A stretch of 62,869 nt of DNA from Bacteroidales bacterium (GTDB lineage Bacteria > Bacteroidota > Bacteroidia > Bacteroidales > GCA-2748055), in assembly GCA_023138875.1 (NCBI GenBank), contig JAGLOO010000029.1:1-62869 (forward strand), in the 5' to 3' direction. The notes beneath the pieces were generated by a model that saw nothing but the letters and a program-made list of their open reading frames with translations, did no database searches and had not been told where the DNA came from. Position 1 is the stretch's first letter. Each line of letters starts with the position of its first letter. This document shows positions 1-62,869 of the stretch, piece after piece. The position numbers were made by a program, and so were the translations under genes.

Positions 1-32
1 AGACTGCGCCAGATCAAGAGTTCTGTAGCGCC

Positions 33-652
33 GTGCAAGCCCATAAGGTGGGGATTTACAGGCGAGTATATAATGAGTAATGAAACACCTTACAGCAAAC
101 CCGCAGGAAACACCCTGTACAGTAAGGTCTGGTCAACCACTGGAAGCGAGTTTTGCATAGTCAGTAGAAATGCTGGCATGAAGCGTAAACAGCGACTATT
201 GAAGGTATAGTATTGAGCTTCGAAAACTGATCCTTTGTTGGAGCATTAATATTCAGAACAGTTGGTGCAAAATTAGTATTGCAATAATGACAAGTAATAC
301 TAGTCCGACCGGAGTCTAAGGCTATATCAAAGGTAGAAAGGTTTGCATGGGAACACGGGAGAGCCTAACGTCTCCACACGAGAGAATGCGGTAGTAAAGT
401 CCACCGCATGAACAAAGGACTGAGTTACACAGGGAACTTGTTGCTCCTGGAGTAACGGTAAGAATGAGCAACAGGCGGAGTGGTATCCTTACCGAGGGAA
501 ACCGAAGGGAAGGAGAAGGACGAAGGCAGTCTTAGCATCTTCATAGTACCGATTGAAAGCCGGGAAATCAGGACCGATGAAAGCCGGTGATTAGGAAAGG
601 GAGATGCCGGTAATTAGAACTGTAGTTCAGAAACATTTAATGCACCAGAGAC
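33..652 (+). ncRNA. Group II intron RNA, 5' noncoding domains I-IV
   Basis: This stretch has no plausible gene but matches the layout of intron domains I-III. It contains many short complementary arms, for example ACGGTAAG at about 456 with CTTACCG at about 488, and a GGGAACACGGGAGAGCC segment like those seen in group IIB-type domain I. The RT start codon lies in what would be domain IV. The inference rests on position and general resemblance; a covariance-model fold was not made. Confidence 0.65.
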
Positions 653-1952
653 ATGAAGAAAATGTCAACAGTTGAATTGCAGATAGCCGAGAGAGCAAGG
701 AAGTTCAAAGGAGAAGCCTTGCATAACCTACATCAGTTCATAGATGCACAGATGATGCGAGAGAGCTATAAGAAGCTCAACAAGAGGAGTGCAGTGGGTA
801 TCGATGGGAAGACATGGCAGCAGTACGGATTGGAATTTCCTGAAAGACGTGAGAGTCTTTTAGAGGAGTTTAAGTCCGGTAGGTATAGAGCCCCGGCCAT
901 TCGGCGGGTATATATACCGAAAGACAAGCACGGCCAGCGTCCATTAGGATTATGCACGATTGAAGACAAGGTATTGCAAGGGTGCGTACGAAAGGTCATA
1001 GAGCCAATCTATGAAGAGGAATTTAAACCTTTTTTCATATAGCTTCCGACCCGGACGTTCGCAACACCAGGCAATTGATCACATGTTCAAACAGGTTAGT
1101 TTTCAGAAGATGCACTATATCATAGATGCAGACTTGAGAAACTACTTTGGGAGCATCAATCATGGCTTTCTCCGGGAGTTCCTTGACAAACGGGTAAAGG
1201 ATGGGGTTATAAGAAGGATGATAGACAAATGGCTCAAGGCAGGTGTAATGGAATCGGGTAATATCAGTTACCCGGATGAAGGAACCCCGCAGGGTTCTAT
1301 TGTATCGCCGGTTTTGAGTAACATCTATCTTCATTATGTGCTGGATGAGTGGTTTTCGGAACAAATCCAGCCATTGTTAAAGGGAAAGAGTTTCATAGTA
1401 AGGTTTGCTGATGATTTTATTCTGGGATTTACAGATAAGTCAGATGCAGAAAGAGTAATGGAGGTTCTACCGAAAAGGTTCGCCAAATACGAACTTACTT
1501 TACATCCTGAAAAGACGAAGATGATAGACTTGAACAGCGAAAGGGGCGGTTCAGACAGGAGCTTTGATTTCCTCGGCTTTACTCACTATCTGAGTAAAAG
1601 TCGAAAAGGGAACAAGGTTTTAATGCGTAAGACCAGCTCCAAACGACTGACAAGGGCTATCATGAAAATCAGTAGTTTTATTAAGCTGAATCGTCACATG
1701 AAACTCAGAGATTTAATAGCCGCAATAAATATTAAGCTGCGTGGGCACTACTCGTATTATGGGATTACTTTCAATTCTAAAGGTATTCTCCTATTCTTCG
1801 AACAGGTCAAACGTAGTCTGATTAAGTGGCTAAATCGCAGAGGGGGTAAACCAATTTGGAAGTGGGATAGATTTGTGCTGTTGGTTAATAGTTGGGACCC
1901 TCTTGTTAAACCCTTTATTAAACATTCTTATGTTTCTTTACAGCGAAGCTAA
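653..1952 (+). pseudogene. ltrA: Group II intron reverse transcriptase/maturase, frameshifted
   Basis: Intron-encoded reverse transcriptase with maturase, split across two frames. The first part (653-1042) holds the RT N-terminus, including a GIDGKTW-like motif and a palm segment ending EEEFKPF. The second frame continues at about 1033 with SYSFRPGRS, then DADLRNYFGSINH, GTPQGSIVSPVLSN and the catalytic FADD (in RFADDFILGF). The maturase/X region follows (LRGHYSYYGI); no C-terminal HNH nuclease is visible. Removing one T from the T6 run at 1030-1035 restores a single protein of about 432 residues. Rescue would need a +1 shift or polymerase slippage, so this copy is either inactive or carries a sequencing indel. 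FADD replaces the common YADD, which is seen in other group II RTs. Confidence 0.85.
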
Positions 1953-2035
1953 TTACTGAGGAACCGGATGCAGGAAATCTGCTCGTCCGGGTCTGTGGGG
2001 GAGCGGGGAGGTAACGAACCGCTCTACCCGGAAAT

Positions 2036-2544
2036 TTATACCCCATCGGATTATTATTGGATTCAAATGAAGGTATTCCACTACCATATGAATTAATGCT
2101 TATAATTCGTCCCCCATCATTTTTAATTTCTTCAAGCAACATTTGAGTACCAAAATGATCCATGCCCGGCACTTCCCCTAATTCATTCAAGATTAATATT
2201 CCTTGTTCTTCAACTTCATCCTTTAAAGCCATTAGTTCAGGAATTTCATAAGAGGCAGTAATCATGTTTTTTTTATATTTCAAACACGATTTTGCTACTT
2301 TTATATGCAAAGGTTTTGGAACCATACTTATTACTACATCTGCATTTTTTATTACACTATCAAGTATTTCATTACTGTTATTTACCCAGCCCAAAGCTTT
2401 GCCCAATGGTCTGTTTCCTATTATTTTTTCAGCTTTCTCTAATGTGCGATTTAACATAGTAACTTTATAGCCGATTTTATCTATAAAATAATCTACCATC
2501 GGTTTTGTCATTAATCCTGCTCCAATAATTGCTATTCTTTTCAT
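2036..2544 (-). pseudogene. Saccharopine dehydrogenase-like oxidoreductase, N-terminal part, interrupted by the intron
   Basis: The N-terminus has a Rossmann nucleotide-binding motif (IGAGLMTKPMVDYF), then a region resembling saccharopine reductase/LYS9-type enzymes (VVISMVPKPLH, NELGEVPGMDHFG, SYGSGIPSFESNNNPMGYKF). In that family GYKF is normally followed by SWSP and another ~200 residues. Here the frame runs into intron sequence directly after GYKF and ends about 36 codons later, so the substrate-binding domain is lost. The intron lies antisense to this gene, so RNA splicing could not repair the host mRNA. The start is the ATG at 2544. Which natural substrate it used (lysine catabolism or another amino acid) cannot be told. 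Confidence 0.75.
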
Positions 2545-2707
2545 ATCCTCTATGTTTTGTTCTTAGTTGTTTTAAATTTGTTTATAACGTATGTGTAAAT
2601 AACAATGGAGTTTATCTTTTTGCAAATTATCATCCCAATATCCCTTAAAAGAATTGCTCCAATAACATTCACGATAGATCTTTAGTTCGATTCTGTCTTG
2701 AACGACA

Positions 2708-3211
2708 CTAACCTGCTGACCTGGGGCCCAGTTCGATCACATCAACATTGTTAACGCGGCCGTTATGGATTTCAAACCTTAGCAGGGTTCTGACCTTATG
2801 CAGTCCATTGCGACCTGCGGATCCGGGATTCATATGGAGGAAGCCATTTCTTTTATCTGGCATGACCTTGAGAATATGAGAGTGTCCCGAAATGAACAAA
2901 CCGGGTGGATCGGTAAAGATACCGGGTTTAACATGAGGGGCATAGTTACCCGGATAGCCCCCGATGTGGGTCATCCAGATATCAAGTCCCTCCCGTGTGA
3001 GTCTCTGGTGGCTTGGATACGTTGAACGAATGGGTGTTCCGTCGATATTGCCGTAAACTGCAATTACCGGACAGATGGCAGCCAGGTGATCCACCACTTT
3101 CGTGTCACCAATATCACCGGCGTGCCAGATCTCATGACACTTGCTGAAATGATTGGTAATTCTGGGATCGAAAAACCCATGGGTGTCTGACAGGAGGCCA
3201 ATTCTGAACAT
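2708..3211 (-). CDS. YfcE/MJ0936-family metallophosphoesterase
   Basis: A compact calcineurin-like phosphoesterase of 167 residues, the usual length for the YfcE/MJ0936 group of metal-dependent phosphodiesterases. All metal-binding motifs can be read: LLSDTHG near residue 5, WHAGDIGD near 30, VYGNIDG near 54, THIGG near 81 and SGHSH near 108. There is no signal peptide, so it is cytoplasmic. It is divergent from rsmE with a 52-base gap. Family members hydrolyse model phosphodiesters, but the natural substrate is generally unknown and nothing here identifies it. Confidence 0.9.
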   Translation of the reverse strand: MFRIGLLSDTHGFFDPRITNHFSKCHEIWHAGDIGDTKVVDHLAAICPVIAVYGNIDGTPIRSTYPSHQRLTREGLDIWMTHIGGYPGNYAPHVKPGIFTDPPGLFISGHSHILKVMPDKRNGFLHMNPGSAGRNGLHKVRTLLRFEIHNGRVNNVDVIELGPRSAG

Positions 3212-3215
3212 TGCA

Positions 3216-3247
3216 TTGAGATTTGGCCGGTTAAATTACTAATTTTG
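3216..3247 (+). promoter_or_regulatory. Promoter for rsmE
   Basis: A TTG (3216-3218) and a TAATTTTG box (3240-3247, matching TAnnTTTG) are separated by 21 bases. This is the -33/-7 pattern of the Bacteroidota primary sigma factor. Transcription would begin near 3254, giving a leader of about 10 bases before the rsmE ATG. Confidence 0.6.
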
Positions 3248-3263
3248 GAGTCAAATCAGCACC

Positions 3264-3968
3264 ATGAACCTGTTTTACAGTCCCCACATTGAGGGGGATA
3301 TTTTTGAACTTGATGAAAAGGAATCAAAGCATTCTGTAAGGGTGCTCCGTCTGGGCATTGGCGACAGAGTAAACCTGGTTGATGGAAAAGGAGGTTGGTA
3401 TGAAGCTGTCATTGAAGATGATAATCCCAGGAGATGCAGGATGAAGATCAAATCGTATACCCCGGATCATCAGCCTCTATCATATGAATTGCATCTTGCG
3501 GTTTCACCAACCAAAAACATGGACCGGTTCGAGTGGTTTGTGGAAAAAGCAACCGAGATCGGGATCACTATGATCACTCCGCTCATGTGCCATAGGACCG
3601 AAAGAAAACAAGTAAAACTGGAACGGCTGGAACGAATCATCATCTCTGCCATGAAGCAGTCGCTGAAGGCCTTTAAACCACAACTGAACCAGCCTGTGGC
3701 ACTTGGGGATTTTCTTGCCCGGGATCCCGGGTTCACAAAGGGAATTGCGCACTGCCATCCTTCGGATCGACGTGGAGTTGCAGAGCTGAAACCATCGGGT
3801 AACTATACCCTGCTTGTTGGTCCTGAAGGTGATTTCACTGAAGAGGAGGTCAGGATGGCCATGGATGCAGGCTATGCACCGTTTCACATGGGTGAATCCA
3901 GGTTAAGGACTGAAACCGCAGGTGTTTATCTTTGCACGGCCATACAACTCCTTCCGCAGATATTTTAA
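3264..3968 (+). CDS. rsmE: 16S rRNA m3U1498 methyltransferase RsmE
   Basis: A SPOUT-superfamily methyltransferase that N3-methylates U1498 of 16S rRNA in the assembled 30S subunit. The 234-residue length is typical. The N-terminal PUA-like RNA-binding part contains KESKHSVRVLRLGIGD (residues 19-34). The C-terminal knotted SAM-binding part shows EKATEIGI, the glycine-rich LLVGPEGDFTEEEV near 184 and ESRLRTETA near 214, all family hallmarks. The start is the first ATG, close to the predicted promoter. It stands alone: divergent from the phosphoesterase and convergent with the small ORF and sigma gene downstream. Confidence 0.95.
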   Translation: MNLFYSPHIEGDIFELDEKESKHSVRVLRLGIGDRVNLVDGKGGWYEAVIEDDNPRRCRMKIKSYTPDHQPLSYELHLAVSPTKNMDRFEWFVEKATEIGITMITPLMCHRTERKQVKLERLERIIISAMKQSLKAFKPQLNQPVALGDFLARDPGFTKGIAHCHPSDRRGVAELKPSGNYTLLVGPEGDFTEEEVRMAMDAGYAPFHMGESRLRTETAGVYLCTAIQLLPQIF

Positions 3969-4004
3969 AAGCAACTGCTCCATGAGTGGAAAGATGTAAA
4001 AGAT

Positions 4005-4184
4005 TTAGCTTTTCTGAAGTACTTTTAGTACCAGTTCATCACCAGGATCGAAAACCAGTGGTTCCAGTAAATTTGCCAGGAAGTTATCCGCGAAGTCTTG
4101 ATCCAGTAAGAATGGGTTTTCGGTTGATAAATCTGATTCATCAAATCCATACACCCAGTGAAATAGGGTAGAAACTTTTACCAT
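4005..4184 (-). CDS. Small acidic protein downstream of the ECF sigma gene
   Basis: A 59-residue ORF from the ATG at 4184; an in-frame TTG at 4190 is an alternative start. It begins VSTLFHWVYGFDESD and ends in a segment rich in acidic and hydrophobic residues (DFADNFLANLLEPLVFDPGD). It lies 74 bases beyond the sigma factor stop on the same strand, with no obvious terminator between them, so the two may be cotranscribed. No membrane segment or zinc-binding cysteines are visible, so it is not a classical anti-sigma factor. Amino-acid composition and position suggest a real gene; function is unknown. Confidence 0.5.
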   Translation of the reverse strand: MVKVSTLFHWVYGFDESDLSTENPFLLDQDFADNFLANLLEPLVFDPGDELVLKVLQKS

Positions 4185-4258
4185 AGGCAATTATTGTTAA
4201 GTTTTCAAGAATAGAACGCCTAACAGGGTAGAATATTGTAAAAATATGTGAAAGAATC

Positions 4259-4849
4259 TTAATAAACTGTAAGAGAAAGGTCTTTTTCCTTGATTAGTTT
4301 TCTGAGATTGATCAATGCATATCGCATGCGGCCCAGTGCTGTATTGATACTCACATCGGTCTGATCTGCAATTTCTTTAAAACTGAGTTCGCCATAATGC
4401 CGGAGCAAAACAACCTCACGCTGGTCATCCGGCAATTCATTGATGAGCGAGCGAATCTCTGATTTTATCTGGCTGTTGACAATGATCTCTTCGATGTTAT
4501 CATCAGAGAGCTTCTTGCTGTTGAACAGATCTACTTCAGTATCATCATTGGAGACTGAATTCATCTGTTTTTCTTTCCTGAAATGGTCAATAATCAGGTT
4601 GTGGGCAATACGGATCACCCAGGACAGGAACCTGCCGTTGTCCCTGTATTTTCCTCCCCGAAGGGACTGGATAACTTTGATAAATGTCTCCTGGAAAAGA
4701 TCATCAGCCAGCTGATGATTCTTAATGGTAAGCAATATATAGGTAAACACCTTGCTGCGGTGCCGGTTGATTAATGTCTCGATGGCTGATTGATCACCTT
4801 TTACGTATGCTTGAACCAAGTTATGGTCGTTCTCAATGCTCTTTTTCAA
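4259..4849 (-). CDS. ECF-type RNA polymerase sigma factor
   Basis: A group IV (extracytoplasmic function) sigma factor of 196 residues. Region 2 spans residues 20-95 with ADDLFQETFIKVIQ (core binding) and RFLSWVIRIAHNLIIDHFRK (-10 recognition). Region 4 spans about 135-185 with LPDDQREVVLLRHYGELSFKE followed by a helix-turn-helix (IADQTDVSINTALGRMRYAL). The linker is acidic. No FecR-type anti-sigma gene or TonB receptor is adjacent, so it is not the usual polysaccharide-locus type. Its regulon cannot be inferred from the neighbours apart from the small ORF downstream. Confidence 0.92.
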   Translation of the reverse strand: MKKSIENDHNLVQAYVKGDQSAIETLINRHRSKVFTYILLTIKNHQLADDLFQETFIKVIQSLRGGKYRDNGRFLSWVIRIAHNLIIDHFRKEKQMNSVSNDDTEVDLFNSKKLSDDNIEEIIVNSQIKSEIRSLINELPDDQREVVLLRHYGELSFKEIADQTDVSINTALGRMRYALINLRKLIKEKDLSLTVY

Positions 4850-4941
4850 AATTCTAGTTCCTGTTGGTTAAGCGTAGAGGTGTTCTATAGGCAGGATTTT
4901 AAATGTTTAACTATTTAGCAATCGCAATTAAGTAAAAATAA

Positions 4942-4968
4942 TTGTTATAACAAAATGTAGTATTTTTG
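4942..4968 (+). promoter_or_regulatory. Promoter for uvrA
   Basis: TATTTTTG (4961-4968) fits the Bacteroidota -7 consensus TAnnTTTG. A TTG at 4942-4944 gives a slightly short 16-base spacer. Transcription would start about 5 bases before the ATG at 4980, so the uvrA message would have almost no leader. Confidence 0.5.
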
Positions 4969-4979
4969 TTGCAAATATT

Positions 4980-7775
4980 ATGCCAGCTATCAACGAACAG
5001 GAAATTCATATCAAAGGTGCCCGGGTGCACAATCTAAAGAATGTTGAATTGCGTATCCCGCGGGATGAAATGGTCGTGATCACAGGCCTCTCCGGATCAG
5101 GCAAATCATCGCTGGCATTTGATACGCTATACGCCGAGGGACAGCGGCGATACGTGGAAAGTCTCTCGGCTTATGCCAGGCAGTTTCTGGGCCGTATCAA
5201 CAAGCCCGATGTGGATTTTATACAAGGCATCCCGCCCGCTGTTGCCCTGGAGCAACGGGTGAATACCAGGAATCCTCGTTCCACTGTTGGAACCTCCACT
5301 GAAATTTATGATTACATCAAGCTTCTGTTTGCCAGGATAGGGAAGACCTATTCACCGCTCTCCGGAAAACTGGTAAAGAGACATTCGGTAACAGATGTGG
5401 TGGATCATATCCTGGAGGGGGAAGAAGGAAAAAGGCTGGTAATCCTCTCTACGGTCTGTCTGAATGCAGATAGGGATCTTGATTACCAGTTGGATATTTT
5501 TGTGCAGCAGGGCATGACCCGGGCTTTGACAGATAACCGAATTGTTCAGTTGGATGAGCTGAAAGGCGGGAGTGCAAGTCCGGAAAACTTTATCCTTAAG
5601 CTGGTGGTAGACAGGATTGTGGTGCAGAAGGACGATGAATCGATCAGCAGGTTTGGGGACTCAGTGCAGACTGCACTGCAGATCGGCCATGGTCATTGCA
5701 TGATCTGGGATCCTGATTCAGGCGAGTCAGAAGAGTTTTCCACCAGGTTCGAAGCTGACGGGATGGAGTTTGAGGAGCCCTCTGAACACCTCTTCAGTTT
5801 TAACAATCCCGTGGGGGCCTGTCCTGTATGTGAAGGGTATGGAAAGGTCATGGGTATTGATGAAGACCTTGTGATTCCTGACAAGCGCCTTTCCGTATAT
5901 GATGATGCCATCGTTTGCTGGAAAGGGGAGAAGATGAAAAAGTGGAAAGATCGCCTGGTGATGAAAGCAGATCTATTCGATTTCCCCATTCATACTCCTT
6001 ATTTCCAACTTAGTGATGACCAGCGTCTGTTGTTATGGAAAGGGAACAGGCATTTCAGGGGATTGAACCGCTTCTTTAAATACCTGGAGGAAAAGAAATA
6101 CAAGATCCAGTTCAGGGTCATGTTGTCGCGTTACCGGGGAAAGACCATCTGTTATGAATGCAATGGGAGCCGTTTGAGAAAAGAGTCCGGGTATGTGAAG
6201 GTTGGAGGAAAGACCATCAGTGATCTTGTGAGGATGCCTGTGCGGGACCTGGAAAAATTATTTAGCACCTTGAAAATCAGCAAGAAGGAACTTGAAATTT
6301 CCAGTCGTCTTTTAAAAGAGATCAATAGCAGGTTGCGGTATATGACCAGTGTTGGACTTGGATACCTGACCATGAACCGGCTTTCGTCTACCTTGTCAGG
6401 GGGGGAAAGTCAGCGTATTAACCTTGCAACGTCCCTTGGCAGCAGCCTGGTGGGTTCGCTTTATATTCTTGATGAGCCCAGTATTGGTCTGCACTCCAGA
6501 GATACAGTTCAATTGATCGGTGTACTCAGGGAGCTCCAACAACTTGGAAACACAGTGGTGATCGTGGAACATGACGAAGAGATCATCAGGTCATCAGACC
6601 ATGTGATCGACATGGGACCTTTGGCAGGAAGACATGGGGGTGAGGTGGTATTCCAGGGGGACCACAAGGCGCTTCTGAAAGAGGAAAACAGCCTTACGGC
6701 CAGGTACATGAATGGACTGGATCAAATAATGGTACCCTCCACGCGACGTAAGTGGAGTAACTTTGTGGAGCTGATAGGTGTCAGGGAAAACAACCTGGTA
6801 GGATTTGATGTGAGGTTCCCGTTAAATGTGCTGACCGTTGTGACCGGTGTTAGCGGATCGGGCAAGTCGAGTCTGGTGAGTTCGGTCCTTTATCCGGCCC
6901 TCAACAAGCGACTGCATAGTGCCGGTGAAAAACCCGGGAAACATGATCTTCTTACCGGGGACCTTCATCTGGTGGACCGTGTTGAATTTGTGGATCAGAA
7001 TCCCATTGGGAAATCTTCCCGGTCCAACCCGGTAACTTACCTGAAGGTTTTCGATGAGATCAGGAAGCTGTTTGCAACCCAGCAGGCTTCGAAAATCAAC
7101 AGTTTCAAGGCCTCCCACTTTTCCTTTAATATCGATGGTGGGAGGTGCGATGAGTGCCAGGGAGAAGGCGAGATAAAAGTGGAGATGCAGTTCATGGCAG
7201 ATGTCAGACTTATCTGTGACAGCTGTCATGGCAAACGTTTTAAGGATGATATCCTGCAGGTGGCCTACAATGGAAAGAATATATTTGATGTGCTTGAAAT
7301 GACCATCAATGAAGCCATAGAGTTTTTCAGCCAGTCAGATGGATCCACAGAAAAAAGGATTATTAAAAAACTGAGACCACTTCAACAGGTGGGCCTGGGA
7401 TATGTGAAGTTGGGACAGTCTTCCAGCACGCTGAGTGGCGGGGAGAGCCAGCGAATCAAACTGGCTTTTTTCCTAAGTAAGGAATCGGTAGAGGAGAAGG
7501 TGATGTTCATTTTCGATGAACCAACCACAGGCCTGCATATGCATGATATTTCACTTCTCCTGGCATCCTTTGAGTCGTTGTTGAAAAATGGACACTCGGT
7601 CCTGGTCATTGAACATAACCTGGAAGTGATCAAATTTGCCGATTGGATCATTGATCTTGGTCCTGAGGGAGGAGATCAGGGCGGACGGCTTGTTTTTGAA
7701 GGCGTTCCTGAGGATATCCCGGCCACAGGCTCCCATACCGGCAACTATCTGAGTGCCAAGCTCAACGGAAATTAG
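4980..7775 (+). CDS. uvrA: Excinuclease ABC subunit A (UvrA)
   Basis: DNA-damage recognition ATPase of nucleotide excision repair, which loads UvrB onto lesions. Two ABC modules are visible: Walker [10 protein letters not shown] near residue 36 and GVSGSGKSS near 623, each with an LSGGESQRI signature (about 475 and 817) and a Walker B ([11 protein letters not shown] and [11 protein letters not shown]). Zinc-binding cysteine motifs occur as [15 protein letters not shown] and CDECQGEGE...CDSCHGK. The insert after [11 protein letters not shown] matches the UvrB-binding region. At 931 residues it is close to the usual ~940. Bacteroidota often carry more than one uvrA, so this may be one of two paralogues. 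It overlaps the convergent barrel gene by 4 bases. Confidence 0.95.
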
Positions 7776-9028
7776 AAGAAGTAATAAACAGCCAGCAAAC
7801 CCCTCAGGTTTGCAACTGCAGTGGTCTGACCGGGGATGTAGAACTCATCATAATCGGATCCGTAAGCAGCCTGGGTGTATTCGAGCTCTAAGGCCAGCCT
7901 TACCTTCCCTGAATTATAGATGATCCTGGGTGATATTCTCATCAATGACCGAATGCTTGTAGCGAGGCCGAATACATTGGCATCCGGATCGGACATGGCT
8001 TCTTTGGTCCCCATGTTGTTGAGTATTCCTCCAAAGATACCCACCTGGGGATTGCCATTGGTATGGATCTCTCCCCAGAAAGTTATATTTGTTAATGGCG
8101 TGTAGGAGCGTTCTCCCGTTGTTACGTCTACCACTTCCTTTACCGCAAATCCACTGACTGATAGCAGGTCCGAAATGTTTTCTCCATAGCGTGCCTGAAC
8201 TTTAACGGTAACCGGTCCGGTGGTCAGTTTCGAAAAGGCAATGGCAGTGAGTCCACTTAACTTTTCATCCACCTTATAATTTACCCCGGGACCAGAACTA
8301 CTTACAAAGCGGGGGACAATGGTTTTATAGGCCATTCCGGCCCCGACGAGAATTTTAGTTCCTGTTTCGTTGCCGGAACCATAATGCAACTGGAAATGCA
8401 TATCGGGGGTAGCTGAATTCCTCAGGTATCCCGAACTGGGTCCTAATTCACCAAAGGTGGCATAGTCGCGCTGGGATAGAGCTGCCACAATAAATTTCAC
8501 TCCCCCCTTAGTGTAAGTAATCCTGAGCTGTGGATTCCTTGCAAATGACTGGAGAGGAGTTCCTGTATTGAATGAAACTGTTCCGGGAAAGCAGTCTGTT
8601 ACGAATAACGGGTTCCAGTATTGGCCGGTCATTACCTCAAGATGTGTCCAGTTCAGTTTTATAAATGCATGCCTTAATCTGAACAGGTTGATATTGGCAT
8701 TGGCCTGTGCGAAAAAGTCACCCTCAATCACCCCGGAGGTTTTGGCACCAAAGGCATCCGGACCACTGATGGATCCTTTCAGTCTGGACTGGATGGCCAG
8801 GAAATTGTAGCTGGCCTTTGCCATGATATCGTCTCCGTTTTCGTCAAGTCGTTCCGCTGAGGGCCAAAGCAGAAAATGACCCTCCCTGGCAGCAACAGTC
8901 TGCCTGGAATCAATGAAGAAATCATTCTTCACGAATCCGGAGAACTTGATGCCGAGATTTGATTCTTCCTGGGCATACATGGTCAGGATAGAAAACAATA
9001 GCAGTGTGATGGTTGCAATACGCTTCAT
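7772..9028 (-). CDS. Outer-membrane beta-barrel protein (DcaP/porin-like)
   Basis: 418 residues with a cleavable signal peptide (KRIATITLLLFSILTMYAQ) followed by alternating hydrophobic/polar strands and a terminal aromatic (LAVYYFF), as expected for an outer-membrane barrel. The start resembles DcaP-like porins (GIKFSGFVKNDFFIDSR), and phrases such as HAFIKLNWTHLEVMTGQYW are typical of this fold. It is the last gene of the symporter run, 22 bases after the TPR gene, so it may let the symporter's substrate cross the outer membrane. That role is inferred from position only; the substrate is unknown. Confidence 0.75.
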   Translation of the reverse strand: MKRIATITLLLFSILTMYAQEESNLGIKFSGFVKNDFFIDSRQTVAAREGHFLLWPSAERLDENGDDIMAKASYNFLAIQSRLKGSISGPDAFGAKTSGVIEGDFFAQANANINLFRLRHAFIKLNWTHLEVMTGQYWNPLFVTDCFPGTVSFNTGTPLQSFARNPQLRITYTKGGVKFIVAALSQRDYATFGELGPSSGYLRNSATPDMHFQLHYGSGNETGTKILVGAGMAYKTIVPRFVSSSGPGVNYKVDEKLSGLTAIAFSKLTTGPVTVKVQARYGENISDLLSVSGFAVKEVVDVTTGERSYTPLTNITFWGEIHTNGNPQVGIFGGILNNMGTKEAMSDPDANVFGLATSIRSLMRISPRIIYNSGKVRLALELEYTQAAYGSDYDEFYIPGQTTAVANLRGLLAVYYFF

Positions 9029-9050
9029 TCGATTGTGTGTTTTAACGTTA

Positions 9051-9830
9051 TTATCCCCTGTCGGGGGGGAAAAGTTTTTGAATGATGTTTCTCTTTCTTA
9101 CAGGTCGATTCAGCAATTTATTCAGGTTGTTTTCCGCATCCAGGTTCCGGTCCCACAACTCAAGCGCTTTTTCATACTGTTCTACCGCGTCCTTATAAGC
9201 TCCTTTCTGCCTGAAGACCAGCCCCAGGTTGGTATAACAAACCGATAACCTTCTGTCATTCTCCCGGACAGCCTCCTCAATCTCTCTGGCCCTCGATTCA
9301 AGGTGCTTTCCCTTTGTATCCGGATCCATATTTTCAAGTCCTTTCATGAACTCGGATTCAATCATCAGGGAGATCTGTTGTATTGTCCTGTCTTTATAAT
9401 CAGCATTCCAATTTACATAGGTTGCGATGGCCTGCCTGGCATGGATCTCGGCAAGTGCAACAATGGAATCCGTACTTATACCTGAGAATGGATTGTAAGC
9501 TGCAGGGATGCTATCCATATACATGGAGATGGTTAACAGTGCTGCAGTCCGGTTGTTGTCAAGCACTCCCAGCTCAAATGAATTGCGGTAATGATCTGTG
9601 GCGTTGTATACCAGCTCTATGGAATCAAGCAGTGCGAAGATCATATAAAAATTGCCTTCACGGGCATAGCTGTCATATTTTGCATAGAGTTCCCGGGCAT
9701 GCACAATACGTGGATCCACAGAACGGTTGGCATTTCCGTAATAGTTTTTGGCAATCAGGATACCAATGACCACTACGGCAATCATTACCAGAATAAGTGC
9801 CCTTATGGATTTCTGCCCGGAAGGTTTCAT
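9051..9830 (-). CDS. Membrane-anchored TPR protein
   Basis: 259 residues. One N-terminal membrane anchor (ALILVMIAVVVIGILIA, about residues 11-27) is followed by a mostly helical region. A clear tetratricopeptide repeat lies near residues 200-235 (VCYTNLGLVFRQKGAYKDAVEQYEKALELWD). The tail is basic (RPVRKRNIIQKL). Its ATG shares one base with the stop codon of the symporter gene (TAATG), which points to translational coupling. It is probably a scaffold or partner for the symporter, but no enzymatic motif is present and the role is not established. Confidence 0.75.
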   Translation of the reverse strand: MKPSGQKSIRALILVMIAVVVIGILIAKNYYGNANRSVDPRIVHARELYAKYDSYAREGNFYMIFALLDSIELVYNATDHYRNSFELGVLDNNRTAALLTISMYMDSIPAAYNPFSGISTDSIVALAEIHARQAIATYVNWNADYKDRTIQQISLMIESEFMKGLENMDPDTKGKHLESRAREIEEAVRENDRRLSVCYTNLGLVFRQKGAYKDAVEQYEKALELWDRNLDAENNLNKLLNRPVRKRNIIQKLFPPDRG

Positions 9831-11500
9831 TAACTGTGTACCGTTTCAATCAGGAATTTCCTGATCTCCAGCGGAGTTTCCTTTGTGAACCTGGACACAA
9901 TTATGTGTACAATAATGGCCAGAGGAGCTCCTATCCAGGCAAAATACCATGCTTCGAGCCAATAGCTTATAAACTCATGCGCAGGTAGTGTCACACCAGA
10001 CTTGCCTGCTATGAAATAGGTAATGGCGATTACTGAAACCAGTCCACCTGTAATCAAACCGGCAATGGCTCCCTGCTTGTTGGATCCGCTCCACCAGATT
10101 CCCAGCAGAAACAATGGGAATATTGTGCATCCGGCAAGCGAGAAGGCAACAGCCACGAGCTGACCGATCAAAGCGAAATTCTTCAGTGCAATGATTGTAA
10201 CAATAATGGCCATCAGGACGGTTCCAAGCCTTGCAAAAAGCAATTGCTTTTTTGGACTGGCATTTGGATTGATCACCTTCACATACAGGTCATGAGCAAA
10301 TGCAGATGAACCAGCCACCAGCAAGCCCGATACTGTTGAAAAAGCCGCTGATACACCGCCCGCAGCCAGTAATCCAACGATCAGTGGATGAATGTTCCCA
10401 AGCTGTGCTGTATAAACTACAATGGCATCCTTGGCAAGTGTGCCCACTTCGGGGTGCGAAGAAAGGATCTTACCAAAGGCTGCATAAGCCGGTGCACTCC
10501 AGTAGAGAATGCAGATAAAAAATAATCCCCAGACCACAGACCACCTGGCATCCCGGGCCTTTGGTACTACATAGAACCTCTGGATTACGTGCGGGAGACC
10601 GGCAGTTCCTATCATCAGCGAAAATGCGATGGCAATCCACTGGAAGAAGGTTTTCCCGGTTGGAGGATCCCATGGCATAGCATACTCCGGTGCCGGAACA
10701 ATGGCATAATTATGGCCCATTGAATTGATGAGCTCTTTTGTCTCATTGATAGGCAATCCTGAAACAACATCTGAAACGACAGATCCATATCCGATCTGTG
10801 GCAGTAACCAGAAGTAATCGAATTTTGCAGTTAATATAAACAGCGGGATCAAAAACGAAATGATGATGATCACATACTGGATCTGCATGTTCTTAGTTAC
10901 ACCCAGCATTCCCGAGATCAGCGTATAAGTAAGTACCACACATCCACCAATGATCACTGCCCAGGAGTAGTTGATACCCAAGACCCATTTAAACAGGAGT
11001 CCAATTCCTCCAAACTGGCCAACGCAATAGGATATTGATATAAGGATGGCGATGATAGCACCAGTAGCCCTGAGACCTTTAGAGTAGTATCTGTCCCCGA
11101 TGAAATCGGCAGCTGTATATTTTCCGTATTTCCTGATCTGTCCTGCCATGAGGATCAGAAGCAGTACATATCCACCGGTCCAGCCCACAACATATGCCAG
11201 GCCATGGTATCCGGATCCATACATCAGTGCTGCCATCCCCAGGAACGATGCTGCGCTCATCCAGTTGGAGGCTATGGCCATGCCGGATCCTACTTTGGAA
11301 ATGCCTCTCCCGGCTGCATAGAAATCGGTGGTATCTTTTGCCCGGAACACTATTCCTACAAGGACGAAGAGAATTAATATGGTTATTAGTATAATGGCAG
11401 GCCCTACCTTGAAGCCGCCTTCGAGCTGGGTAGCTGCGGTAGCAGCCTGGAGCAGGGTTGGAAATGATAATATGATGGTGGGAAGCAATAATTTTTTCAT
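9830..11500 (-). CDS. Sodium:solute symporter (SSS family), ActP/VC_2705-like
   Basis: A large integral membrane permease of 556 residues with about 13 hydrophobic segments. It resembles acetate/monocarboxylate-type SSS members paired with a DUF4212 small subunit. Family features include FYAAGRGISKVGSGMAIASNWMS near residue 60, ADFIGDRYYSKG near 130 and the conserved AAFSTVSGLLVAGSSAFAHD near 385. A DUF4212-like gene immediately upstream supports the pairing. The organic anion carried cannot be determined. It is translationally coupled to the TPR gene downstream. Confidence 0.9.
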   Translation of the reverse strand: MKKLLLPTIILSFPTLLQAATAATQLEGGFKVGPAIILITILILFVLVGIVFRAKDTTDFYAAGRGISKVGSGMAIASNWMSAASFLGMAALMYGSGYHGLAYVVGWTGGYVLLLILMAGQIRKYGKYTAADFIGDRYYSKGLRATGAIIAILISISYCVGQFGGIGLLFKWVLGINYSWAVIIGGCVVLTYTLISGMLGVTKNMQIQYVIIIISFLIPLFILTAKFDYFWLLPQIGYGSVVSDVVSGLPINETKELINSMGHNYAIVPAPEYAMPWDPPTGKTFFQWIAIAFSLMIGTAGLPHVIQRFYVVPKARDARWSVVWGLFFICILYWSAPAYAAFGKILSSHPEVGTLAKDAIVVYTAQLGNIHPLIVGLLAAGGVSAAFSTVSGLLVAGSSAFAHDLYVKVINPNASPKKQLLFARLGTVLMAIIVTIIALKNFALIGQLVAVAFSLAGCTIFPLFLLGIWWSGSNKQGAIAGLITGGLVSVIAITYFIAGKSGVTLPAHEFISYWLEAWYFAWIGAPLAIIVHIIVSRFTKETPLEIRKFLIETVHS

Positions 11501-11534
11501 TGTTGGAATCTTTTAGTGTTGGTGCTGGGAAAGT

Positions 11535-12290
11535 TTATTCTTCTATGCCATATTTTTTGTTGAACATATCGGTTCTGATGCAATACATCCAGCAAAGCCA
11601 AATAAAAAGTATCAGCAGGAATACAGCGGTGTAGAAATAGTGAAATGGGAAGCCAAGGAATTTTGCATCTGTCAGGACAGACCTGTTGTGAACCAGGTAT
11701 AGTCCCATTGCTTCCACAAATACATCCCTGCTATCAGCATCAAAAGATTCCATGAATGAGGATTTTACTTCAAGGGGAGCGATTTTCCCTCTGACGTCCA
11801 ATGGGGAAAGATCGAATAGGTTACTGAATACCAGTATTAGACTATTCTTCTTTTCTAAATAGGCTTCATCGGAAATGTCTGTTATTGCTGCGGCTATGTC
11901 TTCGAATTCTTTCACAGCTACAACCAGGTCGTTTTTCCTTGTATCGTCGGCGATTTGATATGCCATCCAGCTGACCGCATTGTCAAGGGCCACTCTGTGT
12001 CCCGGATCAATGGCCATTTTTCCGAGGACAGAAAGGGCAGATTGGCTTATGTTCTGTAAATCAGTAATTTCAAACTTACCAGACTCAAAATTTCCCCAGC
12101 TGGTTTCAAACAGGGTGTACGCTGGTTCAGGAGTTGGTTTTTCCAGGATTTTTAACAGGATCTGAAAACCAAAAATGGCCACAGCCCATATTAAAACAAA
12201 CTGTACCACCATGTTCCTGTTTCTTCTTGCACTGTCTGTCGTTGGCTTGAAAAAACTAAAATGGTAGTCGTTCTGTTGAGGATTCATCAA
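11535..12290 (-). CDS. DUF4212-like symporter small subunit with a large central insert
   Basis: Symporter small subunits of this family are usually about 80-100 residues with two membrane helices. This protein has both ends: RRNRNMVVQFVLIWAVAIFG near residue 22 and the hallmark GFPFHYFYTAVFLLILFIWLCW near 212, ending in a short cytoplasmic tail. Between them lie about 150 soluble residues (45-200), predicted helical and acidic, which should face the periplasm. It is 34 bases upstream of the SSS permease, the classic partner order. The insert is not recognised. Confidence 0.75.
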   Translation of the reverse strand: MMNPQQNDYHFSFFKPTTDSARRNRNMVVQFVLIWAVAIFGFQILLKILEKPTPEPAYTLFETSWGNFESGKFEITDLQNISQSALSVLGKMAIDPGHRVALDNAVSWMAYQIADDTRKNDLVVAVKEFEDIAAAITDISDEAYLEKKNSLILVFSNLFDLSPLDVRGKIAPLEVKSSFMESFDADSRDVFVEAMGLYLVHNRSVLTDAKFLGFPFHYFYTAVFLLILFIWLCWMYCIRTDMFNKKYGIEE

Positions 12291-12313
12291 TAATAGTTTT
12301 AGTGTTGTTGTGC

Positions 12314-12321
12314 CAAAAGTA
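12314..12321 (-). promoter_or_regulatory. -7 box for the symporter operon
   Basis: On the minus strand CAAAAGTA reads TACTTTTG, a TAnnTTTG match, placing transcription start near 12307, about 17 bases before the ATG at 12290. No good TTG is found at the usual -33 distance; that position falls within the preceding terminator's stem and T-tract. Confidence 0.45.
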
Positions 12322-12322
12322 T

Positions 12323-12356
12323 AAAAAAAAAGGTTGCCCGCCAGAGGCAGACAACC
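12323..12356 (-). terminator. Rho-independent terminator after the exported-protein pair
   Basis: On the minus strand GGTTG...GCC-TCT-GGC...CAACC forms a strong stem (12332-12356) followed by nine consecutive T (12323-12331). It lies 31 bases past the stop of the 148-residue exported protein gene and directly abuts the symporter operon promoter. Confidence 0.8.
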
Positions 12357-12386
12357 CGGTTATATTTCTTTCATTCTTTTTAATGG

Positions 12387-12833
12387 TTAATCGTCGAGAG
12401 AGCCAAACATAATTGCTACACACCCTTCTTCCGGTTCATCCACATTTCCGTCAGGAACAGGAACCTTGACCATGATCTTCAATTGCTGGCTCGATTCCAG
12501 TGTGAAATCCCATTTCCATTCAAAATCTTTCAGGCTATTATCGTAAAGTACTTTGCCATTTCTGGTGTCGATAACTTTGAACTCTATGGCCGACAGGTTA
12601 TTTGCACCGCATACCCCTATCCTGTAGTTTCTGTCTGAATAAAAGGTCTTGTAAAGCTCTGCTTCCTCACCCTCGATCAGTAGTGCGGCATGGTAATTAC
12701 CGTCATGCTGGTAAGGATCCAGATCGGCTTTACAGGTGTTTTTGGCGAATTGTTTGCACTGGGCGTTCATTGCCATTGGCAGTGTGAACATGCAAGCAAC
12801 CAGGGATAATAAGAGAATGCCTTTCTTAGTCAT
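12387..12833 (-). CDS. Exported protein of unknown function
   Basis: 148 residues with a standard signal peptide ending near MNAQ (about residue 24). The mature part has four cysteines (two near its start in QCKQFAKNTC, one each near residues 76 and 140) and a beta-rich middle (DRNYRIGVCGANN, IEFKVIDTRNGKVLYDN). It ends in an acidic tail and contains a WKWDFTLESSQQLKI segment. I do not recognise the family. It follows the lipoprotein gene by 11 bases and is closed by a strong terminator, so the pair is a two-gene transcript of envelope proteins. Confidence 0.7.
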   Translation of the reverse strand: MTKKGILLLSLVACMFTLPMAMNAQCKQFAKNTCKADLDPYQHDGNYHAALLIEGEEAELYKTFYSDRNYRIGVCGANNLSAIEFKVIDTRNGKVLYDNSLKDFEWKWDFTLESSQQLKIMVKVPVPDGNVDEPEEGCVAIMFGSLDD

Positions 12834-12844
12834 GGTATATTATA

Positions 12845-13774
12845 TTAGGATATATAGCTACTTCTGATTTCTTCAACTTTGGATTTCAATGCTTTGAACA
12901 CATCCCGGGTAATCTTTATGGATGATTCGGATTTAAGGGTTGTGACATTGGTTTCCGGATCCTCAACGACTGTAACTTCACCCTGCTCGATGGTGATCTG
13001 ATCAAAGATTACCTTGAGAGCCTGGACGTCGGCCAGCACTGTTTTGGCATCTTCGTCTTCAGGTGATTGCTCAAGGAGTTTGACCATAATATCAAGGGAT
13101 AGCTTTTGATCCACGATTCTCTCAACTAGCTTGTTCCCTTCTAATTCGGCAGTACCCACAAGGCTTGTAGCAAGATACAGACCCTCTATCCAGCCTCCAA
13201 CAAGGATTACCGACGCTGTTGCCTCAAGCCCATTCTCCTTGAGGAATGAACTGGAATTCATTAAAGTCTCAGAAATAATATCGATGATCACATCACGGTT
13301 ATTGATATTATCTTCCAGGTGCTGGATGGTCTCTTCATTAATTGCATCCAGGATATTCAATCCATCTGCCATCTCCTTGGCAGCTGCAATATAGTCCAGC
13401 GTGGCCTGGGTCTGATCAAACAGACTGGCATAACTCAGATCTGTGGAGTAGATCCCAAGGTTGAGTGCCTTACTTTTCGAGGTGATATACTGTGAGGTGT
13501 TTTCAGTGGGGTTAAGCAGATCCTCGTTATATTCGGCACCGGCATTTTTTATAAGCATGGCTGTTTCAAGAGGAGAGGGAAGGGAATAAAAAACCCTCTT
13601 GGCGATATTCAGTTGCTCCTGGGTTTCCTGATCCAGGGCACCGGACGCTTCAAAATCTCCGGAGCCTTCACCTTCTGTCCTTTTGCCGCTCTGGTTACAT
13701 CCAGTTAGAATGAAGCCGAGGAAAACAAATATAAGAAGGAACAATCTACCGGATAATACTAAGTTTCGGTTCAT
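12845..13774 (-). CDS. Lipoprotein of unknown function
   Basis: 309 residues with a lipobox (FILTGC, Cys near 26) followed by a Gly/Glu/Ser-rich linker. The rest is predicted almost entirely helical and acidic (YITSKSKALNLGIYSTDLSYASLFDQTQ near 90, then long amphipathic helices to the end). No catalytic motif is visible. It sits first in a two-gene transcript with the 148-residue exported protein, which suggests they work together in the envelope. I recall similar helical lipoproteins in Bacteroidota annotated only as hypothetical. Confidence 0.7.
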   Translation of the reverse strand: MNRNLVLSGRLFLLIFVFLGFILTGCNQSGKRTEGEGSGDFEASGALDQETQEQLNIAKRVFYSLPSPLETAMLIKNAGAEYNEDLLNPTENTSQYITSKSKALNLGIYSTDLSYASLFDQTQATLDYIAAAKEMADGLNILDAINEETIQHLEDNINNRDVIIDIISETLMNSSSFLKENGLEATASVILVGGWIEGLYLATSLVGTAELEGNKLVERIVDQKLSLDIMVKLLEQSPEDEDAKTVLADVQALKVIFDQITIEQGEVTVVEDPETNVTTLKSESSIKITRDVFKALKSKVEEIRSSYIS

Positions 13775-13951
13775 AGGTTAGTTTTTTTTATTCGCTGGTT
13801 TAATAGGCTCACTTTGCAAATTCAGTGTGGATATTCCAGAGTTATGTTCTTAATTGGAAGCCCTCTTAATGAAGTAAAAATAATACTTTTTTTTGAAATA
13901 CAAAAAGGTTGAGAAACCACGCGGGAGTCAATAAATATAAGGGATTCAGCT

Positions 13952-14617
13952 TCATGTTAGGTTTTCTCCATAATAGCTGCACAGGTGGCTGATTCCGCAC
14001 TTGTTGCAGCCAGGATTCCGGGCTGTACAAACATACCTGCCATGAAGGATCAGCCAATGGTGGGCCAGTGGAATCTTCTCTTCGGGAATGTATTGGATCA
14101 ACTGCATTTCGGTCTGGTAGGGATTCTTTGCTCTGGACGTGAGACCAATGCGGGCCGCTACCCTGAATACATGCGTATCCACGGCCATGGCCGGCTTCTG
14201 GTATGCCACGGAGAGGATCACATTGGCCGTTTTGCGACCTACTCCGGGAAGTTGCTGAAGCTCTTCCATATTGTCGGGTACAATCCCTTCGAACCGGTCC
14301 ACCAGCATCCGTGCCATTCCATGAAGATGTCTGGCTTTGTTATTGGGGTAGGAGCAACTCTTAATCAGTTTAAATATCTGGTCCTGTTCTGCTCCTGCAA
14401 GTGAAAACACGTCCGGGAAGCTCTCAAAAAAGCCCGGTGTGATCAGGTTTACCCGCTTATCGGTACACTGGGCCGAGAGGATAACGGCAACAATAAGTTC
14501 ATAGGGATTGGTATATTCCAGTTCGGTTTCGGCAACCGGCATGGCGTGTGTAAAATATTCAATGACCTTATCAAATCGCTCTTTCTTCTTCATTGGACTT
14601 TCTGTTGTGCGTCTCAA
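13952..14617 (-). CDS. nth: Endonuclease III (Nth)
   Basis: Base-excision-repair DNA glycosylase/AP lyase for oxidised pyrimidines. The helix-hairpin-helix reads LQQLPGVGRKTANVILSVA (about residues 115-133), with the catalytic Lys in GVGRKTA and the catalytic Asp in AVDTHVFR. The [4Fe-4S] cluster ligands are intact at the C-terminus (C-x6-C-x2-C-x5-C, CTARNPGCNKCGISHLC). The 221-residue length is normal. A TATTTTTG box on the minus strand at 14623-14630 lies just upstream of the ATG and could be its -7 element. Confidence 0.95.
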   Translation of the reverse strand: MRRTTESPMKKKERFDKVIEYFTHAMPVAETELEYTNPYELIVAVILSAQCTDKRVNLITPGFFESFPDVFSLAGAEQDQIFKLIKSCSYPNNKARHLHGMARMLVDRFEGIVPDNMEELQQLPGVGRKTANVILSVAYQKPAMAVDTHVFRVAARIGLTSRAKNPYQTEMQLIQYIPEEKIPLAHHWLILHGRYVCTARNPGCNKCGISHLCSYYGENLT

Positions 14618-14713
14618 AATTGCAAAAATATATCCATCCCCTAAAGCTCTAACATTCCACTATTAGTAATAAGTTATTAATTCTCCCCAACCCCTTACAA
14701 TTTGTAATGATAC

Positions 14714-14744
14714 TTGGTTTTCTAGTAATAATTGCTTACGTTTG
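14714..14744 (+). promoter_or_regulatory. Promoter of the aromatic amino acid operon
   Basis: TTG (14714-14716), a 20-base spacer and TACGTTTG (14737-14744) match the Bacteroidota TTG-N19/20-TAnnTTTG promoter exactly. The start of transcription would be near 14751, twelve bases ahead of the leader-peptide ATG. Confidence 0.7.
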
Positions 14745-14762
14745 ACCGATAGTTTATAATAT

Positions 14763-14813
14763 ATGTCATACAGAAGCACCGTATATTATTTTTATTTTTT
14801 TTCCAGTCGATAG
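14763..14813 (+). CDS. Phe/Tyr-rich leader peptide (attenuator)
   Basis: A 16-codon ORF between the promoter and pheA encodes MSYRSTVYYFYFFSSR. Seven residues are aromatic, six of them clustered in YYFYFF (14784-14801). It ends at TAG (14811-14813) just before RNA arms that can form either an antiterminator or a terminator. This is the layout of ribosome-mediated attenuation: scarce charged tRNA-Tyr or tRNA-Phe stalls the ribosome on the cluster. It is too short for ordinary gene calling. No Shine-Dalgarno is visible, which is common in this phylum. The local T-richness could favour TAT/TTT codons by chance, but the ordered elements make that less likely. Confidence 0.75.
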   Translation: MSYRSTVYYFYFFSSR

Positions 14814-14848
14814 CTGGTCGGGCTTACTTTATGCATGTGGTACCCGGC
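14803..14848 (+). promoter_or_regulatory. Pause and antiterminator arms of the aromatic attenuator
   Basis: Arm 1 CCAG (14803-14806) pairs with CTGG (14814-14817) as a pause hairpin. Arm 2 GGTCGGG (14816-14822) can instead pair with CCCGGCT (14843-14849), about seven pairs with two G-U. That would block the terminator. A ribosome at the TAG (14811-14813) would cover arm 2 and allow termination; a ribosome held on the Tyr/Phe codons would cover arm 1 and allow the antiterminator. Confidence 0.65.
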
Positions 14849-14865
14849 TTTTAGTCGGGTTTTTT
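14842..14865 (+). terminator. Attenuator terminator before pheA
   Basis: ACCCGGC (14842-14848), loop TTTTA, GTCGGGT (14854-14860), followed by T to 14865: a seven-pair stem (one G-U) with a U-tract, 12 bases before the pheA start. Its 5' arm is shared with the antiterminator. Confidence 0.8.
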
Positions 14866-14876
14866 GTTTTATAACG

Positions 14877-15716
14877 ATGACAAAGACTATTGCAATACAG
14901 GGTGGATATGGTGCTTTTCATGAAATTGCAGCGCACCATTATTTTGAAAATGAGGAGATTAAGATCCTTCCCAGGAAGACTTTCAGAGATATGGTCTCCA
15001 CCCTCAAAAGCAGGCGATCTGATTTTGGGATCATGGCCATAGAAAATTCTCTTGCGGGAAGTATCCTCCCCAATTACAACCTGATCATTAACACCAGCAT
15101 GCATATTATCGGTGAAATCTATCTGAGGATCAAGCAAAACCTGGTAGCTATGCCCGGGGTAAAGATCTCAGATCTAAAAGAGGTATATTCCCATCCCATG
15201 GCCATTCTTCAATGCCAGGATTTCTTTGATAGATATCCGGATATCCGGCTTATTGAAAGTATCGATACTGCATTGAGCGCTGAAGAGGTAGCAGTCAATG
15301 GACTGCTGAATACAGGTGCGATCTCCAGCCGGCTTGCAGCTGAAAAGTACAGGCTGGATATTCTGGCTGAAAGCATTGAAACCAATAAAATGAACTATAC
15401 CCGGTTTCTTATACTGGCAGAAAATGGATTAACCATACCCCCACCTGAAGTAAATAAAGCATCCATCTCCTTTGCCGTTATACATAAGTTCGGGTCTCTG
15501 TCGAAGATACTCTCCATCCTTTCTTATTATGAGATCAATCTGGCCAAGATCCAGTCTATACCAATCCCGGGTAAAGACTGGGAATATATGTTTCATGTGG
15601 ATCTGGAAATCAAAGATTATGAGATGTATCAAAAGTCCCTGGATGCCATCAGGCCATTCACATCATTGCTGGGTATCCTCGGAGAATATAAAAAAGGAAA
15701 ATCGGTATTTGATTAA
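14877..15716 (+). CDS. pheA: Prephenate dehydratase
   Basis: Converts prephenate to phenylpyruvate for phenylalanine synthesis. The dehydratase domain starts IAIQGGYGAFHEIAAHHYF and continues with GIMAIENSLAGSILPNYNLI (near 57), the SHPMAILQC site (near 103) and the catalytic-loop region TNKMNYTRFLIL (near 172). A C-terminal ACT domain (FGSLSKILSILSYYEINLAKIQSIP) should sense phenylalanine. I chose the ATG at 14877 (279 residues). The upstream in-frame ATG at 14835 would place the attenuator terminator inside the gene, and translation from it adds no family sequence. It is the first gene of a six-gene operon. Confidence 0.93.
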   Translation: MTKTIAIQGGYGAFHEIAAHHYFENEEIKILPRKTFRDMVSTLKSRRSDFGIMAIENSLAGSILPNYNLIINTSMHIIGEIYLRIKQNLVAMPGVKISDLKEVYSHPMAILQCQDFFDRYPDIRLIESIDTALSAEEVAVNGLLNTGAISSRLAAEKYRLDILAESIETNKMNYTRFLILAENGLTIPPPEVNKASISFAVIHKFGSLSKILSILSYYEINLAKIQSIPIPGKDWEYMFHVDLEIKDYEMYQKSLDAIRPFTSLLGILGEYKKGKSVFD

Positions 15717-15725
15717 CTTTATATT

Positions 15726-16811
15726 ATGGTAGTTGATTTAGAACTGGAACCGCTGACGTTTGAAGGTAATGTATTTGCAAAGCCCATCTATATGGCTGGA
15801 CCCTGCAGTGCTGAGACTGAGGAGCAGGTAATGAATACCGCTATTCCCCTAGCCGCCATGGGAATAAAGATTTTCCGCGCAGGTATCTGGAAACCCCGGA
15901 CGAGGCCAAATGCTTTTGAAGGTGTGGGTTCGAAGGGACTGAAATGGCTTCAGCTGGTGAAAAAGGAAACCGGTATGCTGGTCACCACCGAGGTAGCCAA
16001 TGTGAAGCATGTATATGAAGCACTGAAGTATGGTATTGACATTATCTGGATCGGAGCCAGGACATCTGCCAACCCATTTGCAGTTCAGGATATAGCTGAC
16101 TGTCTCAGGGGGGTTAATATCCCTGTAATGATAAAAAATCCGGTCAATCCGGATGTGGACCTCTGGATCGGAGCCATAGAACGTATCAATAATGCCGGTA
16201 TTAAGCGCATGGCTGCGATTCATCGTGGATTTTCCAGTTACGACAAAACCCTGTACCGGAATATACCCCAGTGGCAGATTCCCATCGAGCTTCGGAGACG
16301 TATTCCCAATATACCGATCATCACGGATCCGAGCCACATTTGCGGCAACAGGGAATTCCTGTATGACATTTCCCAGAAAGCCATGGACCTGAATTTCGAT
16401 GGATTGATCATAGAAACCCATTGCAATCCCGACAAAGCACTGAGTGATGCCAATCAGCAGGTCACTCCCGAAGGACTTAATAATATCCTGGACAGGTTGG
16501 TGCTCAGGGATCCTGAAGTGAAAGAAGAACTGATGCTTACCCTTGCCGTGCTGAGGGATCAGATCGATAAACTGGATGACAGGATCATCAACATGCTTGA
16601 AGATCGGATGCAGGTATCAGAACAGATCGGAGAGCACAAAAAGGCCAACAACATAACCATCTTACAGACCAAAAGGTGGGATGACATGCTTAAGAACCGG
16701 CTCCAGCTGGGCATGAGGAAAGGACTCAGTGAAGAGTTTGTTATCAAACTGTTCAGGTCCATTCACCAGGAGTCTATCAACCACCAGACCCGTGTGATGA
16801 ACGAAGGATAA
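15726..16811 (+). CDS. Bifunctional DAHP synthase / chorismate mutase
   Basis: First committed enzyme of the shikimate pathway fused to the entry enzyme of the Phe/Tyr branch. The N-terminal KDO8P-synthase-like barrel shows MAGPCSAETEEQV near 20, FRAGIWKPRTRPNAFEG near 52 and HRGFSSYDK near 166, with TDPSHICGNR near 201. The C-terminal AroQ-type mutase (about 265-361) has LRDQIDKLDDRIINMLEDR and IGEHKKANN. The DAHP synthase-then-mutase order is the form common in Bacteroidota. The mutase domain may also transmit prephenate feedback, as known for related fusions. It starts 9 bases after pheA. Confidence 0.93.
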   Translation: MVVDLELEPLTFEGNVFAKPIYMAGPCSAETEEQVMNTAIPLAAMGIKIFRAGIWKPRTRPNAFEGVGSKGLKWLQLVKKETGMLVTTEVANVKHVYEALKYGIDIIWIGARTSANPFAVQDIADCLRGVNIPVMIKNPVNPDVDLWIGAIERINNAGIKRMAAIHRGFSSYDKTLYRNIPQWQIPIELRRRIPNIPIITDPSHICGNREFLYDISQKAMDLNFDGLIIETHCNPDKALSDANQQVTPEGLNNILDRLVLRDPEVKEELMLTLAVLRDQIDKLDDRIINMLEDRMQVSEQIGEHKKANNITILQTKRWDDMLKNRLQLGMRKGLSEEFVIKLFRSIHQESINHQTRVMNEG

Positions 16812-16816
16812 AAGTC

Positions 16817-17842
16817 ATGCACCTGATTCAATTAACCACCCCTTCCGGAGACACTGAGATTTCAGTGGGTGAACTCCTCTCGTCCGGGCTTCATGGATTG
16901 GAACCCGAACCGGTCCTGCTGGTGGATGAACAGGTCCAATCTTTTTATAGCGAGCTGTTCAGCCCATTCCGGTGTATAACCATTCCCTCCGGCGAACAGC
17001 ATAAGACCTTACAGACAGTCGAAGGTATCTGCCGGGAACTGGTTCAGATGGAGGTTGACAGGTCTTCCTTGCTGGTTGGGGTGGGAGGAGGATTGGCTAC
17101 AGATATAGCAGGCTTCGTAGCATCGACCTATCTGAGGGAAGTGCGGTTTGGGTTTATCTCTTCCACATTGCTGGGACAGGTAGATGCCAGCATTGGGGGT
17201 AAGAATGGGGTGAATCTGGATGGCTATAAGAACATGATCGGGACCATTCGTCAGCCTTCATTTGTGTGGTGTGATCTTTCACTCTTGAATACATTGCCTC
17301 ATAAAGAGTACGTCGCAGGAATTGCAGAGGTCATTAAATACGGAGTTATCCGGGACCGGGACTTTCTACATTACCTGAAAGATCATATGTCTGCACTGCT
17401 TACACTCGACGGTGATGTACTTGAAAAGGTAGTTACTACCTCCGTATCGGTCAAGGTCAATATTGTCCAACAGGATGAGAAGGAATCTGACCTTAGAAAA
17501 CTTTTAAACTTTGGACATACCATCGGTCATGCCATAGAACGTGATAAGAAGGTGCTGCATGGCGAAGCTGTGGCTACAGGAATGGTGCTGGCAGCCAGGC
17601 TTTCCAATACCCTTGGCCTGTTGTCAGCTTCCGGGGTTGAAATGATCGAAGAACTGGTCGGTTTGGCCGGATTGCCTGTCCGGATGGATATGGATCCTGA
17701 TGTATTATACCAGAACATCAGGAAGGACAAGAAAAAAAGTGGTGACCTGGTTCATTTCGTACTCCTTGAAGAGCTGGGCCACGCTATGATCAGGCCAATC
17801 CCGCTAACGGAATTAAATCACATGCTTCATGATCTGTGTTAG
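16817..17842 (+). CDS. aroB: 3-dehydroquinate synthase
   Basis: Second step of the shikimate pathway, an NAD- and metal-dependent cyclase. Motifs include SGEQHKTLQT (near 60), the NAD-binding VGGGLATDIAGFVASTYLR (near 90), TLLGQVDASIGGKNGVN (near 117), the metal-ligand segment AEVIKYG (near 170), LNFGHTIGHAIE (near 230) and HGEAVATGM (near 248). At 341 residues it is within the family range. The start lies 5 bases after the preceding stop and its 3' end overlaps aroD by 14 bases, so these genes are cotranscribed. Confidence 0.94.
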   Translation: MHLIQLTTPSGDTEISVGELLSSGLHGLEPEPVLLVDEQVQSFYSELFSPFRCITIPSGEQHKTLQTVEGICRELVQMEVDRSSLLVGVGGGLATDIAGFVASTYLREVRFGFISSTLLGQVDASIGGKNGVNLDGYKNMIGTIRQPSFVWCDLSLLNTLPHKEYVAGIAEVIKYGVIRDRDFLHYLKDHMSALLTLDGDVLEKVVTTSVSVKVNIVQQDEKESDLRKLLNFGHTIGHAIERDKKVLHGEAVATGMVLAARLSNTLGLLSASGVEMIEELVGLAGLPVRMDMDPDVLYQNIRKDKKKSGDLVHFVLLEELGHAMIRPIPLTELNHMLHDLC

Positions 17843-18464
17843 TATAGCTCACATATCGCAAATCAATGAAGCTCTTCAACAAGGAGCCGAATTGATTGAG
17901 GTGAGGCTGGATCTTATCAGGGAAGATCCAGGGGAGATCTTTTCCGGCATTCCCGGACATATGAAGACCATTGCCACCTGCAGGTCCGATGGGTACAATG
18001 ACAATGAAAGAAAGGTACTGCTGAAAGCATGCATGGATCTGGGTGCATCCTTTATAGACATTGAGTTAGAGTCGTCACCAGGATATGCATCGGAACTAAT
18101 ATACCATGCACAGGAGTGTGCAACTGATGTGATTGTATCCTATCATAATTTTGGCATGACCCCGGACCGGGATGAGTTGAGGGGCATTATGGACAAGTGT
18201 TATAAATTGGGAGGCAATATTGCTAAAATTGCTACCACGGTTAACTCAAGAGAGGATTTGAATAGCCTGTTATCCATGTATGAATTGCCCGGTAGAAAAG
18301 TGGTGATCGGCATGGGAGGTCCGGGTCGTATTACAAGGGTTATGGCTCCATATCTTGGAGCAGAATTTACTTTTGCGTCCATTGGAGGAGGTGGAGAAAC
18401 TGCACCAGGTCAGATGACTGTGAGCCAGTTGAATGATATATACAAAGTGATTGATAAAACATGA
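17829..18464 (+). CDS. aroD: Type I 3-dehydroquinate dehydratase
   Basis: Third step of the shikimate pathway via a Schiff-base lysine. The residues expected of the type I enzyme are present: VRLDLI (near 24), ATCRSDG (near 49), VSYHNF with the active-site His (near 98), NIAKIATTV carrying the Schiff-base Lys (near 134), and the C-terminal GGETAPGQMTV loop. The protein is 211 residues, shorter than E. coli AroD (~252) but typical for the phylum. It overlaps aroB by 14 bases and aroC by 4 (ATGA), consistent with coupled translation. Confidence 0.93.
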   Translation: MICVSIAHISQINEALQQGAELIEVRLDLIREDPGEIFSGIPGHMKTIATCRSDGYNDNERKVLLKACMDLGASFIDIELESSPGYASELIYHAQECATDVIVSYHNFGMTPDRDELRGIMDKCYKLGGNIAKIATTVNSREDLNSLLSMYELPGRKVVIGMGGPGRITRVMAPYLGAEFTFASIGGGGETAPGQMTVSQLNDIYKVIDKT

Positions 18465-19471
18465 ACACATTCGGTAAGTTTTTCAGAATCAGTATATTTG
18501 GGGAATCTCATGGGGAGTCTGTGGGTATTGTCATAGATGGATGTCCTGCTGGCATTCCCCTGAAGTACTCCGATTTTAACGAGGACTTTTCCAGGAGGAA
18601 AAGCGGGGCTAAGGGAACCACACCCCGGCGGGAAGCAGACATTCCACGGATCATGAGCGGGGTGTTCAACGAGCGTACCACCGGTGCACCCATCATGATC
18701 ATGTTTGAAAATACGAATATCCGTTCCGGGGATTACAGCATATTGAAGGATATTCCCAGGCCGGGACATGCCGATTTAACTGCCCATCAGAAATTTGGAG
18801 GATATCAGGATTATCGCGGGGGAGGCCATTTTTCCGGGCGACTCACGCTGGGTCTTGTAGCTGCCGGGATCATTGCAAAAAAAATCATCGATCCCATGCA
18901 GGTGTCAGGTACCATTCTGGAAATAGGAGGCAGCAGGGATATTGAGGCCGCCATTGACACGGCCGTGAAGCAGCAGGACTCCATCGGGGGGATTGTCGAA
19001 TGCACAATCAAAGAGGTGCCCGTTGCACTTGGAGAACCTTTCTTTGACTCGCTGGAAGCAGTCCTGAGTCACATGGTTTTTTCCATTCCGGCCATCAAAG
19101 GCATAGAATTCGGATCAGGTTTTCATGCTGCAAAAATGAGAGGAAGCCAGCACAATGATAATATCGTGACTACCGATGGTGCCACTGAAACCAACCACGC
19201 TGGAGGGATCAACGGAGGGATCTCCAATGGAAATGAAATTGTTTTCAGAGTGGCTGTTAAACCCACATCGAGCACCCAGCAGACACAGCGTACAATGAAT
19301 CTGAAGTCCGGTGAGATGGAGAACCTTGTTATAGAGGGCAGGCATGATACCTGTATTGCCCTGCGTATGCCGGTGGTGGTAGAGGCGGCAGCTGCCATTG
19401 TTATGGCAGATTTCATGCTGCAATCTCAGCAGGTAAATAGAGTAAATGAACCAAAAACCAGAATAGAGTAA
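18461..19471 (+). CDS. aroC: Chorismate synthase
   Basis: Makes chorismate from EPSP using reduced FMN. Signature stretches are visible: FRISIFGESHGESVGIVIDG at residues 6-25, RRKSGAKGTTPRREAD near 46, DYRGGGHFSGRLT near 124, NHAGGINGGISNGNE near 244 and the C-terminal RHDTCIALRMPVVVEAAAAIVMAD. At 336 residues it is slightly shorter than the E. coli enzyme. The upstream genes aroA (EPSP synthase), aroE and aroK are not in this operon and must lie elsewhere. Confidence 0.96.
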   Translation: MNTFGKFFRISIFGESHGESVGIVIDGCPAGIPLKYSDFNEDFSRRKSGAKGTTPRREADIPRIMSGVFNERTTGAPIMIMFENTNIRSGDYSILKDIPRPGHADLTAHQKFGGYQDYRGGGHFSGRLTLGLVAAGIIAKKIIDPMQVSGTILEIGGSRDIEAAIDTAVKQQDSIGGIVECTIKEVPVALGEPFFDSLEAVLSHMVFSIPAIKGIEFGSGFHAAKMRGSQHNDNIVTTDGATETNHAGGINGGISNGNEIVFRVAVKPTSSTQQTQRTMNLKSGEMENLVIEGRHDTCIALRMPVVVEAAAAIVMADFMLQSQQVNRVNEPKTRIE

Positions 19472-19472
19472 C

Positions 19473-20255
19473 ATGCGCATAGCAATCATAGGAGCCGGAA
19501 ATATGGGCTCATGGCTGGTAGAATCTCTCTGCCTGGATTATGAAGTAGGTATTTACGATATGGATCGCAGTAAGCTGAAGTATTTTTTCAACTCAAGAAA
19601 ATTCCTGTACTACGAGGAGATCCTGGATTTTTCACCGGATCTCTTGATCAATGCGGTCAGTCTGGATAAGACCATCGTACTTTTCAATGAAATCATCTCT
19701 TACCTTCCTGAAAACTGTATCATAGCAGATATCACTTCGGTTAAAAGCGGGCTCGCGGAGTATTATAAGAAGCTTGGAAGGCGTTTTGTATCCACACACC
19801 CGATGTTCGGGCCCACTTTTGGCAATGTGAAGGATCTGAGCAATGAGAATGCAATCATTATCTCCGAATCAGATGAGGAAGGCAAAACCTTTTTCAGGGA
19901 TTTTTATGAGGGATTGAAAATAAAATTACATGAGTATTCTTTCCAGAAACACGATGAGACCATTGCATATTCACTCTCCATTCCATTTTCCTCTACCATG
20001 GTATTTGCAGCCTGCATGAAGGAGCAGGAGGCTCCTGGCACCACCTTCAAAAAGCATTTTAGTATTGCAGAGGGGCTCCTGTCGGAGGACGATTATCTGC
20101 TGTCAGAGATTCTGTTAAGTCCTTACAGCCTCGATCAGGTAGAAAGGATCAGCGACCAGATGCAGGCCCTGATCGCGATGATCAAAGCACGTGATAAAGA
20201 ACAGCTAAAGGAATTCTTTCAAATGTTGAGAACCAACATTGGGCTGGAATCTTAA
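19473..20255 (+). CDS. tyrA: Prephenate dehydrogenase
   Basis: Oxidative decarboxylation of prephenate to 4-hydroxyphenylpyruvate for tyrosine. A dinucleotide-binding fold (IAIIGAGNMGSWLVESL) starts the protein. Family motifs follow: ADITSVKSGL near 89, STHPMFGPTFG near 108 and the substrate-pocket EYSFQKHDETIAYSLSIPF near 150. There is no ACT or chorismate mutase domain, so it is a stand-alone dehydrogenase of 260 residues. It ends the operon and its last 51 bases overlap the end of tilS on the other strand, so no terminator lies between the two genes. Confidence 0.9.
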   Translation: MRIAIIGAGNMGSWLVESLCLDYEVGIYDMDRSKLKYFFNSRKFLYYEEILDFSPDLLINAVSLDKTIVLFNEIISYLPENCIIADITSVKSGLAEYYKKLGRRFVSTHPMFGPTFGNVKDLSNENAIIISESDEEGKTFFRDFYEGLKIKLHEYSFQKHDETIAYSLSIPFSSTMVFAACMKEQEAPGTTFKKHFSIAEGLLSEDDYLLSEILLSPYSLDQVERISDQMQALIAMIKARDKEQLKEFFQMLRTNIGLES

Positions 20256-21563
20256 CAGAAGAATCCTGGAGGTTTTCTCTGTAATCTTGAATCGGTTATC
20301 GATCCGGTGTCCCATGATCCAAATGATCTTATTCCCGGAGGCCAAGATCCAGGTGCGCTCTTTTTCCGGTACAGAAATCTTTTCATCAACAAAGAAATCA
20401 CTCAGTTTCTTCATCTGATTCATGCCCAGGGGGTAGAAATAATCACCGTGCAACCAGTGGCGTATGGTGAGTGGGAACTGGATCTTAGCATGATCGAGAC
20501 AGGCGATCTGTTGATCATCAGGGATCTCATTCAGTTCACTTCTGTCCAATTCCTCTACATCCATAGGGAAGGGGAGGGATGAGAGGTTTTCCGGATTGTC
20601 GAGGTAATACCGATCGAATGTCTTCCGGATGGATTCAACGAGGATGAGCTGGTCACGGTCCTTGTAGAGCTGGTGGGTGGTGGAGATCGATTGCCGACCG
20701 GGTTCCGCATCCATGATCTTTTCAATACCTTCACACTGGGACGTGGTAAATCCGAAAGGTGAGAACAGTTCGTATAGCCAGGTCCGAATGGGAGAGAGCG
20801 ATTTCAATTTTGCTATTTCAATGCGTATCCGGTCAGTTCCCCTTTCAAACAACTCCTTTCGGGTAAGGTCAACAGATTGTATGAATATGGCATGTGACTC
20901 AGAGAGCCTGCTCATGTTCTGGGCCATGGTTTCAACAAATCCTGGATTGACCTGTTCCATGATCGGTATCACATCATGGCGGATCTTATTCCTCCTGTAT
21001 TTTGTCTCCCGGTTGCTGGAATCTTCCCGAAAGGCCAGTTGATTCCCGTTGGTGTACGCTATAATATCCTGCCGTGAGGCAAAAAGAAGTGGACGGATGA
21101 TGTTCCTGTTCCTGGGTGGGATCCCTGACAATCCCCTGATACCGGTACCGCGTGATAGGTTCAGGAGAAATGTTTCCACCGAGTCGTTCTTGTTGTGGGC
21201 GGTAGCCACTGCGTCGTAGGAGTGTTGCTGGAGAAGCTCCTCAAACCATGAATATCTGAGTTCCCTTGCAGCCATTTGAACAGAAATCCCCTTTTCTCTG
21301 ACGACCTCTTCCACATTGAATCGTTTCACATATACCGGCATCTCCAGTTTTGCAGCCAGTGACCTGACGAACACCTCATCGGATTCTGAATCTTCGCCAC
21401 GTAACTGGAAATTACAATGGGCAATTGCAGAGGTATAATCCGCTTCAAAAAAGAGATGCGCCATGACCACCGAATCGATTCCCCCGCTTACGGCAAGAAG
21501 GAGCTGATCACCGTATTTGCATAGCTCATTCTTTTCAATATGCGCCTGAAATGCTTTCAGCAT
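20205..21563 (-). CDS. tilS: tRNA(Ile)-lysidine synthetase
   Basis: Modifies C34 of the CAU-anticodon tRNA-Ile to lysidine, changing both decoding and charging. The PP-loop ATPase signature reads LLAVSGGIDSVVMAHLF near residue 22. It is followed by NFQLRGEDSESDEVF, ATAHNKNDSVETFLLNLSRGTGIRGL (near 119) and REDSSNRETKYRRNKIRH (near 175). The C-terminal TilS domain is present (LRHWLHGDYFYPLGM-like region near 365). It is 452 residues, normal length. It stands 15 bases after ahpC on the same strand. Confidence 0.95.
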   Translation of the reverse strand: MLKAFQAHIEKNELCKYGDQLLLAVSGGIDSVVMAHLFFEADYTSAIAHCNFQLRGEDSESDEVFVRSLAAKLEMPVYVKRFNVEEVVREKGISVQMAARELRYSWFEELLQQHSYDAVATAHNKNDSVETFLLNLSRGTGIRGLSGIPPRNRNIIRPLLFASRQDIIAYTNGNQLAFREDSSNRETKYRRNKIRHDVIPIMEQVNPGFVETMAQNMSRLSESHAIFIQSVDLTRKELFERGTDRIRIEIAKLKSLSPIRTWLYELFSPFGFTTSQCEGIEKIMDAEPGRQSISTTHQLYKDRDQLILVESIRKTFDRYYLDNPENLSSLPFPMDVEELDRSELNEIPDDQQIACLDHAKIQFPLTIRHWLHGDYFYPLGMNQMKKLSDFFVDEKISVPEKERTWILASGNKIIWIMGHRIDNRFKITEKTSRILLLRFQPNVGSQHLKEFL

Positions 21564-21577
21564 TACGGTAAGTTAGT

Positions 21578-22213
21578 CTATGCTTTGTCGCCAAGGTATG
21601 AGGCGATACTATCCTGGGTTTCCTTCAAGGCTTTGTCACCTTTTTGCCAGTTGGCAGGACAAACCTCTCCATATTCTTCACTATACTGAAGGGCATCAAC
21701 CATCCTGATGACTTCATCAACATTTCGGCCAAGGGGCATGTCGTTCACCACCTGGTGGCGCACAACACCTTCTTTATCAATGAGAAATAGTCCGCGGTAT
21801 GCTTCAGGTACACCGGTAAATACAGACTCGCCATCCTCTGTGTACTCCCATGTTCCGGCCAGTACATCATAGTTTTCAGCTATGGTCATGGCATTGTCTG
21901 CGACCAGGGGATATTTGACACCTTTGATTCCCCCATCTTTTAACTCGGTCTGAAGCCATTTCCAGTGTGAGTATTTCGAATCCACAGAGCAACCAACTAC
22001 TGCCACACCTCTTTTCTCAAACTCATCCATTTTATCCTGAAATGCAATGATTTCGGTGGGGCAAACAAATGTAAAATCTGCAGGATAGAAATAGAAAATC
22101 ACATGCTTATTTCCCACAAATTGATCCAGTGAAAACTCTTCAACCATCTCACCTCCATTTACTACAGCCGGAGCGCTGAATGTCGGTGCTTTTTTTCCAA
22201 CTAAAACTGCCAT
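21578..22213 (-). CDS. ahpC: 2-Cys peroxiredoxin (AhpC/Prx1 type)
   Basis: Thiol peroxidase that reduces hydrogen peroxide and alkyl hydroperoxides. The peroxidatic Cys lies in FYPADFTFVCPTEIIAFQ (near residue 50) and the resolving Cys in GEVCPANW (near 170). The substrate-channel Arg region (PEAYRGLFLID) is present. Length 211 with a C-terminal YLGDKA tail. No ahpF is adjacent, so electrons may come from thioredoxin. No clear Bacteroidota -7 box could be found in the 60-base gap upstream. Confidence 0.93.
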   Translation of the reverse strand: MAVLVGKKAPTFSAPAVVNGGEMVEEFSLDQFVGNKHVIFYFYPADFTFVCPTEIIAFQDKMDEFEKRGVAVVGCSVDSKYSHWKWLQTELKDGGIKGVKYPLVADNAMTIAENYDVLAGTWEYTEDGESVFTGVPEAYRGLFLIDKEGVVRHQVVNDMPLGRNVDEVIRMVDALQYSEEYGEVCPANWQKGDKALKETQDSIASYLGDKA

Positions 22214-22273
22214 TTTACTATTTTTAAGGGATTAATAATACCAATTAACAACCAACACCGGGTTGTGGTTCAA

Positions 22274-24199
22274 TTATAATCCCAGCATTTCGGGTCCCTG
22301 ATTAAATACGATGTCCACTGGTATGCTCAGATCTTTGAGCCTGTCCAGGTCAGCTTGTAACTCCTCCCTGATAAATCCCTTCTCTTCCACCAGCCTTTTG
22401 GCCAGTTCATAGTTGCCATCTCCCTGGGTAGTGAGGATCAGATTGGCCAGGCTGTTCATGGCGTGCTGCATCTTTTCAAAATCGATTCGGTATGTGCCGT
22501 TCCCCGGGTCCTTTGAAAAGGCCCCCATCTCCTGGAAATAGTAAAACCTGATCATATTGGCCTTTCCGTGCGAACTGGCCGCACCAAACCTGATGCTTCT
22601 GAATATGCTGGCCATAAATGTTACATAGTTATCCATCAGGTCTTTCTCTTCCATCATCCCCATTTCCTTCATCTGGGTGATCAGATAAAGGCTCAGTATG
22701 TCTGCCTTGCCTTCCTCAAGTGCACTGTACTGTTCCTTCAATGAGAAGCGCACCGTACCACTGCCATCGATGGTCTGTTTGATCCCAAGTCCGTGTGCAA
22801 CCTCATGATACATGATGTTTTCAAAGAAAGCGTCGAAGGTCACATGTTCACGCTGTTCCTCTGCAATGAGTATGTTGCTGATGGGGACAAGGATCTTCTC
22901 GAATTTATACCTGATGGCATTTTTTAGCTGGAGCTTCCTGGATCCTTTGTTGGCATGGACCCTCACGTCATTGGGCAGGTTGATAGCGATGGTTTTACTG
23001 CCTGCATTGCAATCGCCTGCGTAGTAAACCACATCATATGCTCCAAGGTCAGAATTCTTGCCAGGAATTTCCCGTTTATAGTCGTCAGAAACTGGCAGGC
23101 TGTTCTGCATCTGCGGAAGTACAGAGTTGATATAGGATAGTTTTTCACTCCAGGCTTTATCCTTGATAAGTATAAACGATTCATGCGCTGCTTTATAGTT
23201 GAACAATGCATCTTCGTAATTTTCAATAGGTCCCACTACAAAATCAATAACATTGTCCTTCATATCCATCCAGGCCATATCCGATGGGTAGTAATCATCG
23301 GTTAGAAGAGCCTCTGCTCTCAACTGCAGATATTTTTTGAAACCTTCATCTTCAGCCAGGTCGGCTGCCTTCTTTATGAGTGAGGCTGCCTTTTCAACCT
23401 GGTCGGCATAAGCAACATGATAGGGAACGACCTGCAGGTTTCCCTCACTGTTTCTGGTTATCAAAGTATAGAGGCTGGTTTTTGTGTCATCATCCAGTGA
23501 TTCAAATTCTTCCAGGGTCATATCCGGTGGATAGTATCCCGATCCTGCCGGTTTCTGACCGTAATCGGATAGATAGGGAAGGTTTCCATTGAGTCGTTCC
23601 CACGGACCGTAATTGATTTTAAAGAACCTGATCACATACTCGTTCACCATAGAGCTCAAAGCGGCTTCCCTGTCCGGGAATACCTGGTCCCAGTAGATAT
23701 CCTCCATGATCTCAGCCACCTGGAAAAGCAATCTCAGCAGCTCTTTCTGTTTGTCGGAAAGAGCAGATATGTCTGCGGTTAGATCCACTTCAACATATTC
23801 ATTGGTTTTTCTTTCCATCATAGAGTCAAAGAGTTCAAGAATGATGCTTTTTCCCAGACTTCCGATCTCCAGAACAAGTGTCTGGTCTGATTTTCGAAAG
23901 ATCATTCCCGTAACAGTAACATCTCTTTCCAGGGGAAAACTGGTCAGGAAGGCCACCTGCTGATCATCCTCTGATGTACGTTCAATGGTATACATCTCAC
24001 CTTCCAGTTCAACAGCATCATCCATCAGCCTGAGAAATATAGACCTGGGAGAAGTATAGCTGAAGGCTTCGCCATCGGCTATCTCGAAAATGGGCAAAGT
24101 GCCTGCAAAAAGGTCGTACATGGCTTCCTTCTCATTGCATCCCTGGAAGACCAGAAAAAAACCGGCAATGATGGCGGGGAATAAGGAACGTAGTTTCAT
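22274..24199 (-). CDS. M49-like zinc metallopeptidase lipoprotein
   Basis: 641 residues with a lipobox (LVFQGC, Cys near 21), so lipid-anchored in the envelope. A zinc site is visible near residue 463 as YHEVAHGLG, with a second motif EEGKADILSLY about 35 residues later. This resembles the HExxxH...EExxAE arrangement of dipeptidyl peptidase III (family M49), but the first motif is the five-residue HExxH form. The N-terminal half is acidic and helical. The long region from 140 on resembles the DPP III/Nudix-associated M49 group. Substrate unknown; probably degrades oligopeptides outside the inner membrane. Confidence 0.7.
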   Translation of the reverse strand: MKLRSLFPAIIAGFFLVFQGCNEKEAMYDLFAGTLPIFEIADGEAFSYTSPRSIFLRLMDDAVELEGEMYTIERTSEDDQQVAFLTSFPLERDVTVTGMIFRKSDQTLVLEIGSLGKSIILELFDSMMERKTNEYVEVDLTADISALSDKQKELLRLLFQVAEIMEDIYWDQVFPDREAALSSMVNEYVIRFFKINYGPWERLNGNLPYLSDYGQKPAGSGYYPPDMTLEEFESLDDDTKTSLYTLITRNSEGNLQVVPYHVAYADQVEKAASLIKKAADLAEDEGFKKYLQLRAEALLTDDYYPSDMAWMDMKDNVIDFVVGPIENYEDALFNYKAAHESFILIKDKAWSEKLSYINSVLPQMQNSLPVSDDYKREIPGKNSDLGAYDVVYYAGDCNAGSKTIAINLPNDVRVHANKGSRKLQLKNAIRYKFEKILVPISNILIAEEQREHVTFDAFFENIMYHEVAHGLGIKQTIDGSGTVRFSLKEQYSALEEGKADILSLYLITQMKEMGMMEEKDLMDNYVTFMASIFRSIRFGAASSHGKANMIRFYYFQEMGAFSKDPGNGTYRIDFEKMQHAMNSLANLILTTQGDGNYELAKRLVEEKGFIREELQADLDRLKDLSIPVDIVFNQGPEMLGL

Positions 24200-24225
24200 G
24201 ACTATATGATTTAGGTTTAAAGCAG

Positions 24226-25698
24226 CTAATAAGCCTTGGCAATAACGATACGCTGACTGGATGGTTTACCGCTTACCACACACTTTCCCAATTCTTTTTC
24301 ACCGTCCAGTGGCAGGCATCGAATGGTAGCTTTTGTCTCCTTGATCCTGTCCTCGGATTCTTTTGTTCCGTCCCAATGTGCCAGAGCAAATCCTCCTTTG
24401 TTCTCAAGGACATCTACCAACTCTTCCCAGTTTTCAACCCGGTGGGTATTTTTGCTCCTGAAATCCAGTGCCTTTTGGTAGATGGTTTCCTGAATTTCAT
24501 CCAACAAAGCGGCAATATGCGTTGCAATTCCTTCCTGTGGAAGTATCGTTTTCTCAAGTGTATCCCGTCTGGCAAGTTCAATGGTTCCCTTTTCAATGTC
24601 TCTGGGACCGATAGCAATTCTTAAAGGTACGCCTTTCAGTTCATACTCCGCAAATTTCCAGCCCGGTTTATGGGTGTCCCGATCATCGAACTTTACCGAG
24701 ATCCCCAGGGCGGTCAGCTGGGCCTTGATCTTTAGTGCTGCTTCTGCAATGGGGGGGGACTTCTCGCTTCCTTTGTATATGGGTACGATCACCACCTGAA
24801 TGGGAGCCACCCTGGGTGGTAATATGAGTCCATTGTTATCTGAGTGAGCCATGATCAGTGCACCGATCATTCGGGTGGTCATTCCCCAGGAAGTTGCCCA
24901 GACATAATCCAGTTTTCCATCTTTGTTGGTAAACTGTACATCAAAGGCTTTTGCAAAATTCTGCCCCAGGAAATGTGAGGTACCCGCCTGCAGGGCTTTG
25001 CCATCCTGCATGAGTGCCTCAAGAGTCATTGTTTCAACGGCTCCTGCAAATTTCTCCGACTCAGTTTTATATCCAACCAGGACCGGAATTCCCAGGAACT
25101 TTTCGGCAAATTCTGCATACACCCCGACCATCTGCATGGTTTCATCCTCAGCTTCTTTCCTTGTGGCATGCGCGGTGTGACCTTCCTGCCAGAGAAACTC
25201 GGTCGTACGCAGGAATAGCCTGGTACGCATCTCCCACCTGACCACATTGGCCCACTGGTTGATCAGAAGGGGCAGATCACGGTAGGATTGAATCCAGTTC
25301 TTATAGGTATTCCATATGATGGTCTCGGATGTAGGTCTTACGATCAGTTCTTCTTCCAGCTTTGCTTCCGGATCAACAATTATTTCTCCGGTCTCTTTAT
25401 CCGTTTTTAACCTGTAGTGCGTAACAACTGCACACTCTTTGGCAAAGCCCTCCACATGGTTAGCTTCCCTGCTAAAAAATGATTTAGGGATAAAAAGCGG
25501 AAAATATGCGTTCTCATGACCGGTCTCTTTGAACCTGCGATCCAGCTCTTCCTTCATCTTTTCCCAGATGGCATACCCATAGGGTTTGATGACCATACAA
25601 CCCCTGACTGCCGAATTCTCAGCCAGTCCTGATTTCAACACCAGATCGTTATACCACTGCGCATAGTTTTCTTCTTTGCTGGTTAATACTTTGGCCAT
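24226..25698 (-). CDS. proS: Prolyl-tRNA synthetase, archaeal/eukaryal type
   Basis: Class II aminoacyl-tRNA synthetase of 490 residues, the ProS type 3 form without the bacterial editing insertion. Motif 2 lies in [23 protein letters not shown], preceded by [10 protein letters not shown], and class-specific [16 protein letters not shown] follows near 245. The anticodon-binding domain begins near 300 ([12 protein letters not shown]), with a conserved [20 protein letters not shown], and the C-terminal zinc-binding-type domain ends at residues near KAY. Use of this archaeal-like ProRS is normal in Bacteroidota. Confidence 0.96.
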
Positions 25699-25790
25699 TT
25701 GCTATGTATTTGGTTTGATTAAAACGGATCTCCCGGAGGAGCTCAAAATATGAGTTACAAAGAAAGGAAAAAAAGTGAAGTGTTGAAGTG

Positions 25791-27929
25791 TTAAAGCCTT
25801 AAACCAATGATCAGCACATCATCTATCTGGCTGAGGTCTCCCTTCCACTCATCGAAGATCAGGCTCAGGATCCTTTGTTGTTCTTCCATGGGCCGGTCAT
25901 GCACCTCCAGGAGAAGGTCCTTGAAAGGCCGGTACTTGAATTTTTTACCCTGGGGACCACCGAACTGATCGGGAAATCCATCGGTGAACATATAGACCCG
26001 GTCACCCTGCTTCATGTCAATGGTATAGCGGGTAAAATCCGACATTTTTTCGTAGAAGGCCACAGGCATATTATTGCCTTTGTACTCAAGCATTTCACCA
26101 TTTCGTATGATATAGATCGGATTATTGGCTCCTGAAAACTCCAGTTGCCGTGTCTTAGTATCATAGATTATCAGGGCCATATCAATACCATCTTTCTGTT
26201 CCCCGATTTTTCCTTCCTGTTTAAGGGTACGGGCGATACTCAGGCGCAGTTGGTTAAGGATCTGTTCCGAGTGATCGACGTTTTTCTCATTAACAATCTC
26301 ATGCAACATGGTGATCCCGAGCATGCTCATGAGCGATCCGGGAACACCATGTCCGGTACAATCCGCAGCGGTAAGGACAATCCTGTGCTTACTCTGGGAA
26401 ATCCAGTAGAAGTCACCACTTACAATATCCCTGGGCTTAAAAAATATGAAGTGTTCCCCAAACAGGTTGTCAAAGACTTCAGTCCGGGGCAGTACAGTAC
26501 TCTGGATCTTCTTTGCATAATCAAAGCTGTACTTGATCTCCTTATTCTGTTTCTCAATCTGCTCCTTCTGAGCCTGGATCTCAAAGGTGCGTTCCTGGAC
26601 CTTATCCTCTAGTTCCCGGTTAACTTTGTCCTTCAGGGCTGCGTTTTCCCTTAACTGATCAATGATCCTGCGCTGAGCTATCTCCTTGCTTTTCTTGAGC
26701 AGGTTGATCCTTTCGCTCAAACCGATGGAAAATGTGAGTATTTGCAGGGTAACACCCAACTCCAGGCTATGTTTTCCAAGTGAATAATCCTTAAGGGCAT
26801 AGTTGATTGAAATACCGAGGATAAGAAACAGGTTGGCAAAGAGAAAATACCTGGCAGGCTGGTAACTTTCCCTGGTAAGGATCATGGCAGGTACAATGGC
26901 CAGGAATAACGATCCAATGGCCGAGACGATATTGATGGCGAGCCCTCCCAGCTGAATGAAAATAGGAACAGAAACGCCGAGTCCCTGGAGCAACAGGATC
27001 GTGAAGCTCAGGATCAAACCACCTACCGTAAACCAGACTGCAAGCAATAGGATCGTATCCCATGACTGGAGGGTGTTTCGGGTATCCAGGTATGATCTTC
27101 CGAATAGCAGAAAAAAGAGGAGGAAGATTTCAAGCAGGAAAATGTTAATGGGTACCGAGGTAAAGCGCGGGGTAATCTCGTATATATAACCTTCCTTGTT
27201 GATGAAAAAAATCAGGAATGCAAGAATGTATAATATATAGTATAGGTAACTGGTTTCCCTGCCTTTCACAAAGAGTGGGATGTGGTAGAGGACCATGATC
27301 ATCATAATCCCGACAAAAATTCCGTAGATCAGGCGTTTTGACCGGTCTTTCATCAGAACACTCTGGTGTGTGGATACTGTAAAAGTCAGATCAGAGAGTA
27401 CCGATTCCTCCGACAATGATACCCTCAGGTAAAAGGTATCGGATTCCCCGGGGGGCAGGAATATGCGCAGGTCATCCGATCCGCTGATATTTACATCCTT
27501 GTTCCTGGGTGGAATGATATTTCCCGATTTTCTGACAGTGATCAATCCATTCTCATACCTCTGGAACAGCCTGAACTCATCAAACTCTGAAAACAGGTTA
27601 GGTTGAAGGTGAAATGAGAATTGCCGGGTGGATCGATTTACAAAATAGAATCTGAACCAGATACAACTACCTGGCCGGTTATTGATCAGGACAGAATCCG
27701 GATTACTGAAGTCAACCTGTCTGAACCGGGAATCCATCATACCTGAAAAAAGCTCGGATGGTTGCGTGGAGCATCCTGAATCGTCAAGGTAATGAAGCTT
27801 CAGATCGGAAATGGATTCCTGCTGGATAAAATCGGAAAGAATAACAGGCTTTTGCGCAACCAGTGATTGACCCAGTATTAAAAGTATGAGCAGAGGTATT
27901 AAGCGCATTCCAAAGTTTCCCATCAGCAT
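25791..27929 (-). CDS. 7TMR-DISM receptor fused to a SpoIIE (PP2C-type) phosphatase
   Basis: 712 residues. Signal peptide (to about residue 25), extracytoplasmic 7TMR-DISMED2-like domain (about 40-190), seven hydrophobic helices (about 200-405), a coiled coil (about 415-470, rich in Lys/Glu/Gln) and a SpoIIE serine phosphatase (about 485-712). The phosphatase shows FKPRDIVSGDFYW, TAADCTGHGVPGS with metal-binding Asp, and RVYMFTDGFPDQFGG. It should dephosphorylate a serine-phosphorylated partner, such as an anti-sigma antagonist, in response to an envelope ligand. No such partner is encoded nearby. Divergent from the FG-GAP lipoprotein. Confidence 0.88.
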   Translation of the reverse strand: MLMGNFGMRLIPLLILLILGQSLVAQKPVILSDFIQQESISDLKLHYLDDSGCSTQPSELFSGMMDSRFRQVDFSNPDSVLINNRPGSCIWFRFYFVNRSTRQFSFHLQPNLFSEFDEFRLFQRYENGLITVRKSGNIIPPRNKDVNISGSDDLRIFLPPGESDTFYLRVSLSEESVLSDLTFTVSTHQSVLMKDRSKRLIYGIFVGIMMIMVLYHIPLFVKGRETSYLYYILYILAFLIFFINKEGYIYEITPRFTSVPINIFLLEIFLLFFLLFGRSYLDTRNTLQSWDTILLLAVWFTVGGLILSFTILLLQGLGVSVPIFIQLGGLAINIVSAIGSLFLAIVPAMILTRESYQPARYFLFANLFLILGISINYALKDYSLGKHSLELGVTLQILTFSIGLSERINLLKKSKEIAQRRIIDQLRENAALKDKVNRELEDKVQERTFEIQAQKEQIEKQNKEIKYSFDYAKKIQSTVLPRTEVFDNLFGEHFIFFKPRDIVSGDFYWISQSKHRIVLTAADCTGHGVPGSLMSMLGITMLHEIVNEKNVDHSEQILNQLRLSIARTLKQEGKIGEQKDGIDMALIIYDTKTRQLEFSGANNPIYIIRNGEMLEYKGNNMPVAFYEKMSDFTRYTIDMKQGDRVYMFTDGFPDQFGGPQGKKFKYRPFKDLLLEVHDRPMEEQQRILSLIFDEWKGDLSQIDDVLIIGLRL

Positions 27930-28016
27930 GTAAATATATTAAAGATTCTTTTAAAGAAGCGAAATTGGGAACCACTATGATTTAAATGTATATTTACAAA
28001 AAGTTAACCCTTACAT

Positions 28017-30041
28017 ATGATTTCCGGCCCTTTTAACACAAGGATTCTGCCCGTTATTACCCTCATTTTGATCTGCTCCTGTTCCGGAAGTGTTATGCAA
28101 ACCACTGTTTTTACAGATGGATTTCAGGAGCTTGATTCCGGGTCAGTACCCTATGCTGATTCAACCAATCCTGCAGTTTATTTTCATTCCGAACGAGGCA
28201 CCCTTGGGAAGTGGAGTGTGGCCTCCAGCCTCAGGCAGGAGGGATTCAGTAAGGCTTGGCAGATCAGGACGGATGAAGGAAAGAACTACCTGGCCCAGAC
28301 TTATACTAATTTGAATCAACAGAATGGTCCTACGAGTTTGATTACCCATCCGTTAATGGTTGCAGGGGATACATTGTGGAATGATTATACCATTGATTTT
28401 GAATTCACACCATTGGCCAAATTCGATAAATGCGGAGTGGTCTTTAAGTATCGGAATCCGACTGAATTCTATTTCTTTGGAATTGAAGGGAATACGGTTA
28501 TCCTGAAACAAATACAGCAATCTGTAACACCATTGAGGCCCATTGAGAGGATTCTGGATGTCAGACCGCTGGTATGGACCCCTGGAGAAAAGTTTCGTGC
28601 TACAGTTACAGTCAGGCGCAATAAAATATCCACCATACTTAACGATTCCATTCGGATGCATGCGGAAGGTTTACCTATTCAATCGGGCAGGATCGGGTTA
28701 ATATCGGACCTTCCTGCCAGGTTTCACAGGGTGGAGGTGAAAATACTGAAAGGGGAACAGCGAAAGCTGAATCGCAGGAAACGGCAACTGGCAAGAAAAG
28801 TGGATCTGCAACTGCGGGGCCATCCTGAGATGGTCCGTTGGAAGATGTTTGATACAAGGGGATTTGGCACCAACCAGAATATCAGGCTGGGTGATTTAAC
28901 GGGTGACGGAAACAAGGAGATTGTGTTTATCCGGCCGGGACACACAATGGATCCTTTCATCACTTATATCTCTGCCATGAACCTGGATGGTGAAATCTTA
29001 TGGCAGTACGGGAATCCTGATGCAATTACCGTGAATGAAGGGAATGAATTGCCCGTTCAGATCCATGATCTGGATGGTGACGGTACGCGTGAGATAATCT
29101 TTGTCAGCGATGGCTGGATACATATCCTGGAGGGGAAGAATGGAGAACTGGTTCGTCGTGTTCAGGTACCCGGCTCCTTTACTGTCAATACCATCATATT
29201 TGGTGATTTAATGGGTATAGGCAGGGATAATTGCATGTTGCTTTCGGACCGTCAGCGCAACCTCCTGGTGCTTAACGAGCGACTCGAACTGTTGTGGGAA
29301 CAGGTACTGGAGAATGGTTCTCAACCGATGGTACATGATATGAATGGGGATGGCCGCCATGATGTACTAATGGGATATTCGGTTTTCGACCACCAGGGTA
29401 ACCTGATGTTCGATGTGGGAGCCTTCATTGGAGACCGGTGCAACGGGATTTCCCTGTATGAATTACAGGAGAGAGGAAGAACAATTCCATGTCTCATTTA
29501 TGCTGCTGGTGATTGGGGGCTGATGTATTTCGATTTCGAGGGTAACCTTTTGAAACAGAATATTATGGGGCATGTTAAGTATCTGAGTGTGGCAGATTTA
29601 GATGCAGAGATGCCCGGGCTGGAGGTTGCTACCTCCAACGGGTGGGGCAGTGACGGACTGGTCCATATCCTGGATGCCTCGGGCCAGGTGAACTCTCGTT
29701 TTATACCGGTTTCCGGTGTAAGCAGATGCCAGCCAGTAAACTGGAAAGGAGATGGAGAAGAATTCTTTATTACCACTGCAGATTCAATTATGGGTGGGAT
29801 GTTTGATGGTCATGGTCAGCTGTCAGTAGTTTTCCCATCCGATGGTCATCCGGTTTCTTGCTTCATGGTTTACGATCTGACAGGCGATGCACGTGATGAG
29901 GTCCTTGTCTGGGACAACCAGGAACTCTGGATATATACTCAGGACGACAATCCCAGGATGGGTAATACATACGCGCCAGATCGCATTCCACTATATAATC
30001 ATTCCATGCATCATATGAACCGTTCGCTTCCGGGCTGGTGA
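28017..30041 (+). CDS. Lipoprotein with laminin-G-like and FG-GAP/VCBS repeats
   Basis: 674 residues with a lipobox-type signal (LILICSC, Cys near 22). Residues about 60-235 look like a concanavalin/LamG-type jelly roll (FSKAWQIRTDEGKNYL, YTIDFEFTPLAKFDKCGVVFK, GRIGLISDLPARFHRVEV). The rest is a beta-propeller of FG-GAP-like units with Asp-rich calcium loops: DLTGDGNKEIVF, DLDGDGTREIIF, DMNGDGRHDVLM and DLTGDARDEVLV. This architecture is used for carbohydrate binding or adhesion at the surface. No lyase or hydrolase site is evident. Divergent from the SpoIIE gene; the next lipoprotein follows on the same strand. Confidence 0.75.
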   Translation: MISGPFNTRILPVITLILICSCSGSVMQTTVFTDGFQELDSGSVPYADSTNPAVYFHSERGTLGKWSVASSLRQEGFSKAWQIRTDEGKNYLAQTYTNLNQQNGPTSLITHPLMVAGDTLWNDYTIDFEFTPLAKFDKCGVVFKYRNPTEFYFFGIEGNTVILKQIQQSVTPLRPIERILDVRPLVWTPGEKFRATVTVRRNKISTILNDSIRMHAEGLPIQSGRIGLISDLPARFHRVEVKILKGEQRKLNRRKRQLARKVDLQLRGHPEMVRWKMFDTRGFGTNQNIRLGDLTGDGNKEIVFIRPGHTMDPFITYISAMNLDGEILWQYGNPDAITVNEGNELPVQIHDLDGDGTREIIFVSDGWIHILEGKNGELVRRVQVPGSFTVNTIIFGDLMGIGRDNCMLLSDRQRNLLVLNERLELLWEQVLENGSQPMVHDMNGDGRHDVLMGYSVFDHQGNLMFDVGAFIGDRCNGISLYELQERGRTIPCLIYAAGDWGLMYFDFEGNLLKQNIMGHVKYLSVADLDAEMPGLEVATSNGWGSDGLVHILDASGQVNSRFIPVSGVSRCQPVNWKGDGEEFFITTADSIMGGMFDGHGQLSVVFPSDGHPVSCFMVYDLTGDARDEVLVWDNQELWIYTQDDNPRMGNTYAPDRIPLYNHSMHHMNRSLPGW

Positions 30042-30196
30042 AGCGGGTTGAATACTTTATGATATACGGACCCGGGTGTTTCCGAATATTTATTATATTG
30101 CAAAAAGTCATACGTCCTGTATCACGATTTTGGCACGAACTTTGTTTCTTTCTTGATAAACACAACCAGATGCAAAAAATACCGGGAGGAAATGTC

Positions 30197-31810
30197 ATGA
30201 AAACTTTACCACTTGCCATCATAGGCGCAGCCATAGTCCTGGCATCCTGCAGCTCTTCAAAATACGCTGCATCTTCGGAGTATGATGATGTATATTATAA
30301 TCCGAATCGTGTAGATAGACAGGCAGCTGTTATCATTGAGGAGCCTGCCGTCACACCACAGGAAGCCATGGCTGCACAACCTATTGCCCAGGAACAGGTT
30401 TATACCGAATCCCAGGGTTATGCGGACGAAAACCTGAGTGATTATGAACAGTACAAGTTGCAGAGGGAGGCCGAGATGCTCGGTGAATCATATGAACCAC
30501 AGGGAAGTGAGGCTCTCTATGCAGAGCAGTACCAGCAGTACGATTCCATCAGTCAGTACGAACAGGAAAGTACACCTGTAATCGTTAATAATTACAATTA
30601 CTACAACGATCCCAATGATTATTACTATTCATCCAATCTGAGGCGTTTCTCAGATGAGTTTTATGGTTGGGATTACTATGATCCCTATTATACAAATATG
30701 TACTTCTATACCGGAAGGCGCATTCACTGGGGTATGAGCATTGGAATGGGTTATCCGGGCTGGGGTATGGGATTCTCTTTTGGGTATCCTTATTACAACA
30801 ATTACTATCCATCACACTATGGGATGGGCTACGGAGGATACTATGATCCCTGGGGATATGGCGGATATGGCGGATATGGCGGATATGGCGGATATTATGG
30901 AGGCTATCCCTATTACGGAGGATCCTACTGGAGTGGTTATCACCACGGATATTACCATGGTTACTATGACTCTGGCAGACCATCCCATTATACCTACGGA
31001 AGGATGGACAACAGGCACTATTATGGATACTCCAGGCCATCGGATGCCAGCTATGGAAGCTCTAAAGGATCTACTTATGTTGATCCCAAATACAGGAGTC
31101 GTACTGGTTCAACCAATAGTGCAACAGGAGTCACTCGCACATCTTCATCGGTGAGGGATCCAAGGTCCTCCACAAGTACCACCGGTGTTACCAGGGCAGG
31201 AAGAAGTGATCAAATGCGTAACCAGCAGGGAGGCAACCCTAACACTGGAAAGACCGACCGGGGCAACCACTATGGGAATGACCGGCCTGATAACAATACA
31301 AGGGACAGGGGGGATTATAACAGGAACCAGTCTCCTGGCAACAGGACCACTGCTCCCGGACAGATGAAGCGTTCCACCACCGGAACCGTAAAAACTACCA
31401 GGACCAGGCAACCTGCGAATGTTCAGCAGAGAAGTTCCAGCAGCAACAGCAGGGGTACATATACACCCAGCTACAGCAAGCCGAGAACAAGTTCTACATC
31501 GAGTTATAACAGGAGTTCTTCACCCAGCAGGAGCTATTCGCAGCCCAGGAGTACTAACAGTCGCAGCAGTAGTTCTTACAACCGTCCGAGCAGCTCTCCA
31601 AGCCGTAGCAGCAGTTCCTATAGCCGTCCGAGCAGCTCTCCAAGCCGTAGCAGCAGTTCCTATAGCCGTCCGAGCAGCTCCAGCCGCAGCAGCAGTTCCT
31701 ACAGCCGTTCGAGCAGCTCTCCGAGCCGCTCCAGCAGTTCACCGAGCCGCTCCAGCAGTTCTTCAAGCCGCAGTTCAAGCAGCTCATCAAGATCCAGTTC
31801 AAGACGTTAA
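30197..31810 (+). CDS. Low-complexity lipoprotein: Tyr/Gly-rich middle, Ser/Arg-rich tail
   Basis: I place the start at 30197 (537 residues), because GGGAGGAAA lies just before it and the protein then opens with a proper lipobox (MKTLPLAIIGAAIVLASC). The longer frame from 30038 adds a non-matching extension overlapping the previous gene. After an acidic helical part (about 20-130), residues about 140-285 are Tyr/Gly-rich (GYGGYGGYGG). From about 300 it becomes Ser/Thr/Arg/Pro-rich with repeats of SSPSRSSSSYSRP. Calculated composition is strongly basic at the end. Similar proteins occur in Bacteroidota as unannotated lipoproteins; the function is unknown. A barrel gene follows after a hairpin. 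Confidence 0.7.
   Translation: MKTLPLAIIGAAIVLASCSSSKYAASSEYDDVYYNPNRVDRQAAVIIEEPAVTPQEAMAAQPIAQEQVYTESQGYADENLSDYEQYKLQREAEMLGESYEPQGSEALYAEQYQQYDSISQYEQESTPVIVNNYNYYNDPNDYYYSSNLRRFSDEFYGWDYYDPYYTNMYFYTGRRIHWGMSIGMGYPGWGMGFSFGYPYYNNYYPSHYGMGYGGYYDPWGYGGYGGYGGYGGYYGGYPYYGGSYWSGYHHGYYHGYYDSGRPSHYTYGRMDNRHYYGYSRPSDASYGSSKGSTYVDPKYRSRTGSTNSATGVTRTSSSVRDPRSSTSTTGVTRAGRSDQMRNQQGGNPNTGKTDRGNHYGNDRPDNNTRDRGDYNRNQSPGNRTTAPGQMKRSTTGTVKTTRTRQPANVQQRSSSSNSRGTYTPSYSKPRTSSTSSYNRSSSPSRSYSQPRSTNSRSSSSYNRPSSSPSRSSSSYSRPSSSPSRSSSSYSRPSSSSRSSSSYSRSSSSPSRSSSSPSRSSSSSSRSSSSSSRSSSRR
30854..30889 (+). repeat. Four copies of a 9-base tandem repeat
   Basis: GGATATGGC is repeated four times head-to-tail, encoding Gly-Tyr-Gly units inside the lipoprotein. 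Being in-frame, changes in copy number would alter the protein length without breaking the frame. Confidence 0.9.
31560..31800 (+). repeat. Imperfect ~42-base repeats encoding Ser/Arg/Pro units
   Basis: A unit containing AGCAGCTCTCCAAGCC and TAGCAGCAGTTCCTATAGCC recurs, exactly for two copies (about 31590-31680) and then with drift into shorter CAGCAGTTC... units up to 31800. It encodes SSSPSRSSSSYSRP-type repeats. It is coding, so it is not a CRISPR array. Confidence 0.8.
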
Positions 31811-31824
31811 ACTGTCAAAAATAT

Positions 31825-31854
31825 GTCGGGGTTCCTTCGGGACCCTGACTTTTT
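31825..31854 (+). terminator. Hairpin after the low-complexity lipoprotein
   Basis: GTCGGGGTTC (31825-31834) pairs with GGACCCTGAC (31840-31849), with a loop of CTTCG type, and T follows at 31850-31854. It lies 15 bases after the stop codon and 24 bases before the next gene. It is a probable terminator, or a partial one if the barrel gene is cotranscribed. Confidence 0.65.
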
Positions 31855-31877
31855 AACGATTCAAAAAAGATACAGCT

Positions 31878-33329
31878 ATGAAAAAGATTTCATTTATAGC
31901 CATGCTATTCATGTGTGCTTTCATCTCGATTGAAGCACAGAATGAGATGCAGGCATTAAGATATTCGCGGTACAATACATTTGGAACCGCGAGGTATGCA
32001 GCCCAGGGTGGAGCCATTGGTGCCCTCGGTGGAGATTTCTCTTCCATCATGGTTAATCCGGCGGGACTGGGATCTTACCGTTCTTCGGAGTTCTCTTTTT
32101 CACCCTCGTTTTACTGGGTGAATACCTCATCAAATTTCATGGGTTCAACCACGGACGATTCGCAACTGAAGTTTAATGTGGGAAGCCTGGGCATGGTGTC
32201 TGCCAAAAACCGGGATAGTAAAAGTGGCCTTGCAGGCGCATCTTATGCACTAGGATATAACACATTGGTCAATTTTAACAACCGCACCACCACAAGCGGG
32301 ATCAATAACAACAGCTCTATGCTTGATGATTTTACCTGGCATGCCAATGCTGATCCTGATAACCTCAGCCCTTTCTACGAACAGCTGGCATTCGATACAG
32401 ACCTGATGCCCTTTGATTCAACGGCAGGAGAGTACTGGCACGATATGCAACGGGATGGATATGGTCAGCAGCAATACAGGTTGTCCGAGCAATCCGGGTA
32501 TATTGGTGAATACTCTATTTCCGGAGCTTTTAATTTCAGCAACCTGTTGTATTTCGGAGCTACCTTTGGGATCCATTCAGTCCGGTTCTATGAAGAGATC
32601 TATCATACGGAAACGGATCATGATGATCATGTGCTGGATTTTGATAGTTTCCGGTTCAGGGAATTCAATAACACCAAGGGCTGGGGGTACACCTTCAGAT
32701 TCGGAATGATATTCAGACCCGTTCAAGTAGTCAGGGTTGGAGCCTCCTTCCATATACCTACTTATTATTATCTGACCGATGAGAAGTTCACTGACATGAA
32801 ATCCTACTTTGACAGCGGTTCGGGGATTCCCGATGGAAGTGCCAGTTCACCTAGCGGCCTGTACGATTACCGGTTAAAGACACCATTCCATGTCAACGCC
32901 CATGCTTCTGTGATCCTGTTCAAGATGGCCACTTTCTCTGCTGAGTATGAATATGTGGATTATTCATCTTCCAGGCTGGATGCATACGATTATAAGTTCT
33001 TTGATGAAAATGACCGCATACGGCAAGATTTTCAGGCTGCCCATAATCTGAAGGCAGGAGCAGAAGTTCGTCTCGGTACACTATATCTGAGGGCAGGAAC
33101 TCAATATCTGATGAGCCCGTTCACCGATACAAGAAACAATGCCGAAATCTGGATCTACTCAGGTGGAATAGGTGTCAGGACAAAGAGTGCATTCTTCGAT
33201 ATCAGTTATTCACATTCAAGCCAGTCGGAGGTGTATGGTATGTATGCCTTTGAGCCCGGTTCCAACGAGGTTGCTATCAATCAGGTCAATGGCAATAACC
33301 TGATGTTTACCCTGGGATTTAAATTCTAA
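31878..33329 (+). CDS. OmpP1/FadL-family outer-membrane protein
   Basis: 483 residues with a signal peptide ending at SIEAQ (about residue 20). It then has the FadL/TodX-type N-terminal segment (ALRYSRYNTFGTARYAAQGGAIGALGGDFSSIMVNPAGLGSY-like, read in parts) in which small Ala/Gly residues and an NPAG motif form the plug. The rest alternates beta-strand patterns to the barrel end (MFTLGFKF, terminal Phe). In Bacteroidota such proteins are often named hemin receptor or long-chain fatty acid transporter; the true cargo is unknown. Its end overlaps wbqC by 11 bases. Confidence 0.82.
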   Translation: MKKISFIAMLFMCAFISIEAQNEMQALRYSRYNTFGTARYAAQGGAIGALGGDFSSIMVNPAGLGSYRSSEFSFSPSFYWVNTSSNFMGSTTDDSQLKFNVGSLGMVSAKNRDSKSGLAGASYALGYNTLVNFNNRTTTSGINNNSSMLDDFTWHANADPDNLSPFYEQLAFDTDLMPFDSTAGEYWHDMQRDGYGQQQYRLSEQSGYIGEYSISGAFNFSNLLYFGATFGIHSVRFYEEIYHTETDHDDHVLDFDSFRFREFNNTKGWGYTFRFGMIFRPVQVVRVGASFHIPTYYYLTDEKFTDMKSYFDSGSGIPDGSASSPSGLYDYRLKTPFHVNAHASVILFKMATFSAEYEYVDYSSSRLDAYDYKFFDENDRIRQDFQAAHNLKAGAEVRLGTLYLRAGTQYLMSPFTDTRNNAEIWIYSGGIGVRTKSAFFDISYSHSSQSEVYGMYAFEPGSNEVAINQVNGNNLMFTLGFKF

Positions 33330-33942
33330 GGCTCTTTTGAAGTATGATGTGGGCTCCGGGCCCTTCATTGAATAGCAGATCGAGGATGCTCAGGTTTGCT
33401 TGAAAACCAAGCCGGTCGGAGAATACCTGGTGATAAGCTATTGGATGAAAGTCCGAATCCACGATCGCCTGGTCAAGTTTGGGATGAATGAAATGCCTTG
33501 GATCGGTTTCTCCGGTTATTTCTGAAAACGAAATCGTACATTTCACAGGGATATTGAGACCCATCAGTTGCAGGATTTTTTCAAGAAGTTGCTGATTCAA
33601 ATCCAGCAGGAATTCGTATTTATCTTCATAAAAACCAACCAGGTCATCCATCATATATTCGAAAAAGGGAGAGGCGGCGTAGGATGCCACCATGCTTCTC
33701 CAGTGGATCTTGTTCCATGGTGTGTCGTAATCGATCCTGATGTCCCTGAGGTGGTTCCTGATGCCACGCTTCTTTTTTACAGGAATGGACAGGGTGATTA
33801 CGCCATTTGGACCCATGATCCTGCACCTGTTCCGGTAGGTTTGCTTGGTATAACTGTCGAATTGCTCAAGGACAATAACCTGCTCCCTGATTAAACGGGC
33901 AAAGTAATTGACAGGACCGTTATAGAATGCCGGGTATACCAA
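33319..33942 (-). CDS. WbqC family protein
   Basis: 207 residues of the WbqC/WbmB-like family, linked in other bacteria to O-antigen or cell-surface sugar synthesis. Family features include an N-terminal segment (YPAFYNGPVNYFARLI), the conserved NRCRIMGPNGVITLSIPVKK (near 38-57) and DTPWNKIHWRSMVASYAASPFFEYM (near 73). Near the C-terminus it has SDRLGFQANLSILDLLFNEG. It is cytoplasmic with no signal peptide. It follows two signal peptidase genes, the order often seen in this phylum (dapB, lepB, lepB, wbqC). Confidence 0.88.
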   Translation of the reverse strand: MVYPAFYNGPVNYFARLIREQVIVLEQFDSYTKQTYRNRCRIMGPNGVITLSIPVKKKRGIRNHLRDIRIDYDTPWNKIHWRSMVASYAASPFFEYMMDDLVGFYEDKYEFLLDLNQQLLEKILQLMGLNIPVKCTISFSEITGETDPRHFIHPKLDQAIVDSDFHPIAYHQVFSDRLGFQANLSILDLLFNEGPGAHIILQKSLRI

Positions 33943-33957
33943 TGATCATGGAGTTTG

Positions 33958-35373
33958 CTACCTTTTTGCCCGTACAATCTTAAACATCCGGTTCCACCTT
34001 ATACCGTTATACTCTTTGTCAATACTCAACCAGATCAGCCTGGGCTTACCAATCACATGGTCTTCCGGAACAAAGCCCCAGAACCGGGAGTCGGCAGAAT
34101 TATGGCGGTTGTCTCCCATCATGAAATAGTAATCCATTTCAAAGGTGTAGGTGCTGGCAGCCTCCCCATTGATGTATACCTGGTCTCCGCGGACCTCCAG
34201 GTCGTTCTCTTCATAGGCTCCGATAATCCGACTGTAAAGTGGAAGGTTCTGCGGATTTATTTCCACCGTTTGACCCTTTGCCGGAATAATAAGGGGACCA
34301 AAAAATTCCAGGTTCCATGGATATCTTTCATTGTGGGGGAAAATGTCCCGGTCATACTGACCTTCGGAAAACAGGCTCATGGGTTCCACACTGGCGATAC
34401 CTGGCAGTGCCCTGATCTGTTCAGCAATTTCCCGGGATATGGGAAAGGTATAGTTGGGATTGTTCCGCACGTCGGCCATGTCTTTACTGATTCCAAACGG
34501 TTCCAGGGAACGGGGATTGATCGATGTTCCGTTTGTTCTCACATTATACCAGCGCTGCAGACCTTCAAATTCCTTTTGTTTCTCTCCATTTACTATGACG
34601 TCATTGTTCACCACCTGGATGGTTTCCCCGGCAATGGCCACACACCTTTTGATGTAATTGTCCCGCCGGTCAACGGGTCTTGTTTCCACATCAAATTTCT
34701 GTTGGATCTGGGTTCTCACATACTCCTCATATACATGGTACGGACGGGTTCGGTTATTCCGGGCCTGGTCGGTGAGCATCAGGTTATAGGTTTCATCCCT
34801 GATCAGGTCATAATAGTCAAAGTTGCCTTTGGCGTAGAGCTTATGGTCTGACTTTTCCAGTGCAACGGTATCCGATGCCGGGAAATTGAATACCACGATA
34901 TCATCCCTTTTGACCGGGCTGAATCCTTTCAGACGCTTATAGGGACGCTGGATCCACTCCAGGTAGGACTTTCCGCCTAAAACGGTATTGGGTAGGAATG
35001 GTACAGCCAGGGGAGTATTGGGTGTACGTGGACCATAAGCGGTCTTGCTCACATAGAGGTGATCACCCACCAGGAGACTTCCCTCCATGGATGGAGTAGG
35101 GATTTTGTAGTTCTGGAAAAGGAAGATATTGATCAGTGAAACTGCAACAATGGCGAAAATCAGGGCATCAAGCCATTCAATGATCACATTGTTTTTTTTC
35201 TTCCTGCTTTTCCAGAAAGACCAGTTTACCTTTCTACTCACGTAAATATCATATATGATGGGTATTCCGAAGAGAAACCAGAAATTCCTCAGCCAGATTA
35301 CGAACAGAATATATACGACAACAGCTACTCCAAACTTGAAATACTTATGCTTCAATAGCTTACTGATATTCAT
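33958..35373 (-). CDS. lepB: Signal peptidase I (copy 2 of a tandem pair)
   Basis: Inner-membrane serine protease that cuts signal peptides from exported proteins. 471 residues, longer than the ~320 of E. coli LepB, with several N-terminal hydrophobic helices. The catalytic Ser is in [19 protein letters not shown] (near residue 96) and the Lys in [12 protein letters not shown] (near 156), which is followed by [20 protein letters not shown]. The end carries [18 protein letters not shown]. The large size comes from an extra stretch of about 150 residues between the Lys region and the terminal motif. It lies 11 bases after the sister copy. Confidence 0.92.
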
Positions 35374-35383
35374 TGCGACTTAA

Positions 35384-36703
35384 TTATTTAATGGAACTAA
35401 ATATACGTTCTTTTCTTAAACCATCGATGACCGATTTATCGGGTTCTATTGAAAACCAGACGGTGACAGCTTTTCCCAGCAGATGATCTTCAGGAACAAA
35501 ACCCCAGTAGCGGGAATCAGCAGAGTTATGATGGTTGTCTCCCATCACAAAATAGTAATCCATCCTGCATACATATGTGTCGACCTGTTCTCCGTTGATC
35601 AGGAACTGCCCCTCTTTCACTTGCAGTTCATTCTGCTCGTGTACGTCTATAATCCGCTGGTAAAGAGGCAGATTTAACATATTCAGCCGAATGGTGTCTC
35701 CACGGGCAGGCACTATTAGTGGGCCGAAATTATCACCTGTCCAGCGATAATCATTGCTATGAGGAAATATTTCCTGGTTCTGAAATGAAAGCATGGGTTC
35801 AGCATAACGTTTTATACTTCTTACTGCAGGATATGACCTTAAGGATTCAATATTCTCCTCTGCCAGAAATAAAACGTGGAGTGAGTTCACCGGATTATAA
35901 GTAACAGACGATTTAAGGATTTTTAACGAATCAAGCAGGATGTCAGGAAGGGGTTCCCCGGTTGTGGTAACATAGTACTTGAACTTTTGCTTGGGCAATT
36001 CTGGCCGTATCTGTCCATTGACAATGATCTCCCCATCGATGATCTGGATGGTATCTCCCGGTAATCCAATGCATCTTTTTATATAGTTTTCCCTTTTATC
36101 CACAGGGTGGGTGATGATGTCAAATTCGGATAGGATATAATCCCTTCCATATTGCCGGACAAGGGAATAGTAGTTCTGTCCCGGATACTGGACCACCATG
36201 GTATCACCTTCCGGGAAATTGAATACGATGATATCATCCCGTTTTACCCTGGAGAATCCCCAGAGGCGTTTATGTGGCATTTTAATCCGTTCAGAATATG
36301 ACTTTTTCCCAGAAGGCAGTTTGTTGTGATAAAACGGGATGGACAGAGGGGTGCCAGGTAACCTGGGACCGTAAGCAAGTTTGCTTACAAAGATAAAATC
36401 ACCTGCCAGCAGGGTTTCCTCCATGGAAGGAGTGGGGATTTTATAAGCTTCCACAAAGAGAACCTTAATCATGAATGAGAAAATAATGGCCAGGATCAGC
36501 ACTGCAATCCATTCCAGAGTTGACTGAAGTAATCTGGGTAAGCCGTATTTGCGAAGTGTCCAGTCAATTTTTCGTGTAAGGAATATATCAACCAGGATCA
36601 GGTTGAACAGCAGCAAATACCAGGTGTTGATCCAGATCATGATCAGTGACCATAACAGGACCGAAAATGTGAAGCCAAGGTACCTCCAGACTTTTCGCTT
36701 CAT
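35384..36703 (-). CDS. lepB: Signal peptidase I (copy 1 of a tandem pair)
   Basis: 439 residues, a paralogue of the adjacent signal peptidase. The catalytic Ser sits in PTPSMEETLLAGDFIFVSK (near 93) and the Lys in VKRDDIIVFNFPEGD (near 154). NYIKRCIGLPGDTIQIIDGEI (near 212) and GDNHHNSADSRYWGFVPE (near 398) are also conserved. Both copies keep the full catalytic dyad, so both should be active. They differ in the central extension, which may alter substrate range. It follows dapB by 5 bases, so the run is probably one operon. Confidence 0.92.
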   Translation of the reverse strand: MKRKVWRYLGFTFSVLLWSLIMIWINTWYLLLFNLILVDIFLTRKIDWTLRKYGLPRLLQSTLEWIAVLILAIIFSFMIKVLFVEAYKIPTPSMEETLLAGDFIFVSKLAYGPRLPGTPLSIPFYHNKLPSGKKSYSERIKMPHKRLWGFSRVKRDDIIVFNFPEGDTMVVQYPGQNYYSLVRQYGRDYILSEFDIITHPVDKRENYIKRCIGLPGDTIQIIDGEIIVNGQIRPELPKQKFKYYVTTTGEPLPDILLDSLKILKSSVTYNPVNSLHVLFLAEENIESLRSYPAVRSIKRYAEPMLSFQNQEIFPHSNDYRWTGDNFGPLIVPARGDTIRLNMLNLPLYQRIIDVHEQNELQVKEGQFLINGEQVDTYVCRMDYYFVMGDNHHNSADSRYWGFVPEDHLLGKAVTVWFSIEPDKSVIDGLRKERIFSSIK

Positions 36704-36708
36704 CCCAT

Positions 36709-37425
36709 TCAGAGTTTAAGGAGATCCTTCATTCCAAAGACGCCTGTTTGGTCTTTGATAAATCCTGCAGCCAGCAATGCTCCGGCAGCAAAGGCGTCCC
36801 TGGACTTTGCGTCGTGACTGAGGGTGAGAGAATCCACATCCGATTCATAACAGATGGTGTGTTTCCCTTTTACTTCTCCTTTGCGAATCGCATCAATGTG
36901 AAGTGAGGCTGGATCCTCCTGAGCCTGTAAACTCCAGTTATTAATTTGCCCATGTTCTTTAATGATCTGTTCTGCAAGGGTGATGGCCGTTCCACTCGGT
37001 GTATCCAGCTTATGAATGTGGTGTACCTCCGTCATAGATGCAGCATATTCTGAAAATCTGTCCATGATCCGGGCCAGCTTTTTGTTCATGGCAAAAAGGA
37101 TGTTCACCCCGATGCTGAAATTGCTTGCGTAAAAAAAAGCCCCGTGGTGTTCCATGCAATGGTCTTCAATTTCCTTAAACCGTTCATTCCAGCCTGTTGT
37201 ACCCGATACCACGGGAACATGGTGATCAATACACGTTAGAATATTGCCAGGAGCTGATACAGGAGTGGTGAATTCGATGGCCACATCCACGCCCTTCAGC
37301 CTGTCGGGGTTAAGATCATTGCTGTTGTCAATATCGATGATCAGCGGGAACGAATGCCCCTGGTCCAGTCCCAGGGCTTCAATGGTTCGTCCCATTTTTC
37401 CGTATCCTATCAAAGCTATGTGCAT
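36709..37425 (-). CDS. dapB: 4-hydroxy-tetrahydrodipicolinate reductase
   Basis: Reduces HTPA to tetrahydrodipicolinate in lysine/diaminopimelate synthesis. A nucleotide-binding start (IALIGYGKMGRTIEALG) is followed by IEFTTPVSAPGNI, the signature SGTTGWNER (near 79), NFSIGVNILFAMNKKLA (near 103) and the catalytic E(V)HHIHKLDTPSGTAITLAE (near 133-152). It is 238 residues, short against E. coli (273) but usual here. It is the first gene of the dapB-lepB-lepB-wbqC run, linking cell-wall precursor synthesis with export. Confidence 0.93.
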   Translation of the reverse strand: MHIALIGYGKMGRTIEALGLDQGHSFPLIIDIDNSNDLNPDRLKGVDVAIEFTTPVSAPGNILTCIDHHVPVVSGTTGWNERFKEIEDHCMEHHGAFFYASNFSIGVNILFAMNKKLARIMDRFSEYAASMTEVHHIHKLDTPSGTAITLAEQIIKEHGQINNWSLQAQEDPASLHIDAIRKGEVKGKHTICYESDVDSLTLSHDAKSRDAFAAGALLAAGFIKDQTGVFGMKDLLKL

Positions 37426-37542
37426 ATATGTAGAATTGGTGATTAAAACACTAAAGGTACTTCATACCGTTCATACTGTATTAAATACAAAGAGGCCGGT
37501 CCGCATCATGTGGAACAGCCCCTTCAAATTCTTCAGTACAGG

Positions 37543-37887
37543 TTACTGAATCTTTTTCACAATGGCCTCAAAGACTTTGGGATCATTCATAGCCAGATCG
37601 GCAAGTACCTTGCGGTTGATCTCAATACCCGATTTGTTCAACTTTCCCATAAATTCAGAATAGGACATGCCATGTTCCCGAACGGCTGCATTGATACGCT
37701 GGATCCAGAGCGCCCTGAAATTCGCTTTTTTCTTGCGGCGGTCACGATACGCGTAAGTAAGTCCCTTCTCGTATGCATTTTTTGAAACCGTCCAGACATT
37801 CTTTCTGCGACCAAAGTAACCTTTGGTCTTCTTCATTACTTTTTTTCTTCTCTGTCGTGATGCGACAGCATTTGATGATTTTGGCAT
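37543..37887 (-). CDS. rplT: 50S ribosomal protein L20
   Basis: 114 residues of the L20 family, which binds 23S rRNA early in 50S assembly. Hallmarks: [24 protein letters not shown] near the start, [22 protein letters not shown] and [20 protein letters not shown]. It closes the thrS-infC-rpmI-rplT run. In E. coli L20 represses its own operon at the rpmI leader; whether the 97-base gap to rpmI does so here cannot be told from sequence alone. Confidence 0.97.
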
Positions 37888-37984
37888 TTTACTTTCAATT
37901 TTCGGGTGCAGGCGGCCATTTCTGACGCTTCATTGCTCCACCCCCCGGTCAATACTAATTTACCTGATTTAAAAGACTGATTGC

Positions 37985-38182
37985 TTACTTCATAGCAAGC
38001 AGACGCTTGATATTCTCCTTATCTGCTTTGTGAACTTCACCAAAATAGGTAAGGTTCCGCTTGCGTTTTTTTGATTTCTTGGTAAGAATATGACTTTTGT
38101 AAGCGTGCTTTCTTTTAATTTTACCAGTTCCGGTGAGCGTAAATCTCTTCTTTGCTCCCGGATTCGTTTTCATTTTCGGCAT
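37985..38182 (-). CDS. rpmI: 50S ribosomal protein L35
   Basis: 65 residues, highly basic. [31 protein letters not shown]-type L35 sequence is recognisable in parts ([17 protein letters not shown] and the KSKKRKRNL stretch). It begins 27 bases after infC and is followed by rplT, the conserved order across bacteria. Confidence 0.96.
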
Positions 38183-38209
38183 TATTCCAACAATTTATCT
38201 ATACAATAA

Positions 38210-38779
38210 CTATTTTTTCTTCACCTTGGGTGCGAGAAACATGGTCATTCGTTTGCCCTCCAGTTTTGGAAGTTGCTCAACTTTCCCCACTTCTTCCAGA
38301 TCCTGAGCCAGTCTTAGCAACAGGATCTCACCCTTTTCTTTATATAAAATGGACCTTCCTTTGAAAAACACAAAAGCCTTTAACTTGGCACCGTCTTCAA
38401 GGAACTTATAACCATGCTTCAGTTTAAAACTGTAGTCATGCTCATCGGTATTCGGTCCGAACCTGATCTCCTTCACCACGATCTTCGTGGTTTTGGCTTT
38501 CATCTCTTTCTGTTTCTTCTTCTGCTGGTAGAGAAACTTTTGGTAGTCGATAACCCTGCATACAGGCGGATCGGCCTTCGGTGAAATCTCTACCAGATCA
38601 AGGTCAAGTGCATCAGCAATTTTGAGGGCCTCTGTCAGAGAAACGATCCCCGGATCTTCAATGTTATCTCCGACAAGCCGGACTGTGCTGGCGCGGATGT
38701 TTTCATTGATCTTGTAAAAAATCCGGTCTTTATTACGGTTATCGTTGGCTCTTCTACGATAATAACCTGGTCCTGCTAT
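38210..38779 (-). CDS. infC: Translation initiation factor IF-3, with an AUA start
   Basis: Keeps ribosomal subunits apart and proofreads start codons. The frame continues upstream of the first ATG (38503) into clear IF-3 N-terminal sequence: [36 protein letters not shown] and the [15 protein letters not shown] linker. The ATG start would give only the C-terminal domain. Between an in-frame TAG (38794-38792) and the conserved region there is no ATG, GTG or TTG. AGGAGG (38793-38788) sits 8 bases before ATA (38779), giving 189 residues ([13 protein letters not shown]...). IF-3 disfavours non-canonical starts, so autoregulation is likely, as with AUU in E. coli. Translation starts 23 bases after thrS. 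Confidence 0.9.
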
Positions 38780-38793
38780 GACAAGTTCCTCCT
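38777..38793 (-). promoter_or_regulatory. infC ribosome-binding site and AUA start
   Basis: AGGAGG (38793-38788), eight bases, then ATA (38779-38777). A full Shine-Dalgarno is unusual for this phylum, and it may compensate for the weak start codon. Confidence 0.8.
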
Positions 38794-38802
38794 ATATTTT
38801 AA

Positions 38803-40758
38803 TTAAACATCTGATTCAATTGATCCAAGCTGATTCTGAACCTCAGATTGCAAAAATTTTGCAAATTCTTCCAGGCTCATGATACCTTGATCTCCTTCTC
38901 CCTGCCTGCGAACGGAAACTGAATCGCTTCCCTGCTCCTTTTCACCAATGATCAATAGATAAGGAATTCGCTTTAACTCGTTATCCCTGATCTTTTTACC
39001 TATCTTTTCACTCCGCTCGTCAATCAGGGTGCGAATATCGTAATTATTTAGGAACTTTGAAACTTTTTCTGCATAATCATGATATTTTTCACTGAGGGGC
39101 AGGATCACAGCCTGGTCGGGAGTTAGCCAGAGAGGGAATTTTCCCGCTGTATGCTCGATCAATACAGCTATAAATCGCTCCATGGATCCGAAAGGTGCAC
39201 GGTGGATCATTACCGGCTGATGCTTCTGATTATCGGCCCCTATATATTCAAGCTCAAACCTTTCGGGAAGGTTGTAATCCACCTGGATGGTGCCCAACTG
39301 CCACTTTCTTCCCAGGGCGTCTTTGACAATAAAATCAAGTTTGGGTCCGTAAAACGCAGCTTCTCCCTGTATAACCATGGCATCCATTCCTTTCGCTTCC
39401 ACTGCTTCCAAGATGGCTTTTTCTGCTTTTCCCCAGTTTTCGTCGGAGCCAATATAATTCTCTTTATCGTCAGGATCCCTCAGGGAAACCTGTGTGATAA
39501 AGTCTTTGAAATCCAGTGTTTTGAATATGTAGAGGACGATGTCTATCACCTTGATGAATTCCTCCTTCAGCTGCTCGGGCATGCAAAAAATATGGGCATC
39601 ATCCTGTGTGAATCCACGCACCCGTGTTAAACCGTGAAGTTCTCCGCTTTGTTCATACCGATACACTGTTCCAAACTCGGCAAACCGAACAGGTAAATCC
39701 CTGTATGACCTGGGCTTTGAACTGTATATTTCGCAATGATGAGGGCAATTCATGGGTTTCAACAGGAACTCTTCACCCTCATGGGGGGTATGAATGGGTT
39801 GGAAACTGTCTTTTCCGTATTTTGCATAGTGCCCGGAGGTAACCCACAACTCTTTCTGTCCGATGTGGGGAGTAATTACCGGCTCATATCCATGTGCGCG
39901 TTGCACCTTTTTAAGAAAATTCTCAAGCCGTTCTCTCAACTGGGCACCTTTGGGAAGCCAGAGGGGTAAACCGGGGCCTACACGTTTTGAAAATGTAAAT
40001 AATTCCAGTTCCTTTCCCAGTTTCCTGTGATCACGCAATTTGGCCTGTTCAAGCAATTCCAGGTGCTCCTCAAGCATTTTCTGTTTGGGGAATGTTATAC
40101 CATAGATTCGGGTAAGCTGTTTGCGCGTCTCATCTCCACGCCAGTAGGCTCCTGCAATACTGAGCAGTTTGATGGCTTTGATGGGAGAAGTATCGGCCAG
40201 GTGTGGCCCCCTGCAAAGGTCCGTGAAATTACCCTGGTGGTAGAATGAAATGGTTCCATCCTCCAGTTCCCCGATAAGTTCAGTTTTATAATCATCTCCT
40301 TTGTTGCCAAAATACCTCATCGCCTCACCTTTGCTCATTTCCTCCCTGGTATACTGGTTTTTCCGTGAGACAAGTTCCTTCATCTTTTTCTCAATCTCCG
40401 GAAGGTCTGCATCGGTGATTACCACTTCGTCACCGGGATCCACGTCATAATAGAATCCGGCTTCAATGGCCGGTCCAATCCCGAATTTTGTCCCCGGATA
40501 AAGGGACTCGATGGCCTCGGCCATCAGGTGAGCGGAAGAGTGCCAGAATGCATGCTTTCCATCCGGGTCATCCCACTTATTCAGCTTGATGGTCGCATCT
40601 TCCAGCATGGGACGGGTCAGGTCCCACAATTCATCATTCACATTGATGGACAATACCTCACGGGCCAGGCTGTTACTCAAACTCCTGGCAATGTCAAGAC
40701 CGGTAATACCAGCATCGAATTGGCGCACCGATCCATCCGGGAAAGTAATATTGATCAT
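38803..40758 (-). CDS. thrS: Threonyl-tRNA synthetase
   Basis: 651 residues with the usual full domain set. N-terminal TGS domain (about 1-60), the second editing domain (about 65-220, with [16 protein letters not shown] and [16 protein letters not shown]), then the class II catalytic core ([15 protein letters not shown] near 345, with [26 protein letters not shown] motif 2, and [11 protein letters not shown] motif 3). The C-terminal anticodon-binding domain starts near 540 ([12 protein letters not shown]). First gene of the thrS-infC-rpmI-rplT run. Confidence 0.97.
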
Positions 40759-40808
40759 TTTACATACCTTTTCAAAAACCTGCCAAAGATAAGAAAACTA
40801 CATGGATA

Positions 40809-42983
40809 CTAAAGGTTCTCAAGAATAAAATTGGTCATCCGGGTATAGAGATGAAAAGAGGTGTTCCCTCCATAGATTCCATGATTTTTATTGGGGTAAA
40901 ACTGCATCTCAAACTGTTTATCATCCTGCACCAGTGCCTCCACGAAATCCATCGAATTCTGATAATGTACATTGTCGTCGCCACTGCCGTGGATCAGCAG
41001 GAATTTACCCTGCAATCCGTCAGTAAAATTGATGGGTGAGTTTTCATCGTACCCTTCCGGATTCTCCTGGGGCGTACGCATGAATCTTTCCGTATAGATG
41101 GTATCGTAGTACCTCCAGCTGGTCACAGGAGCCACAGCAATGCCCATTTTAAACAGGCCATTGCCTTTGGTCATACAGAGGCTGGTCATGAAACCACCAT
41201 AACTCCAGCCGAAGATCCCGATGCGCTCCCGGTCAATATAGTCTTGCGATCCAAACCATTTTGCAGATTCAACCTGGTCAATGGTCTCAAGTTTTCCCAG
41301 GGTCAGGTACGTGGCCTTTCTGAATTCTTCTCCGCGACCGTTGGTCCCCCGGTTATCCACACAAGCTACAATGAAACCCTGCTGGACAAGCATCTGGAAC
41401 CAGGCTGTTCTTCGTCCCCATGAATCGATAACATTCTGGGATTCGGGCCCTCCGTATACAAACATGAAAAGGGGATATTTCTTCTCCGGATCAAAATCCA
41501 CCGGTTTGATCATCCAGGCATTCAGCTCCTGGCCACTCTTTGTGTGCACGGTAAGGAATTCCGTTTTAGCAAATCCATATTCTTCCACGGTACTTTTTAA
41601 TGCTTCATTGTCCTCCAGCACCCTGATCAGTTTGCCTTTCTGGTTGTGTAGTGTGATGTATGGCGGAGTGTTTGCAGACGAGTGTGTAAGGATGTAGTAT
41701 TTGAAGGTTGTGCTGAAGCTGGCCTGGTTTGTTCCCTGCTGCGTGCTCAACTTCTCCTTTTTTGAACCATCCAGCCTGATGGAATAGATATGTCTTTCGA
41801 TGGAGGATTCTTCATAGGAAGTATAATATAACCGTTGATTCTTTTCATCATAACCTAAGAAAGTATGGATATCGAAGACCCCGGAAGTAATGGGCCGTAT
41901 GCTCCCCGTAATGAAATTATAATGGTATAAATGGAAATATCCATCCTTTTCACTGTTCAGGATAAAGCTTTCGCCATCGGGAAGGTACGTAATGGTATTG
42001 TCAGATGCTTCTGATATGTAGTATCTATTCTCTTCCCTGTACACTACCTTCGATTTACCATTGGATGCATCTGCATGAAGAATATCAAGCTGGTTTTGCA
42101 GCCGGTTTAGCTTCATGATACTCAGGGTATTAGGATCGTTGGTCCATTTTATTCTGGGAATATACTGGTCGGTCTCCTCTCCCGTATCCATCAGGTGGAT
42201 TTCTCCGGTTTCCATAACATATACATGGATGGAGACTACCGAGTTTTCCTCCCCGGCTTTGGGATATTTGAACCGGTAACTATCAGGATAGAGGGGGCCA
42301 AACATGGTCATATGGAACTCTGTTACCTGTCGTTCATCAAACCGGTAAAAGGCAATTTTTTTTCCATCGGGCGACCAGTGGAAACCCTGAGAAAACCCAA
42401 ATTCCTCTTCATACACCCAGTCAGGGGCACCATTGATAACCTCGTTTCTAACCCCGTCAAATGTAATTTGTGTTTCTGTTGATTTATTGAAATCTCTGAT
42501 AAACAGATTGTTATCGCGTACAAAAGCCACATGTGGATCAGTGGGAGAGAAGGTGCCCAACTGCTGCTTGCCATTCTCTGAGACCGGAGACAGCTTACCG
42601 GTGGTCATGTCATATACATAATGAGCTGCAAGGTACGAATGGCGGTATATTCTTTCCTGGCCCGTTTCCAGGAGGATCATATCCTCCGCATCATTGAAAC
42701 TGTATCCGCTGAATTGAGTGATTTCCTTAAAAATCTCTGCATCAAACAGGGTCTCGGTGATCTCTCCGGTACGATAACTGTATTTTTCAATTTTGCTCTT
42801 GTTCCTGACTGTATAGTGCACCCCATCGTTCATGGAGTTCAGTCCATACAGCATCCCTGGCATAAAAGTTCTGTTACGGTAGATTTCACTCAGCGAGATC
42901 CGGGTTGTCTCCTGACCGGTGGACAGGCTGGTCATACTGGCAAAGAGAATCAGTGGGAAAATAATGCGGGATAATCTGTTCAT
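40809..42983 (-). CDS. Dipeptidyl peptidase IV (S9B serine peptidase)
   Basis: Exported serine peptidase that removes X-Pro or X-Ala dipeptides. I start it at the ATG at 42983 (724 residues), because the signal peptide then begins at once (RIIFPLILFASMTSLSTGQ). The frame from 43094 adds 37 residues before a normal signal. A beta-propeller (about 40-450) contains DWVYEEEFGFSQGFHWSPDGK. The alpha/beta-hydrolase domain shows the catalytic Ser in GWSYGGFM, Asp in LIHGSGDDNVH and His in KNHGIYGG. It probably works in the periplasm or outer membrane on dietary or environmental peptides. Confidence 0.93.
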   Translation of the reverse strand: MNRLSRIIFPLILFASMTSLSTGQETTRISLSEIYRNRTFMPGMLYGLNSMNDGVHYTVRNKSKIEKYSYRTGEITETLFDAEIFKEITQFSGYSFNDAEDMILLETGQERIYRHSYLAAHYVYDMTTGKLSPVSENGKQQLGTFSPTDPHVAFVRDNNLFIRDFNKSTETQITFDGVRNEVINGAPDWVYEEEFGFSQGFHWSPDGKKIAFYRFDERQVTEFHMTMFGPLYPDSYRFKYPKAGEENSVVSIHVYVMETGEIHLMDTGEETDQYIPRIKWTNDPNTLSIMKLNRLQNQLDILHADASNGKSKVVYREENRYYISEASDNTITYLPDGESFILNSEKDGYFHLYHYNFITGSIRPITSGVFDIHTFLGYDEKNQRLYYTSYEESSIERHIYSIRLDGSKKEKLSTQQGTNQASFSTTFKYYILTHSSANTPPYITLHNQKGKLIRVLEDNEALKSTVEEYGFAKTEFLTVHTKSGQELNAWMIKPVDFDPEKKYPLFMFVYGGPESQNVIDSWGRRTAWFQMLVQQGFIVACVDNRGTNGRGEEFRKATYLTLGKLETIDQVESAKWFGSQDYIDRERIGIFGWSYGGFMTSLCMTKGNGLFKMGIAVAPVTSWRYYDTIYTERFMRTPQENPEGYDENSPINFTDGLQGKFLLIHGSGDDNVHYQNSMDFVEALVQDDKQFEMQFYPNKNHGIYGGNTSFHLYTRMTNFILENL

Positions 42984-43100
42984 GATGATAAGTTTAATTT
43001 TCTTTTGGCCAAAGGAAGGAAAAACCTTAATATTTTGCAATGTCAAAGTTTGGCATGTTATTTGAAATTCATCCAGTAAAGAACCAAAAACCAAATTGTC

Positions 43101-43826
43101 ATGAAACGTTTACTTACCATATTACCGATCCTGTCCATCATACTGACAGGTTGCCACAAAGATCCTTTTGCCGAAGCCACATTTACTCCTGCTCACCCCT
43201 ATGTGGGAGAGGACATCAATTTCACCAATTATTCTACAAATACTGAATATTCTGAGTGGGATATGGGAGATGGAACAGTCTCATCGGCATTTAATGTGAT
43301 CCACTTTTACTATGATCCTGGCAGGTACAATGTGACCTTAAAGTCATTCGGAAAAAAGAGTGGCGTGAGCACAGTATCATTTGCAGTGGATGTTATAGGC
43401 TCCGAATTGAAAATCATTGTCAAGGAATACTATGATGTATACCTGCTCCCCGGCGCCAGAGTGATCCTTTACCCCACACTCGACGATTGGGAAGCAGAAA
43501 CAAATTCTGTTGTAACAGCCTATACAGACGCCTATGGAGAATGCTTCTTTTCAAACCTCAGTTACCAGGTTTATTATGTGGATGTGTGGGAACAGGACCA
43601 CGACAATTATTTACTTGCCGCGGATGATGTGGGATTTATCGAAACCCAGCCGTTACCTGGTGGTTATGACCACACTTTCATCGCCTATGTGGATTACTAC
43701 CTGCCCGATGCCAAGAAATCAGTCAGCAGCACCCTCGAGAAGAAAAAGTTAATGAAAGAAGAAGCCAGTGGTGAAAGCAGGCCGCTTAAAATCAATAAGA
43801 TATCGATACCCAGGGAGAAAGAATAA
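43101..43826 (+). CDS. PKD-domain lipoprotein of unknown function
   Basis: 241 residues with a lipobox (ILTGC, Cys near 18). Residues about 25-95 form a PKD-like fold with the diagnostic WDMGDGTVSS and the YYDPGRYNVTL strand. Residues 100-200 resemble a beta-sandwich of the carboxypeptidase-regulatory/Cna-B type (GARVILYPTLDDWEAET, TDAYGECFFSNLSYQVYYVDVW). The C-terminus is basic and Ser/Lys-rich. It probably is a surface binding protein. It reads toward the tRNA genes and is divergent from the DPP IV gene. Confidence 0.7.
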   Translation: MKRLLTILPILSIILTGCHKDPFAEATFTPAHPYVGEDINFTNYSTNTEYSEWDMGDGTVSSAFNVIHFYYDPGRYNVTLKSFGKKSGVSTVSFAVDVIGSELKIIVKEYYDVYLLPGARVILYPTLDDWEAETNSVVTAYTDAYGECFFSNLSYQVYYVDVWEQDHDNYLLAADDVGFIETQPLPGGYDHTFIAYVDYYLPDAKKSVSSTLEKKKLMKEEASGESRPLKINKISIPREKE

Positions 43827-43835
43827 GTCACCTCC

Positions 43836-43862
43836 ACATGCTCTGTAAAAAAATGAGCATGT
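43836..43862 (+). terminator. Hairpin after the PKD lipoprotein
   Basis: ACATGCTC (43836-43843) and GAGCATGT (43855-43862) pair perfectly, eight base pairs, around an 11-base A-rich loop, 10 bases past the stop codon. A long U-tract is lacking on the 3' side, so it may be an imperfect terminator. Confidence 0.5.
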
Positions 43863-43889
43863 TCTGCATCAGGAAATCTTAAAATTTAA

Positions 43890-43897
43890 TATATTTG
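43890..43897 (+). promoter_or_regulatory. -7 box of the tRNA-Leu promoter
   Basis: TATATTTG matches TAnnTTTG. No clear TTG is present 19-21 bases upstream, so the -33 element is weak. The start site would fall near 43904, inside the adjoining palindrome. Confidence 0.5.
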
Positions 43898-43921
43898 CAG
43901 CCCCGGAATTGTCCGGGGCTG
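43898..43921 (+). other. Perfect 10-bp palindrome next to the tRNA promoter
   Basis: CAGCCCCGGA-ATTG-TCCGGGGCTG begins directly after the -7 box. It covers the expected transcription start. It could be an operator, a 5' hairpin removed during tRNA processing, or the terminator of an upstream transcript (TTCTTCT follows). Confidence 0.6.
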
Positions 43922-43945
43922 TTCTTCTAACTTAAGACTGAAAAT

Positions 43946-44034
43946 GCCCAGGTGGCGGAACTGGTAGACGCGCTAGGTTGAGGGCCTAGTGACCGATTTT
44001 GGTCGTGCAAGTTCGATTCTTGTCCTGGGCACCA
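43946..44034 (+). tRNA. tRNA-Leu (anticodon GAG)
   Basis: The acceptor arms GCCCAGG and CCTGGGC pair fully. The D-arm segment GGTAGACGC, the anticodon stem-loop CTAGG-TTGAGGG-CCTAG and a long variable arm (GACCGATTTTGGTC) are all readable, as is a T-arm with GTTCGATTC. The long variable arm and anticodon GAG indicate leucine. CCA is encoded (44032-44034). Confidence 0.95.
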
Positions 44035-44062
44035 CGTTCTTTAATAAGTATTACATTAAAAT

Positions 44063-44151
44063 GCCCAGATGGCAGGGCCGACTGTTAAGAAATGCTCCGG
44101 TGGAGCATTTTAAGGAGGAGCCAGCATGTGGCGGGAGCCAATTCCGCCATC
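44063..44151. repeat. tRNA-Leu-derived fragments between the two tRNA genes
   Basis: GCCCAGATGGC (44063-44073) repeats the 5' end of the downstream tRNA-Leu and is preceded by its flank (CGTTCTTTA at 44035 and again at 44187). CCAATTCCGCCATC (44138-44151) is the exact reverse complement of that tRNA's bases 44219-44232. A perfect hairpin AAATGCTCC-GGT-GGAGCATTT lies at 44090-44110. No complete tRNA can be folded here. It looks like a decayed duplicate or a small palindromic insertion. Confidence 0.6.
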
Positions 44152-44213
44152 CATTGAAAGATGGAAAGATGCCATTCAAGCAAAATCGTTCTTTATAGAG
44201 TAAATATAGTATT

Positions 44214-44297
44214 GCCCAGATGGCGGAATTGGTAGACGCGCTAGTTTCAGGGACTAGTGTACGCAAGTACGTGCAGGTTCGAGTCCTGTTCTGGGCA
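44214..44297 (+). tRNA. tRNA-Leu (anticodon CAG)
   Basis: GCCCAGA pairs with TCTGGGC; the anticodon arm is CTAGT-TTCAGGG-ACTAG with anticodon CAG. A variable arm (GTACGCAAGTAC) and T-arm with GGTTCGAGTCC are present. CCA is not encoded (ACAA follows), unlike in the neighbouring tRNA-Leu, so it would be added after transcription. Confidence 0.95.
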
Positions 44298-44301
44298 CAA
44301 C

Positions 44302-44342
44302 AAAAAAGCCTCAATGATCAAGCGAATCATAGAGGCTTTTTT
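44302..44342. terminator. Bidirectional terminator between tRNA-Leu and the receiver gene
   Basis: AAAAAAGCCTC at 44302-44312 pairs with GAGGCTTTTTT at 44332-44342, with further pairing of ATGAT/ATCAT inside. The A-run and T-run flank it, so it can stop transcripts from both sides: the tRNAs on the plus strand and the six-gene run on the minus strand. Confidence 0.85.
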
Positions 44343-44350
44343 GGTTATTG

Positions 44351-44752
44351 TTATTCATGAGTTTTTTGGATCATTCGTACAATGGAACTCACCAATAAGC
44401 TCTTGTCTGTGGGTTTTGCAATAAATAAATTGCAGCCAACCTCAATGGCTTTTTCCATCTCGTCTCTCATTACAAGTGCCGTATGGGCGATAATGGGTAT
44501 TTTTTGGTCTTTCTCTCTTATTCTCTGGGTTACTTCATACCCATCCATTCCGGGAAGCCTTATATCCATAAGGATCAGGTCAAAATCATCTTCACTGAAA
44601 AATTGTTGCAACGCCACTTCTCCATTTTCTGCCCTTTCAATGTCCACACCGGTGGATAATAGCGATAGTTTGATCAGCTCGAAATTGGTATCTATGTCTT
44701 CGACCACCAATATTTTTCTTCCTTTCAAAGTGTCCTTATAATTATTTTCCAT
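44351..44752 (-). CDS. Single-domain response regulator (receiver only)
   Basis: 133 residues, a CheY-like receiver: acidic pocket VVEDID near 16, phospho-acceptor Asp in LILMDIRLPGMDGYE near 62, Thr in IAHTALV near 89 and the conserved Lys in FIAKPTD near 110. No output domain follows. It starts 4 bases after the propeller kinase, the receiver half of what is usually one hybrid protein, so it is very likely that kinase's partner. Its target must be reached by protein-protein contact or a further phosphotransfer. Confidence 0.93.
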   Translation of the reverse strand: MENNYKDTLKGRKILVVEDIDTNFELIKLSLLSTGVDIERAENGEVALQQFFSEDDFDLILMDIRLPGMDGYEVTQRIREKDQKIPIIAHTALVMRDEMEKAIEVGCNLFIAKPTDKSLLVSSIVRMIQKTHE

Positions 44753-44756
44753 AATT

Positions 44757-47700
44757 TTATAAAATTAGTCCATCCGGGCTTTCATTCCCGGATAAGAATG
44801 GTAAAACAAAATAGAATTTTGAACCTATATTCAATTTGGATTCCACATTAATTTCACCTCCCATCAGATTCACCAGGTACCTTGCCAGCGTAAGGCCAAG
44901 TCCGGTTCCACCGTAAAGCTTAAACCGATCATTCTCAATTTTCCGGAAGAGATCGAAAATAACATCCCTCTTATCATCTGACAGCCCGATCCCTGTGTCC
45001 TCTACAAAAAACGTAATATGCTTTTCATTCAGACTATATCCAAATGTTATCCTTCCTGACTCGGTAAATTTCACTGCATTATCCAGCAAATTATTAAGTG
45101 CCTGTTTCAGCCGGGTTATATCAGTTAACATTTTCAATTCATAATCTGCAGGACAAACAGCGGCAAATTCTATCTCTTCTTTTCCTTCAACTTTAAGTTT
45201 TTTCCGGTAAATCGATTCTAAATCATGGATCATCTCATTCACTATGTACACTCCCTTTTTAATTTCCAGTTGATTTGTTTCCAGCTTTGAAAGATCTATA
45301 ATATCATTGATCAACATCAGAAGAGATTCTGCATTTCTGGAAATATTCTTAATGAATTCATTTCTGTTTTCATTCGATAATCCCTCTTCCTTGAGCAACA
45401 TCGAAAATCCAACGATGGCATTCATGGGGGTCCTGATCTCGTGTGACATATTTTGAAGAAAGGAGGTTTTGAGTTTCTCCGAGAGTTCAGCTTTGGTTTT
45501 TGCCTCAATTAGCACTTTTTCTACCTTCTTCCTCTCTTTTATGATCTCCTCTTTAACAATAATCTCTTTTGTCTTCTCATCCAGATTTTTCAGCAATCGC
45601 ACCTGGACCATCCTGTGATTCCGCTCGCGGATCCTTAATATCACATAAAAGGCAAACCCGGAAATCAATGCAATTATCACATAAAACCAGATCAATAGAT
45701 ATACCGGTTTTTTTATTTTTAGCTCAAAAGCGGCGGATATTTCACTGGTGATATCGTTCTCGTTGAATGCTCTTATCCTGAATGAATAATTGCCGTGCCC
45801 AATCCTGTCTAATACCATTTTTCGACTGAATGTAGGTGTGGACCAATCATTATTATACCCTTCAAGTTGGGTCTGGTAGAAAACCATTTCAGGATTGGTG
45901 AAGCTTATGCCAATGAAATCAACTTCCAATTCATATTGGCCTGGTTTAAGTATAATAGGGCCTTTAGTATGATCGATTGTATCACCATTCAGCAGGACGG
46001 CGCAAATTTGTAACATCGGCGGTATCATGCCGCCTTTTGAAAGGCCTGAAGTGTATTTTACAAGGCCTTCAGATGTTCCAAACCAGGTGTTACCGAAATG
46101 GTCTGTGTAAATCGCGTTTGGAAAGAATTCTGATGAGCTTCTCACTCCTTCAAACCGGCTGAATGTTTTGATCCTGTTTTCTAACGGATCAATATGGGAC
46201 AATCCTCCCGTATGTCCAACAATGGGCTCTCCTTTCTCATTGACGGTGAGGCTATAGCAGAAATCAGATAGTAATCCTGAAACCCTGGAATAGTTTTGGT
46301 TTATATCTGCGTCAATTTTCCAGATCCCGTTTCCATGTGTACCTACCCACAGGATTCCGTCCTTACCTTCTCTGATAGATATCAAAGAGTTAAATGGGTC
46401 CATTTCGCTATTCTTCAATACGGCAACTACTTCCTCATCAAAGATATAGTATATTTCACTACAAAGGGTTGCAATCAGCACCCTCTCCTTTGAATCGATG
46501 TACAATTGTTGAATGTTATTATGGGGCAATCCATCATTAGTAGTGAACCATCTTGTTTCATATGTTCCCCTGTTTATCCTGCATACTCCTTTTTTGGTAC
46601 TAATCCATATGTAGTCGCCTTGACCTGTTAAATGATTTACCGAATTGGCCAGGTTGTCATTGGAGATGAATACAGACCTGAACCTGAATTCACCAGGATC
46701 TGAACAGTAAAGCCCGGATTGTTCAAATCCCAACCACACTGTACCATCATCTGCCAGATAAGCAGTGTTAACCCTGTCCTCAGAAGGTATGTTCGGAAGG
46801 GGATAAGAATTCAATTCGGTATCACCCACCTGGTTGAGCCGAATCAGACGATTTCCTGCTACAACCAGCAGGCCTTCAGGATCCCCGGTGATGGCATATA
46901 TTCCCGTCGATTCTCCATCGCTGCTGTAGTTAAAGAATTTAAGGTTATTATCTACATATCTCAGAAGTCCTTCACCAAACATCCCCAACCATAAATTCCC
47001 TTCATAGTCCTCGAAAACGGACTTCACATTCCCGGATACCAGGCCATTTTCCGTTGATATTCTAGCTACCCTTGAATATTTTTGATTTGCATCTATTTGA
47101 AATTGGATCAATCCATTTCCCAGTGAATTGAGCCAGAGCATCCCGGTGCCATCCACTATTCCTCCCTGCAGGTTACCAAGCGAACCATCGGTATTGTCAT
47201 CAATTGTATAAAATGAATAGTTATCAAAAAGAGAATCTGCTCGTAAGCCAAAGAGTCCATCCTCCTGGCTGATTATTATAAATTTGTTGGGAACCGAAGC
47301 AATAATTTCAACTACCTTAGATCCTGGATAGTTATCGATTCTTTTTATTACGGCCATTGATCCATCTGCGCCATTATACCTGGCCATATACAGATTTTCC
47401 TGAGTACCGATGATAAAAATGTTATTACCTGCGGATTCAATCTGAGTGAGAGGTTCCTGTTCAATTGAAAAGTGAACAAGTTTGATATCGAGGTTTTCAT
47501 TGATTGAGAGCAAACCCTGGTTTTGAACTGTAGCCCAGATGTTTCCCTGATCATCCTGTATAATATCTGTAACAGTTCCGTGAAACTCCGGATCTTCATT
47601 CAATCGCACATAACCCTTCTTTGTTTTGACTGACAGGGAACCATTTTGATGCCCCGCCCACATGTTTCCACTCCGATCCCTGAGTACTTTAGTCACAAAA

Positions 47701-47933
47701 TTTTCTGCGATTCCATCTTCTTTTGTGATGTGTTCGAATTCAAATCCGTTAAAACTATAAAGACCTTCAGCAGTGCCAAGCCAGAGGTAACCATCAACAT
47801 CCTGACTGATCGAATAGATAAAGGCTTGATGTAATCCTTCTTTGTTGGTGTACTGTCTGAAGTAATATTGTTCTCCCGAAGACTCAGTACCAAACAAAGC
47901 AATCAAAATCGGAAATAGGATAAACTTCTTCAT
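44757..47933 (-). CDS. Two-component-propeller sensor histidine kinase
   Basis: 1058 residues. Signal peptide, then two-component-regulator propeller repeats (about 25-640; e.g. YLWLGTAEGLYSFNGFEFEH, GNLWLGMFGEGLLRY, NTWFGTSEGLVKYTSG), a Y_Y_Y domain (about 670-735), one membrane helix (about 742-764), a coiled coil and a HisKA domain with phospho-acceptor His in MSHEIRTPMNAIVGFS (near 840). The HATPase shows LNNLLDNAVKFT, VEDTGIGLSDD and GTGLGLTLARYLVN. It lacks the receiver and AraC output domains of the usual hybrid form. It probably senses a carbohydrate or envelope ligand. Confidence 0.93.
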   Translation of the reverse strand: MKKFILFPILIALFGTESSGEQYYFRQYTNKEGLHQAFIYSISQDVDGYLWLGTAEGLYSFNGFEFEHITKEDGIAENFVTKVLRDRSGNMWAGHQNGSLSVKTKKGYVRLNEDPEFHGTVTDIIQDDQGNIWATVQNQGLLSINENLDIKLVHFSIEQEPLTQIESAGNNIFIIGTQENLYMARYNGADGSMAVIKRIDNYPGSKVVEIIASVPNKFIIISQEDGLFGLRADSLFDNYSFYTIDDNTDGSLGNLQGGIVDGTGMLWLNSLGNGLIQFQIDANQKYSRVARISTENGLVSGNVKSVFEDYEGNLWLGMFGEGLLRYVDNNLKFFNYSSDGESTGIYAITGDPEGLLVVAGNRLIRLNQVGDTELNSYPLPNIPSEDRVNTAYLADDGTVWLGFEQSGLYCSDPGEFRFRSVFISNDNLANSVNHLTGQGDYIWISTKKGVCRINRGTYETRWFTTNDGLPHNNIQQLYIDSKERVLIATLCSEIYYIFDEEVVAVLKNSEMDPFNSLISIREGKDGILWVGTHGNGIWKIDADINQNYSRVSGLLSDFCYSLTVNEKGEPIVGHTGGLSHIDPLENRIKTFSRFEGVRSSSEFFPNAIYTDHFGNTWFGTSEGLVKYTSGLSKGGMIPPMLQICAVLLNGDTIDHTKGPIILKPGQYELEVDFIGISFTNPEMVFYQTQLEGYNNDWSTPTFSRKMVLDRIGHGNYSFRIRAFNENDITSEISAAFELKIKKPVYLLIWFYVIIALISGFAFYVILRIRERNHRMVQVRLLKNLDEKTKEIIVKEEIIKERKKVEKVLIEAKTKAELSEKLKTSFLQNMSHEIRTPMNAIVGFSMLLKEEGLSNENRNEFIKNISRNAESLLMLINDIIDLSKLETNQLEIKKGVYIVNEMIHDLESIYRKKLKVEGKEEIEFAAVCPADYELKMLTDITRLKQALNNLLDNAVKFTESGRITFGYSLNEKHITFFVEDTGIGLSDDKRDVIFDLFRKIENDRFKLYGGTGLGLTLARYLVNLMGGEINVESKLNIGSKFYFVLPFLSGNESPDGLIL

Positions 47934-47939
47934 TTCTAT

Positions 47940-48926
47940 TTATTTTCTTGGAATCGCTTTCATTCGCAATGTTGGATTATATACGGGTCTCCCGCCTATC
48001 GGTATGACAAAAAACGGAAGCGATTCTCCGTATTGGTTTTGAACAATGACGGCCACATTATTATTCCGGATCTGTTTCGAATTATCTTTAACAAATTGAA
48101 TTTCCATTGAGGTATTTCGCTCACTATCAGTGATCAGAAATGTATTCTCCTTCCATTCGCTATCAGCGGAGATTGTACAAAGTTCACCTCGCTTCGCTAC
48201 CGAAACCAATCTGATAAATCCATCATTATCCCAGTCATAATTACGGATCTTTACAGAAGTAACTTGATTATCCAGATATGGATAGATTTGCGAAATATCA
48301 TCTGGATCATCTGATAGCCTGAATGTATATTCATATGTAAATACATTACCCCCTTCAATGGATCGGTTCTCATGACTGTCAGTACTCATATAAAATCTGT
48401 ACAGATTACCATCATCTCCACTGATTCCCTGGATGATTAGCTTAAAAATATACCCTCCCAGTTTTTCAATGTATTCACCCTCCTGCTGAATAAAAGGTCC
48501 GAATGTGTACCATTCTTCATCATATTGATCATTCTGCCCGAAGCTACGGGATGCCAGCATATTGCCGCTATTGTAGTTCCCGATTGGATTTTCATTTCTG
48601 GCATCCTTATTACTCCATGTATTCTTTCCGCCATAAATAGAAAATCTAACCGTTGTATTAAATAGGTCTTTCATCTCATCCAGTTGGCCTCCTATATCAG
48701 GATCAAACACCCTGACATAAAAAGGATCGGTATGTGATGGTGGGACCATAAAGAAGAAAACCTGGCAGAAGTCATCATCGCCCCAGGAAGGATTCGCATC
48801 TGCACCGAATGTGACAAGATAGGGAATATTCTCATCTTCGGCAGGTGCCGGTTGGGATATCACGTCTATTGTCCAGCCTGCAGAGAACAGTATGAAGCAG
48901 ACCATATTCCTTATGTGTTTATGCAT
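47940..48926 (-). CDS. Exported protein of unknown function in the T9SS run
   Basis: I start at the ATG at 48926 (328 residues), so that the signal peptide (HIRNMVCFILFSAGWTIDVISQ) leads; the ATG at 48968 overlaps the previous gene. The mature protein is beta-rich and acidic with a repeated theme of aromatic-Asp pairs (YYLVTFGADANPSW-type start, FYVRVFDPDIGGQLDE, GNLYRFYMSTDSHENR). The last part (VTSVKIRNYDWDNDGFIRLVSV) looks like an immunoglobulin-type fold. I do not recognise the family. Its place between a PD40-PKD protein and the sensor kinase suggests a periplasmic or surface partner that could relay a signal. Confidence 0.65.
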   Translation of the reverse strand: MHKHIRNMVCFILFSAGWTIDVISQPAPAEDENIPYLVTFGADANPSWGDDDFCQVFFFMVPPSHTDPFYVRVFDPDIGGQLDEMKDLFNTTVRFSIYGGKNTWSNKDARNENPIGNYNSGNMLASRSFGQNDQYDEEWYTFGPFIQQEGEYIEKLGGYIFKLIIQGISGDDGNLYRFYMSTDSHENRSIEGGNVFTYEYTFRLSDDPDDISQIYPYLDNQVTSVKIRNYDWDNDGFIRLVSVAKRGELCTISADSEWKENTFLITDSERNTSMEIQFVKDNSKQIRNNNVAVIVQNQYGESLPFFVIPIGGRPVYNPTLRMKAIPRK

Positions 48927-48964
48927 AGAAATTTTAATTATATACTCATCCACATTTCGTTTTT

Positions 48965-50404
48965 TCAATCTGGTTTCTGCTGGTTACCAGCAACTACAAT
49001 TACTGGTTTTATAACACACTTCATCTCCTTTTCAGTTGCTCCTTCAGCATAACCTATCAGGCCAAGTTTTACATAAAAGATCCCGGTCCTCTTATAACGA
49101 TGAACCACTTCCGGACCAGTCATGAAACCACCATCACCGAAATCCCAGACATATTTTTCAATGGTATAATCAGGTAAATTCGACTCCAATCCGCTGAACA
49201 ATATGTCTGTATATTCTATCATGGTGTCACTACTCGTAATATAAGGTTGAATATGATCCACAAGTTCGAACTCCATTGTTGATTGGGTCTGGAAGGTTTT
49301 ATCTGTAGTATTATCAAAGCTGGTAAGTTTGGCCCAGTACTTTCCGGCACCAGGTAAACAATGCTCAACCCTCAGCCCCTCGATTTTCGAACCATCGCTA
49401 AATTCCCATACATATGATACAGGAATGGTATCAAAGCCCGGATCTTGATCGTCCCGGAATTCGAAACAGTACTGATTCTCTATAAGCGTATCGCAGTTAA
49501 ACAGCTGTGGAACCAATGTGGAGAAGCTGTAGATATCATCGCTTGCATCCCTGTTTGATGAAAAGTATCCCATAGAGAAATCCTCTCCTGTAAAAAGACC
49601 GAAATCATCGTCCTTAGAATTGATCGGGGCTTCCAAATGAACAGGTTTGATCCATCCCGATTCCGCATGTCCTGAAAGGAATATATCTTTTTTACCCAGA
49701 CCTCCGTGACCGTCCGACGCAAAAAAAAGTTCACCGTTCCGAGGAATAAATGGATATACTTCATTACCTGGAGTATTGATGTTTTTTCCCACGTTCTCAG
49801 GCTCGCTCCATTCTCCATCCACCAGCCTGGAACGATAAATGTCAGTTCCCCCATATCCACCGGGCATATTCGATCCATAATACAGGTATTGACCATCCGG
49901 ACTAAAACAGGGTGTGGTAATGGAGTAGTTTATATTATTATGCTTGAACGCAGTAGAGTTTGCCCACTCACCATCGCTGAATTCTGTAAAATATAGTCCT
50001 AAATTATTATTGAGATCAACCACATTCCTGGCGCGTGCATCTGCATTAATATTCCTTGAATAAACAGCCATGTTTTCGTCAGGGCTAAAGGCAACCGGCC
50101 CGTCGTTGAACGATGTATGAAGGTTACGGCTAAATATCTCCGGGGAGGTGTATTCATTCGTTTCAACAATTTCCACCTTGAAGATATTGAACAGGCCCCT
50201 TCTCCTCCTGTTTTGATAGGTAATCAGGAATTCATCCTCCTGGTTGCTACAGAAAACAATATCACCTTTATAAAGAACAGGGCAGAATTCATCATACTTC
50301 TGAGTACTAAAACCTGCCTTGGTCACTTCGTAACGGGACTGGCCAGGCATCCTTAATGGGGTAGCAAATAAAACAATCGTCAGAAGTAATAGAATCTTGT
50401 ACAT
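48965..50404 (-). CDS. PD40 beta-propeller and PKD-domain exported protein
   Basis: 479 residues with a signal peptide (LLLLTIVLFATPLRMPGQ). A TolB-like propeller of PD40 units occupies about 25-320 (FSPDENMAVYSRN, FSPDGQYLYYGSNMPGGYGGTDIY, PRNGELFFASDGHGGLGKKDIF). Two PKD folds follow (VWEFSDGSKIEG near 350 and VWDFGDGGFMTGP near 440). It resembles the PorE/PD40-OmpA proteins that accompany PorP in type IX secretion loci, but PKD folds stand in place of the OmpA peptidoglycan-binding domain. It lies 2 bases after the PorP gene. Confidence 0.8.
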   Translation of the reverse strand: MYKILLLLTIVLFATPLRMPGQSRYEVTKAGFSTQKYDEFCPVLYKGDIVFCSNQEDEFLITYQNRRRRGLFNIFKVEIVETNEYTSPEIFSRNLHTSFNDGPVAFSPDENMAVYSRNINADARARNVVDLNNNLGLYFTEFSDGEWANSTAFKHNNINYSITTPCFSPDGQYLYYGSNMPGGYGGTDIYRSRLVDGEWSEPENVGKNINTPGNEVYPFIPRNGELFFASDGHGGLGKKDIFLSGHAESGWIKPVHLEAPINSKDDDFGLFTGEDFSMGYFSSNRDASDDIYSFSTLVPQLFNCDTLIENQYCFEFRDDQDPGFDTIPVSYVWEFSDGSKIEGLRVEHCLPGAGKYWAKLTSFDNTTDKTFQTQSTMEFELVDHIQPYITSSDTMIEYTDILFSGLESNLPDYTIEKYVWDFGDGGFMTGPEVVHRYKRTGIFYVKLGLIGYAEGATEKEMKCVIKPVIVVAGNQQKPD

Positions 50405-50406
50405 CT

Positions 50407-51327
50407 CTAAAAATATCGTGGACTTACGACTTCAAGCATATATTTAAAACTATACACCAGGATCACTTCATGTGATCCCTGTTGGTAGTTGCTCAGTTCA
50501 GAAATCTCATAACCATAGGAGTAACCTACCCTGAATTGCTGATTTACACGCAATTGTAAAATTACAGAAAGGTTCCCGTTGGTCCTGATGGTTGTGCCTA
50601 ACCAGATTCTCTCCCTGAAGATTCCGGTGCAATTCAGGTCGAGTTGTGTGTTATTGGCAGGATTTGTTCTTAAAAGCATAGATGGAAGTAACTCAAAATC
50701 TTCGGATATTCTGAAGAGGTATCCTCCAACTAAAATGTAGTTAGCTGCAGCCAGGTTGAATCCAAGGCTATACCTGCCATTGCTTTCGTTTACGGGATGG
50801 CTTAAAAAAAGCGGCATCGATAATCCGATATAAAACCGATCTGAATGAAAGTAACTTCCAAGGCTGAATTCAGGCATGAACACCCTTTTTGCAGGATACT
50901 GCAGTAACAAGTCTCCCGTATCGATAAACCTGATCGCATCCATATCCGACAAGAAGCTGGTAACTCCGGCAGCCATTCCCAATGACAGTTTTCCATTTCT
51001 CATTTCAATGCGGTAGGCATAGTTAAACAGGAAACCCGTCTCCAGGTTTGATCCATACTTGTCAGACATCACAATGATTCCCAGATTCACTTTTTTCTCT
51101 CTCATGGGACCATGCATGGAGAAAGTCAATGTCCTGGGAGAACCCTCGAATCCGACCCATTGTTTTCTTGAATGCATCTCAATGTTAAGGGCATCCTGAC
51201 TCCCGGCATAAGCCGGATTTATAGCCAGCCCATTCATATGATACTGATCCAGTAATGGCAGCAGCTGGGCAGAGGCTGCACCACCTATGCTCAATAATAA
51301 TATCATATGAAAAATGCGCTTATGCAT
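50407..51327 (-). CDS. PorP/SprF-family type IX secretion membrane protein
   Basis: 306 residues, an outer-membrane barrel of the PorP/SprF family. Signal peptide to about residue 20, then PLLDQYHMNGLAINPAYAGSQDALNIEMHSRKQWVGFEGSP-type family sequence (recognised in parts: YHMNGLAINPAYAG and RKQWVGFEGSPRT). Beta strands run to the end (ILVYSFKYML). Family members attach to or help export partner proteins ending in a type B (CHU_C) domain, and the gene upstream encodes exactly such a cargo, 2 bases away. Confidence 0.92.
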   Translation of the reverse strand: MHKRIFHMILLLSIGGAASAQLLPLLDQYHMNGLAINPAYAGSQDALNIEMHSRKQWVGFEGSPRTLTFSMHGPMREKKVNLGIIVMSDKYGSNLETGFLFNYAYRIEMRNGKLSLGMAAGVTSFLSDMDAIRFIDTGDLLLQYPAKRVFMPEFSLGSYFHSDRFYIGLSMPLFLSHPVNESNGRYSLGFNLAAANYILVGGYLFRISEDFELLPSMLLRTNPANNTQLDLNCTGIFRERIWLGTTIRTNGNLSVILQLRVNQQFRVGYSYGYEISELSNYQQGSHEVILVYSFKYMLEVVSPRYF

Positions 51328-51329
51328 AT

Positions 51330-54080
51330 CTATCTCCTGATCTCAACAAAGCTTTTTATAATCCTTGATGAGGGAAGTTTAATTACATAGAAATAAGTGT
51401 CGCTGATCAAATCGCGGCCCTTGTGGTCCTTCCCACTCCAATCGTTCTGATAATCAACGCTCCGGAATACTTCAGTACCCCAGCGGTTATAAAGAATTAG
51501 TTCGCTGCCAGCCTGCAGATCAATTCCGGGGAACACCAGGAAATCATTGAATCCATCGTTGTTTGGTGTAATCACCGTGGGGGCAAATATATCCTGGACC
51601 GTGATGACAACGTTGTCGGAAACCTCTTCGCATACCCCGGTAACAATGCTCCATATAAGTTCATTCTCACCCAATGACAGACCGGTAATCTCCGACGCGG
51701 GATCATTCTCATCCTCCAACTGGCCACTGCCCCTAAGAAGCGTCCACCTGCCGGTGCCGAATTCAGGAGTGTTTGCTTTATGACGGGTAGAAAACACAAA
51801 TTCCAGTACCTGGTCAGGCCCGGCATCAGCATTTGGTTGATTAAAAAAGTTAACCTCCACAGTATCTATTCCATTGCAATTGCCCTGTGATACATTCCAT
51901 AGAAATTCATAAGTTCCGAATTGATCAACTGTTGCGGATGCATTAAATAATGTATCAGATGGAGCGAAGATGATATTTCCAGGACCCGATGCTTTTGTCC
52001 AGAATCCCGACCCGTTCGCAGGAACGGCGTTAAGTTTAAAGGTCAATCCGCAAACGTTTCCATCTACTCCCGCGTTCGCATCGATCATTTCAATGAAGCT
52101 TACACTGACAGAACTGGTATCCGAGCAGACACCATTGATTTCTGTCCAGGTAAATTCATAGGTGCCAAACTGGGTGACAGTTACAATCACGATTGGATCA
52201 TTCACAGAGGGATTGAATACAACCGATCCCGGTCCGCTTGTTTTGCTCCACTGACCGATACCCACCGAAGGGAGAGCATGCAATTCAATCATATTTCCAC
52301 AGGTCTCCCCACCCGGGCCTGGATCTGCAATTGGGATCTTATAAACCAATACAGATACCACGTTCGAGGAATCAGGATTACAGGTGCCGGAGATCAAATA
52401 GGCCCTGTAGTCGATATCCATGAGTGGGCTAACAAAAACAGTATCCATATTCTCACCAGGGATATCAGACCAGGTTTCCATACCGGATGGTGATTGCTGC
52501 CATGTAATAGTTCCTGAATATCCTGCAAGATGAAGGGTTGCGCCACTGGCTTCACATACTTCTGTAGATGAAGTTGTTACCGTGCCTCCAATGGCATTCG
52601 TGCATACATCTGAGAGCCTTGCAAAATAACCGTTATCCAGTGCATCATCCGGCAGCGTTTTTGTCCCCAGAGTCATAAGATCAGTGTAAAGTCCTCCAAC
52701 ATATATGGTACCGTCGAAACCTGCAGAGATGCCATATCCATATTCGACACTTGCCGATCCTGCGCTCAATGCCCATCTGAAGGTCCCGTTTGTAGTATAA
52801 CTTGCAACAAATACATCTTCGGCACCCTCTGCAGTTAAAGAAACATCATCCGGAAAAGACAGATCCTGTTTAAAATCACCCGACATATAGATAACGCCAT
52901 TGCCATCGGTATCGATGGATCTTCCCCATTCGTTTCCCGGATCAGTACAGGGTAGGCTAGACACCCAGCCGGTTTTGCCATTGGTTTTGGCATGTGAAGA
53001 GAAAAATATATCCCGGTTGGAGGTGGTGGATACCGGATTACCTGCGTACCCGGGGAAAGTGGCAACGTCGTTCAGACCGCCAGATATATAAAGGCTATCG
53101 GCATCCATGGTTATATCAAATGCCTCATCCTCACCAGAACTGGATATGATCTGACTCCAGTTATAAGTACCATCCACATTATAAGAGACAAGAAGAATTT
53201 CTTCTGTCCCATTATTTGCATTGACTAAACTACCGGCGTTTCCACCTGCTGTATTTCTCAAATTCAGATTGCTCCCGTCAAAACTTCCGGTGTAATATAC
53301 GTTTGTACCATCAGCAACTACACCATAGGCATAGTCATTGCCGTTACTTCCGCTCTGTGCCACCCATTGTTCATCCCCGTCAACGTTATACTTTATCAGG
53401 AAAATATCATCCTGAATGGGGATGTTGGATATGGATAATGCACCAAATGTAGCAAGGACGTCAGAGCGGCCTGTGGCAAAAACTGCAGATGAGGTTGCAT
53501 ATATATCCAATCCTGCCAGATCACCAGAATTAGTTTCCGATCTTTTTATCCAGAGAAACTCTCCGTTGGGGTTGTATTTTGCAATATAAAAATCCTCGCC
53601 GGATGTGTTGTCAACTTTCGATGGACCAATATGCGGTGATGTTCCAGAGAAGTAACTTGTCCCTGTACCGAAATAGCCGGTAATAAAGATGTTTCCGTCC
53701 GGATCAATGGCAATGGATCTTATATTATCATCGCTGGATCCCCCCACCTTGAATGCCCAGAGAAAAGTACCCGCGGAATCATACTTGGCAACAAATCCAT
53801 CAATGGCACCATATGGATTCGTGAAATCTTGGGAGGGGTTTACACCGCCGGGAAAAACAGCACTCAGGTCATTTTCCCACTGGCCGATGATGTAAACATC
53901 ATTTGTGGATCTATCTGCAACAACATCCTTCACGTGCTCGTAATCACCGGTATTAATTGTCATTGCCCAGTCCCACTGGGGTAGCTGAGCTGGGGTATTT
54001 ATAATGAAAAGAAAGAGAAGGATTGATTGGATTATCCGAAATATTGGTTTATGGTATACCATATATGAGGTTAAAACCAT
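51330..54080 (-). CDS. T9SS type B cargo: SBBP-propeller protein with a CHU_C sorting domain
   Basis: 916 residues (the ATG at 54062 is an equally good start). A signal peptide (FRIIQSILLFLFIINTPAQ) is followed by about 480 residues of SBBP-type propeller repeats (GAIDGFVAKYDSAGTFLWAF, IAIDPDGNIFITGYF). After an Ig-like part come three PKD-like SprB-type units (GIGQWSKTSGPGSVVF, GSGFWTKASGPGNIIF, FGTGRWTLLRGSGQL). The C-terminal CHU_C/gliding type B signal reads APTVITPNNDGFNDFLVF, then ILYNRWGTEVFRS and DLISDTYFYVI. It is exported through the outer membrane and displayed or released. First gene of the run. Confidence 0.9.
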   Translation of the reverse strand: MVLTSYMVYHKPIFRIIQSILLFLFIINTPAQLPQWDWAMTINTGDYEHVKDVVADRSTNDVYIIGQWENDLSAVFPGGVNPSQDFTNPYGAIDGFVAKYDSAGTFLWAFKVGGSSDDNIRSIAIDPDGNIFITGYFGTGTSYFSGTSPHIGPSKVDNTSGEDFYIAKYNPNGEFLWIKRSETNSGDLAGLDIYATSSAVFATGRSDVLATFGALSISNIPIQDDIFLIKYNVDGDEQWVAQSGSNGNDYAYGVVADGTNVYYTGSFDGSNLNLRNTAGGNAGSLVNANNGTEEILLVSYNVDGTYNWSQIISSSGEDEAFDITMDADSLYISGGLNDVATFPGYAGNPVSTTSNRDIFFSSHAKTNGKTGWVSSLPCTDPGNEWGRSIDTDGNGVIYMSGDFKQDLSFPDDVSLTAEGAEDVFVASYTTNGTFRWALSAGSASVEYGYGISAGFDGTIYVGGLYTDLMTLGTKTLPDDALDNGYFARLSDVCTNAIGGTVTTSSTEVCEASGATLHLAGYSGTITWQQSPSGMETWSDIPGENMDTVFVSPLMDIDYRAYLISGTCNPDSSNVVSVLVYKIPIADPGPGGETCGNMIELHALPSVGIGQWSKTSGPGSVVFNPSVNDPIVIVTVTQFGTYEFTWTEINGVCSDTSSVSVSFIEMIDANAGVDGNVCGLTFKLNAVPANGSGFWTKASGPGNIIFAPSDTLFNASATVDQFGTYEFLWNVSQGNCNGIDTVEVNFFNQPNADAGPDQVLEFVFSTRHKANTPEFGTGRWTLLRGSGQLEDENDPASEITGLSLGENELIWSIVTGVCEEVSDNVVITVQDIFAPTVITPNNDGFNDFLVFPGIDLQAGSELILYNRWGTEVFRSVDYQNDWSGKDHKGRDLISDTYFYVIKLPSSRIIKSFVEIRR

Positions 54081-54375
54081 AGGTAACCTTTATCTATAAG
54101 ACCATTTTGATGACCACCACTTTCCCAAGGAGTGAGAGCAACACGAACATTAAAGTTGCATAAAATATTTAGATGTTGAGAGAAAAATCGAAATGTTTTA
54201 TTAACAGATATTTCCATATAGAAAGAGCCCAAAAAGGTGGTTTTATTAGCATGACAAGCTAACCCTTACAGAAAAGCCAAAAGCCGAAGGTCAACTACAT
54301 CTGACCCACGCTTCTGGCTTTTTCTTATGATGAGGCTGAATCTCTGGGTTCAGCTTTTGACTTTAACAATCCAGT
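54081..54375. other. Intergenic region upstream of the T9SS run
   Basis: No gene is seen here. An imperfect hairpin with AAAAGCCGAAG (about 54276-54290) and CTTCTGGCTTTTT (about 54310-54325) could terminate the isomerase-like gene or serve both sides. No convincing TAnnTTTG box reads toward 54080, so the promoter of the six-gene run is not identified. GGTATACC (54053-54060) is a short palindrome at the gene start. Confidence 0.4.
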
Positions 54376-55347
54376 TTATAACAGGATATTTTTGCAGTAC
54401 TCCACGCATTTGGCAGTTTCCTGTACAGCATCAGAATCCTCGGGAATTTTATATTCCAGTTCAATGTCACAATAGATATCCCATTTGTTATCCTGGATCA
54501 GTTTCAGGATATCAGCCAGTGGTGTGTCTCCTTCTCCCCATTGTGTGTTTGTGTCTGCCGGATCAGCATCTTTCCCGGTCTTGTCTTTCAGGTGCAGGCT
54601 AAAGATGCGGTTGTGCAGCTTTTCGATGATTTCATTGGGATGTTGACCAGTGGCTCCGAAATAGTGACCCACATCAAGGTTCAACATGTTATTGGGTGAG
54701 TATGCCAGGAATTCCTCAAAATTGAATTCTGGATCGCCTGGTTGCCCGTGGTTATGAAAGATGGCATACATGTCATGCTTTTCAGCAAATTTCCCAAGGC
54801 GCTCACAGGCTTCATGTCCGATTTCATTGCTGACCCCTTTTGCTCCCATTATTTTGGCCGCTTTGAAAGCATAGTCAACCTCTTCATCCAACCATTTGGC
54901 GGGAGAAAACTTTACGATGTGAATATTCACACCTGCATCGTTAAACATTTTCCTGAGTTCTTTGTATTTGTCCATCGATGCAGTAAGGCGCCATTCACTC
55001 TGCTTCTCGGAAGCTACCTGGAATACATTACGGACGGAGTCGCGTTCTTCTTCTGTCATTTCAGCCCCCCTGCCTGGCCACGGAGGCATGGGTGGAGCAC
55101 CCGCATATTCTTCAGCCACGTTTCCCATTAATTCGATGGAGCTAATTCCGTTTTGAATGCAATAATTCAAAATGTCTTCGGCAGTACCCGGCATGCTTCG
55201 CCAGCTGTAGGTGATCACACCAATCTGAACACCATTAAAGTTTGAATCAGGTTTATCACCCGAGCCTGAGCATCCTGTAATTAATGCAGACAAAACAAAT
55301 ACAGTCATAAAAAGGGCGACAGTACTTCTAAACATGTTTCTTTTCAT
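54376..55347 (-). CDS. Sugar phosphate isomerase/epimerase-like lipoprotein
   Basis: 323 residues with a lipobox (LITGC, Cys near 26), then a xylose-isomerase-like TIM barrel. Barrel motifs include IGVITYSWRSMPGTAEDIL, ISSIELMGNVAEEY, the metal-site region FHNHGQPGDPEFNFEEFL (near 200), LNLDVGHYFGATG (near 225) and SLHLKDKTGKDAD (near 252). The Glu/His/Asp ligands of the family are present. In Bacteroidota these exported proteins often accompany sugar catabolism, but no such cluster surrounds it. The substrate is unknown. Confidence 0.85.
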   Translation of the reverse strand: MKRNMFRSTVALFMTVFVLSALITGCSGSGDKPDSNFNGVQIGVITYSWRSMPGTAEDILNYCIQNGISSIELMGNVAEEYAGAPPMPPWPGRGAEMTEEERDSVRNVFQVASEKQSEWRLTASMDKYKELRKMFNDAGVNIHIVKFSPAKWLDEEVDYAFKAAKIMGAKGVSNEIGHEACERLGKFAEKHDMYAIFHNHGQPGDPEFNFEEFLAYSPNNMLNLDVGHYFGATGQHPNEIIEKLHNRIFSLHLKDKTGKDADPADTNTQWGEGDTPLADILKLIQDNKWDIYCDIELEYKIPEDSDAVQETAKCVEYCKNILL

Positions 55348-55462
55348 TAGTATAGGTTTTAGAGATTATAATAAATATGTTTGGCAAGTTAAAAATATTC
55401 GTTGCATTTTCCAGAAAAATACTGACTATCCGGTCTTTGTCAAGAAGAATTGGGGAGGCGAA

Positions 55463-56584
55463 TTATTCTACGGTAATTGAAATCTCAGGGTGCATCCCGG
55501 GTGCAGTAAACGCATTTAAAACTTTGAATTGAAGGGAGAAGGAGGAAAGTTCTTCAAGGGTTTTTACCTGGATTATTGTGGTTTCATGTGCTTTAAGGGT
55601 AAATACTGAAGCATGGTTATGGAGGGTGTACTCCGACAGGTTTTTCAGAATATAGTCTGCATCGGAATGATTTTCAATCAGAACAGTTTGAACCTGTGAT
55701 TTTCCCTTGCGTGTTACAACCAGAGCGTGTTCAATAAGGGGAACCAGTAATTCCGGTTTACCAACCAGGGTATTGTTGAACCAAACTGCTGTTCTGCGCT
55801 CTTCCATGGCCTTCCTCAGGGCTGCTTCACTCTTTTCAATGGCAAATACCAGGGTCACCGGCCGGTGACCTCCCTGGGCTATACCATATTGCCAGTCGAT
55901 CAATCCATGGATATCCGAATTTCCCAGGATGGTCAGGTTATGATCCAGTGCAATCTGTAACGCCTCATCAGAATAGGTATCATCATTGACGATTTCAATC
56001 CCATTTAACAGTCCTTCCGAAATGAGCTGAAGGTGCAGCTCTTTTAGTGAAGCCACACCATCCTTTTGCTGGGACGTCCAGTGGGGATGGTTCCAGAACA
56101 CAAAAGCTCCCTGTCGTTTCGCTTCTCTGAACACCTCCATGAAGTCATCCTGGTTCAGCTTATTGGCATCTTCCAGGAAAATAGCATTGGCATGACCGGG
56201 AGGCATGGCCCTGGTAATTTCGGCGCCATTGATTACGATCAGATCCTGTCCTTCGGCTGCTTGTTTGGCTAACTGGTAGCTTCGGTTCCGGTCGGGATGC
56301 GGGATATCATCACTATGGGGTTGGTATTCCAGGTGGTCGGTAATGGAAATGGCATCCAGCCCATCCTTCATGGCTTCCTGGATCCGAATGCTGGGCCAGA
56401 CATGTCCATCAGATAGTACGGTGTGCATATGCAAATCACATTTCAGGGTACGGTATCCGGGTATATCAGGAAATTCTATAGCCCGTGTGTTTTCTTGCAG
56501 CTCCGTTGTCTGGGCAAGACCAATTGATATAACAACAGATATGAAAAGTAAAGTAAGACCGGCTTTTTTCAGGTACATCTTCAT
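55463..56584 (-). CDS. PHP-domain phosphoesterase (Sb-PDE-like), exported
   Basis: I place the start at the ATG at 56584 (373 residues; the signal MKMYLKKAGLTLLFISVV leads). Further in-frame ATGs exist at 56608 and 56578. A PHP fold supplies metal ligands: KCDLHMHTVLSDG, ISITDHLEYQPHSDD, NGAEITR, FWNHPHW and GNSDIHG. This matches phosphodiesterases that act on nucleotide- or sugar-linked substrates outside the membrane. The C-terminal ~90 residues are beta-rich and resemble an added sandwich domain. It follows, on the same strand, a short gap from the isomerase-like gene's upstream side. Confidence 0.85.
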   Translation of the reverse strand: MKMYLKKAGLTLLFISVVISIGLAQTTELQENTRAIEFPDIPGYRTLKCDLHMHTVLSDGHVWPSIRIQEAMKDGLDAISITDHLEYQPHSDDIPHPDRNRSYQLAKQAAEGQDLIVINGAEITRAMPPGHANAIFLEDANKLNQDDFMEVFREAKRQGAFVFWNHPHWTSQQKDGVASLKELHLQLISEGLLNGIEIVNDDTYSDEALQIALDHNLTILGNSDIHGLIDWQYGIAQGGHRPVTLVFAIEKSEAALRKAMEERRTAVWFNNTLVGKPELLVPLIEHALVVTRKGKSQVQTVLIENHSDADYILKNLSEYTLHNHASVFTLKAHETTIIQVKTLEELSSFSLQFKVLNAFTAPGMHPEISITVE

Positions 56585-56817
56585 TTTTTCGGCAATTAAA
56601 TTCAACATTGGATCTTCCGGTATAAATCTAATAAAAAGTATTGATAAGGATTTGAATTCTTTGTCAATTAACCATATGAAAACGAAAATATAAAAGTAAA
56701 TTAGCAGTATGCAGAATGTTCACCTGCCTTTACAAATACCTATTCAAGCGGAAAAAACCGACTCATGACAAGGAGAAGATTTACCTGGTGTGTTTGGAAT
56801 ATAATGATCCCTCATAT

Positions 56818-58386
56818 ATGCAATTAAACAGAGAATCAATACTTAAACAACTGGATGAACCAGACCACGAGTGGGATATATTGGTGATTGGTGGCGGCGC
56901 AACAGGCCTGGGGACTGCTCTTGAGGCTGTAACCAGGGGATACAAAACCATTCTGCTGGAACAGGATGATTTTGCCAAGGGCACCTCCAGCAGGAGTACC
57001 AAATTGATCCACGGTGGGGTGAGGTACCTGGCGCAGGGAAATATTTCCCTGGTGATGGAAGCGTTGCGGGAACGAGGCAGGTTAAAACGCAATGCTCCCC
57101 ACCTAGTGAAAGATCAGTCATTCGTCATTCCCTGTTACAACTGGTGGTGTGTACCATTTTACACCATTGGGCTTACCCTTTATGACCTGATGGCAGGAAA
57201 ACTGGGAATTGGACGGTCTGTGCCGCTCTCGAAACAAAAGACCCTGCAGTCTCTGCCATCCATTAAATCCGACAAACTACGGGGAGGGGTGAGGTACCAT
57301 GATTGCCAGTTTGATGATTCCAGGCTGGCTATCAATCTTTGTCAGACATTGTTAGAGCAGGGCGGTGTGGCTATAAACTATATGAAAGTCACCGGCTTGA
57401 TCAAGGAGGAAGGAAGGATAGCAGGTGCGGTTGCTGAGGATATGGAAACTGGTCAGGGGTATTTTCTTTCGGCAAAAGTGGTTATCAATGCTACCGGTGT
57501 TTTCGTCGACCAGATCCTTAAGATGGAGGATCCTGAAGCCAGGGAGGTGGTGAAACCCAGCCAGGGTATTCACCTTGTGCTTGATGAGCGGTTTTTGAAG
57601 GGAAAGGAAGCCCTGATGATCCCAAAAACCTCAGACGGCCGTGTACTGTTCGCAGTTCCCTGGCACAACAGGGTCGTGGTGGGAACCACGGATGTGGAGA
57701 AGCAGTTGGCAGAACTTGAACCCCATGCTGAGCAGGAAGAAGTGGAATATATCATAGAAACTGCCGGGAGATATTTTGATGTCCCTCCCGTAAAGAGTGA
57801 TGTATTAAGCGTATTTACAGGACTGCGACCGCTGGCTGCACCTTCCGGTACCGGAAAAAAAACAAAGGAGATATCCAGGGGACATAAGATCCTGGTATCT
57901 GATGGAGGATTGATTACCATTATAGGGGGCAAATGGACCACTTACCGTAAAATGGGAGAGGATGTGATAGATGTGGCAGTTGGAAAGGCAAACCTGCCTG
58001 AACGAAAATCGATCACGCGTGACTTGAGGATTCATGGTTATAGGCAGGGTGTTAATTTGCAGAATCCACATTACTGGTACGGTTCCGACCAGGATCAAAT
58101 CGAAAGTTTGGAGGAAGCTGATCCTGCATTGGAAGAAGTGCTCAGTGAAAAGCTGAATATTCGTAAATCGCAAATTATTTGGGCTATACGTGGTGAATTT
58201 GCGCGTACCCTGGAGGATTGTCTTGCCAGGAGGACCCGTGCCCTGCAGCTTGATGCCAGGGAGAGCATACGCATTGCACCAGGGGTGGCTGGGATTATGG
58301 CTGCTGAACTTGGGTATGATCAAAACTGGGAATTGATGCAGGTGGAGGCCTTTACAAAACTGGCTGAGAATTACCTGTTAAACTGA
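56818..58386 (+). CDS. glpD: Glycerol-3-phosphate dehydrogenase (FAD-dependent)
   Basis: Oxidises sn-glycerol-3-phosphate to DHAP at the membrane, passing electrons to quinones. FAD binding: WDILVIGGGATGLGTALEA near residue 20. Further GlpD motifs are TSSRSTKLIHGGVRYL, the substrate region RGGVRYHDCQFDDSRL, and GVFTGLRPLAAP-like LSVFTGLRPLA. The C-terminal domain ends with the LARRTRALQLDARE region. I use the ATG at 56818 (522 residues), next to the FAD motif; the frame also opens at 56716, adding 34 residues with no family match. First of the glpD-glpK-glpF set. Confidence 0.92.
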   Translation: MQLNRESILKQLDEPDHEWDILVIGGGATGLGTALEAVTRGYKTILLEQDDFAKGTSSRSTKLIHGGVRYLAQGNISLVMEALRERGRLKRNAPHLVKDQSFVIPCYNWWCVPFYTIGLTLYDLMAGKLGIGRSVPLSKQKTLQSLPSIKSDKLRGGVRYHDCQFDDSRLAINLCQTLLEQGGVAINYMKVTGLIKEEGRIAGAVAEDMETGQGYFLSAKVVINATGVFVDQILKMEDPEAREVVKPSQGIHLVLDERFLKGKEALMIPKTSDGRVLFAVPWHNRVVVGTTDVEKQLAELEPHAEQEEVEYIIETAGRYFDVPPVKSDVLSVFTGLRPLAAPSGTGKKTKEISRGHKILVSDGGLITIIGGKWTTYRKMGEDVIDVAVGKANLPERKSITRDLRIHGYRQGVNLQNPHYWYGSDQDQIESLEEADPALEEVLSEKLNIRKSQIIWAIRGEFARTLEDCLARRTRALQLDARESIRIAPGVAGIMAAELGYDQNWELMQVEAFTKLAENYLLN

Positions 58387-58409
58387 TATAAATCCACAAA
58401 GAATTCTGA

Positions 58410-59915
58410 ATGATGGACAAAGAAAAATACATCCTGGCCATTGATCAGGGAACTACCAGTTCAAGGGCCATAGTTTTCAACCGGTCAGGAAAGATGGCAG
58501 GGATTGCACAGAAAGAGTTCAGGCAAATCTTTCCAAAACCAGGCTGGGTTGAGCATGATCCTGAAGAGATATGGACATCGCAGTTGCAGGTGCTGTATGA
58601 AGCCCTGGCTGATGCCGGAATTGGGGCAGGAGAACTGGCAGCAATCGGGATTACCAATCAGCGGGAAACAGCAGTTGTCTGGGACAGGCAGACAGGTGAA
58701 CCATTGTGCAATGCCATCGTCTGGCAGGACCGCAGAACTGCAGGCAGCTGTGATGAGCTGAAAGCAGAGGGGTTTGAAGATATGATCCGGGACAAAACAG
58801 GTTTGGTGATAGATGCTTACTTCTCAGCTACAAAGTGGAAATGGATCCTTGATAATATCCCCGGTGCCCGGGAAAAAGCCATGGCCGGGGAACTGGCATT
58901 CGGCACAATAGATTCCTGGCTGATATGGAACCTCAGCGATGGAAAGATCCATGTCACAGATGTGACCAATGCGAGCAGGACCATGCTGTTCAATATTCAT
59001 ACCCTTTCGTGGGACCCTGAGTTGCTGGATCTATTCGGTGTTCCGGAATCAGTGCTTCCCGAAGTGAAGTCATCATCCGAAGTGTATGGCGAAACCGCAG
59101 ATGGAATTTTGTCTGAACCGGTTCCCATTGCGGGAATTGCAGGCGATCAGCAGGCTGCCACATTCGGGCAGATGTGCCTGTCACCGGGATCGGTCAAGAG
59201 CACCTATGGGACCGGCTGTTTTATTCTTTGTAATACAGGGCAGATACCGGTCTTATCCCGCAATAACCTGGTAACCACTGTGGCCTGGCAGTTGGATGGC
59301 AGAACCACCTATGCACTTGAGGGGAGTATTTTTATCGGAGGAGCTGTGATCCAGTGGCTGCGGGACGGATTGGGCCTGATCAAAGAATCAGCAGAAGTGG
59401 AACAGCTTGCTGAGACTGTCTCTGACAATGGAGGGGTCTTTTTTGTTCCCGCTTTTACAGGGTTGGGAGCACCACACTGGGACCAGTATGCCCGTGGAAT
59501 GATCGCCGGGCTAACCCGGGGTGTCACAGCCGGACATATTGCGCGCGCAGCTTTGGAAAGTATTGCATTCCAGGTATATGATGTAATCCAGGCCATGGAG
59601 GATGATGCAGGAATCAGCATTAAAGAGTTGAAAGTGGATGGAGGAGCAGTGGTCAACAATATGCTGATGCAGTTCCAGGCTGATCTGATCGGTATCCCCG
59701 TCACCAGGCCGGAAACCATTGAAACAACCGCATTGGGGGCAGCATACCTGGCAGGATTAGCTGTAGGATACTGGACCTCGGTGGAAGAAATTAGTGAACA
59801 ATGGAATGTGGACCACACCTTTATAAAGAACATTTCAACCGATGCGCAGAAGACCTTATTGAAAGGCTGGCAGAAAGCGGTTTCACATGCAAAAGACTGG
59901 GAAAAACCTTCTTGA
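58410..59915 (+). CDS. glpK: Glycerol kinase
   Basis: Phosphorylates glycerol to sn-glycerol-3-phosphate. 501 residues of the FGGY family. The phosphate-binding start [14 protein letters not shown] is present, followed by [37 protein letters not shown] and the adenosine motif [11 protein letters not shown] near 250. The second signature is [18 protein letters not shown] near 410. The start is 24 bases after glpD, so the genes are cotranscribed. No EIIA-Glc regulatory site is apparent. Confidence 0.95.
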
Positions 59916-59929
59916 AAAATCTATAATAT

Positions 59930-60682
59930 ATGAATGAGATCATTGCAGAGTTTATTGGAACATTCCTCCTTGTCCTGTTGGGTAATGGAGTAGTGGCAAA
60001 CGTGGTATTGAAGGATACAAAGGGACATGACGGGGGATGGATTGTTATAGCCCTGGGCTGGGGGTTGGGAGTATTTGTCGGAGTGGCTGTAGCAGGACCG
60101 GTTTCGGGTGCCCATATCAATCCAGCCGTGACCATTGGACTGGCAACTGCCGGGCTCTTTCCATGGTCGGATGTGGTACCTTTTGTCGCTTCTCAGATGT
60201 TGGGAGCTGCAACCGGAGCTTTTCTGGTCTGGCTTTTTTATCGCAATCATTTCAACCGGACTGAGGATCCGGATGCCCAGCTGAGTTGTTTTTCTACCGC
60301 ACCGGCCATCCGGCGATACGGGAGTAACATCATCAGTGAAGTGATTGGTACCTTTGTATTGATCTTTGTGATATTATATATTGCTGAACCATCCCTTACC
60401 CTCGGAGGCGCTGAGGAAGCGAAAATTGGACTGGGTACACTGGGTGCAATTCCGGTGGCCCTGCTGGTTACTGCCATTGGTCTTTCCCTGGGCGGAACCA
60501 CCGGCTATGCCATCAATCCGGCACGCGACCTGGGACCAAGGATCATGCATGCGTTTTTACCCATGAACCGTAAAGGAAGCAGTGACTGGTCCTATGCATG
60601 GATCCCCGTGGCTGGTCCCGTTCTGGGTGCACTGGTAGCAGCCGGCTTCTACCTGATCCATCACCTCCTGGTGGTGGGTTAG
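59930..60682 (+). CDS. glpF: Glycerol uptake facilitator (aquaglyceroporin)
   Basis: A MIP-family channel for passive glycerol entry, 250 residues with six predicted helices. The two pore NPA motifs are HINPAVTIGLA (near residue 64) and INPARDLGPR (near 196). The Asp after the second motif is typical of glycerol-permeable members rather than water-only aquaporins. It is 14 bases after glpK, completing the route glycerol, GlpF, GlpK, GlpD. Confidence 0.95.
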   Translation: MNEIIAEFIGTFLLVLLGNGVVANVVLKDTKGHDGGWIVIALGWGLGVFVGVAVAGPVSGAHINPAVTIGLATAGLFPWSDVVPFVASQMLGAATGAFLVWLFYRNHFNRTEDPDAQLSCFSTAPAIRRYGSNIISEVIGTFVLIFVILYIAEPSLTLGGAEEAKIGLGTLGAIPVALLVTAIGLSLGGTTGYAINPARDLGPRIMHAFLPMNRKGSSDWSYAWIPVAGPVLGALVAAGFYLIHHLLVVG

Positions 60683-60771
60683 CTGTCATTCACACCGCAA
60701 TGCCTCCACCGGGGAGTAAAAATTTTTATAAAAGACGAATCATCTTTCTCATTATTACAGTTTCAAAACAT

Positions 60772-60779
60772 TAAATTTG
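60772..60779 (+). promoter_or_regulatory. -7 box for glyA
   Basis: TAAATTTG matches TAnnTTTG and sits 26 bases before the glyA ATG. No TTG is found at the standard -33 distance. A weak promoter or an alternative sigma factor is possible. Confidence 0.45.
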
Positions 60780-60805
60780 GAGATGTTTTAAAAAACTTAA
60801 TCGGA

Positions 60806-62083
60806 ATGAAAAGGGATATTGATCTATTTGCTTTTATTGATCATGAACATAACCGGCAGAAAAGGGGTATCGAATTGATCGCTTCAGAAAACTTTGTGAG
60901 TTCGCAGGTGATGGAGGCGATGGGCTCCTGCCTTACCAACAAATATGCGGAAGGATACCCGGGTCACCGTTACTACGGCGGATGTGAAGTAATTGATGAA
61001 GTGGAGCAACTGGCCATCGATCGACTGTGCCAGTTGTATGGTGCTGAATATGCCAATGTACAACCTCATTCAGGCGCTCAGGCCAATATGGCTGTATTCC
61101 TGACCGTACTGGAACCCGGTGATACCTTTATGGGACTGGACCTGTCGCACGGTGGGCACCTGTCGCACGGTTCACCTGTGAATAGTTCCGGTATCCTTTA
61201 TAGAGCCATTTCCTATGGACTGAATGAAGCAACCGGACGGATTGACTACGATGCCATGGAAGAACTGGCCCTGAAAGAGAAGCCAAAATTGCTGGTAGGC
61301 GGGGCCTCTGCGTATTCCAGGGAGTGGGATTACAGGCGGATGAGGGCCATAGCAGATAAGATCGGGGCCCTTTTTATGGTGGATATGGCACATCCTGCCG
61401 GACTCATAGCCGCCGGACTCCTGGATAATCCGTTGATGCATGCACATATTGTGACTTCAACCACCCATAAGACACTGCGTGGACCCAGGGGAGGGATCAT
61501 TCTTATTGGAAAGGATTTTGATAATCCATGGGGCAGGGCTACCAAAAAAGGTGTGGTCCGGAAAATGTCCGCATTGATCAATTCAGCGGTATTTCCGGGA
61601 ATCCAGGGCGGACCGCTGGAACATATCATTGCTGCCAAAGCGGTCTCATTTGCGGAGGCGCTGACAGAAGATTTCACCGTGTATCAGAAACAGGTGAAGA
61701 AGAATGCCAGCAAGATGGCCGATGCCTTTATGAAACATGGGTATAAGGTGGTTTCAGATGGAACTGATAACCATTCCATGCTAATAGATCTTCGTACCAA
61801 AACGGAGGAAATCACCGGCAAACAGGTGGAGAATATCCTGGTCGAAGCAGACATTACTGTCAATAAAAACATGGTACCCTTTGATTCCAGGTCACCCTTC
61901 CAGACCAGCGGGATCAGGGTGGGGACCCCCGCCATTACCACGAGGGGCGTAAAAGAAGATCTCATTCCGAAAGTTGTTGAACTGATCGACCGTGTGATTA
62001 TGAACATTGATGATAAGCAGCTAATTAAAGAGGTTCGTCATGATGTGAATGAGTTGATGGCAGATTATCCGATGTTTGCATAA
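60806..62083 (+). CDS. glyA: Serine hydroxymethyltransferase
   Basis: PLP enzyme that converts serine and tetrahydrofolate to glycine and methylene-THF, supplying one-carbon units. 425 residues. Typical sequence: [21 protein letters not shown] (read in parts), [29 protein letters not shown], and the PLP-lysine motif [15 protein letters not shown] (near residue 224). The substrate-binding [14 protein letters not shown] is near 371. No riboswitch is visible in the 123-base leader gap. The neighbour downstream is a TauE transporter 10 bases away. Confidence 0.96.
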
Positions 62084-62093
62084 TCCGTAACGA

Positions 62094-62867
62094 ATGGAGT
62101 GGTACACTTACATTTTGGTGGTGGCCGTGGGGATTGTGGCCGGGATCATCAATACACTGGCCGCTGGCGGATCTCTTCTGACCCTCCCTGTACTCATGGC
62201 CCTGGGACTACCCCCAAATATGGCCAATGGAACCAACCGGATTGCCATTTTTCTCCAGAATATAGTGGGTGTCACCAGTTTCCACAGACAAAAGGTGATG
62301 GATTTTCCATCAGGGTTCAGGGTGGGTATTCCTGCTGCGCTGGGGGCCATAGCCGGTGCCTTCATTGCTGTGAACATCAACGATGAAGCCATGAAACTGG
62401 CCATTGCCGGGGTCATGATCATTGTGTTCTTTTTAATTTTACTTAAACCCAACAGGTGGATCAACAGTCACGAAGAGCATCCCCCGATCCCTTACTGGAT
62501 CCAGGTGATCGTGTTTTTTTTTGTTGGTATTTATGGAGGTTTTATCCAGGCGGGTGTAGGATTCTTTTTACTGACCAGCCTGGTGCTTGGGAGCGGTTTT
62601 GAACTGATCAAAGCCAATGCACTGAAACTGTTTGTCATTCTGCTCTACACACCGGTAGCGTTACTTATCTTCTTTTTTCACGGGGATGTACACCTCTGGA
62701 TGGGTCTCGTTCTGGCTGCTGGAAATATGATCGGGGCTTTTATCGGTACCCGGATTGCAGTGAAATGGGGAGCAATATTTATAAGGTATTTTGTGCTGGC
62801 AGCCATCTTGATTGCAGCCACCAAATTAATAGTAGATGCCGTTAACAATGGTTCGTTAAACTTTTAA
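62094..62867 (+). CDS. TauE/SafE-family anion exporter
   Basis: 257 residues and about eight membrane helices. The family duplication is visible: AGIINTLAAGGSLLTLPVLMALGLPPNMANGTNRIAI near the start and a second NALKLFVILLYTP-type half. Such proteins export sulfite, sulfoacetate or other small anions; the substrate is unknown. It lies 10 bases after glyA, so the two may be cotranscribed, though there is no evident metabolic link. Its stop codon is 62865-62867, just before the end of the window. Confidence 0.85.
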   Translation: MEWYTYILVVAVGIVAGIINTLAAGGSLLTLPVLMALGLPPNMANGTNRIAIFLQNIVGVTSFHRQKVMDFPSGFRVGIPAALGAIAGAFIAVNINDEAMKLAIAGVMIIVFFLILLKPNRWINSHEEHPPIPYWIQVIVFFFVGIYGGFIQAGVGFFLLTSLVLGSGFELIKANALKLFVILLYTPVALLIFFFHGDVHLWMGLVLAAGNMIGAFIGTRIAVKWGAIFIRYFVLAAILIAATKLIVDAVNNGSLNF

Positions 62868-62869
62868 GC

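Follow-up and report, generated by a model that had tools for sequence, protein, structure and literature searches.

A probable Phe/Tyr leader-peptide attenuator ahead of an aromatic amino acid operon in a Bacteroidales bacterium, with related leaders across the Bacteroidia

Introduction

How does a Bacteroidales bacterium regulate transcription of its operon for aromatic amino acids? The window analysed here is the whole 62,869-nt stretch of contig JAGLOO010000029.1 (assembly GCA_023138875.1), and an initial annotation made from its letters had proposed that the region between nth and pheA is a ribosome-mediated attenuator responding to the supply of both phenylalanine and tyrosine. The tests that could be computed were mostly favourable to this interpretation. 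We consider it very likely that transcription attenuation by a translating ribosome senses Phe and Tyr together at this locus, the regulation itself being argued from sequence.

Results

The locus, its promoter and its operon

The genes from pheA to tyrA (Table 1) are separated by no more than 9 nt or overlap, and because of this spacing pheA-DAHPS/CM-aroB-aroD-aroC-tyrA is most likely a single operon. The pheA match is unique in the genome at E values up to 0.001. The closest upstream gene, nth, is divergent from pheA, and the attenuator region lies on the + strand between the two; the terminator that precedes pheA is therefore not the end of nth. The promoter consists of TTG at 14714-14716, a 20-nt spacer and TACGTTTG at 14737-14744. 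Scored against TTG-N20-TACGTTTG, which we take to be the Bacteroidota promoter consensus, 27 of 28 family rows (two genomes being present twice) had at least 8 of the 9 consensus positions together with the 20-nt spacer, and 14.6% of shuffles also gave 8 of 9 consensus positions.

Table 1. Coordinates in the window of the promoter, the putative attenuator and the genes that follow it.
Feature	Position	Strand	Basis
Promoter, Bacteroidota-type TTG-N20-TACGTTTG (-33/-7)	14714..14744	+	Sequence
Leader peptide ORF MSYRSTVYYFYFFSSR, 16 codons	14763..14813	+	Predicted; leader in 26/26 usable family genomes
Control codons Tyr-Tyr-Phe-Tyr-Phe-Phe (YYFYFF)	14784..14801	+	Codon conservation in genus
1:2 (pause) hairpin CCAGU/GCUGG around leader stop codon	14803..14817	+	Covariation, 16 genus sequences
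Antiterminator arm 2 (GGUCGGG, plus UACU)	14816..14828	+	Fold; swap test
Arm 3 (GGUA + CCCGGCU), common to antiterminator and terminator	14838..14849	+	Folds, pairing
Intrinsic terminator ACCCGGCT-TTT-AGTCGGGT into TTTTTT	14842..14865	+	Pairing, masked fold
pheA, prephenate dehydratase, first regulated gene	14877..15716	+	Pfam PDT, 178.7 bits
DAHP synthase fused to chorismate mutase	15726..16811	+	Pfam DAHP_synth_1, CM_2
aroB, 3-dehydroquinate synthase	16817..17842	+	Pfam DHQ_synthase, DHQS_C
aroD, type I 3-dehydroquinase	17829..18464	+	Pfam DHquinase_I
aroC, chorismate synthase	18461..19471	+	Pfam Chorismate_synt
tyrA, prephenate dehydrogenase, last gene of the operon	19473..20255	+	Pfam PDH_N, 39.8 bits (cut-off 26.5)

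Rfam searches of the region gave no match at the gathering threshold, and the cut-off of the Phe leader family, which we take to be that of the E. coli pheA and pheST leaders, was not reached. When the E value was relaxed to 10, four weak and unrelated matches appeared within 14640-14900, none of them a riboswitch or a T-box. A T-box or amino acid riboswitch was rejected on these grounds, the Rfam matches in the window being to group II introns and tRNA only. The group II intron matches lie at the window start, at 107-324 and 1959-2033 (D1-D4-6, 113.8 bits; Intron_gpII, 40.5 bits).

A leader ORF is followed by predicted competing hairpins

The short predicted leader ORF runs from an ATG at 14763-14765 to a TAG at 14811-14813, and clusters codons for the end products of the operon: seven codons of MSYRSTVYYFYFFSSR are aromatic, six of them adjacent. 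Around its stop codon, CCAG (14803-14806) pairs with CTGG (14814-14817). Further on, GGTCGGG (14816-14822) is complementary to CCCGGCT (14843-14849), and 14842-14849 also pairs with 14853-14860 in a stem that leads into a T run at 14860-14865, 11 nt before pheA. An intrinsic terminator is thus predicted between the leader and the first gene, with a competing antiterminator that shares its 5' arm. The promoter, the ORF with its aromatic codons, the stop-codon hairpin, the arms and the terminator were all present where the initial annotation had placed them.

The minimum free energy fold of 14740-14880 has -32.1 kcal/mol (z -2.07). The outcome of folding changed with the position to which the RNA was masked. 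With masking to 14811 and arm 4 absent, arms 2 and 3 paired at -11.8 kcal/mol (fold of 14812-14850), and with masking to 14823 the terminator formed at -12.1. In the full-length RNA with a ribosome at the last Phe codon, the terminator was favoured at equilibrium (-14.7), so that antitermination must be kinetic. Masking to 14796, which mimics a ribosome on the first Tyr codon, gave a structure (-13.4) in which the 1:2 hairpin coexists with a shortened antiterminator; the 1:2 hairpin is therefore a weak competitor here.

These folds are consistent with the following course of events. Transcription would start just past the -7 element, which would place the leader ATG near the 5' end. With charged tRNA-Phe or tRNA-Tyr scarce, a ribosome would stall on YYFYFF, its leading edge reaching about 14796-14811, and leave arm 2 (from about 14815) free to pair with arm 3 as the latter emerges; the terminator would then come too late and RNA polymerase would read into the operon. 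With both amino acids plentiful, the ribosome would reach the stop codon, cover the RNA to about 14823 and hide arm 2, arm 3 would pair with arm 4, and transcription would end at the T run with the operon off. The 1:2 hairpin would take just the first bases of arm 2, and in the genus of the window it probably aids pausing or a default-off state.

Support for the individual stems among close relatives was uneven. Across 16 genus sequences, 85.1% of the cells of the 1:2 hairpin were paired, a value reached by 63/500 shuffles. Changes on both sides occurred at 3 of its 6 pairs (109/500 shuffles) and in 5 cells (6/500 shuffles), and its covariation score was equalled by 5/500 shuffles. The pause hairpin described for the window is thus present there, but this CCAG/CTGG type was identified and tested solely within the genus. 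In 22 sequences the terminator was paired in 97.1% of cells (2/500 shuffles) with a covariation score reached by 1/500, its count of pairs changed on both sides being unremarkable (305/500 shuffles reach that number). The antiterminator arms were paired in 89.0% of cells of the same number of sequences, and their co-variation within the family was mostly no better than that of shuffles because the core arms scarcely vary.

The leader and terminator are widespread in the class

pheA was searched in 198 phylum, 28 family and 158 order genomes, with matches at E values up to 1e-20 in 172, 28 and 71, respectively. We retrieved 48 pheA loci and read 46, two (L040, L048) being cut inside pheA. Upstream stretches came from 67 of 68 matched genomes of the rest of the order and 40 of 44 of the other orders of the class; for other classes, 20 of 127 matched genomes were picked by hand to include the five best matches and are not a fair sample. 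The survey omitted G088, G012, G095, G190 and G265, and four stretches (L066, L076, L089, L139) were unusable, being short or lacking the pheA start.

A leader followed by a terminator stood before pheA in 26/26 usable family genomes, in 52/65 genomes of the rest of the order and in 31/40 of the other class orders, so that the Y/F leader proposed from the window is conserved in its relatives. The terminator test required a T-rich tail, and 12 further genomes passed when the tail was relaxed: six each among the order genomes, where a seventh leader (L086) has a doubtful terminator, and among those of the other class orders. The remaining six order genomes had no leader of this kind within 600 nt of pheA, and a search over 7-8 kb upstream revealed none that is followed by a terminator; these genomes look like losses, and one of them measures 1.2 Mb. 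The sampled genomes of other classes gave 3/20 with leader and terminator, one with a relaxed terminator and 16 without. Relatives that lack the leader, which would speak against the proposal, do exist in these 6/65 and 16/20 genomes, but the leader is present in most of the relatives sampled from the class.

In three genomes of the other class orders no leader adjoined pheA, which directly followed another gene, an ORF of about 410 codons that presumably resembles aroA. Each of the three carries a Y/F leader and a terminator 3.6-3.7 kb upstream, before a DAHP synthase gene (47-48% identity to that of the window) followed by aroB, in a gene run that ends in pheA. Loss of the leader was therefore rejected in 3/3 of these genomes. 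Since the leader precedes DAHP synthase where pheA is internal, it marks the head of the operon and not pheA as such.

These arrangements bear on a translational reading, in which the stalled ribosome would refold the leader RNA and expose the initiation region of pheA, 11 nt past the T run. Two features would suit it, the end of the hairpin only 16 nt before the pheA ATG and the retention of leader and hairpin in L086 without a T run. Yet the test that demands a T-rich tail was passed at the rates given above, in L067-L069 about 80-115 nt intervene between the terminator and pheA, and in the three genomes just described the unit precedes a different gene. We regard translational control as very improbable on this evidence, and transcription attenuation remains the preferred reading.

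Several other configurations were seen in the survey. The upstream sequence of L086 is identical to that of L037 and holds a Y/F leader and a strong GC hairpin with no T run; the unit is perhaps a translational version, or degenerate. One of the leaderless order genomes (L221) has two Y/F-rich ORFs 3-4 kb upstream, without a terminator. The positives from other classes (L184-L187 and L211-L214, from G014, G156, G066 and G133) have pheA products 42-48% identical to that of the window and, among the 20 sampled, closest to it, and transfer of the operon together with its attenuator, or misplacement of these four genomes, is possible.

Y/F leader-terminator pairs occurred in series before pheA in 15 of 138 regions, some genomes being counted twice (L019/L070, L025/L075, L026/L074, L021, L045, L077, L078, L093, L125, L132, L135, L144). 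The second leader ATG of L019 comes immediately after the first T run, and to judge from this arrangement its two units probably share one transcript.

A family-level covariance model (R1), built from the same relatives and left out of the wider survey, found a single copy beside pheA in 24/28 family genomes and no second copy at E values up to 0.01 among 150 candidates scored per genome. Its four misses comprise two genomes in which a contig end cuts pheA and two with diverged leaders.

Codon changes keep Phe and Tyr

Phe and Tyr codons are rich in T, and we asked how often such a cluster arises by chance. At least six aromatic codons in eight were obtained in 18/3000 dinucleotide shuffles of the 220 nt upstream of the window pheA. 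The cluster taken alone is thus only moderately unlikely; a single stretch is unconvincing, and conservation decides. The same density was found in 25/28 family, 76/91 order and 26/40 class stretches upstream of pheA (the family and order sets contain some genomes twice), against 0.5-0.9% of shuffles of these stretches. At 227 starts of other long ORFs, pheA excluded, it occurred twice, and at least five in eight occurred four times. When all amino acid pairs were ranked before pheA, F+Y came first (127/159 regions) and F+S second (36), with some genomes present twice.

The codon comparison covered 15 genus sequences out of 16 usable ones, L063 being excluded for its longer cluster. Departures of the six control codons from the consensus numbered 0 at codon position 1, 5 at position 2 and 13 at position 3; all changes at position 2 exchanged Y and F and all those at position 3 were T to C. 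Every change in the cluster of these sequences therefore keeps Phe or Tyr, which disposes of the concern that the clustered TAT/TTT codons are unconserved low-complexity sequence; T-rich drift would not be expected to produce such a pattern. The residues that flank the aromatic block vary, and the block itself is kept. Across 153 units, 148 clusters contain both Phe and Tyr, five Phe only and none Tyr only. Trp or Asn codons stand in or beside the cluster in some class leaders (L154, L157, L164, L173), Trp making up 13 of the cluster codons across 156 rows.

Arms 2 and 3 co-vary at class scale and arm 2 keeps its distance from the cluster

For a swap test we took 89 units that shared less than 75% similarity and between them had 88 different terminator arms, and paired each arm 2 with its own and with every other arm 3. 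Arm 2 with its own arm 3 gave a mean of -15.1 kcal/mol, as against -9.8 when swapped, and 0/10,000 permutations were as good. The own arm 3 had a median rank in the best 4.5% and was strictly the best partner in just 16/89 units, because these G/C-rich arms resemble one another. Arm 2 outperformed 95% or more of the shuffled versions of its region in 137/156 units. The duplex cut of -7 kcal/mol or lower discriminates little, since 156/156 units pass it and shuffled regions average -6.7; the evidence for arm 2 is the shuffle comparison together with the swap test. Arms 2 and 3 co-vary at the scale of the class. The co-variation anticipated for the stem arms was thus found for arms 2:3 over the 89 class units, but within the family the antiterminator shows it weakly and the other hairpins to a modest degree.

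Arm 2 of these 89 units began a median of 13 nt past the last aromatic codon (middle half 10-15), as against 21 nt (middle half 9-34) with shuffled arm-2 regions. The stop codon drifts relative to arm 2 (median -14, middle half -23 to -1). Arm 2 begins within the leader ORF in 59 units, directly at the stop or shortly past it in 28 and farther on in two. The E. coli ribosome covers about 12 nt past the first base of the A-site codon. With this footprint, a ribosome at the last aromatic codon would just leave arm 2 free at the spacing of about 13 nt, as attenuation requires, and one that advances would cover it. A ribosome at the stop codon would cover arm 2 in the window, as first proposed, but this does not carry over to the 59 diverged units, where a translating ribosome, not one parked at the stop, would cover it.

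The same spacing and pairing bear on the idea of a small RNA or peptide gene with its own terminator and function, with pheA promoted separately. Leader and terminator would indeed yield a stand-alone transcript of about 110 nt. However, the T run ends just 11 nt before pheA, so that the elements of a separate promoter would fall inside the leader; the aromatic block and its distance to arm 2 are kept while the flanking residues vary; and the complementarity of arms 2 and 3 would be left unexplained. We give this reading still less credence than translational control. That T-rich low-complexity sequence lies by chance next to an ordinary terminator, as the T-rich codons and the 18/3000 shuffles might suggest, is barely conceivable given the class-wide conservation, the restriction of codon changes to T-to-C and Y/F exchanges, and the permutation test on the arms.

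Probable his and trp leaders in the same genome

Two further leaders were found in the genome of the window. One, MRFYSRHRVHHHHHHLSG, precedes hisG (L204:1208-1264) and has six His codons in a row and a terminator; the other, MTEIRTNWWWHHYSRQTGA, precedes a chorismate-binding gene taken for trpE (L205, reverse complement 755-814) and has three Trp codons in a row and a terminator. These units are probable his and trp attenuators. A crude leader scan found none at two HMGL-like loci, a homoserine dehydrogenase locus and the other two chorismate-binding loci, all of these loci being shorter than 4 kb, so that operon heads may be missed. This organism probably makes general use of attenuation.

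Discussion

The distribution of the units suggests a wider picture, towards which we lean with some reserve. The attenuator would be ancestral to the class Bacteroidia and usually reduced: no pause hairpin would be needed, arm 2 would often lie in the ORF, where a translating ribosome would suffice to hide it, and the roughly 13 nt between cluster and arm 2, equal to one ribosome front, would be the most tightly held distance. It would stay with the head of the operon through rearrangement and would sometimes occur twice in series. If this is true, coupling of the ribosome to RNA polymerase would be close on these leaders throughout the class. The element is a proposed regulator for an operon of aromatic amino acid synthesis in a large bacterial class. 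Because switching of this sort depends on a ribosome that follows RNA polymerase closely, it also offers a simple reporter of transcription-translation coupling in Bacteroidota. In the window the element matched no Rfam family, and a new family could be seeded with our alignments.

The initial annotation took a leader of this kind to be not well described in Bacteroidota, a view that has to be given up. The literature yielded one direct predecessor, a study of Flavobacterium psychrophilum whose text, as far as available to us, reports strong clues that leader peptides attenuate amino acid operons, and describes structured 5' elements before pheA and hisG that are conserved in Flavobacteriaceae and have no Rfam hits (PMC9723704). 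These elements are like that of the window in phylum, in the position before pheA, and in the absence of an Rfam match, leader-peptide attenuation having been proposed there for amino acid operons, and the window element is probably of the same kind as the Flavobacteriaceae pheA leader. The portion of that text available gives neither the peptide, the control codons and the arms of the pheA element nor which operons have leaders, whereas the present analysis follows the element through the class and examines its spacing and co-variation. In the accessible parts of two other papers, small ORFs reminiscent of leader peptides are reported from Bacteroides thetaiotaomicron (PMC7366714) and leader genes are surveyed by distance (PMC4833913). 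A description earlier than ours, beyond the F. psychrophilum study, may exist. One candidate is the work of Lopatovskaya et al. of 2010 in Mol Biol, which is cited in PMC4833913 and may cover Bacteroidetes.

The E. coli pheA and pheST leaders are established cases of ribosome-mediated attenuation, in which a short Phe-rich ORF decides between antiterminator and terminator. The element in the window resembles that of E. coli pheA in the enzyme step it precedes (prephenate dehydratase), in its short leader ORF and in its competing hairpins. It differs from the pheA and pheST leaders in its mixed Phe/Tyr codons, in an operon that adds DAHP synthase, aroB, aroD, aroC and tyrA, and in its Bacteroidota-type promoter. 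Multivalent leaders are known from enterobacteria, at ilvGMEDA (Ile/Val/Leu) and thrABC (Thr/Ile); as there, one leader would sense more than one end product of its operon, the pair here being Phe and Tyr. The type of attenuation is thus a known one, and what is particular here is its wide distribution in the class, the double Phe/Tyr signal and the location of arm 2 mostly inside the leader ORF in the diverged units.
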